36,282 nucleotides of DNA from the NCBI GenBank assembly GCA_027318475.1, contig DAHVPC010000010.1, positions 1-36,282 of the forward strand, written 5' to 3'. This document shows positions 1 through 36,282 of this stretch, piece by piece. The position numbers were made by a program, and so were the translations under genes. The number at the start of each line of letters is the position of its first letter. Position 1 is the stretch's first letter. This stretch comes from Candidatus Cloacimonadota bacterium. Lineage in GTDB: Bacteria > Cloacimonadota > Cloacimonadia > Cloacimonadales > Cloacimonadaceae. The notes beneath the pieces are model-generated. The model worked only from the letters and a program-made list of their open reading frames with translations, did not search any database and had not been told where the DNA came from.

Positions 1-574
1 GATAGATGACGTTGGCGGGTTCGTTAACCAGGTCGCGGGCCATGTTGGTGGCTTCGGCTAAGATGCGGCCTTCCAGGATGCCCCGGTTGATGTGCCGGCC
101 GGTTTTGGGATTCAGGGCCAAATGGACCGATTCGATGGTGGATTGCTTGCTTTCGCTGAGGTATTTGTCGAAGCGGTACTCGGTAAGCAAGGCTGCCTCC
201 GCCAGAATGTGCCCAAAGTTCAATTCCCCCACTGGATTGGTGAATCCAGGAAAGAGGAATATCTCTTTGGCTTGCAGTTTAAGCGCCGCGCGGAATCCCA
301 GGGCGAAGAGGTGGCGCAGTTTATCGCAGTCCAGGTCGTGGGGGTTGCCCACTCCGCAGAGGATGATGTTGCTGCGAAACTTGGCGTGGATGATGGGGAA
401 GCTTTTCATGGCCGCGTATTCGAAGCTGTAGTCTTCCTGTTTGATGATCACGTGGACGGCGTTGATGACGTAATCAGGCAGATATTCGATGCTGTGGATA
501 TCGCCCTTCTCGCCGTGCATGATAAACACGGTGTCCATATGTTCGGTAGGCTTGCGGAGCAAGTCGATTTTCAT
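1..574 (-). CDS. pepA: Leucyl aminopeptidase (M17 family), N-terminal part, cut by window edge
   Basis: This ORF is not in the supplied track because its end lies outside the window; I translated it from the reverse strand. It begins MKIDLLRKPTEHMDTVF and runs 191 codons to base 1. The visible part covers the N-terminal macro-like domain and ends with AEATNMARDLVNEPANVIY, which matches the conserved block that opens the catalytic domain of M17 aminopeptidases (Asn-Glu-Pro-Ala-Asn). The di-metal active site itself is beyond the edge. The family is cytosolic and removes N-terminal residues from peptides, which fits an amino-acid-fermenting lifestyle. The start is well fixed by an AAGGAG Shine-Dalgarno sequence six bases before ATG. 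It lies 31 bases downstream of the Omp85-type gene and is probably co-transcribed with it. Confidence 0.88.
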   Translation of the reverse strand, partial: MKIDLLRKPTEHMDTVFIMHGEKGDIHSIEYLPDYVINAVHVIIKQEDYSFEYAAMKSFPIIHAKFRSNIILCGVGNPHDLDCDKLRHLFALGFRAALKLQAKEIFLFPGFTNPVGELNFGHILAEAALLTEYRFDKYLSESKQSTIESVHLALNPKTGRHINRGILEGRILAEATNMARDLVNEPANVIY

Positions 575-605
575 GGTTATCTCCTTGATGTATATTTTAG
601 TATGT

Positions 606-3600
606 TCAAAAATCTTCGCTCAAACTGAGATAATAGGTGGGTTTGGAGTGCGAGGCAAAATCCGTCATCCAGACCACGTCAAAGCGCAGCAGCAGAAAGC
701 CCAGGTCCAGCCTGGGCCCGCATCCATAGCTCAGATGGAGGTCCCGCAAAGTGCCGTTGTCGGCGCCGCGGAAGTTCTTGTACTCGTCGAAGACGGTCCC
801 CAAGTCCGCGAACAGGGATCCCCGTACATTGGGCAGTGTTAGCGGCAGGGGAAAGGCCAGGCTGAGGTATTCGATGAAGGGAAAGCGCAATTCGGCGGCC
901 AGCAGGGCTTTCTTCTCCCCGCTCAGGTTGCCGGTATAGCCCCTAACGCCGTTGTAGCCGCCCAGATCGAAACGCTGGGCCAGAGAACCTGTGCTGATGC
1001 CGCCCAAAGCCCGCAGGGCAAAGGAATAGCGCTTGCTGAACAGGGTGTAGCTGCGCCAGTCCAGATAGTTGGTCACATAGTCGATTTTACCGTTGGCGAG
1101 GGTGGCGCTGAGGTTGTAGAAGGCACGCCAGCCCAAAAGCGGCCCGGTGGGTCCATAGAGGGAATTGTCGTGGACCAGCCTGAGCCCCGGAGTATAGACA
1201 TAGCTTTGCCCCAGATCCTCGTTGGGGCTCCAGTGGCCGGTGTTTCCGGCGGGGTCGTCCCAGATCCAGTTGGACTGGTAACGGCCTCTCTGATAAACAA
1301 GGTGGTCCAATTCCACCCGGAAGAAACGGGAGAAGGGATAACGCGTGAGAAAATACAGCCCGCTCTGCCTTTCCCGGAAGCGATAATAGTCGTCCAAGCC
1401 GGTCTGGACCTGGCGGACGTACACCTCGTCGAAGAGGTTGAATACTCCCAGGCCATAGTCCGTCCTCCGCTTCAGAAACAGGTAGGAGAGCAGGAGGTTG
1501 GAATCCTCCAATTTGCCCGCGATCTCGGCCTGGACGCCGATCCCGTGGTTGCCCATCAGGTCGCTCAGGCTCAGTTCAACGTAGCCGACAGTGCCCACGC
1601 TGGGCGAATAAGCCAGGCCGCCCCAGAGGTTGTCCAGGGCAAATTTGGCGCGGTAGGGCTTGCTCTGAATTGGTTTTCCACGTTGCAGCGGACGGTCGTC
1701 GTAGCTGTAGTCCCGCACCAGTTGCAGGGAATCTTCGGGGGTGAATTCGAAGCCGGCCGGTTCTCCCAGGAACGGATCGCGGAGTCCGTAGGCCGCGGCG
1801 GGATTGGTTCTGGAGGGGCGTTGCTTTTCCCTTTTGCCAAAGTAATCCAGATTGCCCAGGTCGATCCCCTCCAGCAGCTTGTCTTGCGGATCGCTTACTA
1901 CAGGGGGTTGGGCAGGCGTGAAGGACAGGGTGTCGCTGAGCCCTGAGGCAATGTAGATATCCCAGGCTCCATCGAAATAGTTGGCAAGCAGCAGTTGTTT
2001 GCCATCGGGAGCCAGGTCAGAGCAGAAAACTCCGGCCAGAACGTCCGTAACCCTGGCCTGGCCTCCAGTCGCACGGTCCAGCGCGAAGACGTTGCTGACG
2101 CTGTCTTGGGATGTGACATAGAGCAGTTTGGCGCCGCTTTGGTCCAGCTGGGGAAAACTGCAATTGCGGTTCGACCAGGTGTGCTGGACAAGTTCCCCGT
2201 TTTGCAGGTCCAGGCTGAAGATCTGGGACACCAGGCCACCAAAGAAGCCCTGGCGTTTTATTAAATCTTCGCGGCTGCGTTCCGAAGCGAAAACCACGCT
2301 GGCTCCATCGGAGGCAAAGCGTGGCTGGGCATCGTTGTAGAGGTCATTGGTGAGTTGGCGCAGTTCGGCGGTTTCCAGGTTGTACAGATAGAGGTCGCAC
2401 TGCATGCCGATCTGACCGGCAAAGACGATGCTGCGACCATCCGGCGCCACGTCCGCTTCGTAGATGGCGTCGAACTGCTTCAGGGGAAGGGTCTGGACTA
2501 TCTTTCCCTTCTCCACGTCCAGGATGTGGATGCGGTCGCCCCTGGAAGTCTTGGCGGCAAAGGCGACCCTCCGATTATCCGGAAACCAGCTTAAACTGGA
2601 GCGGAAATAGTAGAACTCCTCCACTTTTCCAGAGGACTCGCCGGCCAGGATCTTGCGCGGTTCCGCCAGGCCGTAGCGTCCCGCCATCCAGATGCTGTAG
2701 CGGCCGCTGACCGTGCTGAAATACACATAGCGTTCCCCATTGGGCGAAAAGCGGGGCATGAAATTCAGGTAGGAGCCGTCTTTGTCGCTGTCCGTGCGCC
2801 GCTCCAGTTGTTCGTTGGGAATGCCGTGGGCCGCCATCAAAGGGTAGAACTGGCGCTTGAGCTGAAACCGCCATCGTTCTTCCAGGTCTTCAAACTTGAG
2901 GCCAAAGACTTTCCGGGTGGCGCTATCGAGGTTGCGGACAGAGCGCAGGGCGTAGAAATATTCTGCGACCTTGGAGCGTCCCCAGGTCTGGGCTATGTAA
3001 GCCAGAAAACTTTCACCCAACCGGTAGGCATAGTAGCCGTTCACATTCTCCAGGCCGGGCAGCTTGTCGTTCACCACCATGTCGTGGATGAACATGTTGT
3101 TGTAGTCGCTTAGTCCGCCCATAGAGAAGAACTCCGGCAGGCCTTCGGAAAACCACATGGGCAGCGTTTCCAAACTTAGGGATGCAAGCGAATTAAGCGC
3201 GCTTTTATCCAGGGTGTTCAGGTAAGCGTGCGTCAATTCGTGGGCCAGCAGCACTTCGAGGTCGCGGTAGCTGCCTTCGAAGGGGATGGCCACGCGGTTG
3301 TGCAAGCTTTCGGTAAAGCCTCCCACGCCCTCTGGCAACAGCGGATAGATGACATTGGTGTTTTGAAATCCGGACTTGCTGCGGTAGATGATGAGCGGGA
3401 TGCGTGAGCCGGCGGGAAAAGTGAGTTCGGATCGCAGCAGATAGTAAGTCTCCTCGGCCATCAGAGCAGCCAGTTTGCCGAAGGAATCGGCCTGGGCGGG
3501 AAAATACACGTCGAAGTGCATGGTCTGGATCTGCGACCACTCTTCGGGCTGGAGGTTAAGTTTGTTCTGGCCGAAAGTGTAGGCTTGCAGCCCGGCCGCA

Positions 3601-3641
3601 AAAACCAGCAAGAGGATCAGGAGCAGTCCACGGCGTTTCAT
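606..3641 (-). CDS. Secreted gluzincin-like peptidase / TolB-type propeller / Omp85-type barrel fusion
   Basis: 1,011 aa with an N-terminal signal peptide (MKRRGLLLILLLVFAAGLQA). Domains in order: a peptidase-MA-like region with HELTH at about residues 134-138 and WFSEGLPEFF, whose Glu (about 166) fits the third zinc ligand; a TolB/PD40-like beta-propeller at about 285-580 (FSPNGERYVYFS, FAPDGRSIVFAG-type repeats); and a C-terminal Bac_surface_Ag/Omp85 barrel with GGYNGVRGY near residue 899, equivalent to the conserved VRGF/Y loop, ending in Phe. It is predicted to sit in the outer membrane. The track starts at a TTG at 3653 that overlaps the upstream stop. I prefer the ATG at 3641, which begins the signal peptide. 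Same architecture as the 13003-15732 protein. The peptidase role is inferred and the substrate unknown. Confidence 0.85.
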   Translation of the reverse strand: MKRRGLLLILLLVFAAGLQAYTFGQNKLNLQPEEWSQIQTMHFDVYFPAQADSFGKLAALMAEETYYLLRSELTFPAGSRIPLIIYRSKSGFQNTNVIYPLLPEGVGGFTESLHNRVAIPFEGSYRDLEVLLAHELTHAYLNTLDKSALNSLASLSLETLPMWFSEGLPEFFSMGGLSDYNNMFIHDMVVNDKLPGLENVNGYYAYRLGESFLAYIAQTWGRSKVAEYFYALRSVRNLDSATRKVFGLKFEDLEERWRFQLKRQFYPLMAAHGIPNEQLERRTDSDKDGSYLNFMPRFSPNGERYVYFSTVSGRYSIWMAGRYGLAEPRKILAGESSGKVEEFYYFRSSLSWFPDNRRVAFAAKTSRGDRIHILDVEKGKIVQTLPLKQFDAIYEADVAPDGRSIVFAGQIGMQCDLYLYNLETAELRQLTNDLYNDAQPRFASDGASVVFASERSREDLIKRQGFFGGLVSQIFSLDLQNGELVQHTWSNRNCSFPQLDQSGAKLLYVTSQDSVSNVFALDRATGGQARVTDVLAGVFCSDLAPDGKQLLLANYFDGAWDIYIASGLSDTLSFTPAQPPVVSDPQDKLLEGIDLGNLDYFGKREKQRPSRTNPAAAYGLRDPFLGEPAGFEFTPEDSLQLVRDYSYDDRPLQRGKPIQSKPYRAKFALDNLWGGLAYSPSVGTVGYVELSLSDLMGNHGIGVQAEIAGKLEDSNLLLSYLFLKRRTDYGLGVFNLFDEVYVRQVQTGLDDYYRFRERQSGLYFLTRYPFSRFFRVELDHLVYQRGRYQSNWIWDDPAGNTGHWSPNEDLGQSYVYTPGLRLVHDNSLYGPTGPLLGWRAFYNLSATLANGKIDYVTNYLDWRSYTLFSKRYSFALRALGGISTGSLAQRFDLGGYNGVRGYTGNLSGEKKALLAAELRFPFIEYLSLAFPLPLTLPNVRGSLFADLGTVFDEYKNFRGADNGTLRDLHLSYGCGPRLDLGFLLLRFDVVWMTDFASHSKPTYYLSLSEDF

Positions 3642-3649
3642 GCCATCTC

Positions 3650-4552
3650 TCAAAACAGGCTGAAGCGGACGTATCTCTTGGGATTGGCCTTAACGTCCCG
3701 GATCAGGGAATCCAGGCTGGCCACCGAGTTTTCCAGCTTGGTATACAGCATGTCGTCCCGCAGCAGTTTGCCCGCGGTCCCCTTGCCGCTGTTAAGATGG
3801 TTCATGGCGTCGCCCAACTGGTTGGACAGGATCTGCAGACTATCCAGGGTCGAGTTGATGTTCTGCATCGTGACGGGAGCCGAACCCAGCATTGAAGCCA
3901 CTTGTTCCGAATTGTCGTTCACCAGCTGCTTCACCTGGTTGGTCATTTCCTGGATGCGCTGCAAGGTAGCCGTGATCTCCGCGTTGGCGCTCATGGCCAG
4001 GCCGTCCACGGAACGCACTGCCAGATCCGCGTTGTCCAGCAGTGTCGCCGATTTGGCGATCATGCCCTGTTCGCTGCGCAGTTCCTGCAGGATACCGTTC
4101 AATTCATCGATAGTGACGCCCGCCTTGGACATCATGCCCGCGAAGCCCACGGGCGTTTCACCCGTCTGGACGCGTCTCAGGTCCAGCGTTCCCGGGCCTG
4201 TGCCCTGGGCCATGTTCAAGGTGGCGCCGCCCATCAAGCTGTTGGCGGCCATAAAGAACCTGGCGCCTTCCCGCAGCACGATGTCGCGGTTGATGCTGGC
4301 GGTTACCAGGATGTCGCTGCTCCGGGCTACGATCTTTTTCACCCGGCCGATCTCCATGCCCCGGAACATCGCCTTGTCGCCCACTTCCAGCCCCACAACG
4401 TCGCTGAATGAGATCACAACGTCGTGTTGGGCGTGAGCGGTGATGCGGCTGCTCAACCAGAGATAGCCTACGATCGCGATGGCCAGGATGATGATGGTGA
4501 ACAGGCCGACCCGCAGCTGTTCTTTATATAGTTTGGGATAAAACTTCTTCAT
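3650..4552 (-). CDS. MCE-domain (MlaD-like) lipid-transport substrate-binding protein
   Basis: 300 aa. One transmembrane anchor at about residues 17-35 (LFTIIILAIAIVGYLWLSS) is followed by a single MCE domain (about 42-120) with the typical pattern SFSDVVGLEVGDKAMFRGMEIGRVKKI. The rest is a long helical region with several heptad-like stretches (TATLQRIQEMTNQVKQLVNDN). This matches MlaD-type proteins, which form rings in the inner membrane and carry phospholipids across the periplasm with an MlaE permease and MlaF ATPase; neither partner is in this window. A good AGGAAG ribosome site precedes ATG. It starts seven bases after the asnB-like gene and its stop nearly abuts the Omp85-type gene, so it belongs to an envelope operon. 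The family assignment is firm; the cargo is unknown. Confidence 0.88.
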   Translation of the reverse strand: MKKFYPKLYKEQLRVGLFTIIILAIAIVGYLWLSSRITAHAQHDVVISFSDVVGLEVGDKAMFRGMEIGRVKKIVARSSDILVTASINRDIVLREGARFFMAANSLMGGATLNMAQGTGPGTLDLRRVQTGETPVGFAGMMSKAGVTIDELNGILQELRSEQGMIAKSATLLDNADLAVRSVDGLAMSANAEITATLQRIQEMTNQVKQLVNDNSEQVASMLGSAPVTMQNINSTLDSLQILSNQLGDAMNHLNSGKGTAGKLLRDDMLYTKLENSVASLDSLIRDVKANPKRYVRFSLF

Positions 4553-4559
4553 GCTTCCT

Positions 4560-5813
4560 TCAGGTTTTCAATTGCTTTTTTTCCGCGGCGGGAAAGAGGA
4601 TGTTGTTCAGGATCAGTCTGTAGCCGGGCGAGTTCTTGTGCAGTTCCAGGATGGTTTCCGGATCGCCGATCTTGTGCTGGTAATCCTCGGGATCGTGGCC
4701 TCCATAAAACGTGAAGGTGCCCTTGCCGATATTGCCGTGGATGTATTTCACTTCGTTCTGTCCGGGCACTTCGGCCAGGATGATCACGCTCTTTTTGACC
4801 TTGTCCTTGAAGAAGGAGGTCGTCTGGCCCAGAAATCCGTTGATCACGTTCACGTGGCACTGCGTGAGCATGGTGGGCACGGGATCGTATTTGGCGGAGA
4901 AGTCGAAGAGCTGGAAGTAATCCGCTTCGGCGCCTCGCAGCATGGAATAGTCGCTGGCGTCGATATCGGAAAACTCATATTCGTAGGGGTTGGTTTTCAG
5001 CGTGAAATTCTCGAAGGCGTAGCAGCTGCCGAAGTCCAGTTTGCTCTTGTATAGGGGATCGATGCCGTCGCCGTCGATCAGGCCGTCCACGATGTCCACG
5101 CCATAGGCAGCGCGCGCTATGTCGTAAGTATCCGTCGCCGCGCACATGGCGAAGAGGAAGCCCCCGTTGAACACAAACTCGCTGATCTTCTGCGCCACGG
5201 TCTGCTTGAGCTGCCAAACCTTGGCGTAGCCATGTTTGGCGGCCATGGCTTCGTTCACGCGGACGTCGTTTTGATACCAGGGCATATGCCTTTAAGCGCC
5301 AAAGAACTTGCCATACTGTCCGGTGAAATCCTCGTGATGCAGATGCAGCCAGTCGTAATCGCCCAGTTTCCCGTCCAGCACCTCATCGTCCCAAAGCCGG
5401 TCATAATCGATCTCGGCATATTCCAGCGCCATCGTCACAGCGTCGTCCCAGGGCAGCGTATTGGGCGGAATGTAGATGGCGATCGCCGGCTCTTTTTCCA
5501 GAACCACGGCTTCCATATTGGCCGACTGGATCTCGGTGAGAATAGAGGCCACCTGAGCCGAAGACACCACCTCGAACCGCACGCCCCGGATATTGCACAG
5601 CGCGGCCAGCGCTTCGGCTTCCGGAAGCAGGAACGATCCGCCGCGGTAGTTGAGCAGCCATTTCACCACGGCCTGCTCTTTCAGCGCCGCGAAAGCCACG
5701 CCGTAGGCCTTCAGATGGTTGCTCTGCGTGGCATCCATCGGGATCAGCAGCTCGGCGTTGAGCAGCGCGCAGCAAAGCAGGGGCAGCAGCAAGAGATACT
5801 TGATGTGTCGCAT
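4560..5813 (-). pseudogene. 'Asparagine synthetase B'-annotated secreted protein, interrupted by an in-frame TAA
   Basis: The track splits this into two ORFs (5292-5927 and 4560-5285), but they lie in the same frame separated only by TAA-AGG-CAT. Joined, they give a protein of about 417 codons: signal peptide MRHIKYLLLLPLLCCALLNA, then LLIPMDATQSNHLKAYG, YDWLHLHHEDFTGQYGKFFGA, stop, RHMPWYQNDVRVNEAMAA, GGFLFAMCAATDTYDIA and FTFYGGHDPEDYQH. From memory, FCB-group relatives run straight through this point, usually with Tyr at the stop position, so one base change TAT/TAC to TAA would explain it. The family is exported and lacks recognisable Asn synthetase domains, so the usual annotation is doubtful. 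An AAAGG just upstream of ATG 5285 could allow translation to restart. I chose the start at 5813 because it begins the signal peptide; it lacks a strong ribosome site. Confidence 0.8.
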
Positions 5814-5886
5814 GGGCGATAACCTGATAATCCTCTCGATCCTTTTCAGCAGGGGTTTTTCCCCAATTTTACTCATAAAACAACCA

Positions 5887-5915
5887 AAAACCTCAAACCA
5901 CCCTCTGGCTGTCAA
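5887..5915 (-). promoter_or_regulatory. Possible promoter of the asnB-like/mlaD-like operon
   Basis: A perfect TTGACA lies at 5915-5910 on the minus strand, about 97 bases before the asnB-like start. The hexamer after a 17-base spacer (GGTTTT) is a poor -10 match, so only the -35-like box is well supported. Similar TTGACA boxes precede several other genes in the window. Confidence 0.3.
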
Positions 5916-5994
5916 GATAATTTTCACGCGCGGTGGAAGTTGAACCCTTTACTGGATTGGCGGCGACTGATAGCGCAAAGCGCAGATTGGTAAC

Positions 5995-6813
5995 TCAGCG
6001 GAATATCTGCTCGCTGAAAGGCACACCCACGGAAAGGCCTAAGATAAACACCGCCTTGGATTTGCGATTCTCTGCCTGCGGCACGAAGGCCACTCCCAGT
6101 TCATTGCTGACCAGCAAATCACCCAAATGGAAACGCAAATTCCCGCTCACACTGCCCATGAATGCTGCATGGCTACCCAAGTCATGGGTTATCGTCGGCA
6201 GGTATGATTCGCTGATGACCCAATTCATCTTGTAGCGGGCGTAGGCCAGTCTCGCGCTCAAGTTGAAAGTGGGATCCACCGCGGAATACAGGGAGTCGGA
6301 TTGCAGTCTGGTGCTATATATGAATGGCAATTCCCAAACGCTGGACTGTCCATACAAATCCTCGCGGGAAACCCAGGGCATGAACCAATCGATCCCCGAT
6401 TCATAAAACACATTTTTCCAGCCGGTACTGAAAATGTAACCGGGCTGCACCGCCAGCGCATCTCCATCCCTGCGCCACACGACCTGTTTCCAGTTTACTG
6501 TATAGCCCTTGCCTGGCCCTGCCAGAAACGCTTTTCCCTCCAGGGATGCGTCGCGGTAAACTTTCCAACTGCCGATCAGGCCGACTGCCAGGCTCAGGAA
6601 ATGTGTCCGGTCAACGTAACCCAGTTCGTCGAGTTCCTCCAAGTCAATGCCTCCGCAGTTCTCAAAGGCAATCCCGGTTCCGGCGAACAAACCCAGGCTG
6701 GTGATAGGTTCAGCGGTTCCGAAAATCGGGCCGGGAATGTCGCCCAGTCCTGCCAGTCCGGAAACCGCCAGGCACAAAGCAAAACAACAGCGCCAACGAA
6801 TCTGCATCTTCAT
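5995..6813 (-). CDS. Predicted outer-membrane or periplasmic protein, paralogue 1 of 3
   Basis: 272 aa, with a signal peptide (MKMQIRWRCCFALCLAVSGLAG) followed by alternating hydrophobic and aromatic beta-strand-like segments. No known domain recognised. It is a distant paralogue of the 7812-8615 and 8773-9558 proteins. Shared landmarks are AEPITSLGLFAGTGIAFEN near the N-terminus, VNWKQVVWRRDGDALAVQPGYIF in the middle, WELPFIYSTRLQ, FNLSARLAYARYKMNW, and HDLGSHAAFMGSVSGNLRF before the last strands. This pattern suggests a small outer-membrane beta-barrel, but that is inference. The start has a strong AAAGGAG site six bases from ATG. It is divergently transcribed from the barrel gene at 7062. 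Confidence 0.75.
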   Translation of the reverse strand: MKMQIRWRCCFALCLAVSGLAGLGDIPGPIFGTAEPITSLGLFAGTGIAFENCGGIDLEELDELGYVDRTHFLSLAVGLIGSWKVYRDASLEGKAFLAGPGKGYTVNWKQVVWRRDGDALAVQPGYIFSTGWKNVFYESGIDWFMPWVSREDLYGQSSVWELPFIYSTRLQSDSLYSAVDPTFNLSARLAYARYKMNWVISESYLPTITHDLGSHAAFMGSVSGNLRFHLGDLLVSNELGVAFVPQAENRKSKAVFILGLSVGVPFSEQIFR

Positions 6814-6910
6814 CGCTACTCCTTTGGGCTTGAATGGAATGGCCGCCGGCTTATGCTTGCCGTTAACGGCGCAAAGATCAACTTTGGATCATTCACCAGC
6901 GTTAACGGGC

Positions 6911-6939
6911 ATACTTGGCGAAAAGCGATTTCCTGTCAA
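6911..6939 (-). promoter_or_regulatory. Candidate sigma70-type promoter for the 6813 gene
   Basis: On the minus strand, TTGACA (6939-6934) is followed by a 17-base spacer and AAGTAT (6916-6911), about 100 bases before the ATG at 6813. The -35 box is perfect and the -10 box weak. Confidence 0.4.
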
Positions 6940-7003
6940 GGTAATATTCGCCCATCGGAATCCTGCGCAGGCAAAGCAGTCTCCTAAGGGGCAACCACGC
7001 CGT

Positions 7004-7031
7004 TTGGCACGTCCTGTAAAATGGTTATACT
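7004..7031 (+). promoter_or_regulatory. Candidate sigma70-type promoter for the 7062 barrel gene
   Basis: TTGGCA (7004-7009), a 16-base spacer and TATACT (7026-7031) lie about 30 bases before the GTG start at 7062. Both boxes match the bacterial consensus at five of six positions, and the predicted leader is short. Confidence 0.55.
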
Positions 7032-7061
7032 ATCTGATAAAAACAACAATGGAGAATACAA

Positions 7062-7802
7062 GTGAAACATATCATAACGACAATCATCCTGCTGGCCCTG
7101 GCCACACTGGCATTTGCCCAGTTTTCCCTGGATCTGGAAACCGGGGTGGCTTTCACCGGCTACAACGACGTCCGCATCCCCAACAACGCCACCCAGTCCA
7201 TGTTCTCTTTCAAGGACGACCTCACTTCCAAGCCCGTGATGTACGGACGCGCCAACCTGCACTGGCTGGTCACACCGCGCCACGAAGTCTCGCTGCTGGC
7301 CTCGCCCCTCACCACCAGGCCCGCCGGCACCCTGGATCAGCCCATTGTCTTTCAGGGCAAGACCTTTGCCGCCGGCAAAAAGATCGACGCCGTGTACCGT
7401 TTCAACAGCTACAGGTTGCAGTATCTCTACCGCCTGAAGAACCAGGCCGGCATCTTCCGCGCCATCGGAGTTTCGCTGAAAGTCCGCGACGCCATCATCT
7501 CCCTGGAAAATGAGGATGATTACGCCGAAAAGACCGATCTGGGCTTCGTTCCCCTCATCGGCTTCGAACTCGGCTACGATTTCACCGACGACCTGGGTAT
7601 CCTGCTCAAAGGCGAAGCCCTCGTTTCCCCCACCGGCGAAGGCCGCGCCGAAGACGTGCTGCTGGCCGCCACCTACGACATCGACGACCGCTACAGCCTC
7701 TGGCTGGGCTATCGCATTTTGGAAGGCGGCGGCGACGTGGATGAGGTGTACAGCTTCGCCAATATCAATTACCTGAGCATCGGAACGCAGATCAGATTCT
7801 GA
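7062..7802 (+). CDS. Small outer-membrane beta-barrel protein
   Basis: 246 aa with a GTG start, a GGAG ribosome site seven bases upstream and a clear signal peptide (MKHIITTIILLALATLAFA, cleavage before Q). The mature part alternates strands and turns as in small outer-membrane barrels: FSLDLETGVAFTGYNDVRIP, YRFNSYRLQYLYRLK, GFVPLIGFELGYDFTDDLGILLKGEALVS, YSLWLGYRILEGG, INYLSIGTQIRF. It ends in Phe, a typical C-terminal signal for barrel insertion. Not clearly related to the three paralogues on either side. It is convergent with the 7812 gene, with nine bases between the stops and no obvious terminator. The function (porin, adhesin or structural) cannot be told from the sequence. Confidence 0.8.
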   Translation: MKHIITTIILLALATLAFAQFSLDLETGVAFTGYNDVRIPNNATQSMFSFKDDLTSKPVMYGRANLHWLVTPRHEVSLLASPLTTRPAGTLDQPIVFQGKTFAAGKKIDAVYRFNSYRLQYLYRLKNQAGIFRAIGVSLKVRDAIISLENEDDYAEKTDLGFVPLIGFELGYDFTDDLGILLKGEALVSPTGEGRAEDVLLAATYDIDDRYSLWLGYRILEGGGDVDEVYSFANINYLSIGTQIRF

Positions 7803-7811
7803 ACTAAAGCC

Positions 7812-8615
7812 TTATTTAAAGACGCTCCAATCGCTTAGCCAGCCCCAGGAAACACCGATTCCCGGCTTTACTTTGACATTTTCGTCAATTGGGATCAAGC
7901 GGATCACGACTTCTGGGGTGAGCATACAGTATTTACCCCGGAATTGGAAATTCACCCCAACCGAGCCGGTAAATACATCCGCGGTGCCCAGGTCCCGGGT
8001 TGTCTCTATGGCGCCCCACCCTCCATAACGCCCCCTCAGGTGCATTTTGTTATGGGCATAAGTCGCTTTGGCGCAGGCATTAAAGGTGATCTTAGGGTAT
8101 GGATGTTTGGCGCTGACCGGGAATTTATGGGTCCAAATGACCGGAAGTTCCGCGCCCAAGGCCTGGGAGTTGAGTGTGTGTATATACCACAACTTCACCG
8201 GATAGTAATTCAGGTCCAGTCCTCCGGAAGTTGAAATAAATCCAGGGCTCAGGGACAGGATGTTTTCCCCCTTGCGCAGCAGCACCTGCTTCCAGTTCAG
8301 TTTCGCGGCTACCCCATGTTTGGACAGGTATCCGCACAGGCCCAGTTCGCCATCGGAATACACCCTGAGTTTTACGTTCATTCCCACTACCCTGCCGGTG
8401 ATCCTGTCCTGGTCTAATTCGCTGATTTGATAGAGTTCATCTGTGATCAAGTTGCCCTGGTTTTCCAGAGGGACCGCAGGGCCGACAAATAAACTCACTC
8501 CGCTGAGTGGTTCCGCGCTTTCCAGAAAGTAACTGGGCAGAGCGGAAAAAGCGCCCAACGTGATACTTGCCGCACCCATCAAAAGGCAGGCCAACAGACA
8601 TTTGAACCTATGCAT
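7812..8615 (-). CDS. Predicted outer-membrane or periplasmic protein, paralogue 2 of 3
   Basis: 267 aa with a signal peptide (MHRFKCLLACLLMGAASITLGA). It is a close paralogue of the next gene upstream (8773-9558): both open MHRFKxLLACLxxGAASITLGAxSAL, and both contain FLESAEPLxGxSxFxG, KLNWKQV, RKGxNILSLSPG, ELPVIWTHKFPV, FNACAKATYAxNKM, LGTADVFTGSVG and LTPExVIRLIPI. The ribosome site and first codons are also nearly identical in DNA (GAGGAGATGCC then ATGCATAGGTTCAAA), which indicates duplication of the whole gene. Predicted beta-rich and exported; no known domain recognised. Confidence 0.78.
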   Translation of the reverse strand: MHRFKCLLACLLMGAASITLGAFSALPSYFLESAEPLSGVSLFVGPAVPLENQGNLITDELYQISELDQDRITGRVVGMNVKLRVYSDGELGLCGYLSKHGVAAKLNWKQVLLRKGENILSLSPGFISTSGGLDLNYYPVKLWYIHTLNSQALGAELPVIWTHKFPVSAKHPYPKITFNACAKATYAHNKMHLRGRYGGWGAIETTRDLGTADVFTGSVGVNFQFRGKYCMLTPEVVIRLIPIDENVKVKPGIGVSWGWLSDWSVFK

Positions 8616-8772
8616 GGCATCTCCTCTGCGCCCCGTTTTTTTCGCGGGATCCGTATTTTTCCTGGATAGAAACCGGATCCGTCCGCACCTGGTCTAAACC
8701 GGGCAAAGTAATCTATCTAAACATTGGCATCCAGAACAGGCCTGAATTATATCGATCCATTAAAAATGATCT

Positions 8773-9558
8773 TCAGTCTCGTTCAAAGGCATTCCTATCG
8801 CTGAGCCAGGCCAAGGAAACGCCAAACCCCGGCTTGCCTTTGAACTTGTTATCACCAATGGGAATCAAACGGATCACAAGTTCTGGAGTAAGCGCCCAGT
8901 GTTTACCTCTGAACTGAATGTTTCCGCCAACCGAGCCGGTAAAGACATCCGCGGTGCCCAGGTACCGGGTTTCGTGATCAGGGGACCACGATTTATCCTT
9001 TCGGAACATCTTGTTCCTGGCATAGGTCGCTTTGGCGCAGGCATTAAAACTGATTTTCAATTTTGGATCGTCAGCGATGACAGGGAACTTATGGGTCCAA
9101 ATGACGGGTAGTTCCACTCCCCATGCTCTAGAGCGCAGTTCATCCCAGAACCCTAAATTCAGTTTTCCAGATGTAATAAAAAGTCCCGGACTCAGGGACA
9201 GGATATTGTCCCCCTTACGCTGCACCACCTGTTTCCAGTTCAGTTTCGTGCCTGCCGAATATCTGGACATGTATTCGCACAGATCCAGTTCAGCTTCCGA
9301 GTATATCTTTAATCTTATATTCAATCCCACTATACTACAAGAAATCCTGTCTTCGTCAAGCTGGTCATATTTAGAGAAATAGCCCGGGATCAAGTCTTCT
9401 TGGTTTTCCAAGGGTACCCCCGACCCGATGAAGAAACTTAGCCCGGTGAGCGGTTCCGCGCTTTCCAGAAACGAACTGTGCAGAGCGGACATAGCACCCA
9501 GCGTGATACTTGCCGCACCGATTACAAGGCAGGCCAGCAGACTTTTGAACCTATGCAT
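8773..9558 (-). CDS. Predicted outer-membrane or periplasmic protein, paralogue 3 of 3
   Basis: 261 aa from the ATG at 9558. The track extends to 9669, but the 37 extra codons carry no signal peptide, whereas MHRFKSLLACLVIGAASITLGA is a clear one and is preceded by GGAGGAGATGCC, a strong ribosome site. It is a tandem paralogue of 7812-8615, roughly half the residues being identical by eye, and a distant relative of 5995-6813. Shared blocks are KLNWKQVVQRKGDNILSLSPG, ELPVIWTHKFPV and RYLGTADVFTGSVGGNIQFRGK. The function is unknown. The spacer to the next gene downstream (157 bases) may hold a separate promoter, so the copies may be expressed independently. Confidence 0.78.
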   Translation of the reverse strand: MHRFKSLLACLVIGAASITLGAMSALHSSFLESAEPLTGLSFFIGSGVPLENQEDLIPGYFSKYDQLDEDRISCSIVGLNIRLKIYSEAELDLCEYMSRYSAGTKLNWKQVVQRKGDNILSLSPGLFITSGKLNLGFWDELRSRAWGVELPVIWTHKFPVIADDPKLKISFNACAKATYARNKMFRKDKSWSPDHETRYLGTADVFTGSVGGNIQFRGKHWALTPELVIRLIPIGDNKFKGKPGFGVSLAWLSDRNAFERD

Positions 9559-9660
9559 GGCATCTCCTCCGTGTCCGGATAATCTGGACGGATCCGGGCG
9601 CGATCTGAGCGTCTGGGGCGGGCAATGCCAAAACCTCTGAGCTTGCCCTACTCCGCTGCC

Positions 9661-9689
9661 AGAATGCACGTAGTTTGTTTTTAAGTCAA
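9661..9689 (-). promoter_or_regulatory. Possible promoter of the 9558 gene
   Basis: TTGACT (9689-9684), a 17-base spacer and CATTCT (9666-9661) on the minus strand, about 100 bases before the start codon. The -35 box is good and the -10 box partial. Confidence 0.35.
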
Positions 9690-9830
9690 GCTAATTCTGG
9701 CTTTGATTGCAGTTGTTACGATCAATCCCGGCAAAGCCTTGTTCAGCCTGGCTGGCGCGGTTTCCGGGCAGGCAAAGGTTGCCCAAATGTTGTTCCGGGG
9801 GCTCTGGATTCTGCCTGCCAAAACCGGGGC

Positions 9831-9928
9831 GCCCTTGGGGGTTAGCCTTAATCAAGTGTCTATCAAGCCTCAATCACTTCTCAATAATTGACGCTTGATT
9901 GACTAGTGATTGACAAGTGATTGACTGC
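9831..9928 (+). repeat. 98-bp palindromic element of 11-bp units, copy 1
   Basis: The core (9847-9925, 79 bp) divides exactly as three 11-bp units (CTTAATCAAGT, GTCTATCAAGC, CTCAATCACTT), a 13-bp palindromic centre (CTCAATAATTGAC) and three 11-bp units in the opposite sense (GCTTGATTGAC, TAGTGATTGAC, AAGTGATTGAC). It could fold into a long imperfect hairpin. On the left it is preceded by GCCCTTGGGGGTTAGC and on the right followed by TGC. Both flanks recur in inverted orientation around copy 2 at 32342-32439, giving two elements of exactly 98 bp. Confidence 0.85.
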
Positions 9929-10036
9929 TAGAAGCGGGGCTCAGGTAGGAGATCAGTAAGGGGAAAACAGGCAATAAATATGGTTAATTAATTATTGGAC
10001 AGGAAAATACAGAATTACAGCGGACGCAATTGAGGC

Positions 10037-10846
10037 TCAGGGCAAAGGCAGCAGGACGGAATCCAGAACCTGGCCGTCCAGATCGTAGGCGGTACAGAGC
10101 AGGGAGCGGCCCTGGCGGTCCAGGATGAGGTAATTGCGGGTGTTGGCGAAAACCTGGCTGTAAGGATTGCAGGAAAATCCAGGCCGGATCAAGCCTCCGG
10201 CTCCTCCGCTGACGAAATAGGACACGCCGCGGTATTCCGAGCGCTCGTAATTGTGGTCGTGCCCGGAAAAAACAGCCACGACGCCTGAATCGGCAAAGAG
10301 CGCGGGCAGCAGCAGTTGCAGGTCTTCGTCCCCGCCATGATAGCCTCCGCTGAAGATCGGGCGGTGCAGGATGACCAGTCGGGGCAGGCTCGGTTCCGAG
10401 GCCAGTTGCCGGCGCAGCCAGGCATCCTGTTCAGAACCGGGTGTCAGGTCCAGATTGGAATCCAGCACCAGGAACAAGAGGCTGTCGTGCTCCACCGCGT
10501 AGTAACTGCTGCCTCCCATAGTAGGAAAGTTGGCCAGCCAGAGCTCAAGGGAGCGGTCGTGATTGCCGCGGGCTGGATACAACGGGCAGACAGAGGTCAG
10601 TGGGGCGGCCGTCTGAAAAAAAGAATCGTAGTGGCTTTGCTTGCTGCCCTTGCTGGTGAGGTCGCCCAGATGGAATGCGATTTGGGGGTTTTGCGCGGCA
10701 ATGAGCGCGGCGACTTGGGCGTGCACGGAAGCGTTGCCCTGGGTATCGCCCAGCATGGCGATCCGGGCTCCCAGCGCCAGCCACAATCCTGCCAGCAGGA
10801 AGGCGCAGGCCAGGAAACGTTTTCGGACGGAGCGGGAAGGGATCAT
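10037..10846 (-). CDS. Exported calcineurin-like metallophosphoesterase
   Basis: 269 aa. An N-terminal hydrophobic segment (FLACAFLLAGLWLALGA, about residues 11-27) suggests export or membrane anchoring. Metallophosphoesterase motifs follow in the correct order: GDTQG (33-37, with Gln where many members have His), GDLTSKG (61-67), GNHD (94-97), LHRP (about 160) and SGHDHNYER (about 195-203). This is the two-metal active site of purple-acid-phosphatase-like enzymes that hydrolyse phosphomonoesters or diesters; the substrate cannot be told. Its ATG overlaps the TGA of the uracil-DNA glycosylase gene by four bases (ATGA), so the two are translationally coupled and it is the last gene of the gcvH operon. 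Confidence 0.87.
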   Translation of the reverse strand: MIPSRSVRKRFLACAFLLAGLWLALGARIAMLGDTQGNASVHAQVAALIAAQNPQIAFHLGDLTSKGSKQSHYDSFFQTAAPLTSVCPLYPARGNHDRSLELWLANFPTMGGSSYYAVEHDSLLFLVLDSNLDLTPGSEQDAWLRRQLASEPSLPRLVILHRPIFSGGYHGGDEDLQLLLPALFADSGVVAVFSGHDHNYERSEYRGVSYFVSGGAGGLIRPGFSCNPYSQVFANTRNYLILDRQGRSLLCTAYDLDGQVLDSVLLPLP

Positions 10847-11484
10847 TTACGCAGGAGCAGGTGGTCGTCGCGGAATTTCTGCAGGTCTTCCCAAGCGGGC
10901 CGCTTCCAGTTGGGATTGCGGAGCAGCGCGGCGGGATGGTAGGAAACGTAGGTTTTGATGCCCTGAAACTCGTGGGTGGAGGAACGCAGTTTTTCCAGGG
11001 ACAGCGTGGTTTCCAGCAGGGTTTGCGCCGCCACGCGTCCCAATAGAAGGATCAGCCGGGGCTGGATGATGTCGATCTGTTCCAGCAGATAGGGCAGGCA
11101 GGCTTCGCGTTCGGCGGCTTCCGGATCGCGGTTTCCAGGCGGGCGGCACTTCACGATGTTGCAGATATAGACGTCGGAGCGGGTAAGCTGGATGGCCTTG
11201 AGCATGTCGTCCAAAAGTTTGCCCGCGGCTCCCACAAAAGGCCTTCCGGTCTGGTTTTCCTGCTCGCCGGGACCCTCTCCGATAAGCATGGCGGTGGCGT
11301 TCGGATCGCCCTCGCCATAGACGAATTTTACGCGTCCGGTGTGCAATTGGCACTTGACGCAAGTGGAGTAGGCGGCCTGCAGTCTGGCCAGCAGTTCAGC
11401 CCGGGAATCGGCGGGTTTATAGAGTTCGCGGATGCCGAGATTGTGCAGCAGTTCCAGTTGCAGCCGCAGGGAGCGGAGTGCCAT
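10843..11484 (-). CDS. Uracil-DNA glycosylase, family 4 (Fe-S) type
   Basis: 213 aa. Removes uracil from DNA at the start of base-excision repair. Visible motifs: GEGPGEQENQTGRPFVGAAGKLL (about 69-91, the water-activating and uracil-binding block), NIVKCRPPGNRDP (109-121) and SYHPAALLRNP (181-191, with catalytic-site His about 183). Four cysteines are placed as in the family 4 iron-sulfur ligands: CVKC (42, 45), C113 and C129. The first 35 residues are an alpha-helical extension also common in the family. It starts eight bases after the rpoZ-like stop with no clear ribosome site, suggesting coupling to upstream translation. Confidence 0.92.
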   Translation of the reverse strand: MALRSLRLQLELLHNLGIRELYKPADSRAELLARLQAAYSTCVKCQLHTGRVKFVYGEGDPNATAMLIGEGPGEQENQTGRPFVGAAGKLLDDMLKAIQLTRSDVYICNIVKCRPPGNRDPEAAEREACLPYLLEQIDIIQPRLILLLGRVAAQTLLETTLSLEKLRSSTHEFQGIKTYVSYHPAALLRNPNWKRPAWEDLQKFRDDHLLLRK

Positions 11485-11492
11485 GGGGGCGG

Positions 11493-11891
11493 TTATTCCC
11501 CGTCTTCGTCGATCTCGCCGTCGCCCAGTTCGTATTCCTCGTCCTCGTCGTCGTCATCGTAGCGGTCCAGGTCGTCGTGCACCAGTTCCTCGATGTGCTC
11601 CTTGGTGTCGTCGAAAGTCTCTTCGCCGGCTTCGGCATCGATCTCATCGTCCTGGAAGGGCGTGTTCATCTGGGCCATGGCGAGGTTCGCTTCCTCGATC
11701 TCGGCGAAATAATCCGGCACTTCGTTGTCCGCCACATGGTTCATGGAGATGATGGCGATCTTTTCCGGAAAGCGCTGGCGGACATAGGCCGGCAGCTGGC
11801 TGATCCGCTGCGATTCGAGCTTCGAGAGCAGGCAGAAGAGGTAGTTCATGTCGGTCTTTTCGAGGAAAGATTCGATTTTCTTATTGATCAT
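11493..11891 (-). CDS. rpoZ: Divergent RNA polymerase omega-like protein with acidic tail
   Basis: 132 aa. The first 70 residues resemble a strongly divergent omega subunit: IESFLEKTDMNYLFCLLSKLESQRI parallels the omega opening (helix, Asn-Arg-Phe/Tyr, small hydrophobic helix), and PEKIAIISMNHVADNEV parallels the segment around 'TVIALREIEEG'. The usual AARRARQ motif is replaced by SKLESQRI. The last 60 residues are extremely acidic (HDDLDRYDDDDEDEEYELGDGEIDEDGE). The position just after gmk, overlapping it by 11 bases, is the classic gmk-rpoZ order and is the main support. A good AGGAG site lies within gmk, eight bases before ATG. If it is not omega, it is an uncharacterised acidic protein. 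Confidence 0.6.
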   Translation of the reverse strand: MINKKIESFLEKTDMNYLFCLLSKLESQRISQLPAYVRQRFPEKIAIISMNHVADNEVPDYFAEIEEANLAMAQMNTPFQDDEIDAEAGEETFDDTKEHIEELVHDDLDRYDDDDEDEEYELGDGEIDEDGE

Positions 11892-12513
11892 TGTTTCGCT
11901 CCTGGTTCAGGAAGCCGGCAATGGGCTCCCAATAACGGCTGACGCGGTTTTCTTCGGCGCGGATGATGGCCAGGACATCCTGCACGGCGACGCCCAGGCG
12001 GTCGTTGACCACCAGGTAATCGTAGGCGGGGATGTACTGCAATTCGTCGCGGGCGATGTCCAGCCGCTTGTGGATTTCCTCCGGGGAATCGGTGGCGCGC
12101 TTGACCAGGCGGTCGCGCAAAACATCCATGGAGGGCGGAATGATGAAGATCTTGACGTAGGGAATTGTTGTGGCGCCGATCTGCGCAGCGCCCTGGACAT
12201 CGATGTCCATGATCACGTGGCGTCCGGCCTGCAGACGGCTTTGGATGTAGCTGATGGACGTTCCGTACCAGCGTCCGAAGACTTGGGCGGTTTCCAAAAA
12301 ATCGCCGGATTCCCGCCGGCTAAGGAACTCCGGCTCGTCCACGAAGTGGTAGTGGGTCCCGTTTTCCTCTGCACCGCGGGGTTTGCGCGTGGTGTATGAG
12401 ACGGAGTAGTCGATGTTGTCCGTCACGCGCAGCACTTCCTGCAGGATGGTGCTTTTTCCCCCTCCGGAAGGTGCCGAAAGGATGATGAGGAAATTGGGGT
12501 TTTTGGTTATCAC
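11881..12513 (-). CDS. gmk: Guanylate kinase
   Basis: 210 aa, the usual length for the family. Transfers phosphate from ATP to GMP or dGMP. The P-loop is SAPSGGGKST (13-22, with Gly in place of the more usual Val). The GMP-binding region follows: SVSYTTRKPRGAEENGTHYHFV, with FLETAQVFGRWYGTS corresponding to the family's 'E-(Y/H)-A-x-(V/F)-x-G-x-(Y/L)-Y-G-T' block, then VIMDIDVQGAAQI and RLDIARDEL with IPAYDYLVVND near the C-terminus. The start is GTG (12513), ten bases after gcvH, with only a weak ribosome site. Its 3' end overlaps the omega-like gene. Confidence 0.96.
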   Translation of the reverse strand: MITKNPNFLIILSAPSGGGKSTILQEVLRVTDNIDYSVSYTTRKPRGAEENGTHYHFVDEPEFLSRRESGDFLETAQVFGRWYGTSISYIQSRLQAGRHVIMDIDVQGAAQIGATTIPYVKIFIIPPSMDVLRDRLVKRATDSPEEIHKRLDIARDELQYIPAYDYLVVNDRLGVAVQDVLAIIRAEENRVSRYWEPIAGFLNQERNNDQ

Positions 12514-12523
12514 AAGTCTTGTT

Positions 12524-12904
12524 TCAGACTTCGATGAGTTTGGCGTATTCCTGTGGCGTGAGCAGGTTTTCCAGTTCGTCGGCTACGCTGAGGCGCACCC
12601 GGTAAAGCCAGCCGTCCTCATAGGGCGACCGGTTGATCAGATCGGGAGATTCCTCCACTTCGGCGTTCTTTTCTTCCACTTTGCCACTGACCGGACTGAT
12701 CAGGTCTTCCGCGGATTTGACGGCTTCGATGGTGCCGCAAGGCTCGCTGGCGGAGACTTTTCCGCCTTCGTCGGGCAATTCCAGATAGACGATCTCGCCC
12801 AGTTCGTGTTGGGCAAAATCGGTGATGCCGATGGTGGCGAGGTCATCCACAACGCGCACCCATTCGTGGCTTTCAGTGTATAACAGGTTGTCGGGTACCA
12901 GCAT
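12524..12904 (-). CDS. gcvH: Glycine cleavage system H protein (lipoyl carrier)
   Basis: 126 aa, full length. Carries the aminomethyl group from the P to the T protein on a lipoyl arm. The lipoylated lysine is Lys63 in CGTIEAVKSAEDL, and the family blocks YTESHEWVRV, ATIGITDFAQHELGEIVYLELP and SPYEDGWLYRVRL are all present. ATG follows a near-perfect AAGGAGG site five bases away. It is the first gene of the operon gcvH-gmk-rpoZ-like-udg-metallophosphoesterase. The other glycine cleavage genes are not in the window. Confidence 0.97.
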   Translation of the reverse strand: MLVPDNLLYTESHEWVRVVDDLATIGITDFAQHELGEIVYLELPDEGGKVSASEPCGTIEAVKSAEDLISPVSGKVEEKNAEVEESPDLINRSPYEDGWLYRVRLSVADELENLLTPQEYAKLIEV

Positions 12905-12942
12905 GTAATCCTCCTTGATCCAAGGTAGCTTATTGTTTGGGC

Positions 12943-12971
12943 CAAGTCTTGGCAGGGCGGTTTTGTGTCAA
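12943..12971 (-). promoter_or_regulatory. Candidate promoter of the gcvH operon, overlapping a 13-bp palindrome
   Basis: On the minus strand TTGACA (12971-12966) precedes gcvH by about 62 bases. The hexamer after 17 bases is ACTTGG, a poor -10. A perfect palindrome GCCAAG-T-CTTGGC (12942-12954) covers the -10 region and could be a repressor site, but a palindrome of this size is expected by chance several times in a window this long. Confidence 0.35.
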
Positions 12972-13002
12972 GGATAAGTTCTGGCTGAGGCCCGTAAACC
13001 CT

Positions 13003-15732
13003 TTACATGCCAAGGATAAGGGATGTGAGGGGATTCCCGTCGCGGTCCCAGCTGAAGCGGACGCCGAGGTTGAGGGCGAAGCTGTAGCCAGCGAAGATTT
13101 CGGCGATGAGTTCCAAGCCGTAGGCCGAAAGCGTGTTGGCGGACTTGCCGTCTCCAGGCAGGGCATAATCGTAAAAGAGGCCGAGGTTCACGTCCTCAAG
13201 GTAGATGTTGGGATTCCAGAGGCCGTTGCGGATCTTCAGGATTGGCGCATACCAGCTGTTGCTGAACATCACGCCGCTGTTTTGGGGCCAGTCTTTGGTG
13301 TAGCCGCGCAGTGTGGGGAATACGGGCTCCGCTTTGGTGTCGATGTCCGGATCCCAGGCCGCGAACACGTTGCTGCGGAGTTCGGTGGAGAGCGGGGCTT
13401 TCAGGCGCAGATTGGCGCTGCCCTGCCAACCCAGGCGTTCGCGTTCCGAAGGCAGGAACTGCTTGGTCTCATACAGCAGCACGTTGCTGGTGGCAAGGCG
13501 CAGTCCACGGACCGCGAAATTGAGGCCCAGGAAGGGATACCAGAGTTTGTAGCGGTAATTGCGGGTGGCGGAAAAACCAAAGCCTGCCTGGGCGGAAGTG
13601 AGGCCGTAATTCAGCTTTTGCAGGAAGGGGACGTATTGCTCCACCTGGAAGGATTTCTCATCCAGATTGGTGTACTGGATGGTTTGCTTGACCGGGCTGA
13701 AGAAGTTGTTTTCAATGCCGAACTGGTAGCCCCAGTGCTTCTTGCCGATATCGTAGAGCACGGTGGCGTTCCAGATGGGAAAGTCGCCCACTACGTCCGC
13801 TCCGGCCACTTGGGCGCCCACGATCAGTTCGTCCAAGGTGAGCAGAGTGTCCGCCACATCAGTGGCAGTGGTGGCGGTGGAGCTGGCGATGTAGGGCATG
13901 CGGTAAAGCCTGGGCCAGAGCGCGTGCAGGACGTTTTTCGCGTAGCTGCCATAGGTGACGGGATACTTGTTCAGGATTTTGGTGTTCTTGGAGCCGCTCA
14001 ACCTTTCGTAGGGCGGTTTGGCGGCCAGTGCGGAGGGCAGGGAAAAGCCGCTGGAGCCCAGTTGGTCCTGGTAAACGTCGTAGCCGTCGCCGTTGATGGA
14101 GAGGAAATAGGTCTTACCGCGGGAAGTGCGGATGGCGTTCTTGACCTCGGAATAACCGGTGAAACGGGAGACCGAGCGGGAGTTCAGATCGTAGGCGTAG
14201 CAACCGTTCTGGCCGCTGTAAGTGGCGTTGAAGACCAGGGTGTTGCCCTCGATGTAGGCCACCGATTCCAGGTTCGGAGTGTCGATCAGGGGCGTGAGCT
14301 GCATAGTGCCGGCATTGAGCAGGTAAATGCTGTTGTTCTGCCAGAATTTGCGGGCGGTTACGTAGATCTTGCCGCCGCTCTGGTCGATGCTGCCGATCAG
14401 GTGGTTCAGGCTGCCGAGCTGTTTCTTCTGGCCGGAATCCAGGCTGATCTCAAAGAGTTTCGTGCCCTGATGGGTTTCATTGTCTTCCGCAACCAGGAAA
14501 CGGTCGCCGTCCAGATGACAAAAGGCGCGGATCGGACCAGCAAAGAGTTTGCGCCTGTTGCCGCCATCGAGGTTCGCGGACCAGACTTCCGTGACTACGC
14601 CCAGGCCATCGGCATCGTTGTTGGCATAGCCGGGCTCGTATTCCGCCTTGGTGAAATAGAGTTTGTCCCTGGTCAGTTGGTAGCCGGCGGCGAAATCCGA
14701 GTTTTGCTCGATCAGGACCTCGTTTTGCGGCTTGCCGTCCAGTTGGTCCAAACGTACCAGCCTATAGCTGGTGAAGCTGCTGGAAGGTCCGGTCTTGCTG
14801 GTTTTCCGCTGCGTGAAATATAAAGCGCCGTCGTGGTATTTGAGGTTTTCCTTGTTCCAGCCGTCCTCCGTGAGGCGTTGTTTGGGCAGGGGCGCTGATT
14901 TGCTGGCGGCGTCGTTCTGCCATTCCGTCCACAGAGTGGCGACGTCATTGCCATAGGCGGTTCGATAGGCCTGGTCCAGGGACAGGGAGGACGAGATCGG
15001 GTTCAGGTAGGCGGCCAGGGAGGACGAGGTTTCGCCGTAGAGGACTGAGAACTTGTTTTCGCCGTATTTGTCAGCCAGATACTGGTGGAAGCTGGAGCCA
15101 TAGACGTAGTAGTTGCCCAGGGGATTGCTGTAGCTGTAGTAGCAGGCCTTGCCGGGGTTGGGCAGCCTGCCTTCCCTGGCCAGGGCGCCGATTATGGCGG
15201 GGTAAGTGCCGGCGTTCAATCTGCCGGTTTGCTCGGAAAGTTGAGATTCCCCGTACACCGTGATCCCCTCCGTCATCCACATCGGCTGATAGAGGTTGGG
15301 GTAGAGGATATTGCCAAAGAGCGCGCGCAGCAAGGCCGGTTCTCCAGTGGCACGGGTCATTTGCGCCATATGGATGAACTCGTGCACCCCCACCAGTTGC
15401 CACCAATCTTCACCGAGGCCAAGTTCGTCGCTAGAAGGCGGATAGGCGTAAAGCCCCATTTTTGCCCCCACCGGGCTGGCATAGCCGTTGACCGTGTTGC
15501 CCATGTCCGAAAGCACCACCTTGACTTTGCCTGGCGAATTGCCGGTAAGTTTTTCCACATAAGGGCGGCTGTATTCCAGGGCCTGGAGCACGTTGCGGGC
15601 TTCGGTTTCCCAGCCTCTGCGATAGTACACTTCAAAGTTGGGGGTGGACACCGTGCCGTAGTTTGGCCAAGCGCCCAGAGCCAGCGGCATTACGAAGAGC
15701 AGCGCGGCTGCCAGTGATTTGAACTTCTTCAC
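13003..15732 (-). CDS. Secreted gluzincin-like peptidase / propeller / outer-membrane barrel fusion, second copy of the architecture
   Basis: 909 aa from the GTG at 15732, which has TGGAG six bases upstream; the track start (GTG 15744) would place that site inside the gene. Signal peptide MKKFKSLAAALLFVMPLALGA. A peptidase-MA-like domain has HEFIH at 117-121 and MWMTEGITVYGES with Glu at about 155 as the likely third zinc ligand. A TolB-like propeller region follows (about 280-560). The C-terminal beta-barrel (about 600-909) includes FPTLRGY, equivalent to the VRGY loop of Omp85 barrels. Overall layout is as in the 606-3641 protein, but sequence similarity is low, so the two are anciently related. 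Probably an outer-membrane protein with a periplasmic or surface peptidase; the substrate is unknown. Confidence 0.82.
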   Translation of the reverse strand: MKKFKSLAAALLFVMPLALGAWPNYGTVSTPNFEVYYRRGWETEARNVLQALEYSRPYVEKLTGNSPGKVKVVLSDMGNTVNGYASPVGAKMGLYAYPPSSDELGLGEDWWQLVGVHEFIHMAQMTRATGEPALLRALFGNILYPNLYQPMWMTEGITVYGESQLSEQTGRLNAGTYPAIIGALAREGRLPNPGKACYYSYSNPLGNYYVYGSSFHQYLADKYGENKFSVLYGETSSSLAAYLNPISSSLSLDQAYRTAYGNDVATLWTEWQNDAASKSAPLPKQRLTEDGWNKENLKYHDGALYFTQRKTSKTGPSSSFTSYRLVRLDQLDGKPQNEVLIEQNSDFAAGYQLTRDKLYFTKAEYEPGYANNDADGLGVVTEVWSANLDGGNRRKLFAGPIRAFCHLDGDRFLVAEDNETHQGTKLFEISLDSGQKKQLGSLNHLIGSIDQSGGKIYVTARKFWQNNSIYLLNAGTMQLTPLIDTPNLESVAYIEGNTLVFNATYSGQNGCYAYDLNSRSVSRFTGYSEVKNAIRTSRGKTYFLSINGDGYDVYQDQLGSSGFSLPSALAAKPPYERLSGSKNTKILNKYPVTYGSYAKNVLHALWPRLYRMPYIASSTATTATDVADTLLTLDELIVGAQVAGADVVGDFPIWNATVLYDIGKKHWGYQFGIENNFFSPVKQTIQYTNLDEKSFQVEQYVPFLQKLNYGLTSAQAGFGFSATRNYRYKLWYPFLGLNFAVRGLRLATSNVLLYETKQFLPSERERLGWQGSANLRLKAPLSTELRSNVFAAWDPDIDTKAEPVFPTLRGYTKDWPQNSGVMFSNSWYAPILKIRNGLWNPNIYLEDVNLGLFYDYALPGDGKSANTLSAYGLELIAEIFAGYSFALNLGVRFSWDRDGNPLTSLILGM

Positions 15733-15761
15733 GTCGTTCTCCACGTATTTTTTCTTTCGCG

Positions 15762-15790
15762 CATAATGGGATATGGCGATCTGCTGTCAA
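15762..15790 (-). promoter_or_regulatory. Candidate promoter of the 15732 gene
   Basis: TTGACA (15790-15785) on the minus strand is followed, after 16 bases, by CATTAT (or, after 17, by ATTATG). It lies about 35 bases before the start codon. Confidence 0.5.
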
Positions 15791-15862
15791 GCAGAAAGTC
15801 CTCTCCGGGCATTCTTCTGCGAACCTGGCTCCCGATGCTTCGCCATCCGGGCAACTATTTTC

Positions 15863-15891
15863 TTGACAATTTGGACCCGGCGGGCGAATAT
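15863..15891 (+). promoter_or_regulatory. Candidate promoter of the Omp28-like gene
   Basis: A perfect TTGACA (15863-15868), a 17-base spacer and GAATAT (15886-15891) lie about 40 bases before the ATG at 15931. The -10 box is partial. Confidence 0.45.
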
Positions 15892-15930
15892 CGCATTATA
15901 CTCGCAAGACATGCGCACACAGGAGTTCCG

Positions 15931-17160
15931 ATGAACACTAAGCAATTCATGCCGATTCTTATCCTTGCGCTGGCAGCAAGCTGCCTGCAGGCGGTTCCAC
16001 GCCGGTATGTGCTGGTGGAAATAGGGGCCAGCACAGGCTGTTCGCCATGCCAGGGTGCAGCCCGGGGAGCCCACGACCTACTTGTGAACGGACATCCGGC
16101 GGCCATCATTGAGAACTTCACCAACGCCCCCTTCGGCAACGTTTATTCTTCAGCCCGCAACACCTATTATGGGCTGACCGGCACTCCCACCGCCTGGTTT
16201 GACGGATTGAACCAACAGCTCGGCGGGAGTTCGAGCACTTCCATGTATTCCATCTACCTGCCCAAAGTGAACGCCCGCCTGGCGATTCCGGCGCATTACA
16301 CCATCAGCGCCAGCGGAACCGCCATGGGAAACCAGTACACTGCCAATGTAGTGGTTGCCAAGCCGGAGGCCGATTCGAACACCAACGTGGTCCTGCACGC
16401 CGCCGTTACGGAATCGAGCATTCCCTACACTTGGTATAGCCAGACGGAAGTGAACAGCACCAACCGCCTTATGATACCAAGCGCCAGCGGGACCCCGGTC
16501 AGCCTGACGACTGGAGGCCAGGTAACGATCCCCCTTAGTTTCACGCTCAACACCAGCTACAACGCCCACAACTGCGAACTGGTCCTCTGGCTGCAGAACA
16601 CGGTTTCCAAGGAAGTTCTCCAGTGTGAGAAATATCCCTTCGACTACCTTTACAAGGATTTCACCGCCACTCCAACCAGCGGAACGGCGCCCCTGCAGGT
16701 CCAATTCCAGAATTCCGCCACGGCGCTTGGACTGGCCGCGCATTGGGATTTCCAGAACGACGGTGTGTACGATTTCACCGGCAACAATCCGCAGCATACC
16801 TACACTGAGCCCGGAACCTGGACTGTGAAATACAAACTGACTTTCGGCACGCTGGCGGATTCGCTGGTCAAAACAGGCTACATCACCGTGAGCGCGCCAG
16901 TTCTGCCCCTGGCTCCCGCGAACATCCAATGCGTAAACAGCGGAGCCGACGTCCTGCTGAGTTGGGACCCCGTCACGCAGGACACAGCTGGCGGGCCGCT
17001 GACGCCCGATTACTACGAGGTCCTCTACAGCGCCGACCCCTCCGTGGATGCGAATGCTTGGACGCTGCTGACAACTGCCACGGGCCTCAGCGCTGTGGAC
17101 ACGGCAATCCTGAATTCCGCTCCGCAGCGATACTACCGGATCCGCGCCGTTAAGCTGTGA
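15931..17160 (+). CDS. Secreted Omp28/thioredoxin-fold protein with PKD and FnIII-like domains
   Basis: 409 aa from ATG 15931, which has AGGAG six bases upstream and starts the signal peptide (MNTKQFMPILILALAASCLQA). The track's extra 55 N-terminal codons are not real. The mature protein opens VLVEIGASTGCSPCQGAARGAHDLL with a CxxC pair (Cys37, Cys40) and continues IIENFTNAPFGNVYSSARNTYYGLTGTPTAWFDG, a thioredoxin fold with a cis-Pro-like TGTPT as in Omp28-related proteins. A PKD domain follows (about 250-325: AHWDFQNDGVYDFTGNNPQHTYTEPGTWTVKYKL), then a C-terminal FnIII-like module ending YYRIRAVKL. Predicted to be exported and possibly redox-active. The C-terminal module resembles the ends of the two large proteases. 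Confidence 0.85.
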   Translation: MNTKQFMPILILALAASCLQAVPRRYVLVEIGASTGCSPCQGAARGAHDLLVNGHPAAIIENFTNAPFGNVYSSARNTYYGLTGTPTAWFDGLNQQLGGSSSTSMYSIYLPKVNARLAIPAHYTISASGTAMGNQYTANVVVAKPEADSNTNVVLHAAVTESSIPYTWYSQTEVNSTNRLMIPSASGTPVSLTTGGQVTIPLSFTLNTSYNAHNCELVLWLQNTVSKEVLQCEKYPFDYLYKDFTATPTSGTAPLQVQFQNSATALGLAAHWDFQNDGVYDFTGNNPQHTYTEPGTWTVKYKLTFGTLADSLVKTGYITVSAPVLPLAPANIQCVNSGADVLLSWDPVTQDTAGGPLTPDYYEVLYSADPSVDANAWTLLTTATGLSAVDTAILNSAPQRYYRIRAVKL

Positions 17161-17190
17161 GCGTGTTGTTGAGCCAAAATCCGGAATCTC

Positions 17191-18048
17191 ATGCAGGCTG
17201 AGCCACTGCGCAGGGTCCTGGCGGTCCACGACCTCTCTGGTTTCGGCCACACTTCGCTGCTGGCCGTGATCCCGCTGCTGAACAAACTCGGCATTCGGGT
17301 CTGCGCGCTGCCCACGGCGCTGCTTTCCGCCAATACTGATTTTCCCGGCTATCGCTGGACTGACCTCAGCGCGCAAATGGAAGGTCTGATCCGTCACTGG
17401 CAGGAGTTGGAACTGAGTTTTGACGCCATCGGAACAGGTTTTCTGGCTTCGGAAAGGCAGGCGGAACTGGTGGCGGAGGCGATCCACCGTTTGCGCGGCG
17501 CCAGCACTCTGGTGCTAGTGGATCCCGTTATGGGCGATAATGGTAGCTTGTATAAATGCTTCGGCCCGGCCATGATTCCCGCCCTGCGTTCTTTGACGGC
17601 CCTGGCCGACGTGGTCACGCCGAATTATACCGAGGCGGCGTTGTTGGCCGGGGCGGATCCAAGGTCGCTTGCCGAGGAAGCCAGGATCCTGGATTGGTGC
17701 CGCGCCATCGGCGAACTGGGTCCGCGGCGCGTGATCGTGACCTCCGTTCCCGGAAGAGATCCGCAACGGCTGGAAGTGTTGTATTTCAGCGTGGCGGAGG
17801 ATTCACTCGCCCGCTTTCCTTTTCCCTCCGACGGCCAACCGCATCCCGGAGCTGGAGATTGTTTCTCCGCCTTGGTTCTGGGCGGGCTGGTCAATGGCTG
17901 CCAGGCCGGAACGGCGATCCGGGCAGCGGTCCAGATCATGAGCCGGGCAATCGGAATCGGCATTCCGCCTGTTTCAGACTGGCGTGAAGGCATCTGGCTG
18001 GAGCAGGTCCTCAGCTGGGATCTGCGCTCTTACTACTATCAGGATTGA
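17191..18048 (+). CDS. Pyridoxamine/pyridoxal kinase (PfkB-type)
   Basis: 285 aa. Phosphorylates pyridoxamine, pyridoxal or pyridoxine with ATP in vitamin B6 salvage. Typical blocks of the pyridoxamine-kinase branch: AVHDLSGFGHTSLLAVIPLLNKLGI (about 11-35), LPTALLSANTDFPGY, LVDPVMGDNGSLY (the metal/ATP block), ADVVTPNYTEAALLAG and PHPGAGDCFSALVLGG, in which Asp223 of GAGD is the catalytic base. The family often reads GTGD here, and Ala is tolerated. The start lacks a strong ribosome site (GGAAT nearby). It begins 30 bases after the Omp28-like gene and is 12 bases from the DUF486 gene, so the three may form one transcript. Confidence 0.92.
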   Translation: MQAEPLRRVLAVHDLSGFGHTSLLAVIPLLNKLGIRVCALPTALLSANTDFPGYRWTDLSAQMEGLIRHWQELELSFDAIGTGFLASERQAELVAEAIHRLRGASTLVLVDPVMGDNGSLYKCFGPAMIPALRSLTALADVVTPNYTEAALLAGADPRSLAEEARILDWCRAIGELGPRRVIVTSVPGRDPQRLEVLYFSVAEDSLARFPFPSDGQPHPGAGDCFSALVLGGLVNGCQAGTAIRAAVQIMSRAIGIGIPPVSDWREGIWLEQVLSWDLRSYYYQD

Positions 18049-18060
18049 ACCGCTTCCACT

Positions 18061-18390
18061 ATGAAAACCATCTTGCTGCTCAGCATTTCCAACATCTTCA
18101 TGACTTTCGCCTGGTACGGTCACCTCAAATACCGGAATTCCCCCCTGCTCACAGTGATTCTCATCTCCTGGGGCATCGCCTTTTTCGAATACTGCTTCCA
18201 GGTGCCGGCCAACCGGATCGGCTTTGGCACCTTCAGCGCGTATCAACTAAAGACTATCCAGGAAGTGATCACCCTGCTGGTGTTCAGCGTGTTTTCGGTG
18301 TTTTACCTCAAGGAGGAGTTCCGCTGGAACTACCTGGTGGGCTTCGTTCTGATAGTTGCCGCGGTGTTCTTTATCTTCAAGAAGTGGTGA
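18061..18390 (+). CDS. DUF486 (DMT-superfamily) small membrane protein
   Basis: 109 aa with four predicted membrane helices: ILLLSISNIFMTFAWYG, LLTVILISWGIAFFEYCF, VITLLVFSVFSVFYL and YLVGFVLIVAAVFFIF. The block RIGFGTFSAYQLKTIQEVITLLVF is characteristic of DUF486 proteins, which are related to small drug/metabolite transporters; no substrate is established. Full length for the family. No clear ribosome site, so it is probably coupled to the kinase gene just upstream. Confidence 0.9.
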   Translation: MKTILLLSISNIFMTFAWYGHLKYRNSPLLTVILISWGIAFFEYCFQVPANRIGFGTFSAYQLKTIQEVITLLVFSVFSVFYLKEEFRWNYLVGFVLIVAAVFFIFKKW

Positions 18391-18430
18391 GCCGCGCGGA
18401 GGCTTTTGGGACTGAGGGTAAGAGGTCTGG

Positions 18431-18517
18431 CCCCCATTATCATTGCGCCGTCATTGCGCGGTCATTACGGGTAAAGCGCGCAATGACCGCGCAATGACCG
18501 CGTATTGATCATGGGAG
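18431..18517. repeat. GC-rich palindromic element of 11-bp units
   Basis: Left arm: CCCCCAT then units TATCATTGCGC, CGTCATTGCGC, GGTCATTACGG. Centre GTAAAGC. Right arm: GCGCAATGACC, GCGCAATGACC, GCGTATTGATC then ATGGGAG. The arms are inverted repeats of each other, with three 11-bp units per side as in the elements at 9847 and 32345, but the unit sequence differs. It lies between the DUF486 gene and the terminator of the C25 protease gene and may also act as a transcription-end hairpin for the plus-strand genes, although no T-run follows. Confidence 0.8.
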
Positions 18518-18572
18518 CGGTCTGCGGGTATCGGATCTAACCGCCTCCTCCTATTATTTAACTTAATCCCAC

Positions 18573-18622
18573 AAAAAACCGCTTCCGCCAGACCGGCCAT
18601 CAGACCAGACCAGCGGAAGCGG
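18573..18622 (-). terminator. Rho-independent terminator of the C25 protease gene
   Basis: On the minus strand, a perfect 10-base stem CCGCTTCCGC / GCGGAAGCGG (18622-18613 and 18588-18579), closed by a 24-base loop, is followed directly by TTTTTTG (T-run 18578-18573). It begins about 33 bases after the TAA at 18655. The loop is longer than usual but contains further short pairing. Confidence 0.8.
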
Positions 18623-18654
18623 CTGCTAACTATTTCTATATGGGAGTTGATGCC

Positions 18655-21600
18655 TTACTTGGCAGGCGGATTGTTCACCGCCTGCACCCGGTAAAAGGCC
18701 CTATCGGTTACTTCGGTGTCCAGATAGGAGGTTTGCGTGGTTGTGGCGATCCAGGCGAAGGTTCCATAAGGATGGGAGGACCGGTAGATCATGTATTCGC
18801 TTGCGTTGGGAACGGCAGCCCAGGATAAGGTAAGGCCAGACGCTGATCCCACGACTTCGCCGACAACTGGTGTGGCCAGGGCGGTGAGGTTCACGGTGAC
18901 GGGAACGGTGTCCGAAACCTCGTCCATGCCATCGCTGACGGTGAAGGTGAGAGTTTCTGTCCCGAACCATCCGGGTGCCGCACTGAAGGTCACGACGAGG
19001 CCGTTAACGCCCACCAGAACGTTCGTATTGCCGCTATAGTCCAGGATCAGGGCCTGGTTGTTGGCGTCGTTCACATAGGGATCGAAATCGACCACGAGGC
19101 TGCCATCCATGTTGAAGGAGAAAGAATCAGGCAGCTCGATCGTCGACAGGCTGTTGTTGACCAGGAGCTCGATCGCTACTTCCAACTGGGGGTTGGCGGG
19201 ATCGTTGGTATCCACGAGGAGCGTTGTCTGGAAGTTGCCGGGTATCAATCCAGCGGCTGAGAAGGAACCGGTGATGAGTTGGTTTCCACCCGCGGGAATG
19301 GATCCTGTTAATGGGGCGGCGCTGAACCAGTTCACGGCCGGGGATTCGGCCAGGGTGAAGCTCAGGGCTTGGCCGCCGGTGTTGCTGATCGTGAACGAGT
19401 CCGTGCCTTGCTGGCCAAAGTCCAGGGTCGCGGAAAGCGTGGTTTCGTCCAGCGAGACCACAGGCGGGATGTAACCGGTTCCGGTGAGGTTGATGTACAT
19501 GACGGGATTGCCGCTGTCGTTGCTGTTGATCACCACATTGCCGTTGTAGGCTTGGGCTGCTGAGGGCGCGAAGGTGAGGCTATAGTTCTGGGACATGCCG
19601 GCAGCGATGGCAAAGGCAAGCGTGTTGCGTTCCGGGTTGGCTGTCCTGGCTCCGTTGACTGTTTGAGCCCGGGTTCCAGCCAATTCCGCGACGGTGTAGC
19701 CAGCCGGAGTGGTGATGCTGCCCGAAAGCTCGGCGGTACCGGAGTTCTGGATGGAGAACTGCTGGATGGCATTGCCTCCCACCACTACGTCTCCGAAGGG
19801 GATGGAGGCAGGATTCACGCTGATGTCCGGGCCGGTGACGATCGGCTGGAAAGCCAGCTTGACGTTGTAGCGCCGGTTAGCTTGGTAACCGCCCGTGAAG
19901 ACATTGGTCTGGTCAGCCACATCGCTGTAGGTAAAGCGGTATCCGCTGGTAACCGTTGTGTATTGCAGGGTTCCGGAGTAGTCCCAATCCTGAACCAGGT
20001 TGAAGGCGGTATCGATCAGGAGGTTGTCGGTTCCATTCCACTGGAAAGGAGTGGAGAAGCCCAGCATTTCGTATCCGCCGGGAGTTGGCATATACGAGGG
20101 GTTGCTGTATACTGTCACCAGATTGTCCGCGCTTTGCCAGACCGCGACGTTGGAGGCGGTCGTGTGCTTGATCCGGACGACGAAATCCGCCAGATTGTAG
20201 ATGGGGGCGGAGATCACGTTGAAGCCCAACTGGGTGATCAGGGCCGGCCCCACGATACCCGCGGCGTTAAGTTCCGCGGCTGTGTAGACCGACTGGCCGT
20301 GGTTGCTGCGGTCCGAAATGTTGATCGGGGCGTTTTGCGAAGTGGTGCTCACGGATGTTCCGGTTCCCAGGATCACGAAGGTGGTCTGATCCGGAGTTGC
20401 GGAGGCTGTGTTCGAGGGTTCGGATTCCCCGGTGGGATTTGCATAGACCGTGGTCACATGATAGGAGTAGGTCACACCGTTGGTCAATCCGCTATCCTGG
20501 TATGTTGTTCCGGCGAGGGTGGTGATCGGCGCTCCATCGCGATAAACGCGGTAACCGTCGATCGTGCGTTCGCTGGAACTGCCCAGAGTTAGCGCTGAAC
20601 GCCCATTGGCGGCGGTCCAGCTGAGATTTACCACCGACGCTCCGGCAACTGCTGTGAGGTTCGTAGGCGGATAGGCGTTGGGCGTGGCGGTCACGATGGG
20701 AGTGGGATCGGATTCACCATCAGGATACACTGCTGTCAGGAAATAGCCGTAACTGATTCCGTTGGTAACGGCGAGGTCGGTGTAGGCCAGGCCGGTCACA
20801 GTGGCTAGATATGTGGCGTTGCGGTAGACCTTGTAACTGGTGGGAACTCCGGAAGCAGGCTCCGACCAGGTCAGGCTTACTGATTGGTGGCTGGCTGCTG
20901 CGGCAAGGTTTTGCGGCGGCTGGAGAGCTTCGAAATCCGGGAAGATCTTGAGGCGCATGTTGGGCAGGTTGGGCGTTGCCAGCAGGTTGGTGGGCGGAGT
21001 ATAGTCGTCGCGGTTCTGGCGGGTTCGGCTTGGAGTGACCGGAGTATAGGTCCACAAGGGGTAATTGTTTATCCACTGTTGGTTGCCTTTCACGATGAGG
21101 ACGGCGAGGTTGGAAACGCCATCGTAGACAAACATCGGGCTTAAGTTCACTTCCATCCAGCCAGATGCTGCGTTGTTGGGGAAGGATCCGCTGTAAACCT
21201 GGGTGTAACCGGTCGTGCTGTAGTTTCCGGCAGAAATCGACGCGGCGGTTGTGTGTTTCATGTAGATGGTGACGGGAGTGATTGGATTGACATCGTCTCC
21301 GCTGGCTTTGTTGAAGGCGATGGCCTTGATCGTTCCGGCTGTGGTGAGTTCAGAAGCCAGGTAGATGGCCTCGTTGACGCAGTAGTTGTAGTAGCGGTCC
21401 AACGGATAGGATTGGGTGCTGGTGCCGTTCCCGATCAAGATCTGCAAAGGCGCTCCAACTTCGATCGTATTGGTGGCGCTGGCAGTCGTGGAACCGGCAA
21501 CCGCGTTGAAGTTCAGGTAAACCAGGGTTCCGTCCGTCATGGATGAGGAAGCGCTGATGCTGAAGGAGAGGGTTTCGTAGGCTCCAACTGCCAGAACGGG

Positions 21601-24600
21601 GAAACTGTCTGTGCCAGTATTGATCGTTATTCCCGGGGTTGAACAGGTCAGGATGGCTGAGCCAGCCGGAGAAGGGATCATGCCAACATTGTTCAGATGG
21701 ATGGTAACGGACGCGGTTTCGCCAGGATCGAGAATGCCGTTGTGATCGCCCACGGTATCGATTACAGTCATGTCGAGGAAAGAGAGTTCCGGCACCACGA
21801 CTTCCAAAGTGAAGGTGTAGGACCAGTTTCCAGTGGCGCTGCTGATATTGAGGGTGAAGGGGATCTCATGGCCGGCGGGACAGCTGGCCGAAACGCTCAC
21901 CGAGAAATTGGTGACTGGGTAGGCGTTACCTTGCGCCAGAATCGTTCCGTAAAAAGCGTTGGCATTGTTGACGGTCACATAGGGATCGGTGGAACTGAGC
22001 ACGGCGGCGACGTTGGTGGCATCCACCAGGCCGCGATTGCCCAGACGGATCGAGAGGGCTGAAGCTTCGCCCGGTTCCAGATAACCGTTGGAATTGGGAT
22101 CCTGCACAAGAACCTGCTCGATGGCGACGTAGGGGTAGTCCGGAATGAGCGGGCGGGTGGTGATGAACAGCGATTTCAGGCTGGAAAGGGGCGCTGCGGC
22201 TGTGGGATAGCTATTGTTGTAGGTATATTCCAAGCCGATGGTTTCGGTGTGGTCTTCGATGCCAATGGTGCAGTAGTTGCCGTGGGGATATTGGTCTCCA
22301 TCGCCTAGGTCGATGTTGTGGAAGTCCTTGTATTGCAGTTTGATCTGGCCGTCGCCGGTATGTGTGGGGTAAAACACCGGATCGTAGAGGATGGCCTGGA
22401 AGGTTTGCTGCGTGCTGCCATCATAACCAGAGATCATGTGGTACCATTCCACCACATAATAATGTTGCGCGGAGTTGTAGTAAGTGTACACATAGCTGGT
22501 GCCGGATACGATATCCAGGTCGTCCCACATCACAGCGATCATTGGGCTGGGACCGCCGGCATCGGGTAAACGCCAGTTGCGCCAGTCGGCATCGGAATGC
22601 TGACCGAAGGCGATGAAACCGTTGGAAGAGATGGAGGCCTGGGTGTAATTCACGCCGTAGTACTGGAAAGCGAAAGGCAGGTTGACTGTCGTGATCGCCA
22701 CTGCGCCCACCTGGTCGCCCTCATCAGAGGCGCTGCCTGGATCCGTCAGAGCCAATGCCGTACCGCTGCCTCCTTCTGCTGGAGCGATGCCGATCCATTG
22801 GTAGGTGGGGCACTGGTCGTAGCTTGTGTCGCCCTGGTCGAAAATGAAGTATCCATAAGCGTCCTGGCCCAGCGGATCGGTAACCGAAGTCTGGCCCAGC
22901 GTTACGGTGAAGGGGATCGTTTGAGAGAAGCCCGTGCTGTTGAACAGATACAGTTCCAGCGGGATGACCATGCCATCCAGGCAAGTGCTTCTGGCAAAGA
23001 TTGTAAATGTGTCGGTTGTGTTGGTAATGGTGGCGCCCTGGTTCACATCGCCCAAATAGGCCAGGGAATCCGGCACGGTGAAGAACATGTCTTGCGAGCG
23101 CAGTCTGGCGTTTACCCCGGTCAAACCAAGCAAGCCGGAATTGGTCATGGTAACGGTCATGGGGTATTGGTCGCCCGGATTGACTATGTTTCCGGTCGAA
23201 CCTTGGAATGTATAGGATTGCAACGTCAGTATGCCATTTCGAACCGAGACTGTGACGGGCAGGGTCCAGTTTCCGGCGCTGCTCTCCACAGCCCAGTCGA
23301 TGATGATCTGGTGTCCATTGGGGCAATCGCTGGCGATGCTGAAGATCACGGGATTGTCGCTCAGGCCGGTGCTACCGGGCGCGATGGAGTTGTATTCGAT
23401 GCGATCGGAACTGAGAATGGTTACCCAGGGATCGTTACAGGTGGCCGCAGCGCTGAGCAACAAGGTCGAAGTACTGGTGTTGTGCAGACTCACGTAGAGT
23501 TCGATCGTCTCGCCCGGATTGGCTTCGGCGTTCTCATTGCCGCTGGACTGTCCGCTGTTGTCGTCGTCCAGGATCATATCGTCGTACACGGCTCCACCTG
23601 CGCTATTGATGGTGATAGAGGACGCCGCGCTCTTGAAATCGTCCTTGCTGACAGTCAGGGTCAAACTCCCGGCCAGAGAATAAGTGTATCTGAGGAGGGC
23701 GCTGCCTGAGGCATCGGAAAAGGTGGTGAAATGGGCTCCGGAACTGTGCAGGAGTGTCACTGAAGCGCCCTCAACGGGGTTGTTGGCGGCGTCGCGCACG
23801 GTGACTTCCAGGCTGGTGTTGCCAGCGGGGACAGAAGACGGGGCGGTGATGCTGAACGTGTTAGGAATGCCAACGTAAACCCTGGCTGTGGGATCGCCGA
23901 TGATGTTGCAGAATCCGGCGAAATTGTAAGCCTGGGTGGCGTTGCTAACTCCATAGACAGCGTTCAAGTATAGTTTTCCGTAGAGCATTGCCTCGGCCAT
24001 GTCACGCATTTCCAAAGGATAAACGCCATGGAAGATGCCTACGTTAAGGCAGTTGTTCATCGGAGTGTGCGTGGAGGAGGTGGCCATTCCTATGGCAGTT
24101 ACGGAACCGCCCAACGCGGCTTCCGAACCATACCTGACGATGGATTCTGTAGTGGCGGTGCCGCCGCCCCAGGAACCGGTGTTGCAGGTGATGAACACCG
24201 CATGGAAAAGCCGGTATCCGTTGTTCAGGGAACCCATCGAGGAAGGCCAGCCGCTCATGCCAATGTAGCCGCGGTAATTGTAAAAAGCAACTCCATTAGG
24301 GGGATTGATGGCGGCATTGATGGTCGTCGAACTCGGGCTGGAGCCATACAGCTCTGTGTAGGTATAAGCAGGATTGACCAATGAGGCGGACTCATGGATG
24401 TACTGGTTGGTGTAGATGGTGGAGATACCAGAGGAGGAAGTGTCGCCGACCAACACCATTTTGTTCAGCCAGGAGGCTGTGCTGATATCCAGATTCTTTT
24501 CCAGGGAGTTGATCTTGGCCATGTAGTTGTTCATTTGTTCGGTGGATGAGACCGAGATTCTGCCGATGATCACATCTCCCAGGTTGTCACCGCCTGCCAG

Positions 24601-25542
24601 CCAGGTATAATAATAGTCCATATAGGTATTGTAAGTGGGGACCGCGATGGTGCCCGAATCGTCTCCTATCAGCACGATGTAGTCCGGCCGGGTGGAAAGG
24701 ACGTTATACTGGTTTTGTATATAGGTCTTGATCGCCGTGTAGGAAGTGCCGGCTGTGGCGGTGCTGACGGCGCTGACCAGGAAACCCCGCTGGCGCTTCC
24801 AAGCCACGTACTCGTTGACCTTGGCCAGGTAAGTGGCGTCGCTGTAATTGCCATAGATAACCAGCATTCTGGGGTTGGTGTAGTCGGTTTCGCGGTTCAT
24901 AAACTCGTCATAATTGATGATCAAGCCGCGGTAGATCCGCTCGAAGGAACTGGAATAATTCTGGGGAGGGGCGATCTCGTTGACGGAAGGCAGATCGTTG
25001 AAATCGATGCGGAAATCCATGCTTTCGCGCACGACCAGCTGTTTGTTGGCTTGATCGTATTGGAAGGGATAGATGTTAATGGCGACCACGCGGAAATCGC
25101 GGATCACTTGCGGCGTGGAGATCAGGACCTGGTCCGAGGGATACAGGCTGTGGCTGTATCTGCCCGCGGAACGTTCCCTGGCCAGGGAAGCGTCAAAATC
25201 TAGCTTGACCTTGTCCTGGTTTTGCTGCCGGCTGTCCAGCAGGTTGAGCGTTACGCCCCCGCTGTAAGGAATTGCCACCAGAGTGGTGAAGACCGGCAGG
25301 GTCTCCTCTTCGTCGATGAAGATATATTGGGCATCGGCGATGCTTATCTTCTGCAAGCTTTCGCCATCGCGCTCTACGTTTTCCAGCTTCCATTCCGGGA
25401 GTTCAAAGTGGAGTTGGATGCCGTCGCTGGTTGAGCGCGCGATGCTGAAGGACGCGGGTCCCGGCGTGTTTTGGGCAAACAGAACAGGGGGGACAAGTGA
25501 CACTATGGCCGCAATTATCCATATCAGCCTGATTGTTCTCAT
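18655..25542 (-). CDS. Large secreted gingipain-type (peptidase C25) multidomain protein
   Basis: 2,295 aa from ATG 25542 (GAGGAAG ribosome site; signal peptide MRTIRLIWIIAAIVSLVPPVLFA). The track start adds 61 unlikely codons. Order: C25 propeptide (about 25-205); C25 catalytic domain (about 210-560) with YIVLIGDDSG, GRISVSS, NYRGYIGMSGW and ITCNTGSW (Cys453); an Ig-like module (560-650); several CARDB-like domains; a propeller/nidogen-like region (about 885-1130: FAFQYYGVNYTQASISSNGFIAFG); a GNGTSTQSYPL domain (about 1366-1535); two FnIII (1536-1715); a VILGTGTS domain (1720-1898); choice-of-anchor-D domains; an Ig-like domain; and a final FnIII ending RAFYRVQAVNNPPAK. The expected catalytic His is Tyr426, so activity is uncertain. 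Its C-terminal half is homologous to that of the S8 protease upstream. Probably secreted by a T9SS-like route, although no FlgD-type tail is present. Confidence 0.87.
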   Translation of the reverse strand: MRTIRLIWIIAAIVSLVPPVLFAQNTPGPASFSIARSTSDGIQLHFELPEWKLENVERDGESLQKISIADAQYIFIDEEETLPVFTTLVAIPYSGGVTLNLLDSRQQNQDKVKLDFDASLARERSAGRYSHSLYPSDQVLISTPQVIRDFRVVAINIYPFQYDQANKQLVVRESMDFRIDFNDLPSVNEIAPPQNYSSSFERIYRGLIINYDEFMNRETDYTNPRMLVIYGNYSDATYLAKVNEYVAWKRQRGFLVSAVSTATAGTSYTAIKTYIQNQYNVLSTRPDYIVLIGDDSGTIAVPTYNTYMDYYYTWLAGGDNLGDVIIGRISVSSTEQMNNYMAKINSLEKNLDISTASWLNKMVLVGDTSSSGISTIYTNQYIHESASLVNPAYTYTELYGSSPSSTTINAAINPPNGVAFYNYRGYIGMSGWPSSMGSLNNGYRLFHAVFITCNTGSWGGGTATTESIVRYGSEAALGGSVTAIGMATSSTHTPMNNCLNVGIFHGVYPLEMRDMAEAMLYGKLYLNAVYGVSNATQAYNFAGFCNIIGDPTARVYVGIPNTFSITAPSSVPAGNTSLEVTVRDAANNPVEGASVTLLHSSGAHFTTFSDASGSALLRYTYSLAGSLTLTVSKDDFKSAASSITINSAGGAVYDDMILDDDNSGQSSGNENAEANPGETIELYVSLHNTSTSTLLLSAAATCNDPWVTILSSDRIEYNSIAPGSTGLSDNPVIFSIASDCPNGHQIIIDWAVESSAGNWTLPVTVSVRNGILTLQSYTFQGSTGNIVNPGDQYPMTVTMTNSGLLGLTGVNARLRSQDMFFTVPDSLAYLGDVNQGATITNTTDTFTIFARSTCLDGMVIPLELYLFNSTGFSQTIPFTVTLGQTSVTDPLGQDAYGYFIFDQGDTSYDQCPTYQWIGIAPAEGGSGTALALTDPGSASDEGDQVGAVAITTVNLPFAFQYYGVNYTQASISSNGFIAFGQHSDADWRNWRLPDAGGPSPMIAVMWDDLDIVSGTSYVYTYYNSAQHYYVVEWYHMISGYDGSTQQTFQAILYDPVFYPTHTGDGQIKLQYKDFHNIDLGDGDQYPHGNYCTIGIEDHTETIGLEYTYNNSYPTAAAPLSSLKSLFITTRPLIPDYPYVAIEQVLVQDPNSNGYLEPGEASALSIRLGNRGLVDATNVAAVLSSTDPYVTVNNANAFYGTILAQGNAYPVTNFSVSVSASCPAGHEIPFTLNISSATGNWSYTFTLEVVVPELSFLDMTVIDTVGDHNGILDPGETASVTIHLNNVGMIPSPAGSAILTCSTPGITINTGTDSFPVLAVGAYETLSFSISASSSMTDGTLVYLNFNAVAGSTTASATNTIEVGAPLQILIGNGTSTQSYPLDRYYNYCVNEAIYLASELTTAGTIKAIAFNKASGDDVNPITPVTIYMKHTTAASISAGNYSTTGYTQVYSGSFPNNAASGWMEVNLSPMFVYDGVSNLAVLIVKGNQQWINNYPLWTYTPVTPSRTRQNRDDYTPPTNLLATPNLPNMRLKIFPDFEALQPPQNLAAAASHQSVSLTWSEPASGVPTSYKVYRNATYLATVTGLAYTDLAVTNGISYGYFLTAVYPDGESDPTPIVTATPNAYPPTNLTAVAGASVVNLSWTAANGRSALTLGSSSERTIDGYRVYRDGAPITTLAGTTYQDSGLTNGVTYSYHVTTVYANPTGESEPSNTASATPDQTTFVILGTGTSVSTTSQNAPINISDRSNHGQSVYTAAELNAAGIVGPALITQLGFNVISAPIYNLADFVVRIKHTTASNVAVWQSADNLVTVYSNPSYMPTPGGYEMLGFSTPFQWNGTDNLLIDTAFNLVQDWDYSGTLQYTTVTSGYRFTYSDVADQTNVFTGGYQANRRYNVKLAFQPIVTGPDISVNPASIPFGDVVVGGNAIQQFSIQNSGTAELSGSITTPAGYTVAELAGTRAQTVNGARTANPERNTLAFAIAAGMSQNYSLTFAPSAAQAYNGNVVINSNDSGNPVMYINLTGTGYIPPVVSLDETTLSATLDFGQQGTDSFTISNTGGQALSFTLAESPAVNWFSAAPLTGSIPAGGNQLITGSFSAAGLIPGNFQTTLLVDTNDPANPQLEVAIELLVNNSLSTIELPDSFSFNMDGSLVVDFDPYVNDANNQALILDYSGNTNVLVGVNGLVVTFSAAPGWFGTETLTFTVSDGMDEVSDTVPVTVNLTALATPVVGEVVGSASGLTLSWAAVPNASEYMIYRSSHPYGTFAWIATTTQTSYLDTEVTDRAFYRVQAVNNPPAK

Positions 25543-25750
25543 AATACTTCCTCTATAGATTGTAATAAAATTGTTACCTGTCGATTGAAGCAAGTTTCGG
25601 TGCAAACCGGGAGATATCTGCGTGAATTTCACCTGATACCGGGTAACTCTTTGTAAATAATGCTCATGCGAGTGTGTCCCAAACCTTGGCGCTAACCTGG
25701 CTTGGCTGGTAAACGCAGTCACCACGCCATCTGGATCAAGATAATGAGCG

Positions 25751-28700
25751 TCAATCGGAGCCGTTGTTTACGGCAATGATCCGGTAAAAAGCCCGGGGAC
25801 TGTTCTCAATATCCTCGAACGTGGTCAGGGCGGTGGCGGCCACGAAGGAGTACTGGCCATCAGGCTCGGAAGCCCGGTAAATGTGGTATTCCGCGGCATT
25901 CGGAACAGACTCCCAACTGAGTGTGATGCCCGAACCGGAATGGCTGAGTTGAGTGATCAGAGGTGTGGCTAGAGCTGACAGAAAAACCGTAACCGTTACT
26001 GAATCGGCGCTTTGGCCATAGCCATCGCTGATGGTGAAGGTCAGTTCCTCAGAGCCATGCCAATCCTCAACCGCGAAAAATGTGACCAGCAAACCATCGA
26101 TGGTGGGCAGAACATGCGTATTCCCGGCGCAGCCGAGGGTCAGGGCATGGCCGTCCGCATCGCTCACAAAGGGTGAGAAATCCACCGCCAGGCTGTCATT
26201 GATGTCAAAACTGAAGACAGCGGGAAGTTCTATGGACGGCGGATTGTTGGTCACTGTTAGCTGCACGTCCACGTGTTGCAGCGGCTCGAACTGGTCGTTG
26301 GAAGCGATCTGCAGCGTGGTTTGGTGGGTTCCGGGAGCCAGACCAGTGGAGTTGAAGGTGCAGGTGACCGCCTGGTTTCCGCTGCCTGCAATGGTTCCTG
26401 AGACTGGAGAGCAACTGAACCAATCGGCGGTATCGAGTTCCGAGACCACGAAAAGCAGGTTCTGGCTGCCGCTGTTGCTGATCGTGAAATGTGCCTGGGA
26501 ACTCGCCCCGATGGGCAAAACCGCCTCCAGGCTTGTCACGTCGATGTTGATGGTGGGCGGAATGTAGCCGCTGCCGCTCACTGCGATGGCCACGCTGGGA
26601 TTGGCTCCGTCATTACTGGAGATAACCACGTTATCGTTGAAATCCGCGACTGCGTTGGGCGCGAAAGTGAGTTCGTAGGCCTGGCTGGAACCAGCGCCAA
26701 TCGAAAATCCAAGCGTGTTGCGGCCCGAATTGCCTGTCTGCGTCAATGTCGGAGCCGCTGCTGCGGATCTGTCAGCTTCCGCAACTGAGTATCCTGCGGG
26801 AGTGGAGATGGAGCCCGTGAGAGCCAGATCGCCTGAGTTGTCGATAGTAAACTGCCGCACCTGGCTGCTTCCCAGGACCAGGGCTCCAAAAGTAAGTGAA
26901 AGAGGATTCACTTCGATCTGCGGGGCGGGATCCGGATACTGCAAAGTGAGGCGGATGTTGGGACGGCGGTTCCTGACCAGCCCCCCGGTAAAAACATTGG
27001 TCTGATCGGCCACATCGCTCCAAATGAAGCAATAGCCGCTTGTTGCCGCCGTATATTCAAGCGTCCCGGTGTCGCTGGCTGTGGGCACCAAGCCGAAAGC
27101 AGTGTCCACCAGGATGTTGTCCGTGCCGTTCCAGGAGAAGGGAGCGGAGAAGTTCAGCATGTGGTAGCCGCCGCTGACAGGCATGTACGAGGGATTGCTG
27201 TAGGTGGTCGCCAGGCCGGTTGCCGAATGCCAGTCCGCCGCTGAACTTGCGGTCGTGTGTTTCATCCGCACTACAAAGTTGGTCAAGGGCAGGTTTGGCG
27301 ACGTCACCACTTTGAAACCCAGGGCGGTGATCAGGGCTGGACCCACGACACCAGCGGCGTTCAGTTCAGCGGCTGTATAAACCGATTGGCCGTGGTTGCT
27401 GTTGTTGGTGATGCTGATGGGGCTGTTTTGCGCGCCTGTGGTTACGGAAGTTCCAGTACCCAGGATGACTGAGACCGTTGAGCCCGGAGTGGCCTCCACT
27501 GTGGGCGTAGGCGAAGATTCTCCGCCGGTGTAGACTGCGGTCAGATAGTAACTATAGGTGGTGCCGTTCACCACGGCGCTGTCTGTGTAATTCAAGCCAG
27601 AGACCGTGGCGAGCAGAGCGCCGTCCCGGAGTACTTTATAATTGACGGGAGTCCCGAAAGCAGGGACCTGCCACGCCAGATTCACGTAGCCGTTGCCTGC
27701 CAAAGCTGTGAAGTTCACCGGCGGATTATAGGCGGAAAGGGCGTTCAGGGCGGAATTGGCGTTGACCATGCCGTAGCCGGTGTAGCGGTCCCAACCGGTT
27801 CCTCCATCATAGGTCATGTCTGTGGCCGTGCTGGTCATGATGAGGCGCAGTTGCTCGGGTGTCAGCGACGGTTCCTTGGACAGGATCAGGGCCGCGACGC
27901 CCGCTGCATAAGGCGTGGCGCAGGATGTGCCGTTGAACCACATATAGTAGTTCGTGGTTGAGTAGCCGACTGATCCGACCAGGTCGGTAGCGGGTAGGAT
28001 CGTGGGAGCCATGATGTCCACTGCGTCACGGTGGTTTTGGGTGGCGATGCCGTAATTGGATCCCCACCAGTATTCCCCATCCGAGGAAGTGGTGCTTTTA
28101 CGTTGGCCGGTCGGACTGGCAGCGCCAACGCTGATCACTTTATTGTGGTTGGAGGGATAGGCGATGCTGGAGGCGTTGCTGTTGGCGGTGGCGGCGAATA
28201 AGGCCACACCGTGGTTGTAGGCGTATTCGAGCGCTGCGTCGGTTGAGGGTGAATCGCCTTCGACCATTCCGCCTTCCGCTCCGAAACTCATGCTGGCGAC
28301 GTCCACGTTATAATCCCCGGCATGTGTCAACGCGTTCTCGATCGCCGTGAAGCCTAAGTCCCCCGCGGAATTGGCGATCTTGAGGGGCATCACGCTGCAG
28401 CCACCGGCAATGCCCGCCACGCCCAAGGCGTTGTTGGCACGGCCAGCTGCGACTCCGGAACAGGAAGTTCCGTGTCCGGGATCAGCGCTGTCATCCATCG
28501 GGTTGCTGTCGTTATCGCCGTAATCGTAGCCCGGTACGAGGCGCAGATCGGGATGCGTGGTGTCCACTCCGGTATCGATGATGGCGATCACAATGCTGGC
28601 GGAACCGTAGATTTGGGTTTGATCCCAGGCCAGTTGGGCATCCGCGTCGAAACCAATGGTGCCCACGCCAGGTCCGGTATGGCCGCCAGACTGGTAAACA

Positions 28701-29173
28701 GGCAATTGCGCGGTGTTGTTATGCCCCCAGTTGTTGGCGTAATAGGTGTCGTTGGGAACCATAGTGTTGTAGGCGTAGTATTCCGGAATGGCTTCTTCGA
28801 TGAAGCGGTTGGCCTTGAAGGAGGCGATGGCTTGTTCCACGCTGGCCCGGCCATCCAGTTCCACCAGAAACCAGCGGTCCCAGCCAGTCTTTTCCGCCCA
28901 GGCGGTGTCTTTGACCTGGCGATGGGCGCGGATTACCTTCAGGCCGCCGTTGACGCTCATCAGTTGGTCCAGTTCGTTGATCCCGAAGCCAGCTGTTTCG
29001 GCGTACAGCCCCAGGGGCAAGTTGGCGCGCGAAGCCGCCTCGGAAGAGAGTTTTATCTTGATCAGGCTGGCAGCGTACCGGGGACGCTCACCCATGTTTT
29101 GCTTCAATGCCGCAGCAGTCAGCAGACTGGCTGTGAGAGCCAGAACAGATATCAGGAGCAGGATTTTTGGCAT
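25751..29173 (-). CDS. Secreted subtilisin-like (S8) protease with long modular C-terminus
   Basis: 1,140 aa. Signal peptide MPKILLLISVLALTASLLTA, a propeptide to about 130, then a complete subtilase domain: IAIIDTGVDTTHPDL (Asp200), GHGTSCSGVAAG (His234), FAATANSN (oxyanion region, with Thr before Ala-Asn) and FNGTSCATPYAAGV (Ser417). All three catalytic residues are present, so it is probably active outside the cell. After about residue 483: FnIII, a VILGTGTS...NHGQSVYTAAELNAAG domain, choice-of-anchor-D domains (ITVNPLSLTFG-type), an Ig-like domain (IELPAVFSFDINDSLAVDF) and a last FnIII ending RAFYRIIAVNNGSD. This tail is homologous to the C25 protein's tail throughout. The ribosome site (AAGGA) is rather far from ATG. 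Confidence 0.92.
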   Translation of the reverse strand: MPKILLLISVLALTASLLTAAALKQNMGERPRYAASLIKIKLSSEAASRANLPLGLYAETAGFGINELDQLMSVNGGLKVIRAHRQVKDTAWAEKTGWDRWFLVELDGRASVEQAIASFKANRFIEEAIPEYYAYNTMVPNDTYYANNWGHNNTAQLPVYQSGGHTGPGVGTIGFDADAQLAWDQTQIYGSASIVIAIIDTGVDTTHPDLRLVPGYDYGDNDSNPMDDSADPGHGTSCSGVAAGRANNALGVAGIAGGCSVMPLKIANSAGDLGFTAIENALTHAGDYNVDVASMSFGAEGGMVEGDSPSTDAALEYAYNHGVALFAATANSNASSIAYPSNHNKVISVGAASPTGQRKSTTSSDGEYWWGSNYGIATQNHRDAVDIMAPTILPATDLVGSVGYSTTNYYMWFNGTSCATPYAAGVAALILSKEPSLTPEQLRLIMTSTATDMTYDGGTGWDRYTGYGMVNANSALNALSAYNPPVNFTALAGNGYVNLAWQVPAFGTPVNYKVLRDGALLATVSGLNYTDSAVVNGTTYSYYLTAVYTGGESSPTPTVEATPGSTVSVILGTGTSVTTGAQNSPISITNNSNHGQSVYTAAELNAAGVVGPALITALGFKVVTSPNLPLTNFVVRMKHTTASSAADWHSATGLATTYSNPSYMPVSGGYHMLNFSAPFSWNGTDNILVDTAFGLVPTASDTGTLEYTAATSGYCFIWSDVADQTNVFTGGLVRNRRPNIRLTLQYPDPAPQIEVNPLSLTFGALVLGSSQVRQFTIDNSGDLALTGSISTPAGYSVAEADRSAAAAPTLTQTGNSGRNTLGFSIGAGSSQAYELTFAPNAVADFNDNVVISSNDGANPSVAIAVSGSGYIPPTINIDVTSLEAVLPIGASSQAHFTISNSGSQNLLFVVSELDTADWFSCSPVSGTIAGSGNQAVTCTFNSTGLAPGTHQTTLQIASNDQFEPLQHVDVQLTVTNNPPSIELPAVFSFDINDSLAVDFSPFVSDADGHALTLGCAGNTHVLPTIDGLLVTFFAVEDWHGSEELTFTISDGYGQSADSVTVTVFLSALATPLITQLSHSGSGITLSWESVPNAAEYHIYRASEPDGQYSFVAATALTTFEDIENSPRAFYRIIAVNNGSD

Positions 29174-29463
29174 TTTCAGATAGTTCCTTTAGATGGTGTA
29201 TTCTTTGGGAGCAGGAAAAACGGGACTTAGAGTTCTGTCAAGTAAATGTTTGGCAGGGGGTAACCTTTTCAATTTGATATTAAATTCGGCTCTCTTTTCA
29301 ATCGAGTCGATGAATCGGGTTGATCGAACTTATGTTCGATAATGGTTGGTGAAGTTACTTTAACTGATCTGCTTAAAACGGCATATGCTTGATTAAGGTG
29401 AATGTTATCCTTCACGTGCATTACTTGCTTTATCAGCGTAGGCCGGGCAGACTGTGCCCGAGG
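29174..29463. other. Intergenic region upstream of the S8 protease
   Basis: No gene seen. It holds a TTGACA box (29241-29236, minus strand) about 63 bases before the protease start, and a perfect 7-base inverted repeat ATCGAAC-TTAT-GTTCGAT (29323-29340) of unknown role. Confidence 0.5.
29213..29241 (-). promoter_or_regulatory. Possible promoter of the S8 protease gene
   Basis: Perfect TTGACA at 29241-29236, then 17 bases and TTTCCT, a poor -10. Position about 40-68 bases before the ATG at 29173. Confidence 0.35.
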
Positions 29464-32145
29464 TCAATAGTTTCTTGTTTGAAAGGTTTTGCCAGTTGCT
29501 GGTGCAGGTATCTGCGACTGCAGGCCGGTGTTGAGGCGCCAATGCAGATTGAGGTCAGAGGGCAGAACTGCTCCGCTGAGGTCAAAATCCGCCGCGAGGT
29601 ATCCGTACAAGCCCGTTTGCACGCGCCAATGGAGGTTCAGATCGGAGGGCAGGACGCTCCCGCTTTGATCTGCGTCGCCGGAAACCATGGCCAAAACCCC
29701 CGGCTCCACCTGTTTAACGCCCGCCTGATTGCCTCCATACACTGAACCGGGTAGGCTCAGATCGATAAGGGGCGCGGCGTCTGGAGTGAGAGCCAGAGTG
29801 TGGGCTGAAGCGGACATTATCCCCAAATGGTTGCGGTGTCTCAAAATGATGTAATAGTCCGTCGCAGAGCATTCCGCGAAAACAAGCACGGGGTTTCCCG
29901 CCAGATCGGCCAATTCTCCATTTTCCAGTAAAAAGGCGCTCTGAGACTTCTCCACAGGACCCGTGGCGGACGTTCTGAGCTGCAGATAAACCCAGTCCAC
30001 GATGAAGTGCGGGGCAACATCCGGCAGCGCGTCAACGCCGTGCTCCGGGTTGTAGGGGGACGTCAGCGGTAGCACTGCGGCAAGGTTGTGCTCCATGGAT
30101 CCCCCGCTTTGATAAGGCCCTTGCAGAAAGGCTTTGGCCCTTGCATAAAGTTGCGGATGGAATGCTGTTCCAGAGACAGGGGTACTCACAATGGGATTAT
30201 CGGCGTCGTTGCTGCTGATCTCCAGGCTGCCGGAATAGTCCCGCGCTTCCGTAGGCGCGAAGGTCAGTTCGAAAGCCAGGCTGGATTCCGCGCCAATGGA
30301 GAAATCCAATGTATTGCGTGTTCCGGGGGCGGAAAGCGCGCTCCATTCTTGCTTCCGCTGCGTTCTCAATCCCTCAGCCACAGTATATCCCTCGGGAGTG
30401 GCAATGCTGCCCAGAAGCGTGGCGTCGCCTGAGTTGTGGACGTAGAACTGCAATATCGCTGAAGAGCCCACAGCCTGCGCACCGAAATCCAGCGCCAACG
30501 GTTCGACGGCTATGCACGGCGGTTCCGGATACAGCGTCACTTCGTTGGAAAGGCTGGAATACTCCCCGTTTTTATCCACGGCCCGGATCTGGAAATAGTG
30601 CTGCAGCGAGGTGTCCAAGCCCGTTATCTTGATCGTTTCGCAGCCTTGTGAAGCCAGGAAGGGATAGTCGTAGCGGTCATAGAGCCAGAAGTTGCTTCCG
30701 GAGATGGGTACGCGCGCGCAGAGTATCTCGTAGGAGTGGAAATCGTAGGCTGAGCTGCGATTCCAGGCCAGAGTGACGCTGTCTTCCGTCCAAGCCGTGA
30801 TCGCCAGATCAGTCGGAGTGCTGGGCGGTGCCAGGTCGTCCATTGCGAACGCTGCGTCCAGAACGCTCTCCATGTCGGCGATCCAGCGTCCGTAGTAGGC
30901 CAGGAAATTGGTGAACAGGTTGTTCCAGTCCCAATCCCCATTCGGGTTGTTCCATCCGTAGAACCACTCGTAGTTATTGGCGTTTTCGCGGTAGGATGAG
31001 GGAAGTTCGTCCATTTCGGCGTGAAAGAAGGGCTCATAAGAGTCATAATCGTTCCAGCCGCTCAGCGTGTAGAGCATCTGCCGGTTTTGTGAGTAGGCGG
31101 GCAGATCGACATTGCTGTTCACCGCGACGCTATGCTCGCCATCCTCAAAAGTGAAGGCGTGAACCGAGTATTTGACGGCATAGAAACCGTTGATGCCCAC
31201 CTCGGAATTGTTTCCCACCTCATCCTCCGGCACCATCAAATACTCCCCGGAGTTGATCAGGTCGTGCTTGAGGCTGGAAAGATCCCGGATCGGCAGATTG
31301 GGGCAGAGTTTGTTGTTGCCCGCGGAGATCTGCACGTTGGCAAAACCGTCGTGGTCGTTCCAATCGTAGGAGTGGATCTGGGCCGACCATTCCCGGGCGT
31401 CAAATTCGCTGCGGATCAGGTTGGCAAACCGCTGGTAGGCGCTGTTGAAGGGATGTTCCGCGTTGCGTGACGGATCGCTGAGGGATTTGCCGTTGTCGTA
31501 GATGCCGACGTTGTTCCAGCGGACTTCGCGGCCCGCCCCGTTGATGAGCAGAAACTTCGCGTTCCAGGTTTGGAAGGCGTTCAGAGCGAATGCCGGTGCG
31601 GGAAAATCGTCGCAGGGATGGGGCACGGAAACCAGGATGGGACGCGTGCCGGCAGGATTGTAAACATACAAGCCCCAGCCATAAGCGAACGCCCCGTGTT
31701 CGTCGTCCGTGGTCGTGGCGGTGCCGTTGTCGTCGGAATAGAGCGGATCCGGCAGTTCCCGGATCAGGTAAAAAGTGCGGGCGGTGTCGGAATCGTGGAA
31801 CTCCACGATCTCGAAGGGCATTCCGGCCAGATCCAGAGTAACCTGAGCAGTAGCGTAATTTCCGGCCAGGAATAAATCCAGAGCGCGCTCCCAGGTGTTC
31901 AGTTTCTCACGGGTGGGATCGATCAGGAAGTCGCCGAAACCGTTGGTTTGTGCGTCGTAAGGGGCGTAGTCGTTGTATTCGGGATTGGCGATGCCTTCTG
32001 CTAGGTGGGCGATCCAGCAATCATAGCCCGCTCCAGGCCCGTCGCCATAGAGAAAGGCGCGCAGGGAACCGCTTTCCACGCAGATCGCGGACGCTGGAAC
32101 CAAGAAAAAAAACAACAGCAGCGCGGCCATAAACTTCCTGATCAT
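29464..32145 (-). CDS. Secreted multidomain protein with dockerin-like C-terminal repeats, N-terminal domain unassigned
   Basis: 893 aa from ATG 32145; the track's TTG at 32157 adds four codons before the signal peptide (MIRKFMAALLLFFFLVPASA). The N-terminal 430 residues form an unassigned domain rich in Asp, His and aromatic residues, with RPILVSVPHPCDDFPAPAF and IHSYDWNDHDGFANVQ. The SVPHP motif recalls N-formylglutamate-amidohydrolase-like or metallopeptidase folds, but I cannot assign it. Next come an FnIII domain (about 441-545), a choice-of-anchor-D domain (about 545-660: CIAVEPLALDFGAQAVGSSAILQF, related to those in the two proteases) and, near the end, two dockerin-like calcium loops (GDADQSGSVLPSDLNLHWR and ADFDLSGAVLPSDLNLHWR). 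Predicted extracellular and perhaps tethered through its tail. Confidence 0.78.
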   Translation of the reverse strand: MIRKFMAALLLFFFLVPASAICVESGSLRAFLYGDGPGAGYDCWIAHLAEGIANPEYNDYAPYDAQTNGFGDFLIDPTREKLNTWERALDLFLAGNYATAQVTLDLAGMPFEIVEFHDSDTARTFYLIRELPDPLYSDDNGTATTTDDEHGAFAYGWGLYVYNPAGTRPILVSVPHPCDDFPAPAFALNAFQTWNAKFLLINGAGREVRWNNVGIYDNGKSLSDPSRNAEHPFNSAYQRFANLIRSEFDAREWSAQIHSYDWNDHDGFANVQISAGNNKLCPNLPIRDLSSLKHDLINSGEYLMVPEDEVGNNSEVGINGFYAVKYSVHAFTFEDGEHSVAVNSNVDLPAYSQNRQMLYTLSGWNDYDSYEPFFHAEMDELPSSYRENANNYEWFYGWNNPNGDWDWNNLFTNFLAYYGRWIADMESVLDAAFAMDDLAPPSTPTDLAITAWTEDSVTLAWNRSSAYDFHSYEILCARVPISGSNFWLYDRYDYPFLASQGCETIKITGLDTSLQHYFQIRAVDKNGEYSSLSNEVTLYPEPPCIAVEPLALDFGAQAVGSSAILQFYVHNSGDATLLGSIATPEGYTVAEGLRTQRKQEWSALSAPGTRNTLDFSIGAESSLAFELTFAPTEARDYSGSLEISSNDADNPIVSTPVSGTAFHPQLYARAKAFLQGPYQSGGSMEHNLAAVLPLTSPYNPEHGVDALPDVAPHFIVDWVYLQLRTSATGPVEKSQSAFLLENGELADLAGNPVLVFAECSATDYYIILRHRNHLGIMSASAHTLALTPDAAPLIDLSLPGSVYGGNQAGVKQVEPGVLAMVSGDADQSGSVLPSDLNLHWRVQTGLYGYLAADFDLSGAVLPSDLNLHWRLNTGLQSQIPAPATGKTFQTRNY
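29521..29680 (-). repeat. Tandem dockerin-like calcium-loop repeat within the 29464-32145 gene
   Basis: Two units of about 69 bases, offset by 87 bases, encode SGSVLPSDLNLHWRVQTGL and SGAVLPSDLNLHWRLNTGL, each preceded by a D-x-D-x-S-G calcium-loop pattern. The DNA units are clearly similar, so the repeat is either a recent duplication or is constrained at protein level. Confidence 0.75.
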
Positions 32146-32341
32146 AACACCTGCCAAATCGAATTTGCAATTCCATTCCCCTATAAAACCTACTCCAAAT
32201 CAGTCAAGGTTTATTTCGGGATGGCTGCCGGGCAAGCCTGCCTGGCTTTTCACCTTAAAACGGCTCATCTGCCGGAATCCGAGACAAGTCTTTGCCGCAG
32301 CGCAAGTTTCCTGGCCATTCTGCAGTTGGATCCCGCGGGTT

Positions 32342-32439
32342 GCAGTCAATCAAGTGTCAATCAAGCCTCAATCAAGTGTCTATTATAGACGCTTGATTGA
32401 CTAGTGATAGACAAGTGATTGACGCTAACCCCCCAGGGC
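32342..32439 (-). repeat. 98-bp palindromic element of 11-bp units, copy 2 (inverted relative to copy 1)
   Basis: The core (32345-32423, 79 bp) reads GTCAATCAAGT, GTCAATCAAGC, CTCAATCAAGT, centre GTCTATTATAGAC, then GCTTGATTGAC, TAGTGATAGAC, AAGTGATTGAC. The centre is a perfect 5-base stem with a 3-base loop. The flank GCTAACCCCCCAGGGC (32424-32439) is the reverse complement of copy 1's left flank at 15 of 16 positions, and GCA on the other side matches TGC in copy 1. Confidence 0.87.
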
Positions 32440-32625
32440 AAAGCGGGAAATTCTTTACCATAGAGAATGTTATATGGCACATATATGCGATGCCTGGGGC
32501 GGATAATTGCCGGCAATGGACTACGAGCGGGTGCAAGGATCCAGATTTGCCCGGAAGGAGCAAAGGCAGGCCCGAATATTGCCAGCCGTGGCTGGAACAT
32601 GCTCCCATCCGCTAAGGATTAAGCC

Positions 32626-32653
32626 TTGCCAAACCACTTATAATGGATATCAT
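32626..32653 (+). promoter_or_regulatory. Candidate copA promoter
   Basis: TTGCCA (32626-32631), a 16-base spacer and TATCAT (32648-32653), each five of six to consensus, about 33 bases before ATG 32687. The inverted repeat CATATC-AGATA-GATATG (32651-32667) overlaps the end of the -10 box and the likely transcription start, where a repressor could act. The repeat alone is not statistically striking. Confidence 0.5.
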
Positions 32654-32686
32654 ATCAGATAGATATGCTTTAAGGAACCAACCATC

Positions 32687-34909
32687 ATGAAACAAAAGAT
32701 AAACATCGGCATCGACGGCATGCATTGCGCGGCTTGCAGCGCCCGGGCGGAAAAAGCCCTGGCCAGTCTGCCGGGTGTAAGCTCCGCCAGCGTGAACCTG
32801 GCTTTGGAAGAAGCCGCCCTGGAATACGACGACAAGCTGATTAAACCGGACAAGTTTACCCAGACGATCAACGCGCTTGGCTTCAAAACGCGCGTGAACG
32901 TGGCCGTGGAGGAAGACGAACAGCTAAAAAACATGCACGCGGCAGCCAGGCGGATGTGGATCATGTGGGCGCTGGCGCTGGCGGTCACGGGCTTGATGCT
33001 GCCCCTTATGCTGGCCAAACCGATGCCCGCCTGGCATCACGAGGGTGTGTGGATCATCTTTGGGCTCACTGTTGTGGCGATGTTTGGACCAGCCCGCGGA
33101 GTTTATGTTTCCGCCTTCAAATCGGTGCGCAGCGGCAGCGCCAACATGGACGTCCTGATCGCGCTGGGCACCCTGGCCTCCGTAATGGTGACGCCGCTTT
33201 CCCTGGTGGTCAAAGGCGTGAATCCGCATGATTTTTCGGGTATAGCGGCGATGATCCTGGCCTTCCACCTCACGGGCAGATATTTGGAGACCAGGGCGCG
33301 GGGCAAGGCTTCCGAAGCGATCCGCAAACTGCTCAATCTGGGCGCCAAGACCGCTTTGCTCCTGATAGATGGCGTGGAGTCCGAGGTCCCCATCCACAGG
33401 ATCAAGGTGGGGGACGTGTTTGTGGTGAAACCCGGCGCCAAGGTTCCGGCTGATGGCGTGATTGTGTCTGGCAGCGCCAACCTCGACGAATCGATGGCCA
33501 CTGGCGAATCCATGCCGGTTTTCCGCGCGGCCGGAGCCGCGGTCATCGGCGCCACTGTCAATCTGGACGGTCATTTCACCGCCCGGGCGGAAAAAGTGGG
33601 CAGCGAAAGTTTTCTGGCGCAGGTGGTCAAACTGGTGCAGGAAGCGCAGCATTCCAAGGTTCCGATCCAGCTGTTGGCGGACCGCGTGACGGCGGTTTTC
33701 GTGCCCATCGTCCTTGCCCTGGCCGCGTTAACTCTCCTGGCCTGGCTGGTCTTTCCCGGCGTGATGGGTTCCGCGGGGGATTTCCTGCGCGGCATCATAC
33801 CGCTCAGCACCGCCAATACGGGTTTTGCGGCAGCGTTGATGGCGGCGGTCGCCACCTTGGTGATTGCCTGTCCCTGCGCGCTTGGCCTGGCCACGCCCAC
33901 GGCTTTGATGGTGGGCAGCGGGATGGGGGCGGAACGGGGCATTTTGATCCGCAATGGCGAGGCTTTGCAGCGCATGAAGGACATCCGGGCGATCGTGTTT
34001 GACAAGACGGGTACCCTCACTTACGGAAAACCGGAACTGATCGGCGCCCAGGGCTTCCAGGTATCGGACGGTGAAGCTCTGCGCCTGGCCTACGGCCTGG
34101 AGAAATCCAGCGAGCATCCTTTGGCCAGGGCGATAGTGAAAGCTGCCGAAGCCCAACAACTAATCCCCGTTCCCGTTTCCAACTTCACCAGTCACAGCGG
34201 GCGCGGCGTTTCCGCAGAATTTTCCGATAAGATCCTATGGCTGGGCAGCCGTTCCTTTCTTCAGGATCAAAGCGTTCCCGGATTGGATTCCATAATCCCG
34301 GATCCCGCATTCAAACACGCCAGCCAGGTCTGGCTAGCCGATTCCAGCGGCGTCCTTGGCCTCTTCTACATCGCCGACCAAGTGCGCCCGGATGCAGTCA
34401 AGGTGGTACAAACGCTGCAAGGGATGGGCATACAGAGCATCATGCTAAGCGGCGATAATGCGGAGACCGCGGCTGCGATCGCGGCGCAGTGCGGAATCAC
34501 GCGGATCAGGTCGAGAGCCCTGCCCGCGGATAAAGCCCGCATCGTGCAGGAATTGCAGGCGGAATACGGCCCCGTGGCGATGGTTGGCGATGGTATCAAC
34601 GACGCTCCGGCGCTCAAACTAGCCGATATCGGCATCGCAATGGGACAGGGCACGGATATCGCCATCGAAGCGGCGGATATCACCATTCTGCGCGACAAAC
34701 TGGAACTGATTCCGCAGGCGGTGCAGCTTTCCCTGCAGACCTTCCGTAAGATCAGGCAAAACCTTTTCTGGGCCTTCTTCTACAACCTGATCGCCATACC
34801 GCTCGCGGTGTTCGGCGCCCTGCATCCGGTTCTGGCGGAGATTGCCATGGCCAGCAGTTCCGTGACCGTGGTCACCAACGCCAACCTGCTCCGAAGAAAG
34901 AAGATCTAG
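32687..34909 (+). CDS. copA: Copper-type P1B ATPase (CopA-like)
   Basis: 740 aa, full length. Exports copper(I) from the cytoplasm at the expense of ATP. One N-terminal heavy-metal-binding domain (about 3-70) has GMHCAACSARAEKAL (Cys14, Cys17). Eight predicted membrane helices carry the ion-binding CPC motif in VIACPCALGLATPTALM (Cys395, Cys397), with NANLL in the last helix region. Other motifs: ATGESMPV in the actuator domain, FDKTGTLTYG with phosphorylated Asp439, SSEHPLARAIV (the P1B His-Pro), and MVGDGINDAPALKLADIGIAMG. The CPC motif plus the tail ASSSVTVVTNANLLRR fit copper rather than zinc or cadmium. The AAGGA site is rather far from ATG. No metal regulator gene is adjacent. Confidence 0.96.
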   Translation: MKQKINIGIDGMHCAACSARAEKALASLPGVSSASVNLALEEAALEYDDKLIKPDKFTQTINALGFKTRVNVAVEEDEQLKNMHAAARRMWIMWALALAVTGLMLPLMLAKPMPAWHHEGVWIIFGLTVVAMFGPARGVYVSAFKSVRSGSANMDVLIALGTLASVMVTPLSLVVKGVNPHDFSGIAAMILAFHLTGRYLETRARGKASEAIRKLLNLGAKTALLLIDGVESEVPIHRIKVGDVFVVKPGAKVPADGVIVSGSANLDESMATGESMPVFRAAGAAVIGATVNLDGHFTARAEKVGSESFLAQVVKLVQEAQHSKVPIQLLADRVTAVFVPIVLALAALTLLAWLVFPGVMGSAGDFLRGIIPLSTANTGFAAALMAAVATLVIACPCALGLATPTALMVGSGMGAERGILIRNGEALQRMKDIRAIVFDKTGTLTYGKPELIGAQGFQVSDGEALRLAYGLEKSSEHPLARAIVKAAEAQQLIPVPVSNFTSHSGRGVSAEFSDKILWLGSRSFLQDQSVPGLDSIIPDPAFKHASQVWLADSSGVLGLFYIADQVRPDAVKVVQTLQGMGIQSIMLSGDNAETAAAIAAQCGITRIRSRALPADKARIVQELQAEYGPVAMVGDGINDAPALKLADIGIAMGQGTDIAIEAADITILRDKLELIPQAVQLSLQTFRKIRQNLFWAFFYNLIAIPLAVFGALHPVLAEIAMASSSVTVVTNANLLRRKKI

Positions 34910-34914
34910 GGGTA

Positions 34915-36282
34915 TCAGGGCAGCAGGACGACCTTTTTGGCTGCAGCCTGACTGGAGGATTCCGCCCGGATCAGATAAACGCCGGGACTGGCTTTGGCGC
35001 CATGGGTATCCTTTCCATCCCAGTCCAGATTTGTGGATCCCGAACCTCCGGATTGGGATTCCAATCTTCTGACGAGGCGTCCGCGGAGATCGAACACAAG
35101 AACTCTCAAAATGCCTGGTTCTTTGGCGCTGAGGGTGATTGAGACTTTTTCCCTGAAAGGATTGGGCTGCGCGGATAGGATTAGTTGAGCGGGCGGGGTT
35201 AGGGTTTCGGGTTCCGCAGCGCTTGGCTCCACCAGCGTGTAAACATGCACGAGCAGGTTGGAGAATAGCGCGTAGAAGGCGTTGTTGCCGGTGGTGACGA
35301 TGTTGGGCGGGCTGGTGATCAGGTTCGAGTCGGGAAGGGTGATGGCCTGCGCTTCCGTGTCCAAAAGCCGTACGGCTTCTGCTGCGGCCGCGTAATCGTG
35401 ATAGCTCAGGTAGTAGCCGTCCTGCAGTTTGTAGAGCCGGGCGGGGTTGTCCAGCGTCGACAGTTCCGGCCAGCCGTAATCGTAGGCCACGCTGTTGCCG
35501 ATTATCTGCCACAGTCCCAAGCGCTGGTTGTAAGGGACTTGGTTGTAGTCCGTGCAGATGGCCAGGAAGCGGTTGTTTCCAAGCGGATTGACGTAATCGA
35601 AAGTGTGCATCGGAATGTAGTTGAAGCCGTCCTCAGTGCCGCCATAATAGAGGTTGTAGAGGCTGGCGTAGCCGCTCGCGTTGATCCGCATCAGCAGGGT
35701 CCAGACCCAGAGGGTCCAATCAAGGTAATAGCTTTGGGCACAGAGGAAAGTGTTGTCGCCGAAATCTTCGCTGAGCGGTCCCAGCGGCCAATCGTAGATA
35801 CTGGTAATCTGGGTCCGCGCCAGGGTCTGGTAATTGAGCAGATAGTTCGTGTAATCCGGCCAGCCCACGCTGGAAGTGATGACCGCCCTTTCCTCGTCCA
35901 GCCTGCTGAAAGTGATGAAGCCGTCGGAATTGGGGAAGGTCCAGTAGTAGTTGCAGGTCGCGGATTGCAGGTTGAGCAAATAGACCGAACCCAGGCTGGA
36001 AAGGATCATCACCTGGGGGCTGAGGAAGCAGAAGGTGCGGCGGAAGAGGGGGTCGGCTTCGAAATTCAAGGCGGGGTTATTGATGATAACAGTGGAGACC
36101 TGCAGGTTTTCGTCGATCACGGTCATGAAGAGGTGGAGGTCGTTCTTCTGCAGGAAATATACTTTACCGCCATAGTTGTTGGCCAGCACGAGGCTGGGGA
36201 AACCGCCGTCCTGCAAAAAGTCCACCGGATGCTGGTAGTTGTAGATCACCTCGGGAGTGGATAAACCGCAGTCCAGGGTCAT
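34915..36282 (-). CDS. Secreted protein with FlgD/T9SS-type C-terminal sorting domain, N-terminus outside window
   Basis: 455 residues are visible. The ATG at the window edge is not a credible start: no signal peptide follows it and it opens inside a folded repeat region, so the gene continues beyond base 36282. The visible N-terminal 350 residues look like a beta-propeller or repeat domain (LVLANNYGGKVYFLQ, QVMILSSLGSVYLLN, YYLSYHDYAAAAEAVRLL). The last 85 residues are a FlgD-Ig/type A T9SS C-terminal domain: LSAQPNPFREKVSITLSAKEP, LRVLVFDLRGRLVRRLES, TNLDWDGKDTHGAKASPGVYLIRAESS and KKVVLLP. This domain normally directs passage through the type IX secretion system. It is convergent with copA, with five bases between the stops. 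Confidence 0.85.
   Translation of the reverse strand: MTLDCGLSTPEVIYNYQHPVDFLQDGGFPSLVLANNYGGKVYFLQKNDLHLFMTVIDENLQVSTVIINNPALNFEADPLFRRTFCFLSPQVMILSSLGSVYLLNLQSATCNYYWTFPNSDGFITFSRLDEERAVITSSVGWPDYTNYLLNYQTLARTQITSIYDWPLGPLSEDFGDNTFLCAQSYYLDWTLWVWTLLMRINASGYASLYNLYYGGTEDGFNYIPMHTFDYVNPLGNNRFLAICTDYNQVPYNQRLGLWQIIGNSVAYDYGWPELSTLDNPARLYKLQDGYYLSYHDYAAAAEAVRLLDTEAQAITLPDSNLITSPPNIVTTGNNAFYALFSNLLVHVYTLVEPSAAEPETLTPPAQLILSAQPNPFREKVSITLSAKEPGILRVLVFDLRGRLVRRLESQSGGSGSTNLDWDGKDTHGAKASPGVYLIRAESSSQAAAKKVVLLP

Follow-up and report, generated by a model that had tools for sequence, protein, structure and literature searches.

Palindromes built of 11-bp units occur between the genes of the uncultured bacterial family Cloacimonadaceae; they are genuine, widespread within this one family, and, as far as could be checked, new. 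They constitute an apparently undescribed class of intergenic repeats of ~90 to 120 bp and most likely represent a REPIN/MITE-like mobile palindrome with an 11-bp ladder that is independent of sequence, whose mechanism is partly supported. A literature search, in which subscription journals were scarcely covered, revealed no description of such palindromes in this phylum.

The window, i.e., the whole stretch of 36,282 nucleotides analyzed here, comes from a Cloacimonadota MAG of 2.34 Mb and contains two elements of family 1 and one of family 2 (Table 1). The 98-bp stretches at 9831-9928 and 32342-32439, from which the sequence-only reading started, are present in opposite orientation, with a 16-bp flank identical at 15 of 16 positions and TGC on the other side; when the GC-rich outer arms are included, both palindromes extend to about the limits listed in Table 1. 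The core, initially divided as 33 + 13 + 33 bp, is instead organized as 33 + 11 + 33 bp in the phase of the units (9848-9924 and 32346-32422). The proposed variation of the units at an AG/CT dinucleotide is genuine, and the proposed pairing of the arms in several registers is supported: the best ssDNA fold has a shifted register in copy 1 and the full register in copy 2, with z scores (DNA parameters) of -3.4 and -9.1, respectively. The same window carries tandem, diverged duplicate genes at 7812-8615 and 8773-9669, with stretches that are 70 to 80% identical, a spacing of ~0.95 kb, and no Pfam match. It also contains a 217-bp repeat (20215-20431 versus 27308-27524; 72% identity), the copies of which sit in two very large adjacent reading frames, 18655-25725 and 25751-29173.

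Table 1. Palindromic elements of the window and their parts
Feature	Position	Strand	Details
Family-1 element copy 1, whole palindrome	9831..9941	.	Centre 9886; gapless in alignment A1
Copy 1, outer left arm, type Y	9831..9847	+	End = GGGGGTTAGCC
Copy 1, left arm, three 11-bp units	9848..9880	+	TTAATCAAGTG, TCTATCAAGCC, TCAATCACTTC
Copy 1, centre	9881..9891	.	11 bp
Copy 1, right arm, three 11-bp units	9892..9924	-	Inverted
Copy 1, outer right arm, type Z	9925..9941	-	End read inward = TTCTAGCAG
Family-1 element copy 2	32329..32439	.	Centre 32384
Copy 2, units	32346-32378 and 32390-32422
Copy 2, centre	32379-32389
Family-2 element	18430..18518	.	Unit type TCATTGCGCGG, 3+3 x 11 bp; 5-bp centre
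Family-2 element, units	18439-18471 and 18477-18509

In the genome that harbors the window, a 13-mer unit pattern of family 1 has 172 matches, compared to 8 for the reversed control, and 42 complete or nearly complete elements, including the two in the window, could be read. Nearly all of these 42 show unit starts spaced 11, 11, 26, 11, and 11, which bears out the assignment of three 11-bp units to each arm. The element is genuine, multicopy, and intergenic, and its 11-bp period is strict; it is neither confined to two copies nor lacking a conserved period, the two outcomes that the sequence-only reading had named as speaking against it. A structure model built on alignment A1, which comprises 43 elements and has no gaps across its 113 columns, detects family 1 in 32 of 50 Cloacimonadaceae genomes, representing 10 of 10 genera, and in none of the 68 sampled Cloacimonadota genomes from outside this family. 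Within one genus, the copy number varies from 0 (G002, G003, and G011) to at least 37. Of the 103 stretches obtained by pattern search in GTDB genomes, 80 were listed; nearly all of these belong to “Candidatus Cloacimonadota” MAGs, and the MAGs labeled Atribacteria and Firmicutes, which contribute two of them, are taken to be mis-binned or misnamed. One exact family-1 core pattern gave no match in viral contigs. An interpretation of single units as DNA-uptake-type sequences was rejected, because the units in the listed matches sit within arrays.

The same build is shared by at least two further families with unrelated unit sequences, all of them ~90 to 120 bp long and present in tens to a hundred copies per genome. 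Family 2 has units of the type TCATTGCGCGG, unrelated to those of family 1 (TCAATCAAGTG), and at least 35 copies in the genome of the window; its asymmetric apex (GGG-AAAGC) allowed orientation of all 23 of the 23 copies examined. Family 3, with the unit TATAACCTTAG, is represented by ~109 copies in the relative G013 and by at most 2 loose matches per genome in the 11 other genomes searched. Three units per arm are found in 166 of the 170 family-1 elements if a single mismatch is tolerated in each core and in 151 of the 170 by a strict count. The fetched DNA was also scanned without supervision, first for strong palindromes and then for their best internal period between 4 and 17; this period is 11 in all 184 of the 184 periodic palindromes of families 1 to 3 and in 12 of the 19 palindromes outside them; the scanned DNA is biased to the surroundings of known elements and Y1 genes, so these counts measure the rule and not the abundance. 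The palindromes outside families 1 to 3 have other unit sequences, for example, TATACAGAAAG, AACAATTCCCT, CCGAGTCTTCA, CCCTTGTCTCA, and CTGCCGCAACC. It is conceivable, if still tentative, that these palindromes form a class of minimal mobile DNA that inherits its geometry, three inverted 11-bp rungs per arm, rather than its sequence, with at least three and probably about ten unrelated units. Such a class would imply a group of recombinases that read one helical turn per subunit, with a specificity that changes from family to family.

The ends of the elements are best seen in family 3. In the 46 copies read, the palindrome is 94 bp long and ends in TCCTCC...GGAGGA, with a sharp boundary: 44 of 46 copies are still paired at position 44, compared to 28% at the following position, 45. 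The inner positions 1 to 22 are the same in 46 of 46 copies, in part because the copies were chosen by an exact match to one arm; at positions 23 to 38, 43 of 51 departures are two-sided. The flanks display a weak, symmetric preference, NRNRNGNA when read outward, and the boundary shows no excess of target-site duplications with a length of at least 3 bp. At the G013 loci L455, L457, L464, and L440, repeated sequences of ~160 to 300 bp adjoin family-3 elements, and their partners across the element differ. Three of the four copies of the ~300-bp repeat adjoin a family-3 element, with unrelated sequence beyond it, and the fourth matches only in part; such junctions may have resulted from one-sided transposition or from recombination between copies.

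The compensatory changes between arms that the sequence-only reading proposed to look for are strong in the middle unit of family 1 and in families 2 and 3 but absent or reversed at the AG/CT dinucleotide of units 1 and 3. The middle unit of family 1 has many two-sided changes (for example, columns 31 and 83 are U-A in 30 elements, C-G in 13, and unpaired in 0), and mismatches are frequent at columns 26/27 and 51. Among the family-1 elements of the window's own genome, positions 6 to 9 from the centre pair below the expectation from composition, an effect of the asymmetric apex (AGCG opposite CTTC) that is frequent in them. The mismatched units, at a guess, limit the stability of the family-1 hairpin. 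Family 2 presents a similar picture, and in both families the covariation score and the number of cells changed on both sides exceed those in 500 of 500 shuffles. One-sided G-U changes are rare in the inner stems of all three families. This shortage of G-T/G-U intermediates suggests that arm symmetry is maintained at the level of DNA rather than RNA. Homogenization of inverted-repeat arms by template switching is an established process (PMC8604942, PMC7202029); it can explain the symmetry, so that RNA is not needed. The outer arms of family 1 are of variable types, and the left and right ends assort about randomly, which indicates that arms are reshuffled between copies. The core positions, in contrast, are nearly invariant, a pattern that might reflect selection for a function in the host and thus speaks against mobility.

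All copies examined for their location are intergenic. When genes were predicted with a simple codon model, 0 of 163 family-1 elements fell inside one, and the count was 0 for every one of the five sets; of the family-2 elements, 22 of 22 tallied are intergenic. The neighbors of family 1 in its own genome are 42 gene 5' ends and 29 gene 3' ends, i.e., about equal numbers with no bias; family 2 leans to 3' ends, and 8 of its 19 two-sided cases are located between convergent genes. No orientation bias was seen relative to GC skew or gene direction. The intergenic DNA of the host is mosaic, with several families of repeats. The repeat AGCCCCGGAGGGTGCGACAGATCATAGC is frequent in the flanks of families 1 and 2 (e.g., L067, L076, L094, and L347), and a ~30-bp motif, TTTTTGGTCAACCTATTTYAGGAYGGGTCA, adjoins most palindromes in G001 and G006 (L264-L293), in most cases on a single side and at times on both sides or by itself. 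The short motif TTYAGGAYGGGTCA is found in two genomes beside most copies; it was rejected as a promoter, since gene orientation gives no support, and as a part of the element, since it can also stand by itself and can lie on either side. Further short palindromes have the form CCCCACCCC...GGGGTGGGG and are present at L335 (5697 and 6711), L063 (3775), L072 (1527), and L096 (4416). Palindromes similar to these follow a GGAACCCCGGGT or GCCCCTCGT motif in the genome of the window, and in G006, an IS200-like tnpA is bracketed by a pair of this type.

The reading that best accommodates these data, with a probability of about 0.58, is that the elements are nonautonomous, REPIN/MITE-like mobile palindromes, the arms of which serve as cooperative arrays for a putative recombinase. 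Mobility is supported by the burst of family 3 in a single genome, the sharp ends, the patchy distribution, and the restriction to intergenic DNA, and it would explain the turnover of palindrome families. Our best guess is that the 11-bp units are cooperative binding sites on one face of the helix. A trans-acting recombinase with a specificity matched to each family would bind these sites cooperatively and bring the two arms together, either as duplex or as an extruded or ssDNA hairpin; the element would then be copied or moved to a new intergenic site with no duplication of the target, and template switching from one arm to the other as the DNA replicates would spread changes to both arms and thereby maintain their identity. 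Target-site duplications are absent in families 1 and 3, in a test that a duplication of 1 to 2 bp would escape. Against this reading, no mobilizer was found: the ~0.84 Mb read, DNA chosen around known elements, contains no solo arms or gene-carrying parent. Nor could an empty site be shown in relatives, as their orthologous upstream intergenic regions do not align.

The alternative that fares best, although it is unlikely, is that the palindromes serve the host as scattered binding sites of a nucleoid or segregation protein, which would polymerize on 11-bp sites as ParR does on its iterons, with the inverted arms bridging or looping DNA. The 11-bp pitch, the near-absolute conservation of the unit cores, the lack of gene-end bias, and a number of sites per genome that ranges from dozens to a hundred would all suit such a role. 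However, family 1 is missing from the near-complete close relatives G002, G003, and G011, unit sequences are swapped wholesale between genomes, and family 3 is a burst within one genome.

A more specific version of mobility, in which the palindromes are REPINs mobilized by Y1 (RAYT or IS200-like) transposases, appears improbable. These enzymes were the leading candidate for the mobilizer because three genomes have related tnpA genes, three in all, each with a palindrome located just past its 3' end, at a distance of 24 to 263 bp; Y1_Tnp genes are present in many genomes of the family that bears the elements, and the absence of target-site duplications is compatible with HUH transposition. Nevertheless, G004, G009, and G014 (93 to 99% complete) have 7 to 9 family-1 elements and no PF01797 gene, and G020, G043, and G048 (99% complete) have 10 to 36 such elements and no homolog of the associated tnpA. 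In addition, several Y1 genes are adjoined by short palindromes of other types, and the elements show no GTAG/CGTC tag, no within-arm hairpin, and no orientation bias relative to GC skew. Thus, one tnpA clade is associated with the palindromes, but Y1/RAYT enzymes were rejected as the mobilizer, given the element-bearing genomes without such a gene.

Least probable are transcribed RNA hairpins acting as terminators, mRNA stabilizers, or small RNAs: one turn of A-form RNA is 11 bp, the predicted folds (DNA parameters) are stable, and family 2 tends to sit between convergent genes, but Rfam has no match above the gathering score, family 1 has neither a T-run in its consensus nor the 3'-end location of an intrinsic terminator, and one-sided G-U changes are few.

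The palindromes reveal a rule for bacterial repetitive DNA that holds across the family and puts structure first, whereby unrelated sequences are amplified on a common 11-bp ladder. The mobilizer, if found, may be a type of recombinase with a new mode of reading DNA, and the ~109 natural copies of family 3, with exact ends in one genome, allow direct study of target choice and arm homogenization.

Several known systems share some of these properties. The plasmid parC iterons bound by ParR are likewise 11-bp tandem sites, but they form one site adjoining their own par operon, whereas the palindromes are dispersed genome-wide in dozens of copies. ERIC/IRU of the enterobacteria, compared here by description only, is an intergenic imperfect palindrome of 127 bp with no known mobilizer and thus resembles the ~120-bp elements; to our knowledge, it has no 11-bp ladder, and its host belongs to a different phylum. 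MITEs (reviewed in PMC10969869) are also short, noncoding, sharply bounded, and high in copy number, with inverted ends. In contrast to MITEs, the elements are almost wholly palindromic and, in families 1 and 3, show no target-site duplication; no parent with the same ends was seen in the ~0.84 Mb read around known elements. REPINs and REP-RAYT systems (Bertels and Rainey 2011, PMC3116915; Di Nocera 2013, PMC3733652) differ in the arms, which here consist of three 11-bp direct repeats without a within-arm hairpin; in the unpaired GTAG or CGTC tag, absent both from the sharp ends of family 3 and from the variable outer arms of family 1; and in the Y1 transposase, which has no consistent counterpart here. 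Nonetheless, REPINs are symmetric and extragenic and carry compensatory changes (PMC3116915), and the palindromes share these features, along with a length of ~100 bp as inverted pairs, tens to hundreds of copies, the lack of a gene of their own, and several families per genus. REPINs and tagged REPs are thus the closest known kind in life-style.
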